This document shows, piece by piece, positions 1 to 64,000 of a DNA stretch of 64,000 bases; position 1 is the first letter of the stretch; each line of letters opens with the position of its first letter. A program made the translations under genes and the position numbers. The notes under the pieces were generated by a model. That model did not search any database. It had not been told where the DNA came from and saw only the letters and a list, made by a program, of their open reading frames with translations. The stretch lies in contig PXUA01000015.1 in the NCBI GenBank assembly GCA_003022435.1, positions 62,001 through 126,000 of the forward strand, in the 5' to 3' direction. Source of the DNA: Bacteroidetes bacterium SW_9_63_38 (lineage in GTDB: Bacteria; Bacteroidota; Rhodothermia; Rhodothermales; Salinibacteraceae).

Positions 1-227
1 TCGATCATTTCGGCAACCGTAATGCCGGAACTGGTCTCCCGTTCCTGCAGGTCGCGATACACCTGGCCGGCGATGGTGTCGGGGTTGCCGAAGATCTCGT
101 AGATCAGTTTGTAAAAGGTTTCCTGATGGTCGGCCGCGACCTGAATGTGGATGCCGTCCTCAGTCCGGAGGGACAGCATCTCCTCGTCGGCATAGGCCTC
201 GTAGAAAACCTCAACGTCGTCGTCCAT
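1..227 (-). CDS. Conserved hypothetical protein, 3' part missing
   Basis: An open frame begins at an ATG on the minus strand (first base 227) and runs off the left edge of the window, so only about 75 N-terminal residues are visible (starting MDDDVEVFYEAYADEEML). The visible part is acidic and soluble, with no signal peptide or membrane segment. It contains a stretch that reads like an alpha/beta domain (HIQVAADHQETFYKLIYEIF). I do not recognise the family and assign no function. Codon use and acidity fit the neighbouring genes, which supports it as a real gene rather than a shadow frame. Confidence 0.6.
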   Translation of the reverse strand, partial: MDDDVEVFYEAYADEEMLSLRTEDGIHIQVAADHQETFYKLIYEIFGNPDTIAGQVYRDLQERETSSGITVAEMI

Positions 228-313
228 AGTGCAGAAGAAGGAACGCTAGGTGGAAACGGCGGCGAATGTTGACGTGGCTTATTTCCCCAACCTAAGAAAC
301 AGAATCGAAATGG

Positions 314-1747
314 TCACACCCCGATTGTTGCCGAGCGGTGGGCCCGGCCGATGCGCCTCCACTCCCCGGACGCGTAGCGGTAGTAGATGACGGCGGCGGG
401 GAGGCCGGTTTCGAGCACGAGGGACATGTAGAGGCCCCAGGTCCCGAGGGCGGTCGTGGCTCCGAGGTAGGCGGCGGGCAGGGCCCCGACGAGGAGTCCC
501 AGTATCTGGCCGTAGAAGGGCCACTGCGTGTCGCCGCTGGCGCGGAGCGGACCCATGCCGCCGCTGATCACGCCCCAGAGGAGAACGCTCACGCACGCCG
601 CACGCAAGATCGGAACCGTTACGCCGAGCGCCTCCGGCGTGTCCACGAACAGATGGACGATCGGCGTCGCGGTGAGAAACACGGCTACCGCTACCGCGGC
701 GAACGCCGCCACGGTAAAGCGAAACGCCTCGCGGGCGTACAGTTCAGCCAACTGGTCGTCTTCCCGCCCCAGGGCCTGTCCAACGAGGCTGCTGGAGGCG
801 AGGCCGAAGCCCCAGCCCGGCGTGTTCATGAGGGCGCGGACGCGGAGGGCAATCACGTAAGCGGCCACCACCTCGGGGCCGAAGAGGCCGACGATGGCAA
901 GCATCGGAAACTGCCCGCCGTTCTGGGCCATCTTGCGGAGGACGAGCGGAGTGGACACTCGAAGAAGGTGGGAGGCGTCCGTCGTGCTCCACAGGGGGGC
1001 CGTCCAGCGTAGACGAATCGGAAGCGGGCCGAGCAGAGGGAGCCGCCCCGTTCCGAGGCCCCAGACGAACAGGCCGAGGCTGAGAATGCTCCCTACCACG
1101 GTCCCCAGTGCTGCCCCCACCACGCCGAGGTCGAAGAGGAAGATGAGCACTGCGTTGATTGCCACGTTCAAAACGGCCCCGCCGGCCCGCACCACCATTG
1201 GGGTCCAGGCGTCGTCGGCCCCGATCAGGGAGCGACTTGCAATGAGGTTGAGTGCCGAAAACGGAATCGCGAGGCTGGCTATCTGCAGGTAGTCGGTCCC
1301 GTACCGGATGGCGGCGTCGCCAGTCCCGATGAGCCGAATGAGCGGTTCCGGGAACGTCCAGAACAGCACCACCAGCGGCAGCGTCGCGACCAGGGCCAGT
1401 GCCGCGCTCACCGTGATGGCGGTGCCGATCTGCTCGTGCCGCTCGGCCCCGTAGCGCTGGGACACCAGACTGATTGTCCCGCCTGCGATCCCGCCCCCGA
1501 TCATGAACGTCATCGTCCAGAACGGAACGCCGTACCCGACGCCGGCGATGGCCGCGGGCCCGAGTGCCGTCCCCACCATCGCCACGTCGGCCGTGGCCTT
1601 CGACATGCGTGCCAGGCCCGTCACCATGCGGGGCCAGGCCAGGGCCGTAATCTGCTGCGCGCGGGCGGAAGACAGCAGCCCCAGGCGCACTAGGAGCCAC
1701 CCAAGCGCCCGGATCAGTGCTCGCACGGGATTAGGGAGAACGGCCAC
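314..1747 (-). CDS. MATE family multidrug/cation antiporter
   Basis: The 477-residue product is an integral inner-membrane protein with about twelve hydrophobic segments arranged as two repeated halves, the usual MATE architecture and length (450-480 aa). MATE transporters expel cationic drugs or metabolites in exchange for Na+ or H+; in a halophile Na+ coupling is plausible, but the sequence does not tell. The N-terminal half contains glycine-rich helices typical of the family (for example GYGVPFWTMTFMIGGGIAGG) followed by the conserved SQRYGA loop. The gene stands alone, 157 bases beyond the end of the aminopeptidase gene on the same strand. Substrate is unknown. The family call is secure; a closer DinF-like versus NorM-like assignment is not. 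Confidence 0.85.
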   Translation of the reverse strand: MAVLPNPVRALIRALGWLLVRLGLLSSARAQQITALAWPRMVTGLARMSKATADVAMVGTALGPAAIAGVGYGVPFWTMTFMIGGGIAGGTISLVSQRYGAERHEQIGTAITVSAALALVATLPLVVLFWTFPEPLIRLIGTGDAAIRYGTDYLQIASLAIPFSALNLIASRSLIGADDAWTPMVVRAGGAVLNVAINAVLIFLFDLGVVGAALGTVVGSILSLGLFVWGLGTGRLPLLGPLPIRLRWTAPLWSTTDASHLLRVSTPLVLRKMAQNGGQFPMLAIVGLFGPEVVAAYVIALRVRALMNTPGWGFGLASSSLVGQALGREDDQLAELYAREAFRFTVAAFAAVAVAVFLTATPIVHLFVDTPEALGVTVPILRAACVSVLLWGVISGGMGPLRASGDTQWPFYGQILGLLVGALPAAYLGATTALGTWGLYMSLVLETGLPAAVIYYRYASGEWRRIGRAHRSATIGV

Positions 1748-1904
1748 CGGAAAGAGGGACGCTTGCGAGAACCATGACGGAAGGACTCCGCCCGCAACGA
1801 AGCAGTTGGGGCTCTACAGGTCCCTCTCGGGGACGTTCGTGGACGGAGGAGAAAAGACATCTCCTTTACAAGTCGCACGCGGAACAGCGGTGTGTTCCGG
1901 CTGA

Positions 1905-3302
1905 TTACGAAGCGCCCGCTTGGGCCTCGACGGCCGAGACGGTTTTGGGAATTTCCGGACCGAGACGCCGAGCGCCGTCGTTCGTGACGAGAACGTCGTC
2001 CTCAATGCGAATGCCCCCGATATCCATGAATGCCTCGGTGCGCTCGTAGTTGATATACTCGGCATGTCGGTGTTCATCGCGCCACTGGGAGAAGAGGGCG
2101 GGGATGAAGTAGAGGCCCGGCTCGACGGTGAGGACGAAGCCCGGCGCCAGCGGACGGGCAAGGCGGAGCGTGTGCAGGCCGAACTGGTCACTTCGGGACT
2201 GGTCCTCGGCGTACCCCACCCGGTTCTCGCCCAGGTTTTCCATGTCGTGCACGTCCAGTCCCAGCATGTGCCCGAGTCCGTGGGGAAAGAAGAGCGCGTG
2301 CGCCCCGGCGTTCACGGCGGCGTCCACGGGACCGTTCATGAGCCCGATCTCGATCAGGTGGTTCGTGAGGACACGGCAGGCGTGGCGATGAATTTCAATG
2401 AATGAGGTGCCCGGCTCGATCGCGTTGAGGGCCGTCGTCTGTGCGTCCAGAACGGCGTTATAGAGCCGCCGCTGTCGGTCGGTGAAGGGGCCGCCGACGG
2501 GAACCACACGAGTGATGTCGCCTGCGTAGTGGAGAGGCGAGGTGCCGCCTGCGTCCACGAGCAGCAGGTCGTTGGCGCTCAGGGAATGGGAATAGTCGTG
2601 GTTGTGCAGGACCTCCCCCCGGATCGAGCAGGTCGGACGGAAGGAGAGGCCCCGGCCCTTCGCCTCGGCAATGCCGGCGAGCCGTCCCGCGATGGCCCGC
2701 TCCGAGGTGCCGGGGGCCGCCCGTTCGAAAGCGGCCTCGTGCATGTGTGCCGTCGTGTCGAGGGCAGCCTCCAGTTGCTCCACTTCAGCCTCCGACTTCA
2801 CGGAACGCTGCGTCACGATGGCGTCGAGTACCGGGGCTGAGACGTACGCCTCCACGTCGTCGCGGGCGTCGCCGAGCAGAGTGCGAAGCCGTTGGCGGTG
2901 CCGGGGGCGGTAGGGCGGAAGCAGGTGGAGGGGGCGGTCCTGTTTGAGGGCATTCGCCAGCGTTTCCGAGAGGGCGGATCGCGGCGCGGTCCGATCCACC
3001 CCGGCCCGCTCGGCGCGGTCGCGGAGCGACGGATGATCGCCCATCCAGACGATGTCGTCCAGCGACGGATCGTCGCCGAACAGCCGGGCCTCGCCGTCAT
3101 CCAGGTCCAGGACCGCGTCCAGGCCGGGCACGTCGAGACCGAAATAGTACAGAAATGTGCTGTCCTGCCGAAACGGGTACGGGTTGGCGGCAGCGTTCAT
3201 GGCGCTCTCCTCGTTGCCCAGAAATAGCACGAGCCCGGACTCGTCCCGCAGAGTGCGGCACAGGGTGCGGCGTCGGTGTGCGTACGTGGGCGGGGCAAAC
3301 AT
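1905..3302 (-). CDS. pepP: Aminopeptidase P (Xaa-Pro aminopeptidase, M24B)
   Basis: This 465-residue cytoplasmic enzyme should remove the N-terminal residue from peptides whose second residue is proline. An AMP_N-type N-terminal domain (residues 1 to about 150, with the NPYPFRQDSTFLYYFG signature) precedes a pita-bread catalytic domain. The five dinuclear metal ligands can be placed by motif: Asp250 (LLVDAGG), Asp262 (GDITR), His345 (HGLGHMLGLDVHD), Glu394 (TVEPGLYF) and Glu434 (RIEDDVLV). Length and domain order match E. coli PepP. It starts at an ATG and lies 33 bases after the stop of the small membrane-protein gene on the same strand, so the two may be co-transcribed. A second, shorter M24B peptidase is encoded at 52.8 kb. 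Confidence 0.93.
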   Translation of the reverse strand: MFAPPTYAHRRRTLCRTLRDESGLVLFLGNEESAMNAAANPYPFRQDSTFLYYFGLDVPGLDAVLDLDDGEARLFGDDPSLDDIVWMGDHPSLRDRAERAGVDRTAPRSALSETLANALKQDRPLHLLPPYRPRHRQRLRTLLGDARDDVEAYVSAPVLDAIVTQRSVKSEAEVEQLEAALDTTAHMHEAAFERAAPGTSERAIAGRLAGIAEAKGRGLSFRPTCSIRGEVLHNHDYSHSLSANDLLLVDAGGTSPLHYAGDITRVVPVGGPFTDRQRRLYNAVLDAQTTALNAIEPGTSFIEIHRHACRVLTNHLIEIGLMNGPVDAAVNAGAHALFFPHGLGHMLGLDVHDMENLGENRVGYAEDQSRSDQFGLHTLRLARPLAPGFVLTVEPGLYFIPALFSQWRDEHRHAEYINYERTEAFMDIGGIRIEDDVLVTNDGARRLGPEIPKTVSAVEAQAGAS

Positions 3303-3335
3303 GAAGAGAGAGGGCAGTCCCGCAGGATCGTTGTG

Positions 3336-3743
3336 CTACTGAGCAGAGGGGTCCGGATCTCGGGCCAGCACCTGAAGCAGGGCGCGTGCTTGAGACAGCT
3401 CGTGGATCTCACGGACCGTGTGGTAGGACGAGTACACGGCGTAGGTGGTCACCAGAAGCACCGGCACGATCCACCACAGGGGGGCCGTTCCTCCGGACAG
3501 TGTGAACAGCCAGTGGCCGACGAGAAGGCCGAAGTAGATGCCGGCGACCAGCATCGAGATGAGGGAGTACTGGGCCGTAGAAAGGCGACTGTCGACACTC
3601 GACAAAACATCGCTGTAGCGCTCATTCTCCAACGCCTCCAGGTCCACGACCCCAGAGAGCTCCGTGCGCACTCCCTCACTGCCGTGTGGGGCGAGGCGGT
3701 CGAGAACCTGACGGTGTAGCAGATCCGGAGAAAGCGCAGACAT
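3336..3743 (-). CDS. Small membrane protein of unknown function
   Basis: The 135-residue product has a soluble acidic N-terminal half (about 55 residues) followed by two hydrophobic segments, around residues 58-80 and 88-103, and a short cytoplasmic tail, so it is probably a two-helix inner-membrane protein. No catalytic motif is visible and I do not recognise the family. It begins at an ATG and ends 33 bases before the pepP start on the same strand. The regular amphipathic N-terminus and the clean pair of membrane helices support a real gene. Confidence 0.7.
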   Translation of the reverse strand: MSALSPDLLHRQVLDRLAPHGSEGVRTELSGVVDLEALENERYSDVLSSVDSRLSTAQYSLISMLVAGIYFGLLVGHWLFTLSGGTAPLWWIVPVLLVTTYAVYSSYHTVREIHELSQARALLQVLARDPDPSAQ

Positions 3744-4417
3744 GGACGGAGGAACGCAACCGATGGAGGGAAACTGGAGCCCGCCGGAATCCCGAAGTCA
3801 ATTCTACCGATCCGTGAGAACGTATGTACCCCATTTTCCAAAAAGCTTGGAGATCCTAGATGCTGCGAATCTGAGATTGCTGGAGATTCTAAATCTCCTG
3901 GACCGTGTGTAGCCGCAAGCAGGAAGCGGAGTTTACAAACTTATTCACGTATCGGTAAGGGCAACGATGGGTATCCCCCATGGTAAGATCCTTCGAGAGC
4001 GAGGTCAACGGGTCCCCCTCAAATCTGCGGAAAAGCGTGGGATGGACGGGGGGAGCTCGCCGGTTGGAGGTGCCGAATTCTGCCGGAATAGGGAAGAGAT
4101 TGGCCGTAGGGGCGCCGTGGGCTTCCTCGGCGCGGTCAGGCAGAACGGGAGAGGCGCATCGAGAGGGGTGGGAGGCGTTGCGTTCCGTTCCATCCTTCAA
4201 TATACTACCCGAAACGCCCTCCGAGTGGGTCATGTGCTACATCCCTGCCCGTAACCGCACCCGGGCGGCGCCGTGGAAGGGGGCGGCTTCGGCAGAGCGC
4301 CGAGGTCTCCATGCGTCTATGCTCCCTGTCCGCAGGGAGCCCGAGGGATCGGGGACACCGTCCCCATGTATTGACCGGAGAGGCCAACAGATCTTTGCTT
4401 TCTATCTCCAGACGCTC
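3744..4417. other. 674-bp intergenic region between divergent genes
   Basis: This stretch separates the small membrane-protein gene (minus strand) from the TerB-like gene (plus strand). Bases 3805-3957 are a MITE-like element described separately. The remainder (3958-4417) is GC-rich and open in several frames, but the translated residues are low-complexity, rich in Arg, Gly and Ser, and show no family signature, so I do not call a gene there. Promoters for both divergent genes must lie here; I could not place them with confidence. Confidence 0.6.
3805..3957 (-). mobile_element. MITE-like element, family 2, copy A (153 bp)
   Basis: The segment has imperfect terminal inverted repeats: TACCGATCCGTGAGAA at its left end on the plus strand and TACCGATACGTGAATAA at its right end read on the minus strand. 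A second, shorter copy lies at 36868-36966 in the opposite orientation. Both outer ends carry TA, which would fit a TA target duplication of the IS630/Tc1 type. Copy A has about 55 extra internal bases that include a nested GGAGATT...AATCTCC hairpin. It encodes no protein, so it could only move with a transposase supplied from elsewhere. The relationship between copies is seen directly; mobility is inferred. Confidence 0.7.
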
Positions 4418-5221
4418 ATGCACTCTTCAGAGGCTTGGACGACCTCACACGACCTCGCCCTCATCTACATTGCTCTGGCGTATGGCACCGACCATGATCT
4501 GAGCGAGGACGAGATGTCGACCCTCACCGACGCGCTTCGCGACTGGACCGTGATGCCGAACGACGCGCGCATCCAGGAGATTGTGATGGAGGCCACGACG
4601 GCGTTCCTGGAAGGAGATGCGCGAGCGGAGGTGCGTCGCTCGATCGACAAGCTGGGCAATGAGCTCTCCTTTGAGGAGCGGCGGCACGCTCTTCGGGATG
4701 CCATCCGCATTGCGGAGGCCGACGGCGTGCTTCTTGAACGCGAGCAGGGTCTTATTCAGATCGTGGCCGACGCCTGGTCGTTGAAGCAGATGAGCGAGGA
4801 GCTGATCCAGGACACCTCCGCCGTCGTCCAGCGACAAGGGGAGAACTGGGGCCTGATTCACGAGCTTGCGTTTCTGTACATCATCGTCGCGCACAGTGCG
4901 GATGACGACCTATCCACCAAAGAGATTGAACTGATCCTCGACCGGTTGCAGGACTGGCAGTCCACGCTGGACGAGGACGAGTTGCGGGAGGTCTTCCGGC
5001 GCGCGCTTCAGGTCTACGCCGAGGGGCCCGGAAACTCCCTCGTCGAGGGGTCCGTCGGAGCGTTAAAGGAGGCCCTGCCGCTCGTACAGCGCCTCACGGT
5101 CCTGGACGACCTCCGCGCGGTGGCGCAGGCGGAGGGGCCGCTCACAGATACGGATCGGGAGTTGCTCCTCAACCTTGCTCGGGCCTGGGACATCAACGTG
5201 CGGTTGAACGGACAGAGCTGA
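4418..5221 (+). CDS. Protein with two tandem TerB-like helical domains
   Basis: The product (267 aa from the ATG at 4418) consists of two similar all-helical halves. Residues about 10-125 contain HDLALIYIALAYGTDHDLS and residues about 150-265 contain HELAFLYIIVAHSADDDLS at the equivalent place, so the gene arose by internal duplication. Each half also has a EADG or QAEGPL segment, as in TerB-type acidic helical-bundle domains found in tellurite-resistance and stress proteins; the biochemical role of such domains is not established. The frame stays open to 3980, but the extra residues are low-complexity, so I chose 4418, where acidic halophile composition begins. No ribosome-binding site is obvious. 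Confidence in the gene is high, in the family moderate. Confidence 0.75.
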   Translation: MHSSEAWTTSHDLALIYIALAYGTDHDLSEDEMSTLTDALRDWTVMPNDARIQEIVMEATTAFLEGDARAEVRRSIDKLGNELSFEERRHALRDAIRIAEADGVLLEREQGLIQIVADAWSLKQMSEELIQDTSAVVQRQGENWGLIHELAFLYIIVAHSADDDLSTKEIELILDRLQDWQSTLDEDELREVFRRALQVYAEGPGNSLVEGSVGALKEALPLVQRLTVLDDLRAVAQAEGPLTDTDRELLLNLARAWDINVRLNGQS

Positions 5222-5242
5222 CGACGTGTCGCGGCGGCCGGT

Positions 5243-5791
5243 TTATCCGGACGGGGGCGCGTCGTCGCTCGACTCTTCGTCGGTGTGTCGTGGAATTTGG
5301 CGCCCCGTCCCTTCCCAGCTATCGTCGGACCCGTTGGGGGACGGCGGGCGGTCGGGGGGCGTTCCGGTGCCGTTAGGGCCGGGGGCCGTGCCGCCGAAGA
5401 ATCCGAACTGCATCTGCAAGGATCCTTCCTCCACCTTCGACTTCAAGCGGCGCATCAGCAGACGGCGGATGAGGGCTCGGGTCGGGGGGAGCAGGCCGAG
5501 AAATCCGACGGCATCGGTGAGCACGCCGGGCGTGACCAGCAACGCACCCGCGACGAGAATGATGACGCCGTCGATGAGCTCCGTCCCCGGGAGGTCGCCC
5601 CGGTTCAGGCGCTCGTTCAGGCGGTGCCACGTGTTCAGACCCTCCCGGCGAGCAAGGTAGCTGCCGACGATCCCGGTCGCCACGATGAGCCCGATGGTGG
5701 CCGGAAACCCGATGAGACGATCGACTTGGATGAGCATCCCCAGCTCGACGGCGGGGGTTAGGAGGAAAAGGAGCAGCAAGCGTCCGAGCAT
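5243..5791 (-). CDS. fxsA: FxsA family membrane protein
   Basis: From the ATG at 5791 the product has 182 residues. The N-terminus (MLGRLLLLFLLTPAVELGML) and the following GLIVATGIVGSYLARREG segment are typical of FxsA, a small inner-membrane protein; in E. coli, overproduced FxsA relieves exclusion of phage T7 by the F plasmid, and its normal job is unknown. Three to four hydrophobic segments lie within residues 1-105. The C-terminal 70 residues are hydrophilic, rich in Pro, Gly and Asp, and not part of the family core. The frame is open upstream to 5959, but those residues lack family similarity. It converges with the TerB-like gene, 21 bases away. Confidence 0.85.
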   Translation of the reverse strand: MLGRLLLLFLLTPAVELGMLIQVDRLIGFPATIGLIVATGIVGSYLARREGLNTWHRLNERLNRGDLPGTELIDGVIILVAGALLVTPGVLTDAVGFLGLLPPTRALIRRLLMRRLKSKVEEGSLQMQFGFFGGTAPGPNGTGTPPDRPPSPNGSDDSWEGTGRQIPRHTDEESSDDAPPSG

Positions 5792-6534
5792 GGAACAGGT
5801 GCGTCGGTGGGGGGAACGTCGTGGGGCAGGGGAAAACTTCACCGCTGAATGCTGTCTTCGGGTATGGCACCCGGCCCAAAATGATTCCGACAAACCGGGT
5901 TTAGAGCCGATGGAGACGGAATCAGCACATGTGTGACCTGTAGGCACGGAATCGTTCATTTATGGCACGCATCCACTCTTGGTTCTGTATACAGCGCCGG
6001 CCTGGACACGCCCACGGGTCGATCGGGATCCGGAGAGGCTCCCACCGGAGGTGAAAGCGCAGGCCGAGACGACATTCTCTACCTCTCTTCGGCAGCCGCG
6101 CTGGGTGGATGCACAGCGCTGGCGCCACGCCTGTCTGGAAGGGAGGCTGGACCCAGGTGCGTGCGATGATGGACATCGGGCTCCACGTTGCCGGGGACCA
6201 CGTGGTCGGCATTGGGAAGGTCGGGGGCCATCGAGACGGGCTTCGAGGTGGCCGAACGGCTTCGCGGGATCGAGCGGATACGTCCTTCAGACAGGAAGGA
6301 TAGTATTTCGTTCTCGTGCAGCGAGGACTCAAGTAGCTTTTATGGATAAAAAACGTTACCACGAATGGAGGCGAGTTTTTGAGGGGAGGATCGGTCCCTG
6401 GAGAGGAACGGAATTCCATCACGAGGTTGTCCGATTGCAGGCTTCGGATCGAGGGTTGAGCGCTGATGCAGGCTGGGAGCTCGTGCGTTCTGGACTCCGA
6501 TCTGTCTTCGCGGCTGGGATCACGCCGTCGCACG
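5792..6534. other. 743-bp region without a supportable gene
   Basis: Long frames are open here on both strands (for example 5922-6533 on the minus strand), but their translations are rich in Arg, Pro, Ser and Cys, lack the acidity of real genes in this window and show no motif I recognise. I also see no strong terminator or repeat. The region could hold decayed coding sequence or simply the promoter of fxsA. I leave it unassigned. Confidence 0.5.
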
Positions 6535-7293
6535 CTATACGAAATACTTCTCCTCGTGGATCGCCTCGTCGGGGAGGCCGAGTCGCTCGAAGATGCCCTG
6601 GGCCTTGTCGATCATTTCGGGATGGCCGCAGGTGTAGGCGGCGGTGTCGTCGAGCGGGAAGTCGTAGGGGTCGACGTGCTTGCGGAGCACGTCTTCCACG
6701 CGGCCCTGCTCGCCGCTCCAGTCGGGATCCTCCCAGGGGCGACTCACAGTGGGCACGTAGTCGAGCCATGTCGTCTCGGCGGCGTACCGCGTCAGTTCCT
6801 CGCGGTAGGTGCCGAGTTCCCAGGACCGGCTGCCGCCGTGGAGGATGAGGAGGCGGTGTGGAGTGTCGAGGTCGCCGTTGTCGAGGGCCTGTTTCTGGTG
6901 GCGGGCGATGCTTACATACGGCACCACGCCCGTCACGGTGGCGGCCATGATGTGATGCCGACGGCTGGGATCCAGCACGAATCGCCCGACGACTTTCTTC
7001 CGCATCCAGAGCTCCGCACCCGGGGCAAGGTTCCAGAGCTTAGGGGTGAGCTTCCCGTCGTCCACGAGTTCGATGAAGAATTCCAGCTCCGTGGCGCCGG
7101 GGGTCGCCCCGACGGAGTACGGACGTAAGAGAGGCGTGCTTTCTCCGTCTTCTCGGAGCCCGACAGTCGCGTATTGGCCCGGCGTAAAGTCGATGGGATC
7201 GGGCGACTGGACACGAAACAGTGCCAGGTCGTCCGAGAAATCGACGCGCTCTTGAAGCGTCAGGGTATGGTAGTCGTCCGGATTGAAGCCCAT
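6535..7293 (-). CDS. fpr: Ferredoxin/flavodoxin-NADP+ reductase
   Basis: The 252-residue flavoprotein should transfer electrons between NADP(H) and ferredoxin or flavodoxin in the cytoplasm. The FAD-binding beta-barrel carries the RPYSV motif (residue about 78), where Arg and Tyr contact the flavin. The NADP domain shows TGVVPYVSIARH and, near the C-terminus, YTCGHPEMI, which matches the conserved C-G-x-P-x-M nucleotide-binding loop. The protein ends in EEKYFV, and an aromatic residue near the C-terminus that stacks on the flavin is typical of bacterial Fpr. Length fits subclass bacterial FNRs (250-260 aa). It is followed upstream on the same strand by moxR, 45 bases away. Confidence 0.88.
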   Translation of the reverse strand: MGFNPDDYHTLTLQERVDFSDDLALFRVQSPDPIDFTPGQYATVGLREDGESTPLLRPYSVGATPGATELEFFIELVDDGKLTPKLWNLAPGAELWMRKKVVGRFVLDPSRRHHIMAATVTGVVPYVSIARHQKQALDNGDLDTPHRLLILHGGSRSWELGTYREELTRYAAETTWLDYVPTVSRPWEDPDWSGEQGRVEDVLRKHVDPYDFPLDDTAAYTCGHPEMIDKAQGIFERLGLPDEAIHEEKYFV

Positions 7294-7338
7294 GCTGTAG
7301 GAAAAGGACCGTGGTGATACAAAATGGGACGAGTATAA

Positions 7339-8370
7339 TTATCGGTCTGCATCCAGAAGCCGGTCGATGAGGTCGACAGCGTCCACGTCGTCGGCCTCAG
7401 CGTTGAAGCTTGGGACGATGCGGTGGCGGAGGACGGGAATGGCGATGCGTCGAACGTCCTCTTCTACCGGGGTCATTCGTCCGTCGAGGGCAGAGAGCGT
7501 CTTGGCGCCGAGCACGAGATATTGCGAGGCTCGCGGCCCGGCCCCATAGCTCAGGTAGTTGGTGATGAAGTCCGGGGCTTCGTTGACGCCCGGGCGCGTC
7601 TGCGACACGAGGCCAACGGCGTATTCGATGACGTTGTCGGCGACTGGAATTTGCCGCACGAACGATTGGTAGCGTCGCAGTTCGTCGATGCTCATCACCG
7701 TGTCCGGTTCGGCCTGCGGTTCCGCGGTGGTGCTTCGGACCACCTCGACCTCCTGGTCAAAGGTCGGATAGTCGAGCCACACGTTGAGCATGAACCGGTC
7801 CAGCTGTGCCTCGGGAAGGGGATAAGTCCCTTCCTGCTCAATTGGGTTCTGTGTGGCAAGGACGAAAAACGGCTCGTCGAGTGCGTGGGTGTCGCCCCCG
7901 GCCGTGACGTGATGCTCCTGCATCGCTTCCAGGAGGGCGGCCTGGGTTTTCGGCGGCGTGCGGTTGATTTCGTCGGCCAGCACGACGTTCGCGAAAATCG
8001 GGCCCTCTGCGAACTCAAAGTGGCGGGTACCGTCCATGGTCTCCTGGATGATCTCGGTACCGGTAATGTCGCTCGGCATCAGGTCCGGGGTAAACTGAAT
8101 CCGGCTGAAGTCCAGGTCCAGCGCGCCGGCCAGGGTGCGGACGAGGAGGGTCTTGGCGAGGCCCGGTACGCCCACCAGCAGCGCGTGGCCCTGCGCCATG
8201 AGGCAGACCACCACCATTTCGATGATCTCCTCCTGGCCCACGATGACCTTTCCGATTTCTCCACGGAGCCGATCGTAGGCAGTGCTCAGCTCATCGAGGG
8301 TTTCGGGATCTTGCGCGTCGGGACGGGGCATGGGGGCGATCAGTCTGGGCGCGGCCGGGGACACCGGCAC
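7339..8370 (-). CDS. MoxR family AAA+ ATPase
   Basis: The 343-residue product is a MoxR-type AAA+ ATPase, a class of chaperone-like proteins that mature or activate partner complexes, often together with VWA-domain proteins. Walker A is GVPGLAKTLL (about residues 81-90), Walker B is VVLADEINRTPPKTQ (about 145), and sensor 1 lies in LATQNPIEQEGTYPLPEAQL, a hallmark of this family. Length and motif order are standard. The usual neighbours, a DUF58 and a VWA gene, are not visible beside it; upstream on the same strand lies a SurA-like gene, 47 bases away. The partner protein is therefore unknown. Confidence 0.92.
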   Translation of the reverse strand: MPVSPAAPRLIAPMPRPDAQDPETLDELSTAYDRLRGEIGKVIVGQEEIIEMVVVCLMAQGHALLVGVPGLAKTLLVRTLAGALDLDFSRIQFTPDLMPSDITGTEIIQETMDGTRHFEFAEGPIFANVVLADEINRTPPKTQAALLEAMQEHHVTAGGDTHALDEPFFVLATQNPIEQEGTYPLPEAQLDRFMLNVWLDYPTFDQEVEVVRSTTAEPQAEPDTVMSIDELRRYQSFVRQIPVADNVIEYAVGLVSQTRPGVNEAPDFITNYLSYGAGPRASQYLVLGAKTLSALDGRMTPVEEDVRRIAIPVLRHRIVPSFNAEADDVDAVDLIDRLLDADR

Positions 8371-8417
8371 GAGGGAAAGGAGCGAGGAGGAAGTGGCTGC
8401 AGCGGAGAAAAGGGAGG

Positions 8418-9818
8418 CTACCGAGTGCTACGGCGCCCCGAAAGATCGTCCTTCGTCACGCGCACGTCCACGTACACCTCGTCCCGAAGACCACGGACCC
8501 ACTCCTGCATCTCCCGATTCCGTTTTTCCTGTAGGGCGAGTTGTCGGATCCGATCGTAATCCTGCTTCAGGTTTGCGCGGTGGGCCGAGGTGCGGTCGTC
8601 CAGGCGGACGATGTGGTAGGCCTCGTCGCTGTTCAGCAACTTCACCTTCGTCGGCTGGCTGATGTCGCCTACGTCGAGCGTGCGGATGGTATTGCGCCAG
8701 CTGGGGTTGAGGGCATCGAGCTTAAGGTCTCGCGTCCCGGATTGCGGATCGGTCACCCGTCCGCCGTTCTTGACCGAACGGTCCTCCTCCGAGTGCCGCC
8801 GGGCCATGACGGCGAACGACGTCCCGTGCGTCACAATCGAGTCCCGAATTGTATTCAGAAACGACTTGGCCCGCTCCGCGGTGCTTTGGCCCGATTGCAC
8901 CTTGATGAGAATGTGGCTCAGGTCCACGGTGCTTCCCGACGTGCCGTTGACGCGAACAATGTGAAAGCCGTCCTGGCTCTCGTTATAAAAGATCTGCGAG
9001 ATCTCTCCAACCGGGGTGCGAGACGCGACGGCCGCAAACTCCGGCACGAGCTGGTCCGGATTCACCGATCCGAGATCGCCCCCAGCTGAGGCCGTGCCAG
9101 TGTCGTCGGAATACTGGCGAGCCATGGCGGCGAAGGAGGCGTTTCCGCTCACGATGGAGTCTCGGACCGACTCTGCGAGGGTGCGGGCCTGCTCTTTGGC
9201 ATCGCCCGAAGGGTCCGGGTATTCGACGATGTGAGAAAGACGAACAGTCTTCGGCAGTTGCGGCAGCGAGTCGGTCGGCATTTTTTCAAACCACGTCCGG
9301 ACCTCACTCGGGGTAATGTCGGCCTTTCGCATGCGGCGCTGCTGGAGGCGTTGGGCGAGCAGTTGGCTCCGGAAGTCGGATCGAAACTGTTGTTTGATCT
9401 CCAGGATGCTCTTCCCGTAGATCTGTTCCAGTCTCTCTTTCCCGCCGGCCCGTCCAGCCATCTTCTGGACGCGCTTGTCCAGTTGTTGAGATACCTGTTG
9501 TTCGGAGAGCGTCAGCGTGGTGTCACGGCGCGCCTTCTCCGAAAGAAGGCGCTGGTCGATCAGGTTCTGGAGGGTCTTCATCCAGAGATCATCGGAATAG
9601 CTGGCCCGCCCTCGTTGCGTCTGGCGGCGGACGAGTTGGTCGACCTCCGAGGTCAGGATGATGTTGTCGCCCACAACCGCCGCGATCCGATCAAGCGTCT
9701 GGTCCTGTGCGTGAGCAGGAGAGGGCGTCACGCATGGAATCGACAACAAAACGCCGACCAAGAGAACCAGCGAACAGAGCGTCGTACGGCGCGGAGTCGA
9801 AACGGACAAAAGAGACAT
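8418..9818 (-). CDS. surA: Periplasmic SurA-like peptidyl-prolyl isomerase
   Basis: The 466-residue product begins with a signal peptide ending near PAHAQ (residues about 35-38) and continues with DRIAAVVGDNIILTSEVD, the classical start of mature SurA. A SurA N-terminal chaperone domain (to about 170) is followed by two parvulin domains (about 185-290 and 295-400), each with a SHI(L/V) strand and a GGDLG or NGGRV loop. SurA escorts outer-membrane beta-barrel precursors across the periplasm. It is the first of three parvulin-type genes lying in a row on the minus strand. Of the three, this one has the architecture closest to canonical SurA, so the symbol is used here only. Confidence 0.85.
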   Translation of the reverse strand: MSLLSVSTPRRTTLCSLVLLVGVLLSIPCVTPSPAHAQDQTLDRIAAVVGDNIILTSEVDQLVRRQTQRGRASYSDDLWMKTLQNLIDQRLLSEKARRDTTLTLSEQQVSQQLDKRVQKMAGRAGGKERLEQIYGKSILEIKQQFRSDFRSQLLAQRLQQRRMRKADITPSEVRTWFEKMPTDSLPQLPKTVRLSHIVEYPDPSGDAKEQARTLAESVRDSIVSGNASFAAMARQYSDDTGTASAGGDLGSVNPDQLVPEFAAVASRTPVGEISQIFYNESQDGFHIVRVNGTSGSTVDLSHILIKVQSGQSTAERAKSFLNTIRDSIVTHGTSFAVMARRHSEEDRSVKNGGRVTDPQSGTRDLKLDALNPSWRNTIRTLDVGDISQPTKVKLLNSDEAYHIVRLDDRTSAHRANLKQDYDRIRQLALQEKRNREMQEWVRGLRDEVYVDVRVTKDDLSGRRSTR

Positions 9819-10290
9819 TCAGTAGAAGCGTTTTTCGAAGGACGTTGAGAACCTGTGTGGCGAGACGTTTACGGCCACTCCGGCGAGTACTCGGTCATGG
9901 CCATCTAGATGGCCTCGTTCTCAGCGCAAAATGGCTTCTGCATTGGAGATCTGAGATCTCCTCCCCGGTAGCGCCGCTAGAGGCAAGCACGCTTGCCAGG
10001 ATCATTCGGGCGCCATTTTACAACTTCGCCCACTGTGTCTCGGCGACGCACCCGCTCGCAAAACAGGTTCTGAAGGCAATAGGCAATTCTGGAAGCCAGA
10101 GAGGAACGACACCACAGGGAAACCGGTCTGCAGATCCTCCGGCACTGAACAGTGCAGGAGAGGTGTGACAAAGGCACGGGAACATCGGTCTTCTCCTCCT
10201 TACACTACCCATTTTCGGAACCCGTGGAGACTTTCCAGCACTCAAAAAGCCAGTAATCGAAAAGGATCGGAAGCCGCGGACGATACAGCG
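9819..10290. other. 472-bp intergenic region upstream of surA
   Basis: No supportable gene lies here; open frames translate to Arg/Ser/Pro-rich sequence with no motif. Two perfect palindromes (listed separately, 9899-9961) lie 81-143 bases upstream of the surA start and probably have a regulatory or structural role. The SurA promoter should be in this region but I could not place it. Confidence 0.55.
9899..9961. repeat. Two perfect palindromes upstream of surA
   Basis: GGCCATCTAGATGGCC (9899-9914) is a perfect 16-base palindrome, and GGAGATCTGAGATCTCC (9945-9961) is a perfect inverted repeat with a single central base. They lie in the surA 5' region and could be operators, transcript hairpins or the remnant of a small repeat. 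A similar GGAGAT...ATCTCC hairpin occurs inside the family 2 MITE copy A at about 3881-3899. Confidence 0.5.
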
Positions 10291-11151
10291 CTACGGCGTC
10301 TCAATGAGATTGTCCGCCTTTGCTCGATTGCGAAGACGTTGAACCTCGCGGGCATATGTCTGTTTCCGGTGGCGAATACGGAGACGGCGGCGGATTTCGC
10401 TCTCGACCCACCTTAGCTTCGGGGTCGATCCCTCCTCTGCCCGCTGAGCGAGCTGCAGTATATGAAAGCGATTGTTGTCGCGAATTACGGGAGCCACCTC
10501 GCCCTCCCGTAGGGCCGAAAGTTCGTCCCGTACGTATGGGTGCTGGGTGAACAGCTGACTGTTGGGAATAAACCGCTCCGCCCGTTGCTGGGCCCGACCG
10601 GGCCGTTGTGCGTAGTCTCGACCGAGCCGGGCCCAGACGGAATCAATGTTTGCTTCGCGGGCCCCCAGTAGTCGCTGTCGGGCCTTCCGTGCTGAATCCT
10701 TGTTTGTGGTTGTCAGGTGGCGGACCCGTACGTAGGGCTCGCGGAGGAGGAGTTGCTTGCGGTGCCGTTCGAAGTACGTGCGCACCTCCTGCTCGGTCGG
10801 TTCCTGATCGATATCCTTGTAGATCCGATTCTTGAGGGCCGCCACCAGAGCATTCTGGCGCTGCTTTCGGAGGCGACGACTCACTTCCGGATCTTCGGCT
10901 AGGTTGAGGCGCTTGGCCTCGCGTAGCAGGAGCGTGTTTTCGACCCACTGCTGGATGACCTGCTTCCGCGCCTGGGTGGAGTCGGGCACGGGGCCCATGC
11001 CGTCGAGCATCCGGCTCAGATCCTCCTGCTGCAGGTAGCGGTCCCCCACTCGGGCAACATACGAGGAAGGAGGGTCCTTGGACTCGCATCCGCCGATCAG
11101 GAGGCCCAGCAGCACGCCGGCAAGGAGAGGCAAAGAGCGAGGCACGCGCAT
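10291..11151 (-). CDS. SurA/PpiC-related lipoprotein
   Basis: From the ATG at 11151 the product has 286 residues and begins with a lipoprotein signal (MRVPRSLPLLAGVLLGLLI then GGC, lipobox cysteine at residue 22). The mature part has a SurA-type N-terminal helical region with the VARVGDRYLQQEDLSRML strand-helix start, followed by a region resembling a parvulin domain (YVRVRHLTTTNKDSARKARQ) that lacks the clear GGDLG loop of active isomerases. It may thus be a chaperone with a degenerate isomerase domain. It follows the larger PpiC-type gene by 31 bases on the same strand, so the two are probably one operon. The frame is open further upstream, but the lipobox decides the start. Confidence 0.75.
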   Translation of the reverse strand: MRVPRSLPLLAGVLLGLLIGGCESKDPPSSYVARVGDRYLQQEDLSRMLDGMGPVPDSTQARKQVIQQWVENTLLLREAKRLNLAEDPEVSRRLRKQRQNALVAALKNRIYKDIDQEPTEQEVRTYFERHRKQLLLREPYVRVRHLTTTNKDSARKARQRLLGAREANIDSVWARLGRDYAQRPGRAQQRAERFIPNSQLFTQHPYVRDELSALREGEVAPVIRDNNRFHILQLAQRAEEGSTPKLRWVESEIRRRLRIRHRKQTYAREVQRLRNRAKADNLIETP

Positions 11152-11182
11152 CGGAAGGGCCGGGGTTCTGAGGGGGAATGCA

Positions 11183-13180
11183 TTACGGGGTCGACGAGAA
11201 GGCGCGGCGTAGGCGATCAGGATAGGCAGTCGCGTCGTACCGCTGCCGCAAACGACGGAGGACTGTCTGCTCATAGGTCTTCTGGTAGTCCTGGGTGACG
11301 CTGCTCAACGCCTCGTCGAAGGTTTTGCGACGGGCCGGGAGCAGGGTGTCGCGAACCAGCAGAACCGACATGCCGTCGTGCGAAAGGGGGCCGACGACGC
11401 TACCGTTGGATTTCGATTGGATGCGCTGGTAGACCGCGGCGGACTCATCGGTGACCATCGCCGTGTCCACCGAGATGAGGCTATCGGCCAAAGCCGCCTC
11501 TGCGATCGTAGCGATGGACCGGTCGCCGGCGGTGGAGTCCGCGTAGGGGGGAAGCAGCGAGTCGGCCGGAGCGCGGAGTTCGATTGTGCGCACACGCTCG
11601 GGGTGTCGATAGCGGTCCCGGTTCTGTTCGAACGTCCGGCGGAGGGCCGCGGTGTCGCGCGCCGCCTTGGTCCAGACGGAGTCCTGCATGTACTGGAAGG
11701 CGAGGAGGCCGTCGCGATACTCGTCCATCTTGGCGGCGAAGGACGAATCCCGCTCCTCAAGCCGGGCCTGTGCGTAGGTGAAGGCCTTCGCGTTCAGGAA
11801 GTCCTCCAGCACGTCCCCGACGCTCATGCGAGCGCCGCCGTCGGTCTGCGTGACGTGGTGCGCCAGCTGCCCGAGCGCATAGGTCGAGTCTCCCAACTGG
11901 GCAGCAGTGGTCTCTGGGACGGCTGTGGAATCGGCATTCGTAAACGACAGAAGCGGGCGCGACAGGGTGTCAAGGGACGTGAGGGACGTCGCCGACAACA
12001 GGGCGCTGGTATCGACTTGCACGCCAGCGTCGGCTCGCACCTCGCGTGCAAACGACTCTCTTTGTTGCGTTACACGGTCACTGCCGGAGATTTTCTTCTT
12101 GAGGTCGTCGTACGCCTCCTCGTACGAGGGGAGCGTGTCTCGCCCCGTCAGCTTGACGAGGTGGTATCCGTACTTCGTCTGGACGACCTCCGAGACGGCA
12201 CCCACGGAGTCGATACCGGCCACGGCGTCGCCGAACGCGGACGGGAGGGCGCTCGGGGACGAGACGCGGCCCAGGTCTCCGCCTTTGGAGGCCGACCGAG
12301 GGTCCTCGGAATATTGCCGCGCCACCTTTTCGAATGTGGTGGAGTCTTTCAGGATAGCGGTCCGGAGGGAGTCGAGGCGACGGGTCGGAGCGCCGGCGCT
12401 GTCGGGGCGAAGCATCACGTGCGACAGCCGGATCGGCGGCTGCGCAGGGCGCCGGTCGTGCACCTTGAGGATATGGTAGCCGAACCGCGTTCGGAAGATG
12501 TCGCTCACACTATCGGGCGGCACATTGTACATGCGCTCCTCGAATGCGGGGACAAGTTGTCCGGCTCGGAGGTATCCGAGACGCCCCCGATAGCCCTGCC
12601 GTCCCTTCTTTCGGGCGGACGGGTCCTCGGAATTTCGGTAGGCCAGGGCATCGAAGGGCACTCCGCGCTCCACCGAGTCCACAATGGCCTGCATCGTGCG
12701 GTACGCCTCCAGGGTGTCCTTCGGGGCGGCATCCGGGGAGATGCGCACGAGGATGTGGCTCACGTCGACCTCCGACTGCCGCCGCTTGTGCAGCGTCTGG
12801 ATGAGTGGTTCGTAGACGTGTTTTTTCAGAATCCGGGGTTTGGCCAACTGCCTGCGGTACTTCGCAATCTCCTGCTCGACCTCGTCCAGAGTGTCGAGCC
12901 CGGCCTCTCGTGCCGCGCGCACCTTCAGGCGGTAATTGACGTACTGCTCCAGAAAGTCTTTGTAGGCCGGCAGCGAGTCGGCCGACTGTACGTTTGCCTT
13001 CTCGTAGGCAGCCTCAAACTCGGACAGGGTGATGGTTTCGTCGGCGTAGACAGCGACAACCGAGTCGGTAGGCACGTCGTTGGACGCCCCCGGAGTCGTG
13101 GTAGAAGGGCCGCTGCTGCAGCCGAGACCGACAAGGACGAGACCGAGGGTTGCCAGGAGGAGTCGACGAGGGGGGACCAT
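11183..13180 (-). CDS. Two-parvulin-domain lipoprotein (PpiC/SurA type)
   Basis: From the ATG at 13180 the product has 665 residues with a lipoprotein signal (MVPPRRLLLATLGLVLVGLG then C, residue 21). After a SurA-like N-terminal region (AVYADETITLSEFEAAYEKA) come two parvulin domains, near residues 140-240 (SHILVRISPDAA) and 255-350 (SHVMLRPDSAGA ... KGGDLGRVS). The C-terminal 300 residues are a helical region, with a possible third degenerate isomerase-like segment. It probably acts in outer-membrane protein folding from an inner- or outer-membrane anchor. The lipobox fixes the start although the frame is open to 13516. It is divergent from gltX and upstream of the second lipoprotein gene. 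Confidence 0.8.
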   Translation of the reverse strand: MVPPRRLLLATLGLVLVGLGCSSGPSTTTPGASNDVPTDSVVAVYADETITLSEFEAAYEKANVQSADSLPAYKDFLEQYVNYRLKVRAAREAGLDTLDEVEQEIAKYRRQLAKPRILKKHVYEPLIQTLHKRRQSEVDVSHILVRISPDAAPKDTLEAYRTMQAIVDSVERGVPFDALAYRNSEDPSARKKGRQGYRGRLGYLRAGQLVPAFEERMYNVPPDSVSDIFRTRFGYHILKVHDRRPAQPPIRLSHVMLRPDSAGAPTRRLDSLRTAILKDSTTFEKVARQYSEDPRSASKGGDLGRVSSPSALPSAFGDAVAGIDSVGAVSEVVQTKYGYHLVKLTGRDTLPSYEEAYDDLKKKISGSDRVTQQRESFAREVRADAGVQVDTSALLSATSLTSLDTLSRPLLSFTNADSTAVPETTAAQLGDSTYALGQLAHHVTQTDGGARMSVGDVLEDFLNAKAFTYAQARLEERDSSFAAKMDEYRDGLLAFQYMQDSVWTKAARDTAALRRTFEQNRDRYRHPERVRTIELRAPADSLLPPYADSTAGDRSIATIAEAALADSLISVDTAMVTDESAAVYQRIQSKSNGSVVGPLSHDGMSVLLVRDTLLPARRKTFDEALSSVTQDYQKTYEQTVLRRLRQRYDATAYPDRLRRAFSSTP

Positions 13181-13547
13181 CTGAAGATGGACTATGCAGA
13201 GGGAGCCGGAGACGGGCGTGAACGGTAGAAGGATCGTCCTCGAGGGTTTCCGGGGCCGAATACCGTCTCTCAGAATGCAATTCTCCGGTCCTCGTTTCGC
13301 TGGATGTTCTGGACGGGGGGCATGTAGCGGGTGTAAATTTGAACGTGCTTCATTTCGGAGCAAACTGTGGATCGGCGTGGACCTGTCGGGATTTCGCAAA
13401 GCGCCCGACAATTTGCGAACCGTGGAGGAACCGGTGCTGACGGGGCTCCTACCACAATGTGGTCGTGCCGAGATGTCCGCCCCTCGGTCGCTCTTCGGGG
13501 ATCTTTCTGTCCTCATTCTTTCCCAATTAACGTTCTACGACTCTACC
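13181..13547. other. 367-bp divergent promoter region, ppiC-type gene and gltX
   Basis: This region separates two divergent genes and must hold promoters for both. A plus-strand frame runs through it into gltX, but the residues encoded before 13548 have no GluRS similarity. I see no repeat or terminator. Confidence 0.5.
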
Positions 13548-15023
13548 ATGGCTGACGGCTCGGTCCGCGTGCGCTTCGCGCCCAGTCCCACGGGGCTCCT
13601 TCACATCGGCGGCCTCCGGACGGCGCTCTACAATTATCTTTTTGCTCGCAAGCATGACGGCGACTTTTTGCTGCGGATTGAAGACACCGATCAGGAGCGG
13701 TATGTGGAGGACGCGGAGCAGAACATCATCGAGGCGCTGACGTGGACGGGACTTTCTTACGATGAGGGGCCGGAGGTGGGCGGCGACTACGGTCCGTACC
13801 GGCAGTCCGAGCGCAGCGATCACTACCGTGAATACGCGCAGACCCTCGTCGAGGCGGGGGCGGCCTACTACGCCTTCGACACGGAAGAGGAGTTGGAGGC
13901 CCTGCGTGAGCAGGCCGGGGACGGCGCGACGGCCTACGATGCCTCCACCCGGCGCGACATGCGCAACTCGCTGACGATGGACGACGACGAGGTGGCCCGC
14001 AAAGTCGACGACGGGAACGACCACGTCGTGCGCCTCAAGGTGCCCCGACAGCGCACCATCCACTTCCAGGACGAGGTGCGCGGCGGCGTGACGTTCGATT
14101 CGGAGGAGGTGGACGACCAGGTGCTCCTCAAGTCCGACGGACTGCCGACCTATCACTTGGCGAATGTGGTGGACGACCACCTGATGGAGATCTCACACGT
14201 GATTCGGGGGGAGGAGTGGCTGTCGTCCACGCCGAAGCACGTGCTCATGTACGAGGCGCTCGGGTGGGAGCCGCCTACCTTTGCGCACCTCCCGCTCATC
14301 ATGAGCCCCGACGGCGGCAAGCTCTCGAAGCGGGACGCTGACCGGCTCGGCATCCCGGTGTACGTGACCGACTACAAGGAGGCAGGCTACGAGCCGGAGG
14401 GGCTTCTCAACTTCCTCGCCCTGCTCGGCTGGAACCCGGGGACGGAGCAGGAGCTGTTTGCGCTCGACGAGATGGCCGAGGCGTTCTCGCTGGAGCGGGT
14501 GGGGACGAGCGGGGTGCAGTTCGATCTCGACAAGCTCCGCTGGGTGAACGAGCACTACGTCCGCGACTTGTCCGTCGACGAACTTGCCGATCGAGCGCGT
14601 CCGGTTGTGGAGGAGGAGGGGTACGAAGTGTCCGACGACCGACTGCGCACGATCTGCGACTTGGTGCAGGAGCGGATTCAGGTGGCCCCGGAGGTCGTGA
14701 CCAACAACCGCTACTTCTTCGAGGATCCGGAGACGTACGAGGAGGAGGGCGTGCAGAAGCGCTGGAAAGACGAGTCCGCCGATTTGCTTCTGACATACGC
14801 CGACCGGCTGGAGGATATCGAGGACTCCGACACCGACATCATCGAGACGGAGCTCCGTGACTTGGCCGACGAGGAGGACGTGGGGGCGGGCGCCATCATT
14901 CATCCGGCCCGCCTTTCCGTAAGCGGTCGGTCGTACGGTCCGGGCGTGTTCGGCCTCATGGCTGCGGTGGGCAGGGAGGCCTGCATCCGTCGCATGCGCC
15001 GCGCCGCGGAAGAACTCGGGTAG
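13548..15023 (+). CDS. gltX: Glutamyl-tRNA synthetase
   Basis: The 491-residue class I synthetase charges tRNA-Glu with glutamate. It starts [20 protein letters not shown] at the ATG at 13548; the HIGG sequence is the class I HIGH motif (residues 18-21), and KLSKRDADR near residue 258 is the KMSKS equivalent. The anticodon-binding helical domain follows to the C-terminus. Length is typical of bacterial GluRS (470-500 aa). A separate GlnRS is encoded just downstream on the other strand, so this enzyme is expected to be discriminating for tRNA-Glu. The fragment before 13548 does not belong to the family. Confidence 0.96.
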
Positions 15024-15077
15024 TTGCGTGTGGGCGTCTGTGAGTGTGTGGGTATGGGAGTTTTGGGGATACACGAA

Positions 15078-15103
15078 CTCCGCAGTGGAGGTTCACTACG
15101 GAG
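15078..15103. other. Hairpin between convergent gltX and glnS
   Basis: CTCCGCAGTG and CACTACGGAG form a ten-base stem with one mismatch around a six-base loop. It lies between two convergent genes and may end transcription or protect 3' ends, though there is no T-tract. The string AACTCCGCAGTGG in its left arm recurs at 53934-53946 after another gene, again in intergenic DNA. Confidence 0.4.
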
Positions 15104-15181
15104 CGTAGTCAGAGATTATTCGGCTCCGTTAGGTGTGGGAGAGTGCGTCTGTGCGTGAGGTTCACGTGCTGCCTACGTACG

Positions 15182-17560
15182 CTATTCGTCGAGTCGCTCT
15201 TGGAGAAGCTCGCGGGCGACCTCAGGGTTGGCGGAGCCGTTGGTGGCGTCCATGACCTGACCCATGAAGAAGCCGAGGAGGCCTGTTTTGCCGTCGCGAT
15301 AGCGCTCCACCTTGTCCGGGTTGTCGGTGAGAACATCCGTTACGACCCCGTCGAGGGCTTCGGTGTCGTCCACCTGACGGAGGTCATGGGCGTCGACGAT
15401 GGCGTCGGGGTCGCCGCCGTTTTCCAGCATTTCGTCGAACACGGTGCGGGCGCCCCGACCAGTGAGTTCGTCGGTGTCGACAAGCTGGACGAGGTTGGCA
15501 AACTGGGCGCCGTCGAAGGGGAGGGCGTTGACGCTCCGGTCCTTGAGCTCGGCGCGCAGCTCGTTCACAATCCAGTTGGCGACGGCACTCGGCGCGTCGT
15601 AGGTGTCGAGGGCGGTGTCGAAGAAGTCGGCCAGGGCGTCGTCGCCGGCGATGGTCGCGGCCGACTCCCGCTTCACGTCCAGGGTCTCGTGGTAGTGCTC
15701 GACCCGGGCACGCTGCTCGTCGGAGAGCAGGTCGACCGGGTCGGTTTTTCCTTCGAGGGAGCGCTGCCGGTGCTCCTGCTTTTCTTGCTCTTTTTCGCGA
15801 CGCCGCTCCTCGATCTGTTCCCGGGAGAGGCTTGAATCCGTATCCCCCCAGGTGTCGCGGAGGGGGACGATCTGGTTGAAGACGAGGTGATCGTCGGTCG
15901 AGTCGTCCGGATCGGTCCAGTAGTAGCCCTCGCGAATGAACTGGTAGCGAGTAGCGTCCGGCTGCTCGGCGGCCGGTTCCAGCAGTCCGTTCCGAACGGA
16001 GAGAGAGTCGGGGTTGAGATGATCGGTAAACTCGCCGTCACCAGCGCGGGGATTCGGGGCGTCAAAGAGACGGTCGTACACGCGTGCCTCGAACGGCACG
16101 CCATGGGAGGCTGACACCCAGTGGATCGACCCTTCCGGCGAAGTGTCCCGACGGCCGTCGGGACTGGAGCCTCCGCGCGTTTCCGGGTCGATGGTGCCGC
16201 GAAGCTCCACGACCTCGCCGTCCTCTTCAATGACCTCCTCGCAGGTGAAGAAGTAGCCGTTGAGGAGGCGCACCTCGCGGCCCGGGGCGAGCCGGGTAAA
16301 GTCCTCCGGCGGGTCCATGCGGAAGTCGTCGCGTTCGATGTACAACTTGCGCGTGAAAGGGACCTCGCGCGTCTCGTCCTTGTCGATGTCGCGGGGCCAG
16401 TGGTTGGCCTCTAGCCATTCCACTTCGCCCTCGTCCAGGTTCGTGACGACGACCTTGAGCGGATCGAGTACCGCCATCACGCGCGGGGCGCGGTCGTTGA
16501 GGTCGTCGCGCAGGGCGTGCTCGAAGTGGCTCATCTGCACGCGGCTCTGCGAGCGGGTAACGCCCACGCTGCGGCAGAACGACCGGACCGCACTCGGGGG
16601 GATGCCGCGTCGCTTCAGGCCCGCGATGGTGGGGAGGCGGGGGTCGTCCCAGCCGTCCACGTAGTCCTCCTCGACGAGGTGACGAAGCCGCCGCTTGCTC
16701 ATCACCGTGTAGTCGAGGTTGAGGCGATTGAACTCATACTGCCGGGGGCGGGAGGGCAGCTCGTCTTCTTCCAGGCAGTGCTCCATCACCCAGTCGTAGA
16801 CGCGACGATTGTTGTCGAACTCCAGTGTGCAGAGGGAGTGGGTGATGTCCTCAATCGCGTCTTCCAGGGGGTGGGCATAGTCGTACATCGGGTAAAGGCA
16901 CCAGTCGTCGCCCTGCCGGTAGTGGTGGGCGTGCTTGATGCGGAAGAGAAGCGGGTCCCGCATAATCATGTGCGGCGAGCTCATGTCGATCTTGGCCCGC
17001 AGCACGTGCTCCCCGTCGTCGAATTCCCCGGCCTTCATTTTTCGGAAGAGTTCCAGGTTTTCCTCGACCGAGCGGTCGCGGTAGGGTGAAGGTGTGCCCG
17101 GCTCGTCCACCGAGCCCCGATATTCGCGGATTTCCTCCTCGTCGAGGCTGTCGACGTACGCGTCGCCCTGCTTGATGAGTGTGATCGCGTACTGGTAGAA
17201 CTGCTCGAAGTAGTCGGACGCGTAGTACTCGTGCTCCTCCCAGTCGTACCCGAGCCACTGAACGGCGTCCTTGATGGACTGCACGTACTCGGGGCTTTCC
17301 GTGTCGGGGTTGGTGTCGTCGAACCGGAGGTGACACGTCGTCTCCGCCCGGTCGGCGTAGTCGTGCTTGATGCCGAAGTTGAGGACGATCGACTTGGCGT
17401 GTCCGATGTGGAGGTACCCGTTCGGCTCGGGCGGGAACCGCGTCACCACGCGGTCGCCGTACGTGTCCTCCTCCAGGTCTTGATCGATGATGTCGTAGAT
17501 GAAATTGTCGCGGTCGGAGGGCGACGGATCGGCGTCGGGCGTAGAGTCGTCGGTGGACAC
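15182..17560 (-). CDS. glnS: Glutaminyl-tRNA synthetase with YqeY-like C-terminal domain
   Basis: The product (792 aa from the GTG at 17560) is a class I GlnRS. HIGH lies in YLHIGHAKSIVLNFG and the KMSKS equivalent in YTVMSKRRLRHLVEED. GlnRS core plus beta-barrel anticodon domain span residues to about 570. The remaining 200 residues form a helical tail (DFFDTALDTYDAPSAVANWI and GLLGFFMGQVMDATNGSANP) typical of YqeY/GatB-type tRNA-binding domains, as fused to GlnRS in Deinococcus. No ATG is available near the expected start: the first ATG (17788) would overlap meaB by 58 bases, so the GTG before STDDSTPDADPS is preferred, with moderate certainty. Direct charging by GlnRS makes the transamidation route unnecessary for glutamine. 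Confidence 0.92.
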   Translation of the reverse strand: MSTDDSTPDADPSPSDRDNFIYDIIDQDLEEDTYGDRVVTRFPPEPNGYLHIGHAKSIVLNFGIKHDYADRAETTCHLRFDDTNPDTESPEYVQSIKDAVQWLGYDWEEHEYYASDYFEQFYQYAITLIKQGDAYVDSLDEEEIREYRGSVDEPGTPSPYRDRSVEENLELFRKMKAGEFDDGEHVLRAKIDMSSPHMIMRDPLLFRIKHAHHYRQGDDWCLYPMYDYAHPLEDAIEDITHSLCTLEFDNNRRVYDWVMEHCLEEDELPSRPRQYEFNRLNLDYTVMSKRRLRHLVEEDYVDGWDDPRLPTIAGLKRRGIPPSAVRSFCRSVGVTRSQSRVQMSHFEHALRDDLNDRAPRVMAVLDPLKVVVTNLDEGEVEWLEANHWPRDIDKDETREVPFTRKLYIERDDFRMDPPEDFTRLAPGREVRLLNGYFFTCEEVIEEDGEVVELRGTIDPETRGGSSPDGRRDTSPEGSIHWVSASHGVPFEARVYDRLFDAPNPRAGDGEFTDHLNPDSLSVRNGLLEPAAEQPDATRYQFIREGYYWTDPDDSTDDHLVFNQIVPLRDTWGDTDSSLSREQIEERRREKEQEKQEHRQRSLEGKTDPVDLLSDEQRARVEHYHETLDVKRESAATIAGDDALADFFDTALDTYDAPSAVANWIVNELRAELKDRSVNALPFDGAQFANLVQLVDTDELTGRGARTVFDEMLENGGDPDAIVDAHDLRQVDDTEALDGVVTDVLTDNPDKVERYRDGKTGLLGFFMGQVMDATNGSANPEVARELLQERLDE

Positions 17561-17730
17561 AGCAGAGACAGAGCGATTCGATTCGGAGGGGCAGTCGGAC
17601 GAAACGTCGTAGGAGATACCGTTCGGTCTACGCCGCACGAAAGTTCCCAACGGCCCGCCGGATTGATCGGATTTCGCGGCAGGGCACGCCCCGCGTCTGG
17701 AGCCGCATTCGTGACCGGGACCAATGAGGA

Positions 17731-18819
17731 CTACTGGTCCGCCAGGGCGTCGCGGTAAATTGACAGCAACGTTTGGGCGGCCGCACACGAGCTCCGTTCT
17801 CCGCGCAAGACCTCATCCTCGATGTCAGCGCGCGCAGTCTCAACGGCCGGCGTGGAGAAGAAGTCATCCCGGAGAGCATCGTCGATGGCCTGGTACATCC
17901 AGTGGCGCGCCTGCCGGCGACGCTGCTCGCGGAAGAAGCCGCTCTCCGTGGTGTGAGTCTGGTACTCTCGAATCGAGGCCCACACCTCCCGGACGCCTTC
18001 GTCGTGCTCGGCCGAGCAGGTGAGGACCGGCGGGGTCCAGCCCGACGCCATCTCGCCGAGGAGACGGAGGGCGGTTCCGTACTCGGCGCGGGCCTCTTCC
18101 GCCGCGTTTCTATTGTCGCCGTCGGCCTTGTTGATGGCGATGAGGTCGGCCATCTCGACGATGCCGCGCTTCATGCCCTGCAACTCGTCGCCCGCGCCGG
18201 CCAGGGCGAGCAGGAGAAACACGTCGACCATCGAGTGGACCTTCACCTCGGCCTGCCCCACGCCCACGGTTTCCACGAGAATGAGGTCGAATCCCGCGGC
18301 CTCGCACAGGAAGATGGACTCTCGCGTGGTGCGGGCCACGCCGCCCAAACTCCCGCCGGTGGGCGAGGGGCGGATGTAGACGTTGTCGTGCGATGCTAAC
18401 GCTCCCATCCGCGTCTTGTCTCCGAGAATGCTGCCGCCGGACCGTTCGCTGGACGGGTCCACGGCGAGGATGGCGATTCGGTGGCTCTCCTCGACGAGAT
18501 GGGTGCCGAGCGTCTCGATGAACGTGCTCTTCCCGACGCCGGGAACGCCCGTGACGGCCACGCGGAGGGAGTCGCCGGCGTGGGGGAGGCACTGCTCGAC
18601 CAGGGTGCGGGCGGTGTCGCGGTGGTCGGACCGTGTGCTTTCGAGGAGGGTAATGGCCCGACTCAACGCGACGCGGTCTCCCGCCCGAATGCCGTCGAGG
18701 TAGTCGTCGGCCGTTCGGGAGCGGGGCGGGCGCGACGACAGGTGGTCGGTCAGGTTCGGGTTGAGGGACGGGGTGTCTTCGTGGGAAGAATCGTCGGCGG
18801 CGTCGGGAGAGAGCGGCAT
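17731..18819 (-). CDS. meaB: MeaB/ArgK family GTPase (methylmalonyl-CoA mutase chaperone)
   Basis: The 362-residue G3E-type GTPase has Walker A GVPGVGKSTFIE, the DPSSERSGGSILGDKTRM switch region, VETVGVGQAE and the base-recognition segment AINKADGDN. MeaB-type proteins guard the adenosylcobalamin cofactor of methylmalonyl-CoA mutase, gating its loading and protecting the enzyme from inactivation. Genes for both mutase subunits lie 1.5 kb away on the same strand (20358-24517), separated by two Uma2-type genes, which supports this role over a true arginine kinase. The ATG at 18819 starts MPLSPDAADDSSHEDTPS; upstream residues in the open frame are not conserved. Confidence 0.92.
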   Translation of the reverse strand: MPLSPDAADDSSHEDTPSLNPNLTDHLSSRPPRSRTADDYLDGIRAGDRVALSRAITLLESTRSDHRDTARTLVEQCLPHAGDSLRVAVTGVPGVGKSTFIETLGTHLVEESHRIAILAVDPSSERSGGSILGDKTRMGALASHDNVYIRPSPTGGSLGGVARTTRESIFLCEAAGFDLILVETVGVGQAEVKVHSMVDVFLLLALAGAGDELQGMKRGIVEMADLIAINKADGDNRNAAEEARAEYGTALRLLGEMASGWTPPVLTCSAEHDEGVREVWASIREYQTHTTESGFFREQRRRQARHWMYQAIDDALRDDFFSTPAVETARADIEDEVLRGERSSCAAAQTLLSIYRDALADQ

Positions 18820-18902
18820 GGACAAGGAGCAGATTCGGCCTCGCAGAGAAGAGGACCTCGGTTCAGGGGGCTGGGCCGGGTGAAAGGAAAGAGCAGTGAC
18901 AG

Positions 18903-19534
18903 TTAGTACGTGTAGTACGTGGGCTCCCACACGTCTTCGAAGTCGCAGGCAAAGTCGGGCAGGAGCGGCGTTCCGGAGAGGGCGTCCGGTTTATCGTGGT
19001 GCTCGACCGTGTCGTCGTCCCGGTACACATCGACGGCCTCCTGGTACGGATCGACGAGCCAGGCCAGGCGTGTGCCGTTTGCCATGTACTCGTCCATCTT
19101 TTCCTCCAGGTCGCTTCGACGGTCATTCTGAGAGCGCACTTCGCAAAGTCGGGAGCGAGCGGAAGAAATCGCTCCTTCACGTCAGGGGAGAGGTTAGCCA
19201 GTCGGTCGGAGGCTACCCAGGCGGCATCGGGAGCACGCGTCGCGCCGTTCGGGAGCGTAAAGCCAGCGCTGGACTCGAAGACGGCGCCTCGCTCATGTTC
19301 ATCGGCCCACTGCTGGAGTTGTCCGGCGATGCGTAGACTTCGGCTCGAGTTGTAGCTTCCGGCGGGGGGCATGACGATGGTGGGGCCGTTGGCGTCGCGT
19401 TCGAGGAAGAGGGGATCGGCTTGCCGGCAGAGGTCAAAGAAGTCGTCCTCACTCATCGGCTCGGCGGGGACGAACTCGATGCGGCCGGCTGGGAGGAGCG
19501 AGAGGAGGTCCGGAGAGGCGGTCGTTGTGGGCAT
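18903..19534 (-). pseudogene. Uma2 family (DUF820) gene broken by a frameshift
   Basis: Uma2 proteins have a PD-(D/E)XK nuclease-like fold and unknown biological function. Here the N-terminal part (from ATG 19534, MPTTTASPDLLSLLPAGRI) reads in one frame to LPLAPDFAK, and the C-terminal part (EVRSQNDRRSDLEEKMDEYM to the stop at 18903) lies in another. Comparison with the intact neighbour, which has PDFVIELRSPTDRLD at this place, shows that four bases are missing near 19140-19148, within the putative active-site strand (D...E-x-R). The shift removes the catalytic region, so the gene is inactive unless it is an assembly error. It lies 83 bases upstream of the meaB start. Confidence 0.85.
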
Positions 19535-19581
19535 GTCTCGGTGTGCGGCAACGGACAAAGAGCGAGGAGTCGGTATCAGGG

Positions 19582-20217
19582 TTATGCATCTTCCAGGGGA
19601 TTCCAGATGCGGGCCATCGGGAGTTCGAATCCATCCACGACGGTGTCCGCCTCAACGACGCTCGGGCGATCAAGCGTGTCGGTGGTCCCGACATCGTGGT
19701 AGACCGTTACGGTTTCCGTTTCCGGGTCGATGAGCCAGCCCAGCCGGATGCCGGCGCGGATGTACTCGTTCAACTTGTTTTTGAGCACGTCCAGCCGGTC
19801 GGTCGGCGAGCGCAGTTCGATCACAAAGTCTGGAGCAAGAGGCACGATGCCGTTCTGCTCCGCCGTACTCAGTGCATGGTATCGGTCCTCCGCCACCCAA
19901 GCGGCGTCGGGCATTCGTTTGGCGCCGTTGGGCAGGTGAAACATGGTGCTGGAATCAAAGGTGATTCCCGTGCCGTCATTCTCTGCCCACTGGGTCAGGT
20001 GACGAGTGAGTTGCGCGTTTCGGGCGCCAGAAGATCCACCAGTTGGAGGCATGATCAGAAGGGTGCCGTCGGGATTTTGCTCGATGGCCAGGCCTTCGTT
20101 TTGCCGACAGAACGCCCAGAAGGCCTCGTCGGACAGAGGGGTTTCCAGCTGAATCTGGAGGCGTCCCTGTGGCAGTACCGGGCGAATGGTGTCCTCAAGC
20201 GGATCGTCGACGATCAT
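19582..20217 (-). CDS. Uma2 family (DUF820) putative endonuclease-fold protein
   Basis: The 211-residue product is an intact Uma2 protein. Family signatures are GTLLIMPPTGGSSGARNAQL, GAKRMPDAAWV and PDFVIELRSPTDRLD followed by NEYIRAGIRLGWLIDPE. The Asp and Glu-x-Arg of the middle motifs correspond to the PD-(D/E)XK-like metal site. Such genes are abundant in cyanobacteria and some Bacteroidota-related lineages, often in multiple copies; a nuclease activity is presumed, but no cellular function is established. It is about the same length as its frameshifted neighbour, and the two are probably a local duplication that sits between meaB and the mutase genes. Confidence 0.88.
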   Translation of the reverse strand: MIVDDPLEDTIRPVLPQGRLQIQLETPLSDEAFWAFCRQNEGLAIEQNPDGTLLIMPPTGGSSGARNAQLTRHLTQWAENDGTGITFDSSTMFHLPNGAKRMPDAAWVAEDRYHALSTAEQNGIVPLAPDFVIELRSPTDRLDVLKNKLNEYIRAGIRLGWLIDPETETVTVYHDVGTTDTLDRPSVVEADTVVDGFELPMARIWNPLEDA

Positions 20218-20357
20218 AGCACATTGAGTTCAGAGTCTGGGGGAGGTTGATGGGGGCAATCTGTTGCTGCTCACGGTTCTACAGGAGGACAGGTCAGAAT
20301 GAGCATTGCCGGTGTTTCTGTGTTTCTTACAGGCGCGGAGACGCCGCACAGTTCCGC

Positions 20358-22508
20358 CTACGACTCCTGGGGGGCGGGCGTGAGATACTGATCCAGCAGT
20401 ACGTCAAGGATCTGGGCGGCGGCCTCGGCGATGTTGGTACCGGGGCCGAAGATGGCAGCCACGCCTTCGTCGTAGAGTTCCGTGTAGTCGGCGTGCGGCA
20501 CCACCCCCCCCACGACCACGAGGATATCGTCGCGCCCGTAGTCCCGAAGGGCGTCGATGACCTCCGGCACGAGCGTCCTGTGGCCCCCGGCGAGGCTCGA
20601 CACCCCCAGAATATGCACGTCGTTCTCGACCGCCTGCCGGGCAACCTCCTCCGGGGTCTGAAAGAGCGGGCCGATGTCCACGTCGAAGCCCATGTCCGCA
20701 AACGAAGTGGCAATGACCTTCGCGCCGCGGTCGTGCCCGTCCTGTCCCATCTTGGCGACCATCAGTCGGGGGCGGCGGCCTGCCTGTTCGGCAAACCGAT
20801 TCGCCCGGTCGCGGGCCTTCTGGAAGGCTGCGTCGTCTTTCGCCTCGGAGGCGTAGACCCCGGAGATAGACGCCGTCTGGGCAGTGTGCCGTCCGAACAC
20901 TGTCTCCATCGCCGTGGAGATTTCGCCGACGGTGGCCCGAGCCCGAGCGGCCTCGACGCACCGGGCGAGGAGGTTGCCGTCGCCGCGCTCCGCGCACTCG
21001 GTGATTGCGGCTAGTGCCGCGCGCACGGCCGCATCGTCCCGCTCGGCCTTCGTCTGATTCAGCCGTTCCACTTGCGTTCGGCGCACCGCGGCATTGTCCA
21101 CCTCCCGCGTCTCCAGGGGCTCTGTCTGGTCCGGGCGGTAGGCGTTGACGCCGACGACGGTCTCCGCGCCCGTGTCGATGCGAGCCTGTTTCCGGGCGGC
21201 GGCCTCCTCAATCCGACGCTTCGGGAGGCCCTGCTCAATGGCCCGCGTCATCCCCCCTTCGTCCTCGATTTCCTGAATGTGATCCCAGGCACGGCGGCAC
21301 AGCGCCCCGGTGAGGTGCTCGACGTAGTAGGACCCCGCCCACGGATCGATGGCGTTCGTGACGTCGGTCTCCTCCTGGAGGTAGAGCTGAGTGTTGCGGG
21401 CGAGGCGGGCGGCGAAGTCGCTGGGGAGGGCAATGGCCTCGTCCAGCGCGTTGGTGTGCATCGACTGCGTGCCGCCGAACACCGCGGCCATCGCCTCGAT
21501 CGTCGTCCGCGTCACGTTGTTGAACGGATCCTGCTCCGCAAGGCTGTACCCGGAGGTCTGGCAATGGGTGCGGAGGGCCATCGACTTCGGATTGTCGGGG
21601 TCGAACTGTTTGACGAGCTTCGCCCACAGGAGCCGCCCGGCGCGCATCTTGGCGATCTCCATGAAGTGGTTCATGCCAATTGCCCAGAAGAAGGAGACGC
21701 GCGGCGCAAAGTCGTCAATGTCGAGTCCGGCGTCGAGCCCGGTGCGGAGGTATTCGAGGCCGTCGGCCAGCGTGTAGGCCAGTTCCAGGTCGGCGGGGGC
21801 CCCGGCCTCGTGCATATGGTATCCGCTCACGGAGACCGGGTTGAATTTGGGCATCTCCTCGGCGCAGTACGCGAAGATGTCCCCGACAATGCGCATCGAT
21901 GGCTGGGGCGGATAGATGTAGGTATTCCGGACCATGAACTCCTTCAGGATGTCGTTCTGGATCGTCCCGGTCAACGCCTCGTGCGCGACGCCCTGCTCCC
22001 CGGCCGCGACAATGTAGAACGCCATAATGGGGAGCACCGCCCCGTTCATGGTCATCGACACCGACATCCGATCCAGCGGAATGCCGTCGAAGAGGATCCT
22101 CACGTCCTCGACGGTGTCGACGGCCACACCGGCCTTGCCGACGTCGCCCCGCACCCGCTCGTGGTCGGAGTCGTAGCCGCGGTGGGTAGCGAGATCGAAG
22201 GCGACGGAGAGTCCCTTCTGCCCGGAGGCGAGCGCCTCGCGGTAGAACGCGTTCGACTCTTCAGCGGTAGAGAAGCCCGCGTACTGCCGGATGGTCCAGG
22301 GGCGGTAGTTGTACATCGTGGAGTAGGGGCCACGGAGGTACGGCGGAAGTCCGGCTCCGTGGTCGAGGTGATCGAATTCCTCGATGTCGTCGGGGCCGTA
22401 GATCGCCTTAAGATCGATGCCCTCCGGCGCCGTCCAGGGGTCCTGCTCCGGCGGGGCCTGCGACGACCGGGGCGGGTCGTACGGGATGTCGGCAAAATTC
22501 GGACGCAT
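20358..22508 (-). CDS. mutB: Methylmalonyl-CoA mutase, large (catalytic) subunit
   Basis: The 716-residue enzyme interconverts (R)-methylmalonyl-CoA and succinyl-CoA with adenosylcobalamin. The N-terminal TIM barrel contains [18 protein letters not shown] and [18 protein letters not shown], segments that line the active site in all catalytic subunits. The C-terminal B12 domain (from about residue 585) has [20 protein letters not shown], where the D-x-H-x-x-G histidine ligates cobalt, and [13 protein letters not shown]. It follows mutA by 35 bases and is the last gene of the mutA-mutB unit. The pathway handles propionate, odd-chain fatty acids and branched amino acids. Length is standard for the alpha subunit. 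Confidence 0.97.
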
Positions 22509-22543
22509 GGCAGTCGATCGGTAAGGAGCAAACCGCGAGGGAC

Positions 22544-24517
22544 TCAGTCGTCAATTTTGGGGAGCCCCAGTCGATCCTGAAGTGCTTCAAGGGTCGCTCG
22601 AAGGGGACTGTCCTGATGGATGAAGGTGTCGGCGGGCACCTCATCTTCCATTTCAGCCGGATCCCCGACCACGAGAAGGAGGGGGGAGTCGTCGTGATCG
22701 GCAAGTGCGGATCGAAGCGTGGCGGTCAGCGACGGGTACTCCGCGTCTGCGCTGCAGAGAACGACGATCTCCGGAGAGAGTGCCCCGATCCGCTCGGCGA
22801 CCGCTTCCGGAGCGTCGAACTTGAGAGGCGAATGAATCTCAAACCCGGCAACGCCCAGAAAATTGCGGGCGAATGAAGCGCGGGCACTCCGGGCCCCAGG
22901 CGGCCCGAGGGGGGCAAGCAGAACGAGGGGCGGGGTCCCACGCTCGGAGGCGTAGCGGTCGGTCCGGCGGCGCATGTCCTCAATGCCGACTCCCACCCGC
23001 ACCGACGGAAGCGGGGCGATCTCGGCCTCGCCCGTGGCGGAGAGACGATGGACGAGGGCGGATAGCGTCGGACTCTCCTCCAGGGCGTTCCGAAGCGTAT
23101 TGAGCGCAGACGCGTCCCACTGGAGGGGGGTTCTATTTCCGTTATTGCGAGAAAAAATATTTTTGCTTGGGAAAATATCTTCGTCGGCCGAGGGGTAGTG
23201 GTTTGTGCCGACGAGGACCCGATCGCGGTCGTCCACGGCGCGGCGGCGTTCGTCCCGCACGTCCGCAATGGTGGACTGCACGCGGCCGTCCCGCAGTGCA
23301 GAAAGCATCCCACCGTTGTCCTCCAATGTTTGGAACTGGCTCCAGGCCCGACGTGCCAGCCGGTCGGTTGCCGTCTCCAGGTAGTAGGCGCCGGCGGCCG
23401 GATCGTCCACGATGTCGAAGTGCGCCTCGTGCTGCAGAATGAGCTGCACGTTGCGGGCGATGCGCGTGCCGAATCGGTCGGGCGGACGCCGGCAGTCGTC
23501 GTGCGGTCGCACGCTGAGCACATCGCATTTCCCGAGGACCGCCGCCATCGCCTCCGTCGTGTGGCGGAGCATGTTGACGAGCGGGTCGAGGACGGTGGCG
23601 GTGCGGCGGGAGGTCTCGGCCTGGACGAACAGATCGGAGGCAGCGACTGAGACGTTTACAGAGGCGGTCTCGGCGTAGGCGTCGAGCACTTGCGGGACGA
23701 GCAGGCGGAGGGCGCGGAGCTTTGCGATCTCGACAAAGTAGCTCGTCGATACCGCGATGTGACACTGGAGGCGGGGGAGAAGGGGGCCGAGCGCTACGCC
23801 GCGCTCCGTGTACCGGTGGAGAGTTTCGCTGAGGGCGCTGAGGCCGTAGGCGAGCTCCTGGACGGCCGACGCCCCGGCGTTGTGGTAGGGGCGGAGATCG
23901 ACGCTTAAAGAGCGTGTGGTGTCTGGGACGCTGGAGAGGAGATCAACGGCGAGATCGAAGGCCCGTGCGGCGTCGCCGAGCGCACCGGTCGCGAGCGCCG
24001 CGACGGGGTCGTAGGCGATGGAGGCGGGGGCGGTGTCGTGCTCTTGCTGTAGGACGAGCGCGCCGAGGACCGCGGCGGGGCCCCGGTCCAGGTGGAGCGG
24101 TGTGTCTGCTGGAATTTCGGCGAGCACGGAGCGGAGGCCTGCACGCCCGTCGAGGCGGCGCTGGTTGGGCGGGCCGAGGACGAGGCCCAGGTCCGTGCAG
24201 CCGCTGTTCACCGCCGCCATGGCGAGGGCGCGGGCGGCGTCCGGGTCGGGGGCGTCGAGATTCTGGCGGATGCGCCAGTCGTTGACGAGAGCGGACGGGT
24301 CGGTCAAGGGCGGCGCTTCGGGGTCAGGCGCTGCGTGCGCAACCTCGTCCAGGTCCGCTCGGTGGAGGAACGGTGTGAGGGAGATCCCGTCGATCGACTC
24401 CCATTCGAGAAAAGCGTCGGGGTTGCGGCCTCCGAGGTCCGTCTGGATCTTCTCCTTCCAGGCGGCCGGAGACGGGGGCGAGAATTCGTCGAATGAGAGC
24501 GAGGGAGGAGAGGGCAT
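22544..24517 (-). CDS. mutA: Methylmalonyl-CoA mutase, small subunit
   Basis: The 657-residue product has the same overall layout as MutB (barrel followed by a C-terminal flavodoxin-like domain) but lacks the D-x-H-x-x-G cobalamin motif, as expected for the non-catalytic beta subunit of the heterodimer. It starts [20 protein letters not shown] and contains [17 protein letters not shown], typical of MutA. It lies immediately upstream of mutB. Around 23136-23180 the otherwise GC-rich gene has an AT-rich patch coding a linker ([17 protein letters not shown]) between barrel and C-terminal domain. The upstream SpoU-type gene is 42 bases away on the same strand. Confidence 0.93.
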
Positions 24518-24559
24518 GCCCGGCGCGGAGCGACGAGACGAACAAAGAGGGAAGAGTGG

Positions 24560-25126
24560 TTAGGACTTCTTACGATCACGGGCCCCGGGCGGTCCGAATG
24601 CTGCGCGGGCAGTACGGATGAGGTCGTACACGGCGATGCCGTACGCCACGCTCACGTTCATCGAGATTTTGGCACCGTACTGGGGAATCATCAGACCGAG
24701 GTCGGCCTCCTCGACCAGTTCGTCGTCAAGCCCGTGTACCTCGTTGCCGACCACGAGACAAACGGGGAATGCCTCATCCGACACCTCATCTGTGGGGATG
24801 GACGCGTCCGTCTGCTCTAGCACCGCGATCGAGTATCCCTCGCCCCGAAGCCGATCGAGCAGTTGAGGGGCAGAGTCGTGCTTGCTCCACGACATCGAGT
24901 CCTGCGCGCCGAGCGCCGTTTTGTGGAGGTCTTTGTGCTCCGGGGTACCCGTGAAGCCGGTGAGGTGCACGTGTTCGATGCGGGCGGCGTCGGAGGTGCG
25001 GAAAATAGAGCCGACGTTGTGGATGGAGCGCACGTTGTGGATCACCAGGCGGACGGGGTGCTTCGGCAGATCGTGCACCTCGTCGGGAGTCGGACGGTCG
25101 ATTTCATCCCAACTAAGCTTGCGCAT
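24560..25126 (-). CDS. SpoU (TrmH) family RNA 2'-O-methyltransferase
   Basis: The 188-residue product is a single SPOUT methyltransferase domain that would methylate a ribose 2'-OH in tRNA or rRNA with S-adenosylmethionine. The three SpoU motifs are visible: NVRSIHNVGSIFRTSDAA (motif 1, with the catalytic Asn and Arg), CLVVGNEVHGLDDELVEEAD (motif 2) and IPQYGAKISMNVSVAYGIAV (motif 3, which forms the trefoil knot). There is no N-terminal RNA-binding domain, so the substrate cannot be deduced. The ATG at 25126 (MRKLSWDEIDRPTPDEVHDL) matches short SpoU homologs; the frame is open further upstream without similarity. It precedes mutA-mutB on the same strand. Confidence 0.9.
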   Translation of the reverse strand: MRKLSWDEIDRPTPDEVHDLPKHPVRLVIHNVRSIHNVGSIFRTSDAARIEHVHLTGFTGTPEHKDLHKTALGAQDSMSWSKHDSAPQLLDRLRGEGYSIAVLEQTDASIPTDEVSDEAFPVCLVVGNEVHGLDDELVEEADLGLMIPQYGAKISMNVSVAYGIAVYDLIRTARAAFGPPGARDRKKS

Positions 25127-25222
25127 GAGGCGTCTATTGGGGACGTTTGATCGGTGATCGAATGCACCTATTGGGGCCGTCGCACGCCCGCACGATTGTT
25201 TCTCCCACGACCCGAGGCGCCC

Positions 25223-25835
25223 ATGTTTTCGCCAAGATCCGCAGTCGTACGGCGGGCCGTCCTCCTTACGGCAGTGATTTTGCTGAGTATGTCGTGCCAG
25301 ACGGTACGAGAGGTCACGAACCTCAACGACGTGCAGTTCCGCATCGATCGTGTGGCGGACGCTCGTCTCGCCGGGATTCAGTTGTCGGGCATTCAGACCT
25401 ATGAGGACTTCGGGGCCGCCGATGTGGCGCAGCTCACCTCGGCGCTCGCGCAGGGGCGGCTTCCGTTGTCGTTTACCCTTTTCGTAGAGGCCGAAAATCC
25501 TCCGTTGAATTCGGTGGACGCCCGATTGACGAAGATGGACTGGACGCTTCTCCTGGAGGATCAAGAGACGATTGCCGGAGCGTTCGACCGGAGGTGCGCC
25601 TTCCGCCGGGAACGCCGACGGACGTGCCGGTAGACATCGAGCTAAACCTGTTTCGGTTTTCGATGAGAACCTGCCGCAGCTGGCCGGTCTCGCCGCGGCC
25701 CTGTCCGGCGACGGTCCGCCTTCAAACGTAAAACTGCGTGTCCAGCCTACCGTCAAAACGGCCCTGGGGCCCATGAAGTACCCGTCTCCGATTACGGTTG
25801 TCAGCAGGGACGTGGGGGAGGACGAGAACGAGTAG
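25223..25835 (+). pseudogene. LEA14-like lipoprotein gene with two single-base deletions
   Basis: The ATG at 25223 opens a lipoprotein signal (MFSPRSAVVRRAVLLTAVIL, with lipobox SMSC) and a domain that resembles water-stress/LEA type-2 beta-sandwich proteins (NDVQFRIDRVADARLAGIQL). The frame is lost near 25591, where one G is needed, and again near 25657-25660, where a T-run is one base short. Inserting a base at each place gives a continuous protein of about 204 residues that ends KYPSPITVVSRDVGEDENE at 25835, so the three reading frames together are one gene. Both lesions sit beside short homopolymers, so sequencing error is as likely as true decay. cmk follows 67 bases downstream. Confidence 0.8.
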
Positions 25836-25902
25836 ACACGCTCTGGGGAGGCCCATTCTCCGCACGGTTCGCCATTCTATTTGTACGAGTGTTTTCGACC
25901 TG

Positions 25903-26601
25903 ATGATCATAACCATCGACGGACCGGCGGGCTCCGGCAAAAGTACCACGGCCCGGCGCGCCGCCGACGCGCTCGGATACGTCTACCTCGACACGGGGGC
26001 CATGTATCGGGCCGTGGCGCTCGGATTTTTGCGAGCCGACGCCTCCGCGACCCCCGAGTCGGCCGAGGCCGTGCCGGCGGATTTGCATCTCGACGTTCGG
26101 TACGAGAACGATGAGATGCATGTCCTGCTCGGGGAAGACGATGTTAGCGATCGGATTCGCACGGAAGAGGTGGGAGAGATGGCCAGCCAGGTCTCGTCGT
26201 TCCGCGCGGTGCGCGAGCAGTTGGTCGAGGCGCAGCAACGCATCGGGCGCGAGCAGGAGGACCTGCACGGCGGCGTCTTGCTGGACGGGCGGGATACCGG
26301 CACGGTGGTGTTTCCGGACGCCGACCTCAAAGTGTTTATGGTGGCGGACGTGGAAGAACGGGCTCGCCGCCGCAAGCGCGAGTATGCGCAGGAGGGGAAG
26401 GACGTGCCGCTCGACGAGATCCAGGCGTCCATAGAGGCGCGCGATCGTCGCGACCGCAATCGAGATATCGCTCCCCTCCGCCGCGCCGACGACGCCGTCA
26501 TTCTGGACACCACGGATCGAAGCGTCGACGAACAAGTCGCATTCGTCGTAGATCGCGTTAAAGAACGTCGGGAATCGGGAACGTGGGGGGAGGGTCTTTG
26601 A
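25903..26601 (+). CDS. cmk: Cytidylate kinase
   Basis: The 232-residue enzyme phosphorylates CMP and dCMP to the diphosphates with ATP. It begins MIITIDGPAGSGKSTTARRA, where GPAGSGKST is the P-loop; LDTGAMYRAV is the nucleotide-binding helix typical of Cmk, and LLDGRDTGTVVFPDADLKVF carries the GRD-G signature. Length matches bacterial Cmk (220-235 aa). The upstream part of the open frame is not conserved. rpsA follows 226 bases downstream, an arrangement (cmk-rpsA) conserved in very many bacteria. Confidence 0.97.
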   Translation: MIITIDGPAGSGKSTTARRAADALGYVYLDTGAMYRAVALGFLRADASATPESAEAVPADLHLDVRYENDEMHVLLGEDDVSDRIRTEEVGEMASQVSSFRAVREQLVEAQQRIGREQEDLHGGVLLDGRDTGTVVFPDADLKVFMVADVEERARRRKREYAQEGKDVPLDEIQASIEARDRRDRNRDIAPLRRADDAVILDTTDRSVDEQVAFVVDRVKERRESGTWGEGL

Positions 26602-26827
26602 TAAAAGGCCTTTCCAGCCTCTGAACCTCAGGGGCACACCCCCTTTGTGTACCTATTACGGATTCAGCAGGCGGCTGTACGTCTCCTGGAGGTTCCCGGA
26701 GACGCTGCATCCATTACTCATCCTTCCTTGTCGGCCCCGGCGGCACACCGGTGCCGAACAAGTACAAACCTGATGCGCTGTCCAGGACCTAGCGTCCTGC
26801 AGCAGCAATAAATCAACCCTAACGTAT

Positions 26828-29578
26828 ATGGCAGAAAAGCAAGAACAGGTAGCAACACCAGACGACGAAGAGACTCCCTCTCCCGATTCTTCCTCCGAAG
26901 ACGCCCCGCCGGCAGACGAACCGTCTGCGGACGCAGACGCCGAGTCGTCGGAGTCCGCTGCGGAAGAAACGCCCGATGCGGAAGAAACGCCCGATGCGGC
27001 GTCGTCAGAAGCAGAGGTCTCGGAGGCGAACGCGTCGGAATCAGACGACGGCGCGGCGGCGCCCGATGCCCCCGATGCACCGGACGGGCCCGCTGATGCG
27101 GACGCCGACGCAGAAGCCGCCGATGATACAGAAACGGCGGAGGCCGCCCCTGACGCGGCCGATGGCAACGTGTCGGACGACGAGGGAGATGCTGGTGTTG
27201 TCGTGGAAGATCCCGTCGAGCAGCCGAAATACGTGAGCCGACTCCTGGAGGAGGCGGTCGAAGCGGCGGCGCAAGACATGCACATCCCTACCGGGGATGA
27301 GGCCGAAATCGACCTCTCTGAAATCGAAGAGCCCTCGGCACCGTCGGTGTCGCTCGAGGAACTGGAGCGGACCGAAGAGGCGCAGGGCTTCACTGGGGAA
27401 ACCTTTGGGGACACGATCTCCATGGACGAGTTGGAGTCGGAGGAGAAGCCCTATTCCGATGATCCGGTGTACGACCAGTTCCGCGCCCTGATCGACGAGA
27501 CGGCCATCGATGTCCGTGAGCAGGACATTGTGGAAGGTCGCGTGTTGCGCGTGGACGAAGATCACGTCGTTGTCGACATCGGCTACAAGAGCGACGGCAT
27601 CGTTCCGCGCGACGAGTTCGGCGAGGAAGGCCTTCGGCCCGGGGACACCGTGGAGGTGTACCTGGAGCGGAAGGAAGACCGCGACGGTCAACTCGTGCTG
27701 TCGAAGGAGCGCGCCGACGAGGTGCGTCGCTGGCAGCGAGTCGAAGAGATCTACGAGAACGAGGAGGTCGTCGAGGGCACGATCGTACGCCGCATCAAGG
27801 GCGGGATGATCGTCGAACTCTTCGACGGTATGGAGGCGTTCCTCCCGGGCTCGCAGATCGACGTGCGTCCGGTCCGCGACTTCGAGTCGTACCTCGAGAA
27901 GCGGATGGAATTCCGGATCGTGAAGCTCAATCCGGAAAACGAGAATATCGTGGTCTCGCACCGCGAACTCATCGAGGACGAGCTCGAAGAGCAGCGTGAA
28001 GAGATCCTGTCGGAGCTTGAAGTCGGTCAGGTCCTTAAGGGCACCGTTAAGAACATCGTCGACTTCGGGGTCTTCATCGACCTCGGCGGTGTGGACGGAC
28101 TGCTTCACATCACCGACTTGTCCTGGGGCCGCGTCTCGCACCCGAGTGAGATCGTGGAGCTCGACCAGGAGCTCAAAGTGGTGGTGCTTGACTACGAGGA
28201 AGAGCGACAGCGCATTTCGCTCGGTCTCAAGCAGCTGCAGGACCACCCCTGGGAAAACATCAGCGACAAATACGATGAAGACGACACCGTGGAGGGGAAG
28301 GTGGTGTCGATTACCAACTACGGTGCCTTTGTGGAGCTAGAGAAAGGAATCGAAGGGCTCGTCCACATTAGCGAAATGTCGTGGACGCGTCACATCAAGC
28401 ACCCGAGCCAGATGGTGTCGCTCGGCCAACTCGTCGACGTCAAGATTCTCAACATCGATGAGGACGAGCAGAAAATCTCGCTCGGCATGAAGCAGCTGGA
28501 GCCCGACCCTTGGGAAGGCATCAGCGACCGGTACCCTCCGGGAACGGTGCTCACCGGCACGGTGCGCAACATCACCAACTTCGGCGTCTTCGTCGAGATT
28601 GAGCCGGGCATCGACGGCCTGGTTCACATCTCCGACCTTTCATGGACCAAGAAGGTGCGGCATCCGGGCGATATGGTCGAGAAGGACCAAGACCTGGATG
28701 TTGTCATCCTCAACATTGACGAGGACCGGCGCCGGATTTCCCTCGGCCACAAGCAGGTGAAGACCAATCCGTGGGATCAGTTTGCCGACGCCTACGAGGA
28801 GGGCACAGACACGAAGGGCGAAGTTGTCCGAGTTGAGGACAAGGGGCTCGTCGTGGAGCTGCCGCTCGACGTGGAGGCGTTCGTGCCGGGCAGTGAGCTG
28901 AAGGACGGCCCGCAGAACTTCGAAAACTTCTACCACGAGGGCGACGAGCTCGAACTGCGCGTCATCCGGTTCGACAAGGACCGAAAAGACATTGTCCTCA
29001 GTCAGACGGCACTCGAAGAAGACATCGAGCCTGAAGAGATTGATGAGGAAGAGGCTGATCCGCGCGAGGAGACCGCTCAGGAGGATCAGGAGAAGACGCC
29101 TGACCAGCAGCCGTCGCAACAGCAACGCCCGGAGCCCTCGGAAGGCGACGAGACCACCGGCCCGACCACGCTGGGCGAATTGTCCGGTCTCGCTGACCTC
29201 CGCCGCGAGATGGAGGAGGAAGAAGACTCCGACCGTGCTGAGGCGGCGGAGCAAGCGGCCCAGGAGGTCGTTGGAGAGGAGGGGACTGCGGATGACGCCG
29301 ATGCGGAGACAGGAACGGAAGCGGCCGACGAAGAAGCCGCAACCCAAGAAGCGGCCGATGAGGGGGCGGACGGCGACCAGGAAGGCTTTGATGAGGCCTC
29401 CGGCTTCCCGGAGAACTTCCCACGTGTGTCGCGTCTTGAAAACGCCGACGTGAACTCAATTGCCGAACTTCGTGAGATCGACGATCTCACCGAGCTGGAT
29501 GGCATTGGGGCTTCCTATGCCGAGGATATTGAGGACGGCCTCGCCGAATATGACGAGCACGGCTCCGTGAGCGCGTAG
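26828..29578 (+). CDS. rpsA: 30S ribosomal protein S1, with long acidic ends
   Basis: The 916-residue product has six S1 RNA-binding repeats between residues about 230 and 731; the third to fifth show the classic GVFIDLGGVDGLLHITDLSW type of sequence and the outer ones are diverged, as in S1 generally. S1 helps the 30S subunit capture mRNA, important where Shine-Dalgarno sequences are weak. Two additions are unusual. An Asp/Glu/Ala-rich region of about 150 residues precedes the core. After the core another 140 acidic residues lead to a short C-terminal segment (NSIAELREIDDLTELDGIGA, about 875-895) that resembles a helix-hairpin-helix unit. E. coli S1 has only 557 residues. A strong terminator follows the stop. 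Confidence 0.95.
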   Translation: MAEKQEQVATPDDEETPSPDSSSEDAPPADEPSADADAESSESAAEETPDAEETPDAASSEAEVSEANASESDDGAAAPDAPDAPDGPADADADAEAADDTETAEAAPDAADGNVSDDEGDAGVVVEDPVEQPKYVSRLLEEAVEAAAQDMHIPTGDEAEIDLSEIEEPSAPSVSLEELERTEEAQGFTGETFGDTISMDELESEEKPYSDDPVYDQFRALIDETAIDVREQDIVEGRVLRVDEDHVVVDIGYKSDGIVPRDEFGEEGLRPGDTVEVYLERKEDRDGQLVLSKERADEVRRWQRVEEIYENEEVVEGTIVRRIKGGMIVELFDGMEAFLPGSQIDVRPVRDFESYLEKRMEFRIVKLNPENENIVVSHRELIEDELEEQREEILSELEVGQVLKGTVKNIVDFGVFIDLGGVDGLLHITDLSWGRVSHPSEIVELDQELKVVVLDYEEERQRISLGLKQLQDHPWENISDKYDEDDTVEGKVVSITNYGAFVELEKGIEGLVHISEMSWTRHIKHPSQMVSLGQLVDVKILNIDEDEQKISLGMKQLEPDPWEGISDRYPPGTVLTGTVRNITNFGVFVEIEPGIDGLVHISDLSWTKKVRHPGDMVEKDQDLDVVILNIDEDRRRISLGHKQVKTNPWDQFADAYEEGTDTKGEVVRVEDKGLVVELPLDVEAFVPGSELKDGPQNFENFYHEGDELELRVIRFDKDRKDIVLSQTALEEDIEPEEIDEEEADPREETAQEDQEKTPDQQPSQQQRPEPSEGDETTGPTTLGELSGLADLRREMEEEEDSDRAEAAEQAAQEVVGEEGTADDADAETGTEAADEEAATQEAADEGADGDQEGFDEASGFPENFPRVSRLENADVNSIAELREIDDLTELDGIGASYAEDIEDGLAEYDEHGSVSA

Positions 29579-29602
29579 CGTTCTCGTCGCACGCGGTCAT
29601 TG

Positions 29603-29639
29603 AAAGGGACGGCTTCCGTCACGGGGGCCGTCCCTTTTT
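29603..29639 (+). terminator. Rho-independent terminator of rpsA
   Basis: AAAGGGACGGC (29603-29613) pairs with GCCGTCCCTTT (29627-29637), giving an 11-base stem with a 13-base loop and a run of five T. It starts 24 bases after the rpsA stop codon. Confidence 0.9.
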
Positions 29640-29703
29640 GTCGTGGGGGGAGGAGGTTTCGCAGTCACTTGCGCGTTTTACTTTCCGATTGTCAACGCCG
29701 GTC

Positions 29704-31128
29704 ATGTCCGATTCCGACGAGGAGTACCTGCCGAGTGCGAGCAACTCGATCACCATCCGGCTGGAAATTCAAAACCAACCGGGAATGCTTGCCGATGTGA
29801 CCTCCGTGATCGGAAAGGCCGGCGGCAACATCGGCGCGATTGACATTGTCCGTCCGGGAGAGGATTCCCTGGTGCGCGATGTTACGATCAACACGCGGAG
29901 CGACGAGCACGCCGACGCTATCGTCAAAGATGTCCACGAGATCGAGGGCGTCACGGTGGTAAACGTTTCTGACCGGACGTTTCTGCTACACCTGGGCGGC
30001 AAGCTCGAAGTGAAGAGCAAGACGCCGCTCCGCACGCGCGACCAGCTATCGATGGCGTATACCCCCGGCGTGGCGCGCGTGTGCGAGGCCATCGAGGACG
30101 AGCCCGAGGACGCCCACCGACTCACGATGAAGGGCAACACGGTGGCGGTGGTCTCGGACGGCACGGCAGTGCTCGGACTCGGCGACATTGGTCCGGACGC
30201 GGCCATTCCCGTGATGGAAGGGAAGGCCCAGCTCCTCAAGGAGTTTGCCGACGTAAACGGCGTGCCTGTTTGCCTGCAAACCGACGATGTGGACAAAATC
30301 GTCGGCACGGTGGCGCAGTTTGCGCCGGTGTTCGGGGCGGTGAACCTGGAAGATATTGCGGCGCCGCGGTGCTTTGAGGTCGAAGGCCGGCTGAAGGAAC
30401 GGCTCGACATCCCGGTGTTTCACGACGACCAACACGGAACGGCTGTGGTGGCCGTAGCGGCACTGCTCAACGCTCTGGAGATCGTAGACAAGTCGCTCGA
30501 GGAGTTGAACGTCGTGATGGCCGGCATTGGAGCGGCCGGTTATGCGGTTACGGAGATGCTCCTCGAAATGGGTGTGGAGGAAGTTGTTGGCGTCGACAGC
30601 ACCGGGCCGGTAACCACCGACCGCGATCGTCTCAACGCCGCGAAGAAGCGGTACGTGGCCATGACCAATCCGGACGTGGACGGGGAAACGCTGTCCGACG
30701 TCATGGAGGACGCAGACGTGTTCATTGGACTCAGTGCCCCCGACGTGATTACTGTGGCGGACCTGAAGCGGATGGCGGACGAGCCCATTGTCTTCGCGAT
30801 GGCCAACCCGCGGCCCGAGATCATGCCCGAAAAGGCGTACCCGCACGTGGCAGTCATGGCGACGGGGCGGAGCGACTATCCGAACCAGATCAACAACGTG
30901 TTGTGCTTTCCCGGTCTGTTCAAGGGCGTGCTCAGTTGCCGGGCAACCGACATCACGGATGAGATGAAGATTGCTGCTGCCCAGGCGATCGCCGACACCA
31001 TCGATCCCCGCAGTCTGACCCCCGATTACGTCGTGCCGAGTGTGTTCGATCAGACGGTCGTCGAGCAAGTTGCAGCCGCGGTTGAAGAGACGGCGATCGA
31101 GCAGGGTCTTGCCCGACGACGGACGTAA
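29704..31128 (+). CDS. Malic enzyme with N-terminal ACT domain
   Basis: The 474-residue enzyme should oxidatively decarboxylate malate to pyruvate with NAD(P)+. Residues about 15-95 form an ACT domain (SITIRLEIQNQPGMLADVTS), a ligand-binding regulator module, so activity is probably controlled by an amino acid or another metabolite. The catalytic part shows AYTPGVARVCEAI, the FHDDQHGTAVVAVAALLN metal/substrate motif and the Rossmann GIGAAGYAVTEML. It lacks the phosphotransacetylase tail of MaeB enzymes. The ATG at 29704 (MSDSDEEYLPSASNSITIR) lies 65 bases after the rpsA terminator, so it should have its own promoter. Cofactor preference cannot be read from the sequence. Confidence 0.92.
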   Translation: MSDSDEEYLPSASNSITIRLEIQNQPGMLADVTSVIGKAGGNIGAIDIVRPGEDSLVRDVTINTRSDEHADAIVKDVHEIEGVTVVNVSDRTFLLHLGGKLEVKSKTPLRTRDQLSMAYTPGVARVCEAIEDEPEDAHRLTMKGNTVAVVSDGTAVLGLGDIGPDAAIPVMEGKAQLLKEFADVNGVPVCLQTDDVDKIVGTVAQFAPVFGAVNLEDIAAPRCFEVEGRLKERLDIPVFHDDQHGTAVVAVAALLNALEIVDKSLEELNVVMAGIGAAGYAVTEMLLEMGVEEVVGVDSTGPVTTDRDRLNAAKKRYVAMTNPDVDGETLSDVMEDADVFIGLSAPDVITVADLKRMADEPIVFAMANPRPEIMPEKAYPHVAVMATGRSDYPNQINNVLCFPGLFKGVLSCRATDITDEMKIAAAQAIADTIDPRSLTPDYVVPSVFDQTVVEQVAAAVEETAIEQGLARRRT

Positions 31129-31292
31129 GGCCTCGAGTAGCCCCCAGACGGGCGGGCGGTCGGCCGCCTCCGTGGGCAGTAACACGTGCCGAAGAAAGTC
31201 GGCGGAACGCCGATGCATCGCCACTCGAGGCAGGAGCGAAGCCCACGACGGAGATCTTAGTCCTGTATTTGATTCGTAGCTTCCACGTAGAG

Positions 31293-31643
31293 ATGGCCTC
31301 TCAAACGACCTATTTGATGGTGTCGACTCCCGACGACCCATCCTCCGTACCTAATCACCCCGTCATTGAAGACTACAATCTTGACCTGCACACTGAACGA
31401 AAAAGAAATGATGGGCGGTGTAAAAGTATTACATTTATACACGAGTCGACCCTGGAGGAGCAGTCAGATCTGAAAAAGCCCGCGCGGAAATTATCGATGT
31501 CATTCCCATCCGCGACGATCGTACTCCATGTCGTTGAGGAGCGATTTGATCATATTGAGTGGGTACAAACGAAATTATATTCCGAAGGAAAGGAAGCAGG
31601 CGAGATCGAACATGGATATATTTTCAATGTAGGCGGCGAATGA
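31293..31643 (+). CDS. Orphan hypothetical protein, low-GC gene
   Basis: The 116-residue frame (from the ATG of MASQTTYLMVSTPDDPSSV) has unusually AT-rich codon use for this window, no recognised motif, and a plausible mixed alpha/beta composition (KPARKLSMSFPSATIVLHVV, FDHIEWVQTKLYSEGKEAGE). An ATG eight codons upstream (31269) is an alternative start. The base composition suggests recent acquisition or a rapidly evolving gene. It lies between the malic enzyme and another small gene on the same strand. Coding status is likely but not certain. Confidence 0.5.
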   Translation: MASQTTYLMVSTPDDPSSVPNHPVIEDYNLDLHTERKRNDGRCKSITFIHESTLEEQSDLKKPARKLSMSFPSATIVLHVVEERFDHIEWVQTKLYSEGKEAGEIEHGYIFNVGGE

Positions 31644-31781
31644 CATTGTGGAAGAGCGCCCCTCTTCATTTTGACACGTCCGCGAATAACTGTTCTCGGG
31701 AGCGTTCATTTTGAAGGTGTGAGAAAGTGGGAACCGGTGTCTTTTGAAGGAATATATCCTATGACTTAAGACCACTGATAA

Positions 31782-32102
31782 ATGGATGTTGGACCTATGG
31801 ATGTTGATTTCCAAATGGAAGTAAAAGATCGAGAAGAAGCAGAGCGTGAACTTGGTGCTGGCGGTGGACGAGGACGCACCTCCCGTTACGAGCCGATTGC
31901 CCAGAAGTGGGACGAACTCGGCGACGACGAGTCGATCGTCTTGTCGGACCTGAAAAAGAATGACATTCAGAACCTCCGAAACTTGCTGTACCGGCGGTTT
32001 GGGAAGGAAAATGTGATCGTCCGGTCGGCGAAGCAGGCAGACGATACGTTCAAGGCGGTTGTGCGCGCGCGCGAGGGCAACGAGTACCTTCGAGATGAGT
32101 AG
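31782..32102 (+). CDS. Small basic/acidic hypothetical protein
   Basis: The 106-residue product has a variable N-terminus (two in-frame ATG, at 31782 and 31797) and a conserved-looking C-terminal half, DDESIVLSDLKKNDIQNLRN followed by LLYRRFGKENVIVRSAK, that predicts a helix-strand domain which might bind nucleic acid. I do not recognise the family. Codon use is that of the host, unlike the gene before it. It converges on the aldehyde dehydrogenase pseudogene, 47 bases away. Confidence 0.65.
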   Translation: MDVGPMDVDFQMEVKDREEAERELGAGGGRGRTSRYEPIAQKWDELGDDESIVLSDLKKNDIQNLRNLLYRRFGKENVIVRSAKQADDTFKAVVRAREGNEYLRDE

Positions 32103-32149
32103 CGCTTGGGCGCGATCGCTCAGGCGGGGAGAATTTTCCCACGGTTGAT

Positions 32150-33455
32150 CTATTCAGAAACGGAGTCCATCTGGGCCTTCTGGAGGGTGCCGGAGTAGTC
32201 GATGTAGCAGGTTTTACGCTCGGCGAAAAATTCGTAGGCGGCCCATCCGCCGTCCCGGTGCCCGTTGCCGGTGGCCTTGACGCCGCCGAACGGCATGTGC
32301 GCTTCCGCGCCGATGGTGGGGCCGTTGACGTAGGCGATTCCCGTGTCTAGTGCAGCTTCAAACGATCTTTTGGGGAAAGCAGTTTGCTATTGCTCCAAGC
32401 TCCAGCTTGAGGTATGGACGGACGAGGTCCGTCCAAAGCTCGATTGCACAACGGACCAGTTGAAGCTGCACTAGGTCGCGTAAGGCCCGCTGGCTAATGT
32501 TGGCATCGGTGGTGTAGATGGCCGATGAGAGGCCGAATCGAGTGTCGCTGGCCACGGTCACCGACTCGTCGTACGAGGCGACCTTGAAAACCAGGAGTAC
32601 TGGCCCGAAGATTCCGTCCTGCGCGATCCGCATGTCTGTCGAGACATCTGTGAAAAGCGTGGGCTCGAAGAAGTAGCCGTCGAGCCCATCCGGGGCGGCG
32701 GCCTGTCCCCCGAACTGGAGGAGAGCCCCCTCGTCCACCCCGAGGTCAACGTACTCCTGAACTCTTCTTCGGGCGGCTGCATTAATGAGCGGGCCGATGT
32801 CCGTGCCGTCTTCCGTGCCGTCTCCCAGACAGAGGGCACCGGCCTCCGTCTCGATCCGCGACACGAGTGCATTGTGCACGCCCTCGTGACAGATGAGTCG
32901 GCTCGTGGCTGTGCAACGTTGTCCGGTGGCGCCGCAGGCGCCCCAGATCGCGCCCTCCAGGGCAAGATCCAAGTCGGCGTCGCCGAGTACGATCATGGGG
33001 TTTTTGCCGCCCATCTCCAGCGAGACGCGTTTGTCGCGCCGCCCACAGGTCTCGGCGATGGAGATGCCGACCTCGTAGGAACCCGTGAAGCCGACGGCGT
33101 CGATCCCCGGATGCTTGACCAACGCCGTGCCGGTGGCTTCCTGGACATCGCCCTTTGTCTCGAAGACGGGTTTGTCCATCTCACGGGTCATGGCTCGAGC
33201 AATGTCGGGTTTTCGTTCGGCAAGAAGGTCGCCCGCTGTGCGGAGGATGCGGCCTCGTTGTGGCGCGGGGTACCGGTCCCAGGCATCGAGGGCGGTGGTG
33301 GCCGCGTCTACCACGGCGTCGACATCCGGCGGATCGGAGGACGGCACGGTTCCGATCGTGTCGCGAGGCCGGGCCGGGTTGGTTGTCTGAAAGGTCTGGC
33401 CGGAGGCAGCCGACCGCCACTCGCCGTTGATGTAATTCTGAGGTTGATTCGGCAT
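32150..33455 (-). pseudogene. Aldehyde dehydrogenase gene with internal deletion and MITE insertion
   Basis: The start (MPNQPQNYINGEWRSAASGQ) and the catalytic core are those of an NAD(P)-dependent aldehyde dehydrogenase: [20 protein letters not shown] carries the general-base Glu and [13 protein letters not shown] the nucleophile Cys. Two lesions are visible. First, about 85-95 residues that normally lie between GDVQEA and TGTALVKHPG are missing in frame (junction near 33136), removing the TPxNFP and KP(A/S) cofactor-binding segments. Second, a 120-bp element interrupts the codons for RALRDL at 32347-32474. Beyond it the reading continues [20 protein letters not shown] and ends QMDSVSE at 32150. 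Either lesion alone should abolish activity. Confidence 0.92.
32347..32474 (-). mobile_element. MITE, family 1, copy 1, inserted in the aldehyde dehydrogenase gene
   Basis: A 120-bp element (32351-32470) with 12-base terminal inverted repeats (GTGCAGCTTCAA ... TTGAAGCTGCAC) is flanked by CTAG on both sides. The CTAG is a real target duplication: deleting the element and one CTAG rejoins the host codons as CGC GAC CTA GAC ACG, giving [15 protein letters not shown]. Four-base YTAR duplications are typical of IS5-group transposases, so an IS5-type enzyme elsewhere in the genome probably moves it. Internally it has a perfect hairpin GGACGGAC-GAG-GTCCGTCC. It encodes nothing itself. Confidence 0.93.
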
Positions 33456-34024
33456 GATTGGGCACTGCTTTTCTTTAAAGGGCCCGTAAGGGTCTCTAAT
33501 TTAAGCCCTATGCATAGCAATCCCTAAGAAGATCTCGCCGTGCGGCGCCCGAGACCCTGGCTCCCGCACCGGGGGGGCTGTAGTCCGAACGCAATGTGTA
33601 TAATGAAATGCCACCGCCACTTTGAACTGCGAAGCCACCCGTCCCGGGGTCGCTAGGGGTGCGGGGCCCTCCACGGTCTCTCTGGACGGACTCTTCGAAT
33701 GCATAACGAACCAAGTGCATCCATCAGTGTACGTGTTGCTAGTAGCACATGTAGCCGTGGGGGGAAGGGGCGGTGAATTGAGTGTTGCTGCGAGTGGTCA
33801 ATGGTGGAAATCGTTCCCTTTAATCAATGGTGCGTCCCGATCCTGAACCCCTAGTGCAGCTTCGAACGATCTTTTGGGGAAAGCAGTTTGCTATTGCTCC
33901 AGGCTCCAGCTTGAGGTATGGACGGAAGAGGTCCGTCCAAAGCTCGATTGCACAACGGACCAGTTGAAGCTGCACTAGGACCCCGATAGTTCTCCATCCA
34001 GAAGATCACGATTGCACCGAGTCG
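33456..34024. other. 569-bp intergenic region between aldehyde dehydrogenase pseudogene and aminotransferase
   Basis: Besides the second MITE copy (33851-33978) I see no gene here. The left part holds a TATAAT hexamer on the plus strand near 33601, without a convincing -35. The region lies between divergent genes, so it should include the aminotransferase promoter, probably partly displaced by the MITE, which ends 46 bases before the start codon. Confidence 0.5.
33851..33978 (-). mobile_element. MITE, family 1, copy 2, upstream of the aminotransferase gene
   Basis: This copy has the same length (120 bp core at 33855-33974, plus CTAG on both sides) and the same orientation as copy 1, and differs from it at only three positions that I can count. 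One lies in the left inverted repeat (GTGCAGCTTCGA) and one in the internal hairpin. The near identity shows that both insertions are recent relative to genome divergence. It ends 46 bases upstream of the aminotransferase ATG and may influence its expression. Confidence 0.93.
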
Positions 34025-35224
34025 ATGCCTGTTTCTCCCTCTTCGCTTGACCTCACGAGCCGTTTGTCCGAGCGTGTCCAGTCCATCCCGCCCAGCGGGA
34101 TCCGGGAGTTCTTCGAGATTGCCGCCACAATGGACGACATCATCTCGCTCGGCATCGGTGAGCCTGACTTCGTGTCTCCGGATCCGATTCTGGAGGCTGG
34201 GCACGCGTCGTTGAAGGCGGGCAACACCGGCTACACGGCCAACGCGGGGAAGGAGGAGCTGCGCCACCTGATTGCGGACGACTACCGGGATCGCTACGGC
34301 GTCGAGTACGACCCGATGGACGAAATTCTGATCACCGTCGGCTGCAGCGAGGCCATGCAGGTTACGATGCAGGCCCTGCTCGATCCCGGCGACGAAGTGC
34401 TGGTGCCGGAGCCGTGCTTCGTGTCCTACGGGCCCAACGCGCAGTTCGCTGGCGGGGAGGTCGTGCACGTGCCGACCTCGGTCGAGCACAACTTCCAGGT
34501 CACGGCTGCGGACATCGAGCCGCATATTACGGACCGGTCGAAGGTGCTCTTTCTGGGCTATCCGAACAACCCAACCGGAGCGGTGCTACGTCGTGACACG
34601 ATGGAGGAGATCGCCGAGCTCGTCACTGAACACGACCTCATGGTCGTGTCCGACGAGATCTATGATCGCCTTATTTATGGGGAGGCGCACGAGCGTGGAC
34701 ACGTGTGCGTGTCGTCCCTCGACCGGCTCTGGGAGCGCACCGTGCTCCTCAGCGGATTCTCGAAAAACTATGCGATGACGGGATGGCGCATCGGCTTCGT
34801 GTGTGCGCCGGCACCCATCCTGCAGGGCATCTACAAGGTGCATCAGTACATAGTGATGAGTGCGCCAACCATTGCACAAGAGGGAGCCGTGGCGGGGATG
34901 AAGCACGCGCAGGACCAGGTGGAAGAGATGCGCCGCAGTTACGACGAGCGCCGTAAGACCATCGTGAACGGGCTCAACGATGCCGGACTGCCCACATTTG
35001 AGCCGGAAGGGGCCTTTTACGCCTTCCCCGACATTACCTCCACCGGGCTCTCCTCCGACGAGTTCGTGCGCAAGCTTTTAGAGGAAGAACAGGTTGCTTG
35101 CGTACCGGGCGATGCCTTCGGGCCGAGTGGAGAGGGGTTCGTACGGTGTTCGTACGCTACCAGCCTGGAGGAAATCGAAGAGGCCATCACGCGGATTAAG
35201 CGGTTCACCGCCAAGCGTTCCTAA
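34025..35224 (+). CDS. PLP-dependent aminotransferase, class I/II (aspartate aminotransferase type)
   Basis: The 399-residue cytoplasmic enzyme belongs to fold type I. It shows SLGIGEPDFVSPDPI at the N-terminus, GNTGYTANAGKEELR, the YPNNPTGAVL motif that holds PLP, SDEIYDRLIYG and LSGFSKNYAMTGWRIGF with the Schiff-base lysine, and ends with the carboxylate-binding Arg in GEGFVRCSYATS. The substrate is not determined by the motifs; homologs are often annotated as aspartate or aromatic aminotransferases. A family 1 MITE ends 46 bases before the start. A small membrane-protein gene follows nine bases after the stop and may be co-transcribed. Confidence 0.92.
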   Translation: MPVSPSSLDLTSRLSERVQSIPPSGIREFFEIAATMDDIISLGIGEPDFVSPDPILEAGHASLKAGNTGYTANAGKEELRHLIADDYRDRYGVEYDPMDEILITVGCSEAMQVTMQALLDPGDEVLVPEPCFVSYGPNAQFAGGEVVHVPTSVEHNFQVTAADIEPHITDRSKVLFLGYPNNPTGAVLRRDTMEEIAELVTEHDLMVVSDEIYDRLIYGEAHERGHVCVSSLDRLWERTVLLSGFSKNYAMTGWRIGFVCAPAPILQGIYKVHQYIVMSAPTIAQEGAVAGMKHAQDQVEEMRRSYDERRKTIVNGLNDAGLPTFEPEGAFYAFPDITSTGLSSDEFVRKLLEEEQVACVPGDAFGPSGEGFVRCSYATSLEEIEEAITRIKRFTAKRS

Positions 35225-35233
35225 TCGGATCGG

Positions 35234-35590
35234 TTGCGCGTGTTGGTCCTCTCTGCCGTGACGTTCCTATCGATTCTCCTGCACGTGGGCATTGGGTGGG
35301 AAGCCACGGTCCTGGCCGGGGTTGTCGGGGGCGTCTGGAGTCACAACCGTTGGTTTGTCGGCAGTGTCGGGGTGGCTCTGAGGTGGAGACTACTGATGAT
35401 GTACACCCCCTTTGTCGCCCCCGCTGCGTTTGGGGTACCGCTCGACACGCTGAGCGCCCTTGCAAGAAACATCCCGGGCGAGGCGGTTGTTGGGGCGACG
35501 GTTTTTCTGGGCGGTGTCCTCGGCGGGCTCGGGACCGCCATCGGGCGGTTGCTCCGGGTGCTCGTCGCGGAGACCGGCAACACCGCCTAG
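35234..35590 (+). CDS. Small hydrophobic membrane protein
   Basis: The 118-residue product starts at a TTG (35234; a GTG two codons further is an alternative) and has about three hydrophobic segments: VLVLSAVTFLSILLHVGI, a middle MMYTPFVAPAAFGVPL and VVGATVFLGGVLGGLGTAIG. It carries glycine-rich packing motifs but no catalytic residues. I do not recognise the family. It sits nine bases after the aminotransferase stop and 61 bases before prfB. Confidence 0.65.
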   Translation: MRVLVLSAVTFLSILLHVGIGWEATVLAGVVGGVWSHNRWFVGSVGVALRWRLLMMYTPFVAPAAFGVPLDTLSALARNIPGEAVVGATVFLGGVLGGLGTAIGRLLRVLVAETGNTA

Positions 35591-35651
35591 GTGTTCATTT
35601 TTAGGTGCTCATTCTATCGTTTGACCTCTTTGCCATTCTCTCCCTGTGACG

Positions 35652-36789
35652 ATGAAGAAGTACACCGACGACGAATTGGAATCCCTCGTCGAGCGCGTCG
35701 ATGCGCTCGGGGGTTATCTTTGACGTAGAAGGCCGCCGTATCACGATCAAGGAGTTGAACCAGGAGCGGATGGATCCGGACTTCTGGGACGATCCGGACC
35801 GGGCCCGTGAAATTGAGAAGCGGATTGCGCGGGAGGAAGAATGGATCGAGGCCTGGGAGGAGGTGAAAGCTCAGGCCGAGGATCTGGAGACCCTTCAGCT
35901 TCTGGCGGAGGAGGAAGATGAGGATCTTGAATCGGAAATTTTTGCCGAGGCCGAGGCGCTGGAGCGGAAACTCGATCGGCTGGAGATGCAGAGCCTTCTC
36001 GACGACCCGGACGACGAGCGCGACGCCATTCTCACTGTCAATCCCGGCGCGGGGGGGACTGAGAGCCAAGACTGGGCCGACATGCTCCTGCGCATGTATA
36101 TGCGCTGGGCCGAGCGCAACGATTATGAGGTGAAGATGGTGGCGTACCAGCCCGGCGAGGAGGCTGGGATCAAGAGCGCGACAATCACTGTGTCGGGAGA
36201 GTTCGCGTACGGACATCTCAAGAGCGAGTCTGGGGTGCACCGGCTCGTCCGCATCTCGCCGTTCGATGCCGATAGCCGCCGTCACACGTCGTTCGCCAGT
36301 GTGTTCGTGTACCCGGAGGTCGACGATAGCATCGATGTGGACCTGAGCGAAGGGACGATGGACTTCCAGACGTTCCGCTCCGGAGGCAAGGGGGGGCAGC
36401 ATGTGAATAAGGTCGACACTGGCGTGCGGCTCGTCTGGGAAGGAGAGCTTTCGAATGGGGAAGAGGTCGAAATTAGGGCCGAGTGTACCGAGGAGCGCAG
36501 CCAACTTCAGAACCGAAACCGGGCGGAGACGATGCTGCGAAGTCGCATCTATCAGCAGGAGCGCCAGATTCGAGAGCAGAAAAAGGAGCAGATCGAGAGT
36601 CAGAAGAAGAGCATTGAGTGGGGGAGTCAGATCCGTTCCTATGTCCTTCATCCCTACAAGATGGTGAACGACCATAGGACCGAGACGAAGATATCCAGCG
36701 TGGATGCGGTCCTCGATGGAGAAATCGACACGCTTATGAAAGAGTACCTCCTGATGGGACGGAAGGACCGCGACACCTCTCCCGCGTAG
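35652..36789 (+). CDS. prfB: Peptide chain release factor 2, expressed by programmed +1 frameshift
   Basis: RF2 recognises UGA and UAA stop codons and releases the finished peptide. Translation starts at the ATG at 35652 (MKKYTDDELESLVERVDALG), meets an in-frame TGA at 35721 and must shift +1 on CTT to continue with GAC GTA GAA. The joined product has 378 residues (bases 35652-35720 joined to 35722-36789). The anticodon-mimicking SPF motif is in VRISPFDADSRRH and the catalytic GGQ in RSGGKGGQHVNKVDTG. An annotation that starts only at 35701 in the second frame would be wrong. Family length and both motifs are standard. Confidence 0.97.
35709..35723 (+). promoter_or_regulatory. prfB programmed frameshift site
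   Basis: The sequence GGG GGT TAT CTT TGA, followed by C, is the classical RF2 autoregulatory site: an internal Shine-Dalgarno-like G-run pushes the ribosome, CTT is the slippery codon and TGA-C a poor terminator. When RF2 is scarce, ribosomes slip by +1 and make more RF2. The spacing between G-run and CTT is one base longer than in E. coli. Confidence 0.95.
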
Positions 36790-36850
36790 GGGGACAGGGG
36801 CGGACCGGGCTTCGCTGATTGGGAGAGTGCAATCTTTGGGCGAGGAGGCA

Positions 36851-36966
36851 TACCGATACGTGAAGCATACCGATACGTGAATAAGTTTCTAAAGACCGTT
36901 CTTTGCTTGCAACTACACGGTCCTCTATGATGGAAAATGGCTTACATATCTTCTCACGGATCGGTA
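36851..36966 (+). mobile_element. MITE-like element, family 2, copy B, with duplicated left end
   Basis: Bases 36868-36966 (99 bp) align with copy A at 3805-3957 read on the opposite strand: both begin TACCGATACGTGAATAAGTT and end with TTCTCACGGATCGGTA. Shared internal blocks include TGCTTGC..CTACAC and GGAAAATGG..TACATA. Copy B lacks about 55 internal bases. Its left end is duplicated as a tandem 17-base repeat (GCATACCGATACGTGAA, twice, from 36849). Both copies are intergenic. It has no coding capacity. Confidence 0.7.
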
Positions 36967-37174
36967 CCAGCGGTGCCAATTCGGTTCTGTCGGCTCCGAC
37001 GCACCTAGCTGTTGGCCCAGGCGCCGCATAGCACTGGGCCGGAAGTTGAACGGGGATTCAGGGGGGAGGGTCGAGTGGACTCCGGCTGCGAGTTCGATTT
37101 TAGAAACAACTGTCGCTAGGAGACGTTTTGGGCATCGGTATTAGTCACGAACCGAATATAGTGACGAACACCCA

Positions 37175-37199
37175 GGGTGGCGGTACGCCGCCCTTTTTT
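37175..37199 (+). terminator. Hairpin with T-run upstream of rimP (terminator or attenuator)
   Basis: GGGTGGCG and CGCCGCCC form an eight-base stem (one G-T pair) around a three-base loop, followed by six T. It ends 82 bases before the rimP start. It may end transcripts coming from prfB, or act as an attenuator in the leader of the rimP-nusA-infB operon, which in E. coli is controlled by NusA-dependent termination. Confidence 0.75.
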
Positions 37200-37281
37200 G
37201 TTCGGGGTTGGACGGCGTTGGCGTGAAGGAGAATGGCGACGCCTCCGGCCGCACGCACACCCGCTCGGTCCCCTGAGGCTT

Positions 37282-37749
37282 GTGAATCCTGCCCAACAAC
37301 AGATTGCCAATCGCGTCCACGAACTCACCGAGGAGGTGATTACTGGAACCAGTTATTTTCTGGTGGATGTGCAGGTGCGTGGACACAAGGGAACGCGGGT
37401 CGTGGAGGTATATATCGACTCCGCCGATGAGTTTGGGCACGATGACATTGCGGTGGTGAGCAAGGAGCTCGGCTTTTTGCTCGACGTAGAAGATGTGGTG
37501 GACGACAGTTACAAGCTGGAGGTGTCGTCTCCAGGCATCAAGCGTCCTCTGCAGATGCCGCAGCAGTATCAGAAGAACGTTGGACGGACCTTGCGCGTAC
37601 GTTACGAACGAGAAAGCGCCGAAGAGATCGTCGTCGGGGACTTGATGGATGCAACCGACGAAACGGTTGAGTTGCAACTGTCGTCCGGCGAACGGCTTGA
37701 ACTCCCATACCAGTCCATCACGCAGGCCCGCGTTGAACTCCCGTGGTAA
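37282..37749 (+). CDS. rimP: Ribosome maturation factor RimP
   Basis: RimP assists 30S subunit assembly. The product (155 aa) starts at the GTG at 37282 (NPAQQQIANRVHELTEEVIT); bases before it encode Arg/Pro-rich sequence with no similarity. Family features are YFLVDVQVRGHKGTRVVEVY, DVEDVVDDSYKLEVSSPGIK (the SSPG-I-R/K motif is diagnostic) and a C-terminal Sm-like barrel. It is the first gene of the rimP-nusA-infB-rbfA-truB-ribF-rpsO series, whose order is strongly conserved in bacteria. Confidence 0.93.
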   Translation: MNPAQQQIANRVHELTEEVITGTSYFLVDVQVRGHKGTRVVEVYIDSADEFGHDDIAVVSKELGFLLDVEDVVDDSYKLEVSSPGIKRPLQMPQQYQKNVGRTLRVRYERESAEEIVVGDLMDATDETVELQLSSGERLELPYQSITQARVELPW

Positions 37750-37815
37750 CGTGCTTTTGCGCCGAGGCGTCGGCTGGAGGGCTGCTTTTTATCAACAGGA
37801 CGAACGTGTTCATTT

Positions 37816-39432
37816 ATGCGAAGCGAAGACCTCGTTTCCTCTTTCGGAGAGATTGCCCGCGCGAAAGACATTGACCGGGACACCTTGCAGATCATTGTTG
37901 AGGATGTCTTTCGGGCCATGCTCCGCAAGCGGTACGGGTCGGACGAAGCCTTCGAGATTATCTTCAACCCCGAGCAGGGCGACATTCAGATTCTCCACAT
38001 TCAAGAGGTTGTCGGGGACTGGGACCTCGTCGATCCGGTGACGGAGATCAAGGTGTCCGACGCCCAGGGGATTGATGAGGGATTTGGGGTAGGAGACGAG
38101 GTCGCCAGCGAGCTCGATATCAGTGACTTCGGCCGTCGGGCCGTCATGACCGCCCGGCAGACGTTCCGTCAGCGCATTCGGGACATCGAAAAAGAGCAGG
38201 TGTACGAGGAGTACACCGAGCAAATTGGGGAGATTGTCGTCGGCGAGATCTATCAAGTGCGCCGGCACGAGACGCTATTGATGCACGAAGACACCGAGCT
38301 GGTTCTGCCAAAGAACGAACAGATTCCGGGGGATCACTATCGGAAAGGCAATATGCTGCGATCGGTCGTGAAGGAGGTTCGTCGCGATGCGGGGAGCGAC
38401 CCGCAGGTGGTCGTGAGCCGCACGTCTCCGGTATTTATGGAGCGGCTTTTCGAGGTGGAGGTCCCGGAGGTGTACGATGGCCTCGTCGAAATCAAGAAGG
38501 TGGCTCGGATTCCGGGCGATCGAGCAAAGGTGGCCGTTACGAGTCACGACGAGAAGGTGGACCCTGTCGGGGCATGTGTCGGGGTGAAGGGTGTTCGGAT
38601 TCACGCCGTCGTTCGGGAGCTCTCGAACGAGAACATCGACGTAATGGAGTGGTCCGACGACCCGAAGGAGCTGATTTCCCGGGCGCTGTCGCCCGCGGAA
38701 CCGACAAGCGTGACCCTCAACGAAGAGGCCGAGCCGCCGCGGGCTCGCGTCGAGGTCGTTGCTGACGAGGTGAGTCAGGCCATCGGCAAGCGTGGAGTCA
38801 ACATCAAGCTCGCCTCCCAGCTCACGGGCTTCGAGATCGATGTCTACCGGGAGATCCCGGCCGACGAAGAAGACATCGACATTGAGCAGTTCGGGGATGA
38901 GCTGAACGAAGAGACGATCAACAAACTGAAGCACATTGGCTGCGACACCGGAAAGGCAGTGCTGGAGCTGTCGGCGGACGCGTTGTCGCGTCGGGCCGAC
39001 CTTGACAAGGAGACGGCCGAGCGGGTGCTCGACATCATCCAGACGGAGTTCGAAAAGGGACCCGGCATTATCGAATCGATTCGGAACGGTCGCTTTACGG
39101 TCGAATCTGTGGGGCAGACCGACACGGCCGACACAGCCGACGGGGCTGCACCGACCGACACGACTACCACTACAACATCTGCCTCAACCGAATCAATGGT
39201 GGCGGATGAGCCGGAGACCTCCGCGGCGCCTTCTGAAGATGAAACCATTGAGGAAGAAGCCGTCTCCGCGACGGCCGACAACGCGGAGGCTGTTGCCGAG
39301 GAGGCTGAAGAAGAAGACATTGCTGCCGACACGACGGCGGACGACCAGACGGATGAAGAGACTGACGTTTCGGAGGAGACTGAGGCGTCCGAGTCGGAAC
39401 CCGTGACGAAGGAATCCGAAGTACAGTCGTAG
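37816..39432 (+). CDS. nusA: Transcription termination/antitermination factor NusA
   Basis: The 538-residue RNA polymerase-binding factor promotes pausing, termination and antitermination. Domains in order are the N-terminal polymerase-binding region (1 to about 130, MRSEDLVSSFGEIARAKDID), an S1 domain (about 135-200), two KH domains (about 230-350, with VGACVGVKGVRIHAVVRELS and SQAIGKRGVNIKLASQLTGF), and a helical hairpin domain (LKHIGCDTGKAVLELSADAL). The last 100 residues are Asp/Glu/Thr-rich and low-complexity, a halophilic extension. It lies 66 bases after rimP. Confidence 0.96.
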   Translation: MRSEDLVSSFGEIARAKDIDRDTLQIIVEDVFRAMLRKRYGSDEAFEIIFNPEQGDIQILHIQEVVGDWDLVDPVTEIKVSDAQGIDEGFGVGDEVASELDISDFGRRAVMTARQTFRQRIRDIEKEQVYEEYTEQIGEIVVGEIYQVRRHETLLMHEDTELVLPKNEQIPGDHYRKGNMLRSVVKEVRRDAGSDPQVVVSRTSPVFMERLFEVEVPEVYDGLVEIKKVARIPGDRAKVAVTSHDEKVDPVGACVGVKGVRIHAVVRELSNENIDVMEWSDDPKELISRALSPAEPTSVTLNEEAEPPRARVEVVADEVSQAIGKRGVNIKLASQLTGFEIDVYREIPADEEDIDIEQFGDELNEETINKLKHIGCDTGKAVLELSADALSRRADLDKETAERVLDIIQTEFEKGPGIIESIRNGRFTVESVGQTDTADTADGAAPTDTTTTTTSASTESMVADEPETSAAPSEDETIEEEAVSATADNAEAVAEEAEEEDIAADTTADDQTDEETDVSEETEASESEPVTKESEVQS

Positions 39433-39626
39433 CGGTCCTTGGTCCGAAAAGCATCACGCACGGAGCTGACAGCGATCAACCGATGAGGAGCCGTAGCCCC
39501 ACCATTGTTTTCTAGTTGTTGAAAGGTTTCCAGCATGGGACACATGGCGCACCGCTAGATCCGTCTGCGTTTTGTCCGGACGATTTCCCGTTCCGCAGAC
39601 AGACTTGAGTAACAACTTATTTCTAC

Positions 39627-42600
39627 ATGGCGACTACGGAGCAAGAAACATTTGAGAAGCGCCTCTTCAAGGTGGCTCGAGAGTTGAATATCTCCACCGA
39701 TCGGGTTGTGGAGTACCTTGAGGAGCACGACTACGAGGATGCGCTCACGGGGAGTGGGTTCAACGCCTCGATTGTGGACGAGGAGGCGTACCTGGTTCTG
39801 CGAAACGAGTTTGCCGACGACGCAGAGGCGGCTTCCCGCATCCGGGAGCTCCGTTCGGAGACGGATGGCGGCGAGTCCGAGCGTGACGAAGTGGCTACTC
39901 TCGACGAGGAGCAGGAGGCGGAGGCGACCGAAGACGCAGCGGCCGAAGAATCTGCGCCCGATGCGGCCGAATCGGACACATCCGGGACGGCCACCACGGA
40001 CGAGGCGGAGGCGGACGCTGAACCGAGCACCGACGCGGAGGCAGAGGGTGCGGCCGAGTCGGCGGAGATGGACGAGAAACCTGCTCCGATGGAGACGGAA
40101 GTGGATGCAGAGGGGGCCCCAGCGTCGATGGAAGCGGATGACGCGGAGGGAGACGCGGACGAGACTGCGGCTGATGACGCCGCATCGTCTCCCGGTAAGA
40201 CCGACGCGGAAGATACAGAAGATGCGGTTGCCGACACCGACGAGACCGAGGCGCCCACGCCCGACGCGGACGCGGACGACGAGGTCGTCGCGACGGAAGA
40301 AGACGCTGCAGAGGACGAAGTGTCCGCGGGAGCAGCGCCCGCCTCGGAGACGGAGGCCGACGGGCAGGCCGCCTCTCAAGAGGGGGCGGAGTCCGAGGAC
40401 GAGGAGACGGCCTCCGATGCCGATGCCTCCGAGGCCGACTCGACTACGGATGCAGAAACGGACGCTTCTGCAGAGACGGCGGCTGAAGATGCCGACGCCG
40501 AGGATGCTGACGCGGAAAAAGCCTCCAGCACGCTCAAGGCGAATCGGTACCGTCTCAGCGGCACGCAGGTCGTTGACAAAGTGGACGTTAACCGAAGCCA
40601 GCGTCCCAAGCGCAAGCGCAAGCGCAAGGACAAGGACGATGAGGACGACAGCAAGGAGAAATCTAAGAAGAAAGATAAGAAGAAGCAGAAAAAGAAGAAG
40701 CAGAAGAAAAACAAAAAGAAGAAGGGAGGTGGCAAAGATCCCGACGAGGAAGATGTCGAACAGACCATTCAGGAAACCCTGCAGGAGTTGGAGCAGGGCG
40801 CCAGTCGAGAGCGTCAGCGTCGCCGCCGCCGCCGCCGCAAGCGCCACGAAGAAGAGCGCAAGCGCCGCCGGGAGCGCCGTAAGGAACAGGAAGATGTCAT
40901 TGAGGTCACGGAGTATGTCACGACCGGCGAGCTCGCCAACCTCATGGGCGAGCCCGTGAGTGATCTGATCGACACGCTGTTCGAGGCCGGCATGATGGTC
41001 TCGATCAACCAGCGGCTTGATCAGGAAACCATTGAGTTTGTCGTCGACGAATACGACATGGAGGCGCAGTTCGTCGACGAGTTCGGCGAAGGCGTCGTGG
41101 AGATCGAAGAGGACGATCCGGAAGACCTCGAGACGCGGGCTCCGGTTGTCACCGTCATGGGGCACGTGGACCACGGGAAGACGTCGCTTCTCGACCATAT
41201 CCGGAACGCAAATGTTGTGGCGGGGGAGGAAGGTGGAATTACGCAGCACATCGGTGCCCACCACGTGGAGCTTACCGACCACGAGGACGCGGCGATTACC
41301 TTCCTCGACACGCCTGGGCACGAGGCCTTCACGGCGATGCGAGCTCGTGGCGCCAAGGCGACCGACATAGTCATTCTGGTCGTGGCGGCCGACGATTCGG
41401 TGATGCCGCGGACCATTGAGGCGATTAACCACGCCCAGGCCGCGGATGTGCCGATCCTCGTTGCCATCAACAAGATGGACAAGCGCGAGTCCGACGCGGA
41501 GCGGGTGCGGGCTGAACTGGCCGAGCACAACGTGCTGGTTGAGGAGTACGGCGGCGATGTTCAGGCGGCTGAGGTCTCTGCGAAGACAGGCCAAGGCATC
41601 GATGACTTGCTGGAGAAGGTGGTGCTGCAGTCTGAAATTATGGAACTGCAGGCCAACCCGAACCGAGAAGCCTCCGGCGTGGTTATCGAGAGCCGGCTCG
41701 AAAAGGGACGTGGAAACGTCATCACGGTGCTCGTGCAGAACGGCACGCTCGAAATCAACGATCCGTTTATTGCCGGGCAGCACAGTGGAAGCGTGCGGGC
41801 GATGTTCAACGAGCGCGACAACAAGATTGAGAAGGTTGGTCCGTCCCAGCCGGGATTGGTACTCGGCTGCGACGGCTCTCCGGAAGTGGGGGACCAGTTC
41901 GTCGTCATGGACGACGAGGGTGAAGCCCGTGACTTGGCGCAGGAGCGGCAGCGGATTCACCGCGAACAGGAGCTCCGTCGGAAGAGTCAGGTGTCGCTCG
42001 ATCAGGTCAGCCGGAAGATGGCCGAGGGCGAATTCCACGAGCTCAACCTTATCGTGAAGGCCGACGTGGGGGGATCTGTCGAAGCCCTGTCCGACGCGCT
42101 CCTCAAGCTGAGGACCGACGAAGTTGCCGTCAACATCATTCACAGCGGCGTGGGGGCGATTACCGAAAGCGACGTGATGCTGGCTCGTGCGTCCGACGCC
42201 ATTATTCTTGGATTCCAGGTTCGCCCGACTTCGGGGGCCCGAGATGCGGCGAATCGAGAGGATGTCGACATTCGCACGTACTCGGTTATCTACGCGGCGA
42301 TTGAGGACGTTCGCGACGCGCTCGAAGGCCTTCTGTCCCCGGAGCGCCGTGAAGAAACGAAGGGCCGTGCCGAGGTGCGCCAGACGTTCAGTGTCCCGGA
42401 CGTGGGCACAGTGGCCGGATGCTACGTTACGGAGGGCACGGTGAACCGCAATCACCGCATCCGGGTGGTTCGCGAGGGAGTGGTCCAATACGAGGGCGAC
42501 ATCTCGTCGCTCAAGCGCTTCGATGAGGACGTAAAAGAAGTGCAGAACGGCTACGAGTGCGGGATCGCCATCGAAAACTACGACGACATCGAAGAGGATG

Positions 42601-42656
42601 ACGAGCTTGAGACCTACGTCGTCGTTGAAGAGAAGCGGACCCTAGAAGAGGTCTAG
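39627..42656 (+). CDS. infB: Translation initiation factor IF-2
   Basis: The 1009-residue GTPase delivers initiator fMet-tRNA to the 30S subunit and promotes subunit joining. An IF2_N helical domain (residues 1-40, [20 protein letters not shown]) is followed by about 280 very acidic residues, then a short Lys/Arg-only stretch (about 325-370) and the DDQ-type second N domain ([20 protein letters not shown]). The G domain starts near 510 with [19 protein letters not shown]3 is [10 protein letters not shown] and G4 INKMDK. C-terminal domains follow in normal order. The extreme switch from an acidic to a basic linker is unusual and makes the protein over 100 residues longer than E. coli IF-2. Confidence 0.97.
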
Positions 42657-42668
42657 GAGGGTTTGTCG

Positions 42669-42695
42669 GGAGAGACGGGTAGGCCTCGTCTCTCC
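42669..42695 (+). other. Hairpin between infB and rbfA
   Basis: GGAGAGACG and CGTCTCTCC form a perfect nine-base stem with a nine-base loop just after the infB stop. There is no T-tract, so it is more likely an mRNA-processing or stability element than a terminator; the operon presumably continues into rbfA. Confidence 0.55.
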
Positions 42696-42736
42696 TCTGA
42701 AACTGCGGTTGTTTTCGCATCCACCCGACCTCGATC

Positions 42737-43129
42737 ATGAGTATCTACACCGAACGCGTGGCTGAGCTGGTTCAACGAGAGGTGGCTCGCATTCTCCAGC
42801 GGGAATACTCGGATCAGCTCCAGCCGATGGTGACCATCACCCGCGCCCGAATGACGGGGGACCTATCGATCGCTTACGTCTACGCCAGCGTCATGGGGGA
42901 CGACTCCGAGCAGCGGGAGGCGACCTTCAAACAACTGAAGGCCCTGACGCCGGAGATCCGCGATCAGTTGGCCTCCCGAATCCGGCATAAGGTGAAGGAA
43001 ATTCCAGAACTCAAATTTTTCCTGGACGAATCCATGCAGCGGGCGAAGCGGATGGAAAACCTCTTCGACCGTATCCGGGAAGAGCGAGAGCATCGGGAGT
43101 CAAAGGAAGACTCCGATGATATCGCGTAG
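42737..43129 (+). CDS. rbfA: Ribosome-binding factor A
   Basis: The 130-residue protein binds the 30S subunit during late 16S rRNA maturation. Its single KH-like domain is recognisable from the start ([20 protein letters not shown]), [14 protein letters not shown] and the C-terminal [20 protein letters not shown], which is the diagnostic RbfA end. Length is typical. It lies between infB and truB as in many bacteria. Confidence 0.95.
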
Positions 43130-43167
43130 CACACGTCTTTTTTCGCCACTGTTATTCCGTCGCACCC

Positions 43168-43923
43168 TTGTCTTCCAGTGCTGCCCAGCGAGAGATTCCG
43201 CCTCACCTCGTGTACCAGGCGTCGTCGCTCCCCTTGTCGCTCAACGACGGCGCAGTACTTCTCGTCGACAAGCCGACGGGGGCCACGTCGTTCGATGTCG
43301 TAAAAGCTGTTCGGGGGCGGGCTGGCCCGTCGAAAGTCGGTCACGCCGGCACCCTCGACCCGATGGCGACAGGGCTCCTGATTATCCTGGTTGCTCGTCC
43401 CGCGACGCGGTTGCAAGAGGCGTTCATGCATCTGCCCAAAACCTACGAAGGGACGATGCGATTGGGCGAGCGGACCCCGTCCCTCGACACGGAAACGGAG
43501 GTGGAAGAGCACGTCGACGTTTCGCACCTGTCGTTTGAGGACATTGCTGCCGTCCGCGACTCGTTTACGGGCCAGATTAATCAGACTCCGCCCATGTATT
43601 CGGCGGTGGAGGTGGACGGCGAGCCGCTCTACAAGAAGGCGCGTCGCGGCGAGACGGTCGAACGAGCGCCCCGGCAGGTGCGAATCGATCGGTTCGAGCT
43701 GCGGGACTGGACGCCACCGGATCTGACCTTTGCGATTGACTGCTCGAAGGGGACGTACATTCGCAGTCTCGCTCGGGACGTGGGAGCGGCGTTGGACGTC
43801 GGGGCTCATCTCGCGGCGCTGCGTCGCACCGCCATCGGCGAGCACCGGGCGGCGGACGCCTGGCCCCTTCCTGCGCTCAAGGATGCTCTTTCAGAAGCGA
43901 CGACGGACCCTGATGAATCGTGA
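43168..43923 (+). CDS. truB: tRNA pseudouridine-55 synthase
   Basis: TruB converts U55 in the T-loop of tRNAs to pseudouridine. The 251-residue product carries LLVDKPTGATSFDVVKAVRG, then KVGHAGTLDPMATGLLIILV, where the Asp of GTLDP is the catalytic nucleophile, and DCSKGTYIRSLARDVGAALD. No ATG lies near the start; the TTG at 43168 (SSSAAQREIPPHLVYQ) or the GTG at 43210 (VYQASSLPLS) are the candidates and the choice is open. The stop overlaps ribF by 11 bases, which implies translational coupling. The C-terminus is short, lacking a PUA domain. Confidence 0.93.
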   Translation: MSSSAAQREIPPHLVYQASSLPLSLNDGAVLLVDKPTGATSFDVVKAVRGRAGPSKVGHAGTLDPMATGLLIILVARPATRLQEAFMHLPKTYEGTMRLGERTPSLDTETEVEEHVDVSHLSFEDIAAVRDSFTGQINQTPPMYSAVEVDGEPLYKKARRGETVERAPRQVRIDRFELRDWTPPDLTFAIDCSKGTYIRSLARDVGAALDVGAHLAALRRTAIGEHRAADAWPLPALKDALSEATTDPDES

Positions 43924-44848
43924 GTTCGGCTGGGACAACATTGCGCGTGACGACCGGTCGGTGGTAACGGTGGGAACGTTCGACGGAGTGCACCGGGGCC
44001 ACAAGGTGATCGTGGACCACCTGCTGGAGCGGGCGCATCAGCGTGGCGGACCGAGTACGCTGGTGTCGTTCGACCCGCATCCGCGATCGGTGGTGCGCGA
44101 GCAGGAGGTGCCTCTCCTCACGACGGTCGAAGAGCGGGCGGCAATCCTCGAGGATATGGGCCTCGACCGGTTCGTCGTCATTCCCTTCTCGACGGAGTTT
44201 GCCAAGAAGGCCCCCGAGGCGTATGTGGAGGACGTGCTCGTGGAGCGTATCGGGCTGCAAGAAATTACCGTGGGCTACGACCATCAGTTCGGTCGCAAGC
44301 GGGCCGGGGACGTGGATCTTCTGCGCGAGTGCGGCGACCGGTTTGGATTCACGGTGGATGTCATTTCCTCGCAGAAGGTGGACCAGGACGTTGTGTCGTC
44401 ACGGCGCATCCGGTCTGTGCTCACGGAGGAGGGGGACGTAGAGCGGGCGGCGGACCTGCTGGGGCGTCCGTACGAACTGCATGGCACGGTGGCGCGGGGG
44501 GAGGGGCGAGGCCGCGAGATCGGATTTCCGACGGCCAACATTGCCCTCGACGACCCGCGCAAACTGGTGCCAAAGCGAGGGGTGTACGCTACGCTTGTGA
44601 CGACGCCCGACGGCACCACGCGCGGGGGGATGATGAACATTGGGCGCCGTCCCACCTTCGACGAGATGGAGGTGACGGCAGAGGTGCATGTGTTTGATTT
44701 TGAGGGGGATCTCTACGGGGAACGTCTCTCTGTTCAGTTCCTGCAAAGATTGCGCGACGAGCAAAAATTTGATTCCGCAGATGCGCTGGCCATGCAACTT
44801 TCGGAAGACGAACGTCATTGCAGAGCCATTGTAGAAGAGCTTGGCTAA
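43913..44848 (+). CDS. ribF: Bifunctional riboflavin kinase / FAD synthetase
   Basis: RibF makes FMN and FAD from riboflavin. The 311-residue product begins at an ATG inside the end of truB. The N-terminal adenylyltransferase half has VVTVGTFDGVHRGHKVIVDH (the HxGH-like motif) and the SSRRIRSVL segment; the C-terminal kinase half has GRPYELHGTVARGEGRGREI, GFPTANIAL and GMMNIGRRPTF, all standard. The truB-ribF-rpsO order is conserved in many bacteria. Confidence 0.96.
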   Translation: MNREFGWDNIARDDRSVVTVGTFDGVHRGHKVIVDHLLERAHQRGGPSTLVSFDPHPRSVVREQEVPLLTTVEERAAILEDMGLDRFVVIPFSTEFAKKAPEAYVEDVLVERIGLQEITVGYDHQFGRKRAGDVDLLRECGDRFGFTVDVISSQKVDQDVVSSRRIRSVLTEEGDVERAADLLGRPYELHGTVARGEGRGREIGFPTANIALDDPRKLVPKRGVYATLVTTPDGTTRGGMMNIGRRPTFDEMEVTAEVHVFDFEGDLYGERLSVQFLQRLRDEQKFDSADALAMQLSEDERHCRAIVEELG

Positions 44849-44952
44849 TCCTCAGGATCGTCCCTTCCGAGGGCGGGACGATTTCCGACCGGATTGGTCG
44901 AGGATCCTCCGCGACGCCCTCGGCGGTTATCGCGGTTTCTTCTTTAGCATGG

Positions 44953-44958
44953 TATAAT
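44953..44958 (+). promoter_or_regulatory. Candidate -10 element of rpsO
   Basis: A perfect TATAAT stands 25 bases upstream of the rpsO start codon, in an AT-richer patch after ribF. The expected -35 position has no good match, so this is a candidate only. An own promoter would be consistent with the high demand for S15. Confidence 0.4.
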
Positions 44959-44982
44959 CTAAAGAGGTACCCACACCGCACA

Positions 44983-45249
44983 ATGATTACAAAAGAAGAG
45001 ACGCAGGAACTCATCGACGACTACGGCAACGGCCCCGACGATACGGGGACGGCCGAGGTGCAAATCGCCATTTTCACGAAGCGCATTGAGCGCCTGACGG
45101 AGCACCTGAAGGATCACCCCAATGACAATTCGACCCGGCACGGCTTGCTGAATCTCGTGGGGAAGCGTCGTGCCCTGCTCAACTATCTCGAGGAGAATGA
45201 GATCGAGCGATACCGAGAGATTGTTGAAGATCTCGACCTCCGGAAGTAA
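44983..45249 (+). CDS. rpsO: 30S ribosomal protein S15
   Basis: The 88-residue protein binds the 16S rRNA central domain early in 30S assembly. It shows the family segments TGTAEVQIAIFTKRIERLTE, HLKDHPNDNSTRHGLLNLVG and KRRALLNYLEENEIERYREI, and full family length. It is followed by a terminator and by pnp, the standard rpsO-pnp arrangement. Confidence 0.98.
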   Translation: MITKEETQELIDDYGNGPDDTGTAEVQIAIFTKRIERLTEHLKDHPNDNSTRHGLLNLVGKRRALLNYLEENEIERYREIVEDLDLRK

Positions 45250-45263
45250 CGGATCAAGTGGTC

Positions 45264-45294
45264 GGCGCCCTGAACGGTTCGGGGCGCCATTTTT
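45264..45294 (+). terminator. Terminator between rpsO and pnp
   Basis: GGCGCCC (45264-45270) pairs with GGGCGCC (45282-45288) around an 11-base loop, followed by five T. It starts 15 bases after the rpsO stop. Confidence 0.85.
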
Positions 45295-45395
45295 GTAGAA
45301 CAAGGCGTCCTGCTTGAGTGGTGAGCCCGACGGCGTGTTGGGCGGAAAGGCACGGGTCGCCCTTCGCAATTTGTTGACGAAGATGATAGAGTTTT

Positions 45396-47531
45396 ATGAA
45401 GCCGAACGCCATCACACAAGACACTGAATTTGCGCCCGACCAGAGCTTGTCGCTGGAGACCGGTCGGATTGCCAAACAGGCCGACGGATCGGTCGTCGTA
45501 CGCTACGGCGATACAATGGTGCTGTCCACAGCCACCCTCAGCGACTCGGTGAACGAGTCCAACTTCTTCCCGCTTACGGTGGACTACCGGGAAAAATTTG
45601 CCGCCGGCGGAAAGGTCCCAGGGGGGTTCATCAAGCGAGAGGGTCGTCCGACAGACAAGGAAACGTTGACCGCACGCCTCGTGGACCGGGCCATCCGCCC
45701 GCTTTTTCCGGACGGGTTTTACCACGATGTCCACCTGGTGAACTTCGTGATCTCGGCGGGGACGGACTATGACGCCGACGTGCTGGCGGGGGTCGGGTCG
45801 TCCGCGGCGCTCATGCTGTCGGGCGCTCCGTTCCAGGGACCGATTGCCGAGGTGCGGGTGGGACGCATCGATGGGGAGTTTGTCATCAACCCGACGATGG
45901 AGCAGACGACCCAGAGCGACATGGATCTGATTGTCGCGGGGCGTGAAGATGCGCTCGTGATGGTGGAAGGCGAGGCCGACGAGATCAGCGAGGAGGACAT
46001 GATCGACGCGCTCGATCAGGCACACCAGTCCATCCGGTCGCTGTGTGAGGGGCAGCACCAGCTAGTCGACCAGTACGGTGAGCCGGAGCCCTTTGAATGG
46101 GAGGCAGACGTGGTCCCCGATGAGCTCGTCGAACAAATGAGCGAGCACTACGGGCAGAAGGTGGCCGATTACATTCAGGGGGATTACAGTAAGGAACGGT
46201 TCCACCAGGGAATCGACGCTATCAAAGACGAGGCGGTGGAGAAGACGCTCGGGGATGCGGACGAGACCCCCGAGGGCTTTACAGCCGGGGACATCCGCGA
46301 CGCCATTGGAGAGGTGGAGAAGAAGGAGATGCGCACCATGATCGTGGAGGAAGGACGCCGGATCGATGGGCGTGGGCAGGAAGATGTGCGCGACCTCTGG
46401 ATGGAGGTTGGATACTTGCCCCGGGTTCATGGCTCGGCGATCTTTACGCGGGGCGAAACGCAGGTGCTCGGGTCGATTACCCTTGGAACGTCCGAAGACG
46501 TGCAGGCCGTCGACGAGGTGTTTGCCGATACCGACAAGACATTCTACCTGCACTACCGCTTCCCGCCGTTCTCCGTGGGGGAGGCCAGCTTCCTGCGCGG
46601 ACCGAAGCGCCGTGAGATTGGGCACAGCATGCTCGCTGAGCGTGCGCTGCGGCCCGTCATTCCGGAGCAGGACGAGTTTCCGTACACGATCCGTATCAAC
46701 GCGGACGTTATGGAATCGAACGGGTCTTCATCGATGGCCAGCGTCTGCGCGGGAAGCCTCGCCCTGATGGATGCCGGCGTTCCGATTGAGAAGCCGGTGG
46801 CCGGCATCGCCATGGGCCTGGTGCAGCACGAAGGGGACACGAAAGTGCTCACCGACATTCTCGGCCAGGAGGATCACCTGGGGGACATGGACTTCAAGAT
46901 CACGGGTACGCGTGACGGCGTCACGGCCTGTCAGATGGACATGAAGATCGAGGGGCTGTCTCGCGACGTGCTCCTGAAGGCACTGAAGCAGGCTCGGACG
47001 GCGCGCAGCCATATCCTCGATGAGATGGAGAAGACCATCTCCGAGCCGCGGGAGGACCTCTCGAAGCACGCACCGCGCCTCACGAAACTCCAGATTGACC
47101 CGGACCGCATTGGCGCCGTCATCGGGCCGGGCGGGAAGGTCGTAAAGAGCATTCAGAAGGAGACCAACACGGAAATCTCCGTCGACGAGGAGGAAGGCGT
47201 GGGGCTTGTCACCATCGCTGCGACCAATCAGGAGGATGCCGAGGCGGCCATCGAGCGTGTGAAGCAGATCGTCGCCGTGCCGAAGGAGGGCGAAGACTAC
47301 GTCGGTACCGTGAAGGGTATTCGTGACTTCGGGGCGTTTGTCGAGATCATGCCGGAGCGGACGGGGTTGCTTCACGTGTCTGAGATCTCCCACGAATACG
47401 TGGAAAACGTCGAGGATTACCTCCAGGTGGGAGACAAGGTGAAGGTTCACCTCCTCGAGGTGAAGGATGACGGCAAGCTCCGCCTCACCCATAAGCCGTT
47501 TGTCTCCGAAGAGGAAGACCAGGAGGCGTAG
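45396..47531 (+). CDS. pnp: Polyribonucleotide nucleotidyltransferase (PNPase)
   Basis: The 711-residue 3'-5' phosphorolytic exoribonuclease degrades mRNA. Two RNase PH domains (about 10-220 and 315-530; [20 protein letters not shown] in the first, [20 protein letters not shown] in the second) flank a helical linker. A KH domain (about 555-610, [20 protein letters not shown]) and a C-terminal S1 domain (about 625-700, [20 protein letters not shown]) follow. The catalytic Asp of the second core is in the [20 protein letters not shown] segment. Length and order are those of all bacterial PNPases. Confidence 0.97.
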
Positions 47532-47590
47532 CGGCTGCGGGGACGTGGAGGACTCCCGCTCACCTGGATTCCGATACGAGTGCTGTGCGA

Positions 47591-47619
47591 AGGCGAGGGC
47601 CGTTCGGCTCTCGCCTTTC
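47591..47619 (+). terminator. Probable terminator of pnp
   Basis: AGGCGAGGGCC and GGCTCTCGCCT form an 11-base stem (one G-T pair) with a four-base GTTC loop and a short T-run. It lies 60 bases after the pnp stop. Confidence 0.7.
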
Positions 47620-47671
47620 GCGTAGACGGGAGGCATTTGCGCGACTTTTCTCGATGGTTGTTAGAGGCGAC

Positions 47672-48655
47672 ATGCACGCTTTCGTGACCGGCGGGGCCGG
47701 CTATATCGGCAGTGCCATGGTACATACGCTCGTCCAGCACGAGTACGAGGTGACTGTTCTCGATAATCTGTCGCAGGGGCACCGGGCGGCGGTGCACCCG
47801 GACGCTACATTTATTGAGGGCGATCTTCGGGATCGGGATCTTGTGGATACGGTGCTTCGCGAGCGCGATCTCGACGCGATCATGCATTTTGCGTCGAAGT
47901 CCCTCGTCGGGGAATCGATGGAAGACCCTATGCTGTACCTGGATCAGAACGTTCGGTGCGGCGTCAACCTGATGCACAGTGCGGTGGAGCACGGGGTGGA
48001 TCGGTTCATCCTGTCCTCAACGGCTAATCTCTTCGGGACCCCGGAAGAGATCCCAATCGATGAGGACGAGCGCGTGGATCCGGGGAGTCCGTATGGAGAA
48101 TCTAAGCGGATTCTGGAGCGGATGCTTCACTGGCTCGATGAGTTGGATCGGCTCCGCTTTGCGACACTCCGATACTTTAATGCCGCCGGGGCGGTCTCTC
48201 CGGATCTCGGGGAAGATCACGATCCGGAAACCCATCTGATTCCCATCGTCCTGGAGGTGGCGCAAGGAATACGAGAGAAGATGGAGATTTATGGGAATGA
48301 CTATGATACTCCCGACGGTACCTGTGTGCGGGATTTCGTTCACGTGAAGGACCTTGCGCAGGCCCACATTCGTGCGTTAGAGGCTCTCGACAACGGCAGC
48401 CGGGTATACAACCTGGGCAACGGGGATGGATATAGCGTCCGAGAGGTGATCGACACGGCCCGCGACGTCACCGGATGCGAAATCTCCGCCGAGGTGGGGC
48501 CGCCTCGCCCCGGCGACCCCGCCACACTCGTCGCCAGCAGTGCGAAGATTCGCGAAGAGCTGGGCTGGTCGCCCGAATACGATACCCTGGAGGCGATTCT
48601 GTCGAGCGCCTGGGCGTGGCACCAGAAGCACCCCAACGGCTACGACGAGGTGTAG
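47672..48655 (+). CDS. galE: UDP-glucose 4-epimerase
   Basis: The 327-residue short-chain dehydrogenase family enzyme should interconvert UDP-glucose and UDP-galactose. It has the Rossmann motif [14 protein letters not shown] near the start, SSTANLFG (the Ser-Thr part of the catalytic triad), [13 protein letters not shown] with the Tyr-xxx-Lys pair, and RYFNAAGA. Family length is 320-340. The ATG at 47672 ([14 protein letters not shown]) fits; the frame is open upstream without similarity. The exact sugar specificity (UDP-Glc versus UDP-GlcNAc) is not resolved. Confidence 0.93.
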
Positions 48656-48697
48656 GCACAGAGGCCGTAAGAGGGATTTCGTCGCTGCTCTGACCAA

Positions 48698-49519
48698 GTG
48701 TACGCCGGTATGTACCGTGTCGAACTTCAGCAGTTTGAGGGCCCCATGGACCTCCTGCTGTTCTTTATCAAGCGGGATGAGGTGGACGTGTATGACATCC
48801 CTATTGCCCGCATCGCCGACGAATACCTGGCGTACGTCCGGTTGCTGGAAGAGATTGACCTGGACGGGGTGGGCGATTTCATCTACATGGCTGCGCTTCT
48901 GATCAACATTAAGGCGCGGATGCTTCTGCCGTCCGAGGAGACGGACGAGGAGGGAGAGACTGTAGATCCCCGCCGCGAGCTCGTGGAGCGCCTGCTGGAG
49001 TACGTGCGGTTCAAGGAGGCGGCCGATCAGCTATCGACTCGCCGGGAGACCCGTCGCGAACACTTTACACGGGGCGACGCCGCCGCTCACCGCGAGCAGG
49101 TGGAAGAAGAGCACGATGTGGAGGTGGACGTCTCGGTGTACGACCTCGTCGAGGCCCTCGGTGAGATGCTGGAGGAGGACGAGGACGCAGAGACGGATCC
49201 GGTCCACGAAGTGGAACCGCTGGAGCACTCGATGGAAGAACAGCAGGAATACGTGCTGGACCGCATCCGTGACGAACCGCGCGTGTCGTTCCGGACGCTG
49301 TGTCGGCGCCGGACGAAGGAATTCGTCATCGCGACGTTTTTGGCGGTGTTGGAACTGGCGCGGCAGCATTACCTGCGCATTGAACTCGCCGAAGACCGCT
49401 CTGACTTCACCTTGGCGCAGCGGGAGGATGAAGTCTTTCAGCCTGAGGATCCGGCGATTGAGGAGATGCCGTCGGGCGACGGAGCGCTGCCGGATGGCTC
49501 GGACGAGACATCCGCGTAA
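48698..49519 (+). CDS. scpA: Segregation and condensation protein A (kleisin)
   Basis: ScpA is the kleisin that bridges the two SMC heads in the bacterial condensin complex. The 273-residue product starts at the GTG at 48698 or, equally possible, at the ATG at 48710 (MYRVELQQFEGPMDLLLFFI). That opening and YDIPIARIADEYLAYVRLLE are diagnostic of ScpA. The C-terminal winged helix is visible as VIATFLAVLELARQHYLRIE. An acidic variable linker lies between. scpB follows 44 bases downstream, the usual pairing. Confidence 0.94.
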   Translation: MYAGMYRVELQQFEGPMDLLLFFIKRDEVDVYDIPIARIADEYLAYVRLLEEIDLDGVGDFIYMAALLINIKARMLLPSEETDEEGETVDPRRELVERLLEYVRFKEAADQLSTRRETRREHFTRGDAAAHREQVEEEHDVEVDVSVYDLVEALGEMLEEDEDAETDPVHEVEPLEHSMEEQQEYVLDRIRDEPRVSFRTLCRRRTKEFVIATFLAVLELARQHYLRIELAEDRSDFTLAQREDEVFQPEDPAIEEMPSGDGALPDGSDETSA

Positions 49520-49535
49520 AGGGACTCTTTTATTG

Positions 49536-49552
49536 TTTCTGTTATTGCAAAG
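49536..49552 (+). repeat. 17-base repeat just upstream of scpB
   Basis: TTTCTGTTATTGCAAAG occurs here, 11 bases before the scpB ATG, and identically at 54155-54171 before the glycosyltransferase gene. Both copies lie in AT-rich leaders preceded by a TTTATT tract. A shared regulatory or promoter role is inferred; the different spacing to the start codons argues against a ribosome-binding role. Confidence 0.5.
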
Positions 49553-49563
49553 ACACATTTCAA

Positions 49564-50298
49564 ATGAGCGTGGAAGACACCTCTAAAGAGGAGAAGGAGT
49601 CCCCCGCTGCTGGTGGCGATCATTCCTTGGAAGAAGCAGCGGAGGCAATCATTTTTGCCGCCGACGAGCCGGTTTCATCGGACCGGATTGTCGAGATTGT
49701 GGCAGAGGTGACCGGGCAGTCGGATCTGACGGTGGAGGAGGTGGAGAGCGCCGTGGAGCGGTTGAATGAGGCGTATCGGTCGGCTAACCGCGCCCTGGAG
49801 ATCCACGAGTGGGGCGGCGGGTACCGCATGACCACTCGGTCCACGCTTTCACCATTTGTGCAGACGCTTTTTGTCGGCGAGCAGGAAACGAGCCTGTCCC
49901 GCTCGCTCATGGAGGCGCTGGCGGTGATCGCGTACCGCCAGCCCGTAACCCGGCCGGAGGTCGATTTTATCCGTGGCGTGAACTCGGATTACGCCATTCG
50001 GAAACTCCTGGAAATGGACCTGGTGGATGTAGAGGGGCGTGCCGACTCGCTGGGACGGCCATTGTTGTACGGCACCACGAACTTGTTCTTGGAGCAATTT
50101 GGGCTTGATTCGCTTGAAGACCTTCCGACGCTCCGAGAGGTCGAAGAGCTGCTGGATGACCCCTCCTTCGATGAGGAGCGGGCGAAGCTCTTGAAGCTTG
50201 ATCAAGAAGAGGATCTGAACGTAGACCTTTTAGAAGAAGATGCCGAGGAGGCGGAGAGTGAGGCTCCGCCTGAGTCCGCTTCCTCGGACACGAATTAG
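49564..50298 (+). CDS. scpB: Segregation and condensation protein B
   Basis: ScpB dimers bind the ScpA linker in the SMC-ScpAB condensin. The 244-residue product has two winged-helix domains: LEEAAEAIIFAADEPVSSDR starts the first (about 20-100) and RSLMEALAVIAYRQPVTRPE, the diagnostic ScpB motif, lies in the second (about 110-200). An acidic tail of about 45 residues ends it. It lies 44 bases after scpA and is followed by rluB, the conserved scpA-scpB-rluB order. Confidence 0.94.
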   Translation: MSVEDTSKEEKESPAAGGDHSLEEAAEAIIFAADEPVSSDRIVEIVAEVTGQSDLTVEEVESAVERLNEAYRSANRALEIHEWGGGYRMTTRSTLSPFVQTLFVGEQETSLSRSLMEALAVIAYRQPVTRPEVDFIRGVNSDYAIRKLLEMDLVDVEGRADSLGRPLLYGTTNLFLEQFGLDSLEDLPTLREVEELLDDPSFDEERAKLLKLDQEEDLNVDLLEEDAEEAESEAPPESASSDTN

Positions 50299-50359
50299 AG
50301 GACCTTTCGCCGGGGGGGCTGTGTTGTCGAATACCCATTCGTTACATACATTCGATGCC

Positions 50360-51115
50360 ATGTCGACCGATCAAGACACCGCCTCCCGAGAGGGTATGCG
50401 GATCAACAAGTACATCGCCCATACCGGTTACTGTTCTCGTCGAGACGCCGATGATCTCGTTGAGCAGGGGCGGGTGAAGATCGATGGGGAGCCGGTGACG
50501 AAGCACGGGACGCGCGTGCGGGAAGGACAGCGTGTGACAGCGGACGGGGAGGTGCTGGAGCTCCGCGCGCTCGAACATGTTCTCCTGAACAAGCCGAAGG
50601 ACACGATTAGCACCACTGAGGACCAGAAGGGCCGGCAGACGGTCCTTGACGTGGTTGGCGTGCCGGATGATAATCCGTCGGGCCTTTTTCCCGTCGGACG
50701 CCTGGACCGGAATACGACCGGCGTGCTGATTATTACCAACGACGGCGACCTCGCGCACCGGCTGATGCATCCCCGGTACGAGGTGGCGAAGATTTACTAC
50801 GTCCGCACTCAGAAACCGGTCAAGCCCCACCAGATTGATGAACTACGGCGGGGGGTTGATCTCGAAGACGGTCCGGCCACGGCTGACCAGGTGGCATACC
50901 TCGATCCCAGTACGAAGACAGACGTGGCCATCGAGATTCACGAAGGCCGGAACCGGCAGATTCGCCGCATGATGGAGCGGCTTGGCCACGACATCGTGCA
51001 GCTGGAGCGGGCCAAGTACGGAAGCATTACGACTGGCGCGCTTCAGCGGGGCGAGTGGCGGCGAATGACCTACGACGAAGTGGATGAACTGCGACAGCTT
51101 GTTGATCTCGAATAA
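50360..51115 (+). CDS. rluB: 23S rRNA pseudouridine synthase, RsuA/RluB family
   Basis: The 251-residue enzyme should modify a uridine of 23S rRNA. An S4 domain (RINKYIAHTGYCSRRDADDL, residues about 13-60) precedes the catalytic domain with FPVGRLDRNTTGVLIITNDG, where the Asp of GRLD is the nucleophile, and GRNRQIRRMMERLGHDIVQL. The ATG at 50360 is preferred, as earlier codons overlap scpB and lack similarity. RluB is favoured over RsuA because of the scpB linkage. Confidence 0.93.
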   Translation: MSTDQDTASREGMRINKYIAHTGYCSRRDADDLVEQGRVKIDGEPVTKHGTRVREGQRVTADGEVLELRALEHVLLNKPKDTISTTEDQKGRQTVLDVVGVPDDNPSGLFPVGRLDRNTTGVLIITNDGDLAHRLMHPRYEVAKIYYVRTQKPVKPHQIDELRRGVDLEDGPATADQVAYLDPSTKTDVAIEIHEGRNRQIRRMMERLGHDIVQLERAKYGSITTGALQRGEWRRMTYDEVDELRQLVDLE

Positions 51116-51127
51116 CTCCTTGTGCTC

Positions 51128-52657
51128 ATGCAGACGCCCCAGACAGCCACAAACGGTGAACTTCAATCGGCCCTTGATCGCAAAATCAAAGCCCAGGGCC
51201 TTACGTACGACGACGTGTTGCTCGTTCCGGCGAAGTCGGAGGCGATGCCGCGACAGGTGGACACGTCCTCGTGGCTCACGCCGGATATCGAGCTCAACGT
51301 ACCCATCCTGTCCGCGGCCATGGATACGGTCACCGAGGCAGACCTCGCCATTGCGATGGCACGGGAGGGGGGGGTCGGTGTGCTTCACAAGAACATGTCG
51401 ATTGAAGATCAGGCGGCCGAGGTGCGTCGCGTGAAGCGATCGGAGAACGGGATGATTCTGGATCCGATCACCATCTCTCCGCACGACACGGTGTCCGATG
51501 CACGGGACAAGATGAGCCATTACTCGATTGGGGGGATTCCGGTCGTGGATGAGTCCGACAAGTTGGTGGGCATTGTCACGAACCGCGATGTGCGCTTCGA
51601 GCTGGAGGGCGATACCCCGATTCGGGAGATGATGACGCAGGAAGATCTCGTCACGGTGCCGGTTGGCACGACGCTCGACGAGGCCGTGCGGATTCTGCAG
51701 GAGCACAAGGTCGAGAAGCTGCCCGTCGTGGACGAGGAGGGGTACTTGAAAGGCCTTATCACGTTCAAGGACATTCGGAAGCGGCGCAAGCATCCGAATG
51801 CCTGTAAGGACGCACACGGACGTCTTCGGGTGGGGGCGGCCGTCGGAGTGACGCCGCAAGTCCTTGATCGTGTGTCGGCTCTCGCGGACGTTGGCGTGGA
51901 CTTCGTGGTTATCGACACGGCCCACGGCCACGCCGAAGGGGTGCTGGAGACCGTTAACAAGGTGGCGTCGCGGTTCGACGGCGAGGTAAACGTTGTAGCC
52001 GGGAATGTGGGCACCGCCGACGGCACGTGCGACCTGATCGAGGCGGGGGCCGACTGCGTGAAGGTCGGCATCGGGCCTGGTTCCATCTGCACCACGCGTG
52101 TCGTGGCCGGGGTGGGTGTACCTCAGTTCACGGCCATCATGGAGTGTGCGGAGGTTGCCCAGAAGGAAGGTATTCCGATCATTGCCGACGGCGGTATCAA
52201 GCAGACGGGCGACATTCCGAAGGCCCTTGCCGCCGGGGCCAGTGCCGTCATGATCGGAGGGTTGTTCGCGAGCGTTGAGGAAAGTCCCGGGGAGACCATC
52301 ATCTACGAGGGGCGCAAGTACAAGTCGTACCGCGGGATGGGTTCGGTCGGTGCCATGGGGGCGGGGAGTAAGGACCGGTATTTCCAGGATGCGGAGGACG
52401 AACTGGAGAAGCTCGTGCCGGAAGGTGTGGAGGGCCGCGTTCCGTACAGCGGCACTCTCAGTGAGGTCATTCACCAGATGTCAGGCGGCCTGCGGGCGGC
52501 GATGGGGTACACCGGCTGCGAGACCGTGCAGAAGCTGTATGACGAGGCGCAGTTCCTGCGCACGACGGCGGCCGGTATACGCGAGAGCCATCCGCACGAC
52601 GTCGAGATTACGCAGGAATCGCCGAACTACTATTCCGGGCGCAACAGCACGGAATAG
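51128..52657 (+). CDS. guaB: IMP dehydrogenase
   Basis: The enzyme (509 aa from the ATG at 51128, or two residues more from the GTG at 51122) oxidises IMP to XMP, the first step of GMP synthesis. The TIM barrel has [20 protein letters not shown] and the catalytic Cys loop [20 protein letters not shown]. Two CBS domains are inserted at residues about 105-220. The flap motif [20 protein letters not shown] is complete. It begins six to twelve bases after rluB. Confidence 0.97.
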
Positions 52658-52846
52658 CCGGGTTGGAGATTCCGTCGATGCCCCCGGTCGCCAAATGACA
52701 CGTTCCCCTGCTGCGGGTAGTGCGTGCTGGTGTGCAACTCTTAGGGCTTCGATGCACTGAATTTATCTCCCGGACACGATGACCCGTCCCGACACCTGCC
52801 AGGGGAGTGTATCCCTATGCCCTGATTCCCGTAATCTGAGTGCAAT

Positions 52847-53923
52847 ATGGCTCATCGACTTTCGCGCGTCCGCGGCCGTCTGGCGGCCCTTGACACCGAT
52901 GCGATTCTTCTTTCTTCACTTCCCAACATTCGTTGGGCCTGTGGATTTACCGGCTCGAACGGGCTTCTGCTCGTGAGCGCCGAGGAGGCCTTCTTCGTGA
53001 CGGACGGCCGGTACACGGAACAGGCCCAGCAGGAGGTGGATGGGGCCGAGGTTCACATCGCGTCCGACGGTCTTGTCTCTCATCTGCAGCAGGAAGACCT
53101 TTTGGAATCGTTTCATCGGATTGTAATTCAGGCCGACGACGTAACGGTCGCGCACCATCAGCAACTGAAGGATCGATGCTCTCGGATTGATTGGGTGCCG
53201 ACCTCTGATGTTCTGACGCATGCCGTCGGCAAAAAGGAGGATATCGAGATTCGCCGCATCCGACGGGCGCAGTCGCTCACGGAGGCGGTGTTTGAGGATG
53301 TGATCGAGACGATCGAACCGGGACAGACTGAGCGAGAGGTGGCCGCTGAAATTACGTATCAGCACCTTCGGCGCGGGGCGGAAAAAATGGCATTCGATCC
53401 CATTGTGGCTTCCGGAGCGAATGGGGCCCGTCCGCATGCCCGTCCGACGGATCGCACCTTGCGCGCCGGGGACCTGGTGGTGATTGACATGGGGGCAGTT
53501 TTGGACGGATATGTCTCCGACATGACGCGGACCATCGCTGTCGGGGAGCCCGATGATGATGCGCGAGAGGGGTACCAGCTCGTCCGGACGGCGCAGGAAG
53601 CCGCATTGAATGCGGCCCGCGCTGGGTTGACGGGAAAGGAACTGGATGCTGCCGCACGGGACGTGATCGAGAACGCTGGAATGGGCAACTACTTCTCTCA
53701 CGGTCTCGGCCACGGCATTGGGCTACAAGTGCACGAGTGGCCCCGTGTGTCTCACACGGTAGACGACGAGCTCCCCTCGGGGGCCTGTGTCACGATTGAG
53801 CCTGGCATCTACGTCCCCGAGAAAGGATTTGGGGTCCGGATCGAGGATATTGTTGTGCTCCAGCCGGAAGGATGCATGAATCTGACTCGGACGGACAAGT
53901 CGCTACTGACGCCGGACGCGTAA
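52847..53923 (+). CDS. M24 family Xaa-Pro peptidase (short type)
   Basis: The 358-residue cytoplasmic metallopeptidase has a creatinase-type N-terminal domain (to about 125, ILLSSLPNIRWACGFTGSNG) and a pita-bread domain with five metal ligands: Asp214 (VVIDMGAVLDGY), Asp225 (DMTRTI), His289 (HGLGHGIGLQVHE), Glu318 (TIEPGIYV) and Glu333 (VRIEDIVVL). Size and motifs match PepQ/YpdF-type Xaa-Pro aminopeptidases, distinct from the longer AMP_N-containing enzyme at 1.9 kb. It stands alone after guaB, 189 bases away. Confidence 0.93.
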   Translation: MAHRLSRVRGRLAALDTDAILLSSLPNIRWACGFTGSNGLLLVSAEEAFFVTDGRYTEQAQQEVDGAEVHIASDGLVSHLQQEDLLESFHRIVIQADDVTVAHHQQLKDRCSRIDWVPTSDVLTHAVGKKEDIEIRRIRRAQSLTEAVFEDVIETIEPGQTEREVAAEITYQHLRRGAEKMAFDPIVASGANGARPHARPTDRTLRAGDLVVIDMGAVLDGYVSDMTRTIAVGEPDDDAREGYQLVRTAQEAALNAARAGLTGKELDAAARDVIENAGMGNYFSHGLGHGIGLQVHEWPRVSHTVDDELPSGACVTIEPGIYVPEKGFGVRIEDIVVLQPEGCMNLTRTDKSLLTPDA

Positions 53924-54213
53924 CCCTCATACCAACTCCGCAGTGGGGGGCAGCAATGCTGCGCAATTCTCTGATTCCGTTCGGTCAGTGAGTGTGGGAG
54001 GGGGAGAGGGCCTCCATCTCCATGCTTGCACCCATACATTTCTTCGTATCCCTACCTCGTGCCAGCGGCGACTCGGGACAACCCCCAGACGGATGTTGGC
54101 TGTGTCGGATGTTGTCACAGATGCTAGAAGCATACAGTTCTAGAGGGATGTTTATTTCTGTTATTGCAAAGTAAATTTGTCTAAAAAGTTGCCAGCACGA
54201 CAAAGCATACAGC
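53924..54213. other. 290-bp intergenic region before the glycosyltransferase gene
   Basis: The region has no gene. It holds the string AACTCCGCAGTGG (53934-53946), also present after gltX at 15076, then a GCAGC-AAT-GCTGC hairpin (53950-53962), and the 17-base repeat shared with the scpB leader at 54155-54171. The last 90 bases are AT-rich and probably include the promoter of the next gene. Confidence 0.5.
54155..54171 (+). repeat. 17-base repeat upstream of the glycosyltransferase gene
   Basis: TTTCTGTTATTGCAAAG is identical to the copy at 49536-49552 before scpB. Here it lies 42 bases before the start codon, in an AT-rich leader. Confidence 0.5.
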
Positions 54214-55560
54214 ATGGGTCTCAAGCGTCTTCATTCGAATGTAGACCGACTTCTTCCTTGGGGGACGGGGCTCATGTTGCTTACGCTCCCGGGGTGGGCC
54301 GCCTACCCGGCAGTCTGGGAAGTAATGGTCGGGATCTCCGTGGCTGCAACAATTGGACTGATCGTTCTTCGCACCCGGGATCTGTTGACCGTACGACAGG
54401 TGCTGTGGGGGGCACTCATCCTCCGACTCGCATTTCTTCCGTTGCTGCCGGGACTCACGGACGACTTGTATCGGTACATCTGGGACGGGTGGATTCAGAT
54501 CCACGGAATCAATCCCTATCGATATCCGCCCAAACATGAGGCACTGGCTGCGTTTCAGTCGTCGTTCATCTATGATCACCTCAACTCTCAGCCGTATTAT
54601 TCAGTCTACCCGCCGCTGTCCCAGCTCTTCTTTGCCATCGGCGGGTGGTTCCACTCTGTGGACTGGACGGTCAGCTACTACGTACTCAAAGTTTTGTTTA
54701 CAGGAACTGAGTTCGGGGGGGTCGTTCTGTTGAGTCGGCTTGCGACGGCCCGGAATCTGCTGTTGTATGCCTGGAATCCGCTTGTTCTTCTGGAGACGGC
54801 TGGGCAGGGGCATACGGAGGCACTCCTCGTCTTTTTTCTCGTGGGTACGGTGTGGGCCGTGCGGGCGGAGTGCCCTCGGTATGCCTCTTTATTCCTTGTG
54901 GGGGGAGGACTGGTGAAGTTGTATCCGTTCGTTCTGTGGCCGTACCTTGTGCGACGATACGGCATGACGGCGCTCTGGCCCGGTGCAATCGTCGGGGTGG
55001 GTTTGTGTGTACCCTACGCGGCCTCGTACGTGCTCCCGAACCTGAAAGCGTCCGTCGACTTATTTGCCCAGCTCTTTGAGTTCAACGCCGGTCTCTACTA
55101 TGCAACGAAATATGTCGGCTGGGCGGCGACGGGAGCCGACTGGAGCAAGGTGATCGGTCCCGCATTTCGCTACTTGTTTTTGGGGGCGCTACTGCCGCTT
55201 TACATACTGGATTGGTGGCGCGGCTGGTCGTTTCGTCGGGCCACCGTTCTCACCGTCGGCCTCTTTCTCGTTCTCAGTACCACTGTCCATCCCTGGTACC
55301 TGTTGCCCTTGCTGGCCTTGGGGGTAGTGCCGGAGCGTCCCGCTTGGGCGTGGATCTGGATTGCTGCGGTCTCGATCGGGACGTACCTTTTCTACGTCGA
55401 CGGCCCGTACTGGATTTGGATCGGGTTGGGATGGGGCGGGGGCGGGCTGATTGGACTCGGTTTCTTTCTGGCGAGGTACCGATGGGCGAAACAGCTTCTG
55501 CATCAGTACAGTCCGGTCGGGAATGGCGGGGCGGAAGCAAGCGTCTACTCCGATTCGTAG
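54214..55560 (+). CDS. GT87-like polyprenyl-phosphate mannosyltransferase
   Basis: The 448-residue integral membrane protein has about ten to twelve hydrophobic segments. The first large external loop reads LPGLTDDLYRYIWDGWIQIH and GINPYRYPPKHEAL, the Asp-rich D-x-Y-R-Y-x-WDG..NPY pattern common to membrane GT-C glycosyltransferases of the GT87/DUF2029 group, where an acidic residue is the catalytic base. Such enzymes transfer a sugar from a lipid-linked donor to envelope glycans. The acceptor and sugar are unknown. Its 3' end overlaps the convergent miaA gene by 16 bases. Confidence 0.8.
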   Translation: MGLKRLHSNVDRLLPWGTGLMLLTLPGWAAYPAVWEVMVGISVAATIGLIVLRTRDLLTVRQVLWGALILRLAFLPLLPGLTDDLYRYIWDGWIQIHGINPYRYPPKHEALAAFQSSFIYDHLNSQPYYSVYPPLSQLFFAIGGWFHSVDWTVSYYVLKVLFTGTEFGGVVLLSRLATARNLLLYAWNPLVLLETAGQGHTEALLVFFLVGTVWAVRAECPRYASLFLVGGGLVKLYPFVLWPYLVRRYGMTALWPGAIVGVGLCVPYAASYVLPNLKASVDLFAQLFEFNAGLYYATKYVGWAATGADWSKVIGPAFRYLFLGALLPLYILDWWRGWSFRRATVLTVGLFLVLSTTVHPWYLLPLLALGVVPERPAWAWIWIAAVSIGTYLFYVDGPYWIWIGLGWGGGGLIGLGFFLARYRWAKQLLHQYSPVGNGGAEASVYSDS

Positions 55561-56483
55561 TGCTCAAGGACGTCCGCGGGCGTGGTGTTTGGGGCATCCA
55601 TCCAGGTGTACTCGTCATATCGGCGAAACCACGTGAGCTGGCGCTTGGCGTAGCGACGGGTGTTACGCTTAACAAGCTGGACCATCTCGTCGTAGTCAAT
55701 TTCCCCACGCAGGTGTTGGATCGGCTCTCGGTATCCAATGGTGCTGAGCGGCGGCTCGTCCAGTTGCACGCCGTCGATGTCCATGACTGCGCGCACCTCG
55801 TCGAGCAGGCCGCTGTCCAGCATCCGGTCGACGCGCTGGTTGATGCGGTCGTAGAGCTTCTGCCGGTCGCGGTTGAGCACGACGGTCGTATATGAGAACG
55901 GCGGCTCCGGCTGGTTCTCGTGGTAGTAGGTGAGTGGCTTTCCGGTCCCGTGGTATACTTCGAGCGCACGAATCACGCGCTGGGTTTTCGTGGGGTCGTT
56001 CTTTTCGGCCTGCACGGGGTCGACCTCCTGTAGCTCTTCATAGAGGGCCTCTTTTCCCTCTTCGTCAAGTCGCTGCTCAAGTCGGTTGCGCACCGCGTCG
56101 TCCACGTCCGGAATGTCGGCCAGTCTAAATTGCAGGGCGTGGAGGTAGAGCGTGGCGCCGCCGACGACGAGGGGGCGATGGCCACGGTCCAGAATGGTTC
56201 GAATGCGCTTATTGGCCGCGTCGGCATAATCCCCTGCCGAGAGTGGCTCGTGGAGGGACCGTTCGCCGATGAAGTGGTGCGGCACCCGTTCTTGAGCCGA
56301 GGGTGGCGGTTTGGCCGTCCCGATGGTCAGTTCCTCATAGACTTGTCGGCTGTCAACGGACACGATTTCCGCGTCCAGCGTCTCGGCCACATCGAGGCTC
56401 ATTTCGGTCTTACCGACGGCCGTAGGGCCGGTGATGGTGAGAATGGAGCCCGGGGAAGCGGACAGGGAGGCGGCGTTCGACAT
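55545..56483 (-). CDS. miaA: tRNA dimethylallyltransferase
   Basis: MiaA transfers a dimethylallyl group to A37 of tRNAs that read UNN codons. The 312-residue product begins MSNAASLSASPGSILTITGP at 56483, with the P-loop GPTAVGKTE; DAEIVSVDSRQVYEELTIGT and KTQRVIRALEVYHGTGKPLT are family motifs, and TRRYAKRQLTWFRR is the tRNA-binding end. Length is standard. Upstream codons in the open frame are not conserved. It is downstream of xanthorhodopsin on the same strand but separated by a terminator. Confidence 0.95.
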   Translation of the reverse strand: MSNAASLSASPGSILTITGPTAVGKTEMSLDVAETLDAEIVSVDSRQVYEELTIGTAKPPPSAQERVPHHFIGERSLHEPLSAGDYADAANKRIRTILDRGHRPLVVGGATLYLHALQFRLADIPDVDDAVRNRLEQRLDEEGKEALYEELQEVDPVQAEKNDPTKTQRVIRALEVYHGTGKPLTYYHENQPEPPFSYTTVVLNRDRQKLYDRINQRVDRMLDSGLLDEVRAVMDIDGVQLDEPPLSTIGYREPIQHLRGEIDYDEMVQLVKRNTRRYAKRQLTWFRRYDEYTWMDAPNTTPADVLEHYESE

Positions 56484-56551
56484 CGGATACGAGGACTTGG
56501 GCAACGACAACGCGTCCGATGAATTGGCCGGGCCCAAGAACGTTTCCCCAA

Positions 56552-56589
56552 TAAAAAACGCCCACCGCCGGAGCTTCCCGACGGTGGGC
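56552..56589 (-). terminator. Rho-independent terminator of the xanthorhodopsin gene
   Basis: On the minus strand GCCCACCG and CGGTGGGC form an eight-base stem, extended by partial pairing inside a 22-base span, followed by G and six T. It lies 38 bases after the xanthorhodopsin stop and before miaA, so it insulates miaA from the highly expressed pump. Confidence 0.88.
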
Positions 56590-56626
56590 GAGACAACGTA
56601 TTCTCTTTCTCCCAGAGAAAAGGCGG

Positions 56627-57445
56627 CTACGCACCAACCGGCTCCGCGTACTCGTCAACATCGAAGCCCTCTTCGACAGACTTCGCACGCGCGATGTTGT
56701 AGATGAGCACGCCGTATCCGGCCTTCGCGCAGATATCGGCGATCGTGTATCCTACTTGAATGGTGGCCACCGCTCCCGGAGCCTCACCCGGGTATCCGCC
56801 GATAAACATCGGCACCATGTAAACGATCGGATAAAAGCCCCAGGTGAAGAGCAGGAGGAGTCGGGCGTTGCCGATGAGCTTCGCGACCTCGTCCGACTGC
56901 TTCTGAATCACGTCCCCAAGCTCAGTAAAGAGGACATACAGCAGGTAGACGAAGGGTAGCGTACTCAGAAAACCCCAGAGTCCGCGGACGCCGAAGAGGC
57001 TCGTGTCGCCACTCACCTCGCCCGGGTACCCGAGCGCGATCATGAGCGCGGCGGCGAAACCGAGCTTCGCAGCCATCGGGCCGCTCCTGCCCTCGGGTAA
57101 ATCCATCACGAGAACCAGTTCAACGACCAGCAGTGGCACTGTAAGCAGCCAGTCCACGTATCGGTACGCATCGTTGAAGGGCTCCCCGGAGTATTCGTAG
57201 GCGCCCATCGCTTCATTGAGCGTATAGGCTGCTTCCCAGCTGTTGAAGATCCGGAAGTAGTGATATCCGGCGATGAACACGACGAGCGCCGACACCATCA
57301 TCGAGATCCGGTACTTCGGCGCTAGGTTCTTCTGGGACATCACGAAGAAGACGAATGCCGCCGCCATCGTCGCGACGGTGAACGAAAACATGTTGTAGAC
57401 CAGCGAGTACTGAGCCGCTGATAGTGTCGGAAGTTCCTGTAGCAT
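56627..57445 (-). CDS. xop: Xanthorhodopsin, light-driven proton pump with carotenoid antenna site
   Basis: The 272-residue, seven-helix retinal protein pumps protons outward in light. Key residues by alignment to remembered Salinibacter xanthorhodopsin: Asp98 (proton acceptor, in YVDWLLTVPLL), His62 (the acceptor's partner), Glu109 (proton donor), Lys241 (Schiff base, in CAKAGYGVLI), and Leu106 at the spectral-tuning site, which suggests green absorption. Gly158 in GLWGFLST equals Gly156 of xanthorhodopsin; this small residue opens the space into which salinixanthin's ring fits, so antenna use is expected. A lycopene cyclase and CrtO ketolase gene lie upstream on the same strand. A perfect -10 with 17-base spacing is found 244 bases upstream. 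Confidence 0.97.
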   Translation of the reverse strand: MLQELPTLSAAQYSLVYNMFSFTVATMAAAFVFFVMSQKNLAPKYRISMMVSALVVFIAGYHYFRIFNSWEAAYTLNEAMGAYEYSGEPFNDAYRYVDWLLTVPLLVVELVLVMDLPEGRSGPMAAKLGFAAALMIALGYPGEVSGDTSLFGVRGLWGFLSTLPFVYLLYVLFTELGDVIQKQSDEVAKLIGNARLLLLFTWGFYPIVYMVPMFIGGYPGEAPGAVATIQVGYTIADICAKAGYGVLIYNIARAKSVEEGFDVDEYAEPVGA

Positions 57446-57882
57446 GGTAGGCCTCCGTTTGATTGGGTGATTATGCGTTGTGCGCTATTCAAACCGTTTC
57501 CCCGAAACGCACGATGCGATCGGAATTTAACGATTCAGAAGTAGTTGTACGGGTTCTCTGAAAAAGCGCTTCCGTATAGGGAACACGCTTACTTGTGAGT
57601 GGTGCTTCGTGTTCTCCAATTGTCTGGTGCGCAAGGTTCTGGTGAGCATGCGCTTTCCAGATGTTGTTCGGCGCACCAATTCGCCTTAATTATAATACCT
57701 GAGAAGTACGAAGCCAATAGTTTACAAGCCTTTGTCGTTTTATTCTTGTGACCGGAGAGTTATAAGATTGTTGCCAACGACTAGGGTTTAACTCTAAAGT
57801 CAGAGCTTTGCGTGTGCCACGGCTTCCGTTCATTATGCAGGATTGCACGGCCGGCGGCTGTGCCATCACACGTTGAGACGGT
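57446..57882. other. 437-bp region between lycopene cyclase and xanthorhodopsin genes
   Basis: The region has no gene and is more AT-rich than its surroundings. A sigma-70-like promoter for xanthorhodopsin is listed separately (57689-57717), which would give the mRNA a leader of about 240 bases. I saw no clear riboswitch fold. Confidence 0.55.
57689..57717 (-). promoter_or_regulatory. Candidate promoter of xanthorhodopsin
   Basis: On the minus strand TTGGCT (57717-57712) is followed after 17 bases by a perfect TATAAT (57694-57689). The spacing is optimal for a housekeeping sigma factor. The start codon lies 244 bases further, so a long leader is implied; other promoters nearer to the gene cannot be excluded. 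Confidence 0.55.
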
Positions 57883-58611
57883 TCATTCGAGGGCATCATG
57901 GTTGCCGTGCAGAAGAAGCAGGATGCCCTTTACGACGAGAAGATTGGTCACAAGGAAAAAAGTGGCTTCTTCGACCGGCAGCGCAAAGATGGAGAGTCCG
58001 AGTGTCATCTCACTCGAAATGATCCAGATTTCCGACGAGATTGCGATTCCGTCCGCCACCCACAGATAGAGGGTGGGTCCCCCCACGGTGTAAAGGAGAG
58101 CTCGTCGGTATCGCCAGAGGGTCTCTCCATCATACAACCACATCCCGGCGATCACGGGTGCGGCCCAGCTCAGGACGAGTCCCATGTACACTCCGCTTGG
58201 AGCGCCTCGCAGTAAGAGTCCCCCACCGAGACCCGTCAGTCCGGTGAAGAGTCCAAACCCAGCCCAGGCATTGCCGGCTCCGGTGGTTCCGTGGTTCAAT
58301 CCCACCCGCCCGAGGTATTGAAAGAAAAACAAGCCGGTGAATACCGGTTGGAGGAGAAAGAACAGGTACTCTTCGACCGGGACGTGACCGATGGTAGCCA
58401 GAACCCGGTCCGGGCCGTACCACCACACTTGGCGGGCCACGAGATAGTTGTCCCAGGGCGTCGTGTAGCTGAAGGCGATCAGCGCCACGAGTGGAATAGA
58501 CAATGTTGCCCGATAGCCTCCCATATCGTACAGTGGACGCGGAAGCGTCAGGTACATGACGCCGATGGGGGGGAGGATCAGCAAAAGGTGGAAGGTGAGG
58601 TACGACATCAA
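57883..58611 (-). CDS. crtYcd: Lycopene cyclase, fused CrtYc-CrtYd type
   Basis: The 242-residue membrane protein cyclises the ends of lycopene to beta-ionone rings. It consists of two homologous halves with the diagnostic (P/H)VPVEE motifs, HVPVEEYLFFLLQPVFTGL (about residue 75) and ALPVEEATFFLVTNLLVVKG (about 215), plus PWDNYLVA in the first half. This matches the fused heterodimeric-type cyclase known from archaea and Salinibacter-like bacteria rather than CrtY or CrtL. About seven membrane helices are visible. It follows the CrtO gene by 25 bases, so the two form an operon. Beta-carotene made here is the precursor of both retinal and keto-carotenoids. Confidence 0.9.
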   Translation of the reverse strand: MMSYLTFHLLLILPPIGVMYLTLPRPLYDMGGYRATLSIPLVALIAFSYTTPWDNYLVARQVWWYGPDRVLATIGHVPVEEYLFFLLQPVFTGLFFFQYLGRVGLNHGTTGAGNAWAGFGLFTGLTGLGGGLLLRGAPSGVYMGLVLSWAAPVIAGMWLYDGETLWRYRRALLYTVGGPTLYLWVADGIAISSEIWIISSEMTLGLSIFALPVEEATFFLVTNLLVVKGILLLLHGNHDALE

Positions 58612-58636
58612 CGCGTCGAGGGGGTCCAGGCAAAGG

Positions 58637-60163
58637 TTAAGACAAGTCGCTCAGGATGGTACGGGCTGCATTCCGGCCAGCGGCCCCCATAATTCCGCCG
58701 CCGGGGTGGGTGCTTGCTCCCGTGAGGTACAGTCCGTCCACCGGGCCCCGGTAGGAGGCGAGCCCCAGGGTGGGACGCCCGGCAAACATCTGATCGATGC
58801 TCATTTCGAGGTGCATCACGTTGCCGCGAAACAGTCCCAGCCGGTCCTCCAGCCACGCCGGATGTTGAAACAGCTGTCCCACAATATGGTCGCGGATGCC
58901 GGGTGCGTATGTTTCGAACTGGTCAATCATCCGATCGGCCACATCGTCGGCGATCTTGTTCCAGGACTGGTTGTCCGCGAGCTCATACGGGTAATACTGG
59001 CCCCAAAGCCATAACACCTCGCTCCCGGAGGGCGCGAGCGTATCGTCAGCGGCACTAAATGTCATTGCCACGAGCGGGGGGTCCTTCGACGGCTCGTTGC
59101 CCAGGTACTCGCCGTATGCCTGCCGAAGCTGAGAGAGATCTCGGCAGAGGAGTTGTAGTCCTGTCCGCGCCTCCTCGCCGTCTTCCGCGTGCGTGTACTC
59201 GACGGGTGCATCCAGGGCGAGACGTAGCATCGCGCCGAAGCCATTCCCGATGCGCAGACCGTCGGCCTGATCGGGACGGTACTGTTCCGGCAAGAGTTTA
59301 TCGAAGGTTTCCCGCGCGTGGGTCGCGGAGCATACGGCGCGGCTGGTGTAGATCTGGTCGTGGACGCGCACCCCAGAGGCCGATCCCTGTTCAACCAATA
59401 TCTCGTCGACGGCGGCATCGGTTTCGACTGTGCCGCCGTGGGCTTCGATGTGCGCCCGAAGGGCTTGCGTGAGCATACCCGACCCGCCTTCCGGGCGGGC
59501 TACACCGCCGTCGTGGTAGAGGGGGTGCCAGAGGGCAAACGGTCCGGTTAGCGGTTCGGTCGGCGGGGGGCCGGACTGAGCAGCCATCCACGCAATCAGC
59601 GTCTGTACCTTGGGAGCGTCGAAGTACGATTGGAGTACCTGTTCGTACGGCCGCAGGATGTGTCGGAGCTCTTCGTGCCAGGGCAGGGGAGAAGTCTCCC
59701 CAACGATGAACTGCTTTCCGATTTGCCAGGGACTCGGGGAGGACAGAAACAGATTCCGCATGGTGCGGGCAAACCCCTGCCAGTCCGATACAAAGTTGTG
59801 GTAGTTTTTCCCTGCACCGGGGATTTGAGCCTCCAGGTGGTCGATGGTTTTCTGGAGATCGCGGTAGATGTAAAGCGTCTGGCCATCCGGGAAAGGGGCG
59901 ATGAACATCGGATCCAAGTCGATGTAGCGGAGGCCGAATGCGTCCAGCTCCAGTTCCTCAACGATTGGGGTTTGACGAATCAGAATGTGAGCACTTCCGC
60001 CGAGGTCGATTTGGTACCCCGGCACACGTTCCTGTGTGGACACGGCGCCCCCGACAATCTCCCGGCGCTCGAACACCGCTACGCGGTACCCAGCCTGCGC
60101 CAAATACGCTGCCGTGATGAGACCGTTGTGTCCGGCGCCGATGATGACGATGTCGTAGTCCAT
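58637..60163 (-). CDS. crtO: CrtO-type beta-carotene ketolase (phytoene desaturase-like)
   Basis: The 508-residue FAD enzyme has the N-terminal dinucleotide-binding motif [20 protein letters not shown] and the C-terminal [19 protein letters not shown] that is typical of the CrtO branch, not CrtI. CrtO enzymes add a keto group at C4 of a beta-ionone ring. Salinixanthin, the antenna of xanthorhodopsin, carries a 4-keto ring, so this is the plausible enzyme for that step. The start (ATG 60163) is fixed by the GxGxxG position. It is upstream of crtYcd in one operon. A CrtI-like desaturation role cannot be fully excluded. Confidence 0.85.
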
Positions 60164-60211
60164 AGGAGTAGGAGTATGCGCCTCAAGTTGGTGAGTGGAG
60201 CGTCTGATCCA

Positions 60212-60228
60212 TGTACACTCAACGTACA
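60212..60228 (-). promoter_or_regulatory. Candidate operator upstream of crtO
   Basis: TGTACACTCAACGTACA is an inverted repeat (TGTAC...GTACA, seven-base spacer) 49-65 bases upstream of the crtO start. TGTACA-type inverted repeats bind MerR-family light regulators (LitR/CarH, B12-dependent) at carotenoid promoters in other bacteria. No such regulator gene is in the window, so this is a suggestion from position and motif only. Confidence 0.4.
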
Positions 60229-60404
60229 AACAGAGCAGGGAAAAGGAAGTACGCTTTTTTTACGGCGCGGGATCGAAATATTGCGAAACCGTTGAGGCAG
60301 TCGGGCGTGCACATCAAGCAACGGTGAAGGGCTTCCGTCTCACGGTCGTCGGAGCACTTCACCATTTCTCCTACCGACTTGAGACACGACGGCGGGTTCG
60401 TACT

Positions 60405-60635
60405 ATGAACTGGATCTATCAGGTACTGAGTTTCTTCGTCGCATTCGGCCCTGTCATCCTGGGCACGCTGCTATGGCACTTCATCTGGAGCGACGACTCT
60501 GATTCGTCCGGAGGGCCACCTGGAGGGCCGAGCTGGAAGCCGGCCCCGCCGTCGCCGTCCATGTCGGGCGATCGTCAACCGCGCCGCAACAGTCCGGTGC
60601 GCTCGCCCGACGTTCCGACCCCAAAGGGGACGTAG
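60405..60635 (+). CDS. Small single-helix membrane protein
   Basis: The 76-residue frame (MNWIYQVLSFFVAFGPVILG) has one N-terminal hydrophobic segment (residues 5-26) and a Pro/Ser/Gly-rich, mostly hydrophilic tail. It resembles small twin-helix-free membrane proteins often attached to respiration or stress genes, but I do not recognise it. It diverges from crtO, 241 bases apart. The frame is open upstream to 60195 without any sign of coding. Confidence 0.5.
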   Translation: MNWIYQVLSFFVAFGPVILGTLLWHFIWSDDSDSSGGPPGGPSWKPAPPSPSMSGDRQPRRNSPVRSPDVPTPKGT

Positions 60636-60929
60636 CTGAAGGCGTGTCCCGTTGCGGGGAGGGGAGCCGGTAGACGGTATTTTTCTCGCCTCGCCGCCAG
60701 GACTCCACGGGCACCCGGGCTATTCCCCGTAAACTGCGGCAGCCCTGTTTCTCAACGGGGCGTGTTCAGGTTCGGTCCGGGCGGTTCGTTCTCACGAGTA
60801 CTCTAACCAATCGCGTAACTTCGTATGACGTAACTATCTTGTTTGACCGACGGGGTCGCCTCTCCTGCGACGAGGTCGTCTCCGTGTTTTCACCACTCCC
60901 CGAATGCTCACGAACCCACGAGACCCTTT

Positions 60930-62147
60930 ATGGACCTATTCAACCGTACCGAGCTTCGCCAACTCGCGGAGTCGCAAGATGAGGTGTGCATCTCGCTCTA
61001 CATCCCCACGTACCGCAATGAGTCGGATTGGTCGCAGAACACGACGCGTCTCAAGAATCTGCTCCGGGATGCCCGGAATCAGCTTCGTGAACAGGATTTC
61101 CGAGAAGAGTTGATCGACGAGATTCTGGCCGACGCTCGGTCCCTCCTTGATCGACCGGGATTTTGGCGCAATAACATTGGGGAGGGACTTGCGCTGTTTA
61201 TTACCCCGGACACTTTGGAGACTTTTCGGCTTCCGCTGACCTTCGATGAGATTGTCGTTCTTGACGATCGGTTTCACTTGAAACCCCTGTTTCCCCTCAT
61301 TGCCGCCAACAACCGCTTTTATCTGCTGGCGCTGAGCCAAAACGACGTGCGCCTCTACCAGGGAACACACCAGTCGGTGAACGAGATCGAGAGTGCCGAA
61401 ATCCCGGCCGATATCGTGGAGGCGATCCGTCAGTATGAAGACCCGGAGCGGCAGCTCCAGTCCCATGTGCAAAACCGGGCCGCTGAGGGCAACGGGCAAC
61501 GCATGGATGCTGCTTTCCACGGCCACGGCGGCGATGGCGACGACATGAGCGGGGAGCCGCAGGATGAACTCAAGCGCTTCTTCCGCGAGGTCAACGAGAG
61601 TGTTGACGACTACATCAGCGGGGAGGAAGTGCCACTCCTGCTGGCCGGGGTGGCCGAATACCTGCCGCTATACCGCGAGGTGAACAGCTACCCGAACCTA
61701 ATCGAAAACGACATCGTTGCGGGAAACCCGGAGTCTGTCACCGTCAATGATCTCCATGAGGAGGCGTGGAGCATCGTGAAGCCGGTGTTTCAGGAGTCGG
61801 AACAGGACGAGCTCGATCGGTTCGAGCAGTTGTACTATCAGGACGGAGACATGGCATCCGACAATTTCCACGAGATTGTGCCGGGTTGTGCCTACAGCCG
61901 TGTCGATACGCTGTTCGTGCCGATTGGGGAGCACCGCTGGGGACGCTTTGACCCTAAAACGAATACGGTTGAGGTGCACGAATCGCAGGAGCCCGGAGAC
62001 GGAGACTTGCTGAATTACGCCGCGGTCTCTGCGTACCTTAATGGAGCCAAGGTTCATGCACTTCGACCAGAGAAGATGCCGGGAGGGCGCAGTATCGCCG
62101 CAACGTTCCGGTATAGTGCGGACGTGGCCGCCGAAGAGAGTAGTTGA
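60930..62147 (+). CDS. Bacterial eRF1-like protein (baeRF superfamily)
   Basis: The 405-residue acidic product starts MDLFNRTELRQLAESQDEVC at 60930. Its layout matches bacterial/archaeal eRF1-related (baeRF) proteins: an N-terminal region with VCISLYIPTYRNESDWSQNT, a middle region FLIAANNRFYLLALSQND-like that aligns with eRF1 domain 2, a glycine-rich loop HGHGGDGDD with the following ELKRFFREVNESVDDYI, and an eRF1-domain-3-like end. In this superfamily a role at the ribosome or in translation rescue is proposed; the function here is unknown. It lies alone before the recombinases. Confidence 0.7.
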   Translation: MDLFNRTELRQLAESQDEVCISLYIPTYRNESDWSQNTTRLKNLLRDARNQLREQDFREELIDEILADARSLLDRPGFWRNNIGEGLALFITPDTLETFRLPLTFDEIVVLDDRFHLKPLFPLIAANNRFYLLALSQNDVRLYQGTHQSVNEIESAEIPADIVEAIRQYEDPERQLQSHVQNRAAEGNGQRMDAAFHGHGGDGDDMSGEPQDELKRFFREVNESVDDYISGEEVPLLLAGVAEYLPLYREVNSYPNLIENDIVAGNPESVTVNDLHEEAWSIVKPVFQESEQDELDRFEQLYYQDGDMASDNFHEIVPGCAYSRVDTLFVPIGEHRWGRFDPKTNTVEVHESQEPGDGDLLNYAAVSAYLNGAKVHALRPEKMPGGRSIAATFRYSADVAAEESS

Positions 62148-62269
62148 TCGTCGCTTTTGGACCACACGTTCGTTGTGGGCGGTGTGCAGTTCAGGGCACC
62201 GCCCGCACGAGCGGCGTGGATATGACTCCGGCACTTTCGAGTGGCAAAAGTGACTACAGGAAGTTTTAC

Positions 62270-62327
62270 TATTGATAACACATTATACCAATAGTATTTA
62301 AAGTACTGGAAGCACATGTTATCAATA
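62270..62327. repeat. 11-base inverted repeat before the tyrosine recombinase gene
   Basis: TATTGATAACA (62270-62280) and TGTTATCAATA (62317-62327) are perfect inverted repeats 36 bases apart, with an additional partial palindrome (AGTA-TTTAAAG-TACT) in between. The right arm ends 14 bases before the recombinase ATG. The block is AT-rich in GC-rich surroundings. It may be the operator of the recombinase gene or a recombination site; the spacing does not fit a dif core. Confidence 0.6.
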
Positions 62328-62340
62328 ACAACCGTCACTT

Positions 62341-63237
62341 ATGAGTCGCCTGTCAACGTTCATTGCGCAGCTTTCGTCGGACTCAACCCAGCGCGCCTAC
62401 CGAACTGATCTCCAGAAGTTTACTGAGTTTCTTGGTCAGGCGCCCGCGGACTGCCGCTTCGAAGCTGTTGCTCCGGGGGAGATCCAGAATTTCCTGCATT
62501 CGATGAAGCAGAATGAATTGTCGATGGCAACGCGTCGCCGCCGGCTATCCGCCATTCGGCGGTTTTACGACTGGCTGACGGAATCCGGCTTTGTGCATAC
62601 GAATCCGGCCCGTGCGCCGGAGGTGTCTCTCGTGTCGGAAGAGACCGAGGGGTCAACCCCTCGATTCTTGTCGAAAGAGGACGTAGAAGCCATTGTGGAA
62701 ATGGCTGGCAAGTCCTCGGCATCTGGACGCCGTGATCAGGCGTTGATTCTTGTGATCGTATACGGATCTCTGCGTCGGAGTGAGGTTGCTGCGCTGAATG
62801 TAGAGGACATCCGACCTCTGGGCCGCCACTGGGTCATTGATCTGCCGAGTACGAGTTCGGGGCATGGTGGATATGTTAAGATCCCGGTGTTCGTGGCCGA
62901 GGCGGTCGAAAAGGTGAGTAATCGGTACGAAACTGATGAAGGACCGCTCTGGCGCTCGTTCAGCAATCGGAATCGGGGACAGCGACTGACGCCGGATGCC
63001 ATTTACAAGCGGATCCGTTCCATCGGGGACGCCGCGGGCCTTGAGAGCATAGACATTGAACTGCTGCGACGGTCGGGGCTACGGCTTGCATTTCAGGCAG
63101 GTGCCCAGCCGTCGCAGATTCAATCGCAGGCTCGCCTGCACGCAATGAGTTCCGTGGCCCGTTATCTTGAGGAGCCCGGCGAGGCGCGCTTACAAACGAC
63201 GGCCGGTGACTTCGTAAAACTGGACGTTGAGGTCTGA
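62341..63237 (+). CDS. Tyrosine recombinase with altered HxxRH box
   Basis: The 298-residue product has a SAM-like core-binding domain (1 to about 95) and a catalytic domain. By alignment of motifs the catalytic residues are Arg145 (YGSLRRSEVAAL), Lys180 (GHGGYVK), Arg243, His267 (ARLHAMS) and the nucleophile Tyr275 (VARYLE). The usual H-x-L-R-H sequence reads E-L-L-R-R (240-244), so the first His is Glu and the last His is Arg. Activity may be modified or need a partner. A second recombinase gene follows 132 bases downstream. Such tandem pairs occur in transposon-like and integron-like elements. Confidence 0.85.
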   Translation: MSRLSTFIAQLSSDSTQRAYRTDLQKFTEFLGQAPADCRFEAVAPGEIQNFLHSMKQNELSMATRRRRLSAIRRFYDWLTESGFVHTNPARAPEVSLVSEETEGSTPRFLSKEDVEAIVEMAGKSSASGRRDQALILVIVYGSLRRSEVAALNVEDIRPLGRHWVIDLPSTSSGHGGYVKIPVFVAEAVEKVSNRYETDEGPLWRSFSNRNRGQRLTPDAIYKRIRSIGDAAGLESIDIELLRRSGLRLAFQAGAQPSQIQSQARLHAMSSVARYLEEPGEARLQTTAGDFVKLDVEV

Positions 63238-63270
63238 ATTTCGGGCACGGAGGCCAAATCCCCATGTTCA

Positions 63271-63306
63271 AAAAACGAAAACTAAATGGCGTTAGTTTTC
63301 GTTTTT
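63271..63306 (+). terminator. Strong terminator between the two recombinase genes
   Basis: AAAAACGAAAACTAA and TTAGTTTTCGTTTTT form a perfect 15-base stem with a six-base loop (ATGGCG), flanked by A- and T-runs so that it works on both strands. It starts 33 bases after the stop of the first recombinase. It is unusually AT-rich for this genome. Confidence 0.8.
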
Positions 63307-63369
63307 CCATATCCAGTTGTATACTGCGAATGGTTCATCTCGTATTCTAGTCATTGCTCCGAATTGGTC

Positions 63370-64000
63370 ATGGCGTCTCACTCGACCCCGTCCGACCCAA
63401 AGCCGCCTGCGCAGCGGGAGTCTTCAGCGCCCGCTTCGGAGGATCCCCCCGAACAGCTTCAGCATCTACCGCGCAACGCGCCTTCCGACGGGTCCAGCTC
63501 GATTCCCTCCGATCAGGTTCTGTTGGAGCGCTGGTTGGCCGAGAAGAGCACGCGGACACAGGAAGAGTATGCTCGGGATGTCAAGCAGTTCATCGATTTC
63601 GTAGACCTGCCGCTTCGTCGAGTCACCCTCGGGCACCTGCAGTCGTACCGTGAACACCTGGCCGATGAGGACTACGCGAAGTCGACGCAGAAACGGAAGC
63701 TCTCTGCCGTGAAGAGTCTGTTCACGTTTGGCACAAAGCTCCAATACTTCGAGCACAATGTCGGGGCGGCCCTCTCAACCCCCTCGGTTCGAAATGATCG
63801 TGCGGAGCGAATTCTTTCGGAGGCCGACCTCTGGGCCATTTTGCGGGACGAGACGAATCTCCGCAATCATGTGCTCCTGCGTCTCTTCTATGCCTCGGGA
63901 GGGCGGCTCTCTGATATCCAGCGACTGCGCTGGCGCGATCTGAAGGATCGACCGGACCTGGAGGGGCCCGACGGCAATCCCGGCGGTCAGGTTACATTTT
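63370..64000 (+). CDS. Tyrosine recombinase (XerC/D type), partial at the right edge
   Basis: From the ATG at 63370 the frame is open to the window edge (210 codons). An extended Pro/Ser/Asp-rich leader of about 45 residues precedes a core-binding domain (LERWLAEKSTRTQEEYARDV and YAKSTQKRKLSAVKSLFTFG). The visible catalytic start is LRLFYASGGRLSDIQRLRWR, with the first catalytic Arg in the R-L-S-D variant of R-x-S-E. The remaining catalytic residues lie beyond the window. Together with the preceding gene it forms a tandem recombinase pair in the same orientation. Confidence 0.85.
   Translation, partial: MASHSTPSDPKPPAQRESSAPASEDPPEQLQHLPRNAPSDGSSSIPSDQVLLERWLAEKSTRTQEEYARDVKQFIDFVDLPLRRVTLGHLQSYREHLADEDYAKSTQKRKLSAVKSLFTFGTKLQYFEHNVGAALSTPSVRNDRAERILSEADLWAILRDETNLRNHVLLRLFYASGGRLSDIQRLRWRDLKDRPDLEGPDGNPGGQVTF

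Follow-up and report, generated by a model that had tools for sequence, protein, structure and literature searches.

A new high-copy MITE family with CTAG-type target duplications in a genome of the Salinibacteraceae

The window analysed here, a 64,000-nucleotide stretch of contig PXUA01000015.1 of Bacteroidetes bacterium SW_9_63_38 (Salinibacteraceae), carries an aldehyde dehydrogenase gene on the minus strand (positions 32160 to 33455, 3' limit approximate), delimited by PF00171 and by comparison with relatives, and two short inserts, the first of which lies inside this gene. Copy 1 occupies positions 32351 to 32470 on the plus strand, with inverted ends at 32351-32361 and 32460-32470, and is bordered by the tetranucleotide CTAG at 32347-32350 on the left and at 32471-32474 on the right. 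Copy 2 occupies positions 33855 to 33974, also on the plus strand, between CTAG at 33851-33854 and CTAG at 33975-33978; the flanking tetranucleotides, read directly from the sequence, are given without a strand. Within copy 1, an internal segment of 23 bp (32416-32438, plus strand) holds the hairpin GGACGGAC-GAG-GTCCGTCC, as defined by an alignment of 61 copies, by comparison of consensus forms and by folding. A sequence-only reading of this DNA had described paired inserts at 32347-32474 and 33851-33978 with the same length, orientation and CTAG flanks and about three differences, and closer comparison agreed: the two 120-bp cores mismatch at core positions 10, 48 and 73 and lie within a 129-nt direct repeat of 98% identity. 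One of the three differences falls in the left inverted end of copy 2, which reads TGCAGCTTCGA. The proposed inverted ends were real, but their length of 12 bases was one too many, as the perfect repeat spans 11 bp (TGCAGCTTCAA) and the G taken as the first base is part of the duplication.

The source genome (G000; 2.84 Mb in 19 contigs, 83.76% complete) was searched for relatives of these inserts. With the 128-bp copy as query, at least 40 matches reached E<=0.001 among the best 40 of 86 candidates scored, and the 21-nt right end gave 70 matches with up to three mismatches on 18 of the 19 contigs, compared with 0 for a reversed-pattern control. The long direct repeat, the same-genome matches and the difference from this control together show that the pair is not a chance resemblance, and the further copies on which the sequence-only reading had staked its interpretation are abundant. 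Some right-end matches are fragments (e.g. L070:4562-4593 and L094:2015-2046), and five full-query matches lack the right end (C2:1-98, C14:66858, C14:100369, C15:22891 and C15:225926), which brings the known copies, full or partial, to about 75.

Sixty-one copies with both ends were recovered from fetched stretches, with cores of 96-141 bp; this set leaves out 12 longer end pairings, the majority of them between ends of separate copies or ends arising by chance. Two lengths dominate, 120 bp (31 copies) and 97 bp (25 copies), followed by 116 bp (two copies) and 96, 98 and 141 bp (one each). Both dominant consensus forms have the same perfect inverted ends, and the shorter equals the longer minus precisely the 23-bp hairpin segment, while the 141-bp form contains a 21-bp tandem duplication. 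Copies of the 97-bp form differ from their consensus at a mean of 1.68 positions and those of the 120-bp form at 2.13, with five of the latter identical to the consensus and one outlier at 13 differences. These small distances suggest that the family spread recently in the source genome. The elements are short, encode no transposase, have inverted ends and target duplications, and occur as dispersed near-identical copies, which bears out their earlier identification as miniature inverted-repeat transposable elements (MITEs).

Some members depart from this uniformity. A strongly diverged 120-bp copy (L092:2053-2172, contig C5) has a CTGG duplication and a longer perfect hairpin, and has some bases in common with the single copy found in another genome (G007, below). 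Ends at L072:2014-2040, L070:4561 and L077:67 adjoin a common sequence, AGATTTCC or its complement, and some of them may sit inside another dispersed repeat.

The insertion sites define the boundary of the element. The 4 bp on either side are identical in 45 of the 61 two-ended copies, as CTAG in 29 and as another tetranucleotide in 16 (CCAG in four, CTAA in four, CTGG in three, TTAG in two, TTAA in two and ATAG in one). The remaining 16 have unequal flanks, differing by one base in ten copies, by two or more in five (the third copy of L056, L087, L089, L091 and L040), and running into N in one. Because the non-CTAG flanks also match, the 4 bp are the duplicated target and the core starts with TGCAG, confirming the 4-base duplication that had been proposed. 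The earlier argument, that exact removal of copy 1 proves the boundaries, held for the restored reading frame and failed as a proof of the boundary, since CTAG is a palindrome that prolongs the inverted repeat and one such site cannot fix where the element ends. A duplication of TA only was ruled out by the matched outer bases. The family thus duplicates a 4-bp CTAG-like target, most often CTAG and also CTAA/TTAG, CCAG/CTGG, TTAA and ATAG, and the preference for CTAG relative to CTAA, TTAA and CCAG can be read from a single genome. CTAG itself is rare in the window: it occurs 30 times, MITE sites included, where base composition predicts 224 occurrences and a trinucleotide model 59.

We compared empty sites, built by joining the flanks of eight of the 61 copies (hand-picked, most of them for their coding context, with both window copies among them), with 13 genomes of the genus, namely the source genome and 12 relatives. 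The aldehyde dehydrogenase site is uninterrupted, with 0 gaps, in all 12 relatives, in agreement with the claim that copy 1 disrupts this gene and that its exact removal restores the frame and the protein reading proposed for the junction. It had also been expected that intact orthologues would read through CTA GAC at this point; uninterrupted sites were found, but not that sequence, as the relatives carry CCAG, CGAG, CAAG or CAAT and none of the 12 has CTAG. In our own reading of the alignments, a leucine codon followed by aspartate or glutamate is kept in 11 of the 12. At an osmC-like site (L006), 10 of 12 relatives span the junction, four without gaps and six with two gap positions away from it. 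The match listing shows alignments across an MMPL site (L069) in five relatives (G005, G006, G007, G011 and G012), and an aconitase site (L075) is spanned in four (G005, G006, G007 and G010), two of them with a 20-base gap, the size of a tandem duplication that adjoins the copy. Listed matches for L050 end at or before the junction, save for a 37-base match in G010 that crosses it, and no junction-spanning alignment was found in the 12 relatives for L055, window copy 2 or L049.

Two of these genes show further changes. Upstream of the insert, the aldehyde dehydrogenase matches PF00171 (Aldedh) in two stretches separated by a jump in the profile. Its residues through 111 and those starting at 106-109 align about 100 residues apart in all 12 relatives. 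This loss of about 100 internal residues (window 32478-33455, minus strand) is independent of the MITE, so the gene is either damaged twice or lost a segment in assembly. The aconitase gene is interrupted by a 116-bp variant with a TTAA duplication (L075:1911-2075, contig C5), and the adjoining 20-bp tandem duplication, which shifts the frame, is possibly an assembly effect.

Such details bear on whether draft misassembly could have spread or duplicated the repeats. Copies do lie at contig edges (C2, C11 and C13), runs of N occur beside or near copies in four of 51 scanned stretches (L078, L086, L094 and L103), and the tandem duplication at the aconitase copy would fit. Misassembly would not, however, create matched duplications in 45 of 61 copies with seven different tetramers (five with strands merged), and the window contains zero N; we consider this explanation very improbable. 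Annotators of this lineage should note that broken genes and contig ends may be effects of MITEs.

That the repeats are immobile structural or regulatory elements, such as REP-like sequences or RNA elements, is barely credible. Their single-strand fold is strong (-58 kcal/mol, z -5.49 on the plus strand; -57.3 kcal/mol, z -6.94 on the minus strand), and one copy (L050) adjoins the stop codon of a gene. Against this, the matched duplications are varied, relatives have gap-free empty sites, and where orthologous loci could be compared, position was the opposite of conserved. The hairpin was rejected as a terminator, as no promoter- or terminator-like site was found, and identity with a known RNA was rejected because Rfam gave no match up to E 0.1. 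A preference for insertion at stop codons was likewise discarded: the duplication terminates a long reading frame in nine of 61 copies, without clear enrichment over control CTAG sites (window, 8 of 26; fetched stretches, 6 of 69).

Transposition in trans would account for these observations. A cut-and-paste DDE transposase is expected to recognise the MITE ends and to make a staggered 4-bp cut at CTAG. Judging from the many sites that the 97-bp form occupies, mobility does not require the hairpin, a dispensability that near-identical copies, natural length variants and empty sites in relatives make readable from one genome. The most likely source of the enzyme would be an IS5-family transposase (DUF4096 plus DDE_Tnp_1), a source favoured because CTAG-flanked elements of that kind occur in the source genome and in the genus. 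The autonomous element itself would be either absent from, or unassembled in, the 84% complete genome.

One of the two PF01609 matches in the source genome is such an IS5-family element (L097:8547-9453, contig C8), whose ends read GTCGTACTGAC and are flanked by CTAG on either side. Its two reading frames and a run of A suggest that it uses programmed frameshifting. A MITE copy lies about 160 bp from this element, and the TAG of that copy's left flank serves as stop codon for the gene upstream. Matches to DUF4096 (PF13340) were present in nine of 13 genus genomes, and we examined 30 loci of the 32 matches listed. CTAG on both sides together with inverted ends was seen at L136, L138, L139 (the source genome's own element), L144 and L145, and L134 is flanked by one CTAG and one CTAA. 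CTAG has been described as typical for an IS5-group element (PMC9241763).

Where IS5-type ends could be resolved (six of the 30 loci), they read GCACTGTYTGA or GTCGTACTGACAA, unlike TGCAGCTTCAA, which is the end of none of the six. The sequence-only reading had suggested IS5-type mobilisation and a look for an IS5-family element with the MITE ends; CTAG-flanked elements of this type do exist in the genus, but none whose ends were resolved carries those of the MITE. More broadly, no transposase with MITE ends was seen among the PF01609, PF13340, PF13546 or rve loci or in inverted-end searches. A search with the 14-mer end in the 13 genus genomes, largely drafts, gave 30 loci, and of the 19 outside the source genome, all of which were examined, none has a transposase with these ends. 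Scanning the fetched stretches of the source genome for ends outside MITE matches gave five at up to one mismatch, none with a transposase; one of them (L072) adjoins CTAG, and no neighbouring transposase was recognised there. Further solitary ends may lie in parts of the source genome beyond these stretches. The contig carrying the G007 copy likewise has no transposase with MITE ends. The MITE has the 4-bp CTAG/YTAR-type duplication of an IS5-type element but not ends that match any of the IS5-family ends resolved in the genus, and the assignment rests on target preference and on the enzymes present, not on common ends.

Two CTAG-inserted IS5-type elements in relatives, L145:1398-1411 (G006) and L142:84-97 (G004), lie directly after TGAAGCAGCA or TGACGCTGCA, each of which is one mismatch from the MITE right end over the 10 bases before CTAG. 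In 11 other element flanks of the 13, at least five of ten bases differ from that end. The L142 flank is known on one side, and the element reaches the contig end; the sequence upstream of L145 showed no recognisable MITE remnant. Such flanks might link the IS5-type enzyme to MITE-like ends.

The MITE core starts with TG and ends with CA. Ends of this form are found more typically in rve-type families (IS3/IS481) than in IS5, which calls for caution in the IS5 assignment and would suit an rve-type enzyme. The mover could be a transposase outside IS5 that uses CTAG-like targets of 4 bp, of the IS701 type or an rve-type IS481/IS3-like enzyme, which we regard as possible but unlikely. Almost all IS701 elements are reported to have duplications of exactly 4 bp (PMC2266710), and one IS481-family element combines NCTAGN duplications with ends that start with TG (PMC2516522). 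The corresponding 6-bp duplication is not seen here, as the base before CTAG is common to both flanks in three of the 45 copies with equal duplications. Both kinds of transposase are also scarce in the genus. PF13546 (DDE_5), which we take to be IS701-linked, has matches in two of 13 genomes, neither of them G000 or G007, and the two loci show single ends at two mismatches, with no pair around the gene. Matches to rve occur in six of 13 genomes, with one sub-cut-off fragment containing a stop in G000 and none in G007, and TGCAGCTTCA at up to one mismatch was found at none of 12 rve loci. G007 has six DUF4096 matches and none to DDE_5 or rve. It is plausible that an IS5-family transposase mobilises the family, and to the best explanation as a whole, in which the two inserts are copies of a gene-free, non-autonomous DNA transposon (MITE) moved by such an enzyme, we assign a probability of about 0.7.

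Outside the source genome the family is nearly absent from the genomes searched. Among 27 genomes of the taxonomic family, including the source, matches occurred in the source genome and in one of the 26 others (G007), which has a single CTAG-flanked copy with 77% identity. Genes for a MobA/VirD2-type relaxase and a ParA-type ATPase lie on the 30.6-kb contig that carries it, which is therefore probably a plasmid. As the G007 copy retains the hairpin, the 97-bp form probably arose by deletion. No exact match was found with two patterns in a collection of genome contigs or with three patterns in a collection of viral contigs, searches that would miss copies as diverged as the one in G007, and blastn found none in plasmids and phages; records very near the source genome may be left out of the database searches. 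Single TGCAGCTTCAAGCAATC-type ends lie near GTCATCTTGAGCGGAGCG-like repeats at L110:418 and L122:686 (G008) and at L111:1511 (G009), and are perhaps remnants of a related element. One could also imagine that a plasmid-borne ancestor entered the lineage and that a CTAG-targeting transposase with TG...CA ends, matched by no element found in the genus and belonging to an undescribed group now lost or rare, raised its number within one species from a few copies to 70 or more, a scenario we consider improbable.

We found no paper on this family in the open-access literature searched under Salinibacter, and in papers naming Salinibacter together with MITE terms, as far as the retrieved text goes, MITEs appear only in reference lists. 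Within the scope of that search, this is a real and new MITE family. Published copy numbers range from 1-22 for one family up to the 711 ERIC copies of a single genome, according to a 2024 review (PMC10969869), and by that range 70 copies is high without being exceptional. The IS5-family (DUF4096-type) elements of the genus, such as L097:8547-9453, resemble the MITE in having CTAG on both sides and differ in encoding a transposase and in their ends. Haloquadratum walsbyi, also a hypersaline host, has transposase-free mobile repeats, some without a functional partner transposase; these MITEs are archaeal, number five families and 55 copies per strain, and are likened to ours by description only (PMC3119063). 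MITEPsy1 of Pseudomonas syringae pv. phaseolicola is the closest published element that we found: a 100-nt element annotated as 'IS5?' with a 4-nt duplication of CTAG or YTAA, trapped while transposing (PMC3189936). Like the present family it is non-coding, has inverted ends and a CTAG/YTAA-type duplication, inserts into genes and has a proposed IS5-type assignment. Its ends, in contrast, are 18 nt long (GGAAGGTCTGAAAAAGCC on one side), strain 1448A has six copies compared with the 70 right ends here, and ISPsy2 has been named as its likely partner and its transposition trapped experimentally (PMC3189936). The family described here is new, well delimited and high in copy number, and the kind of element to which it belongs is already well known.
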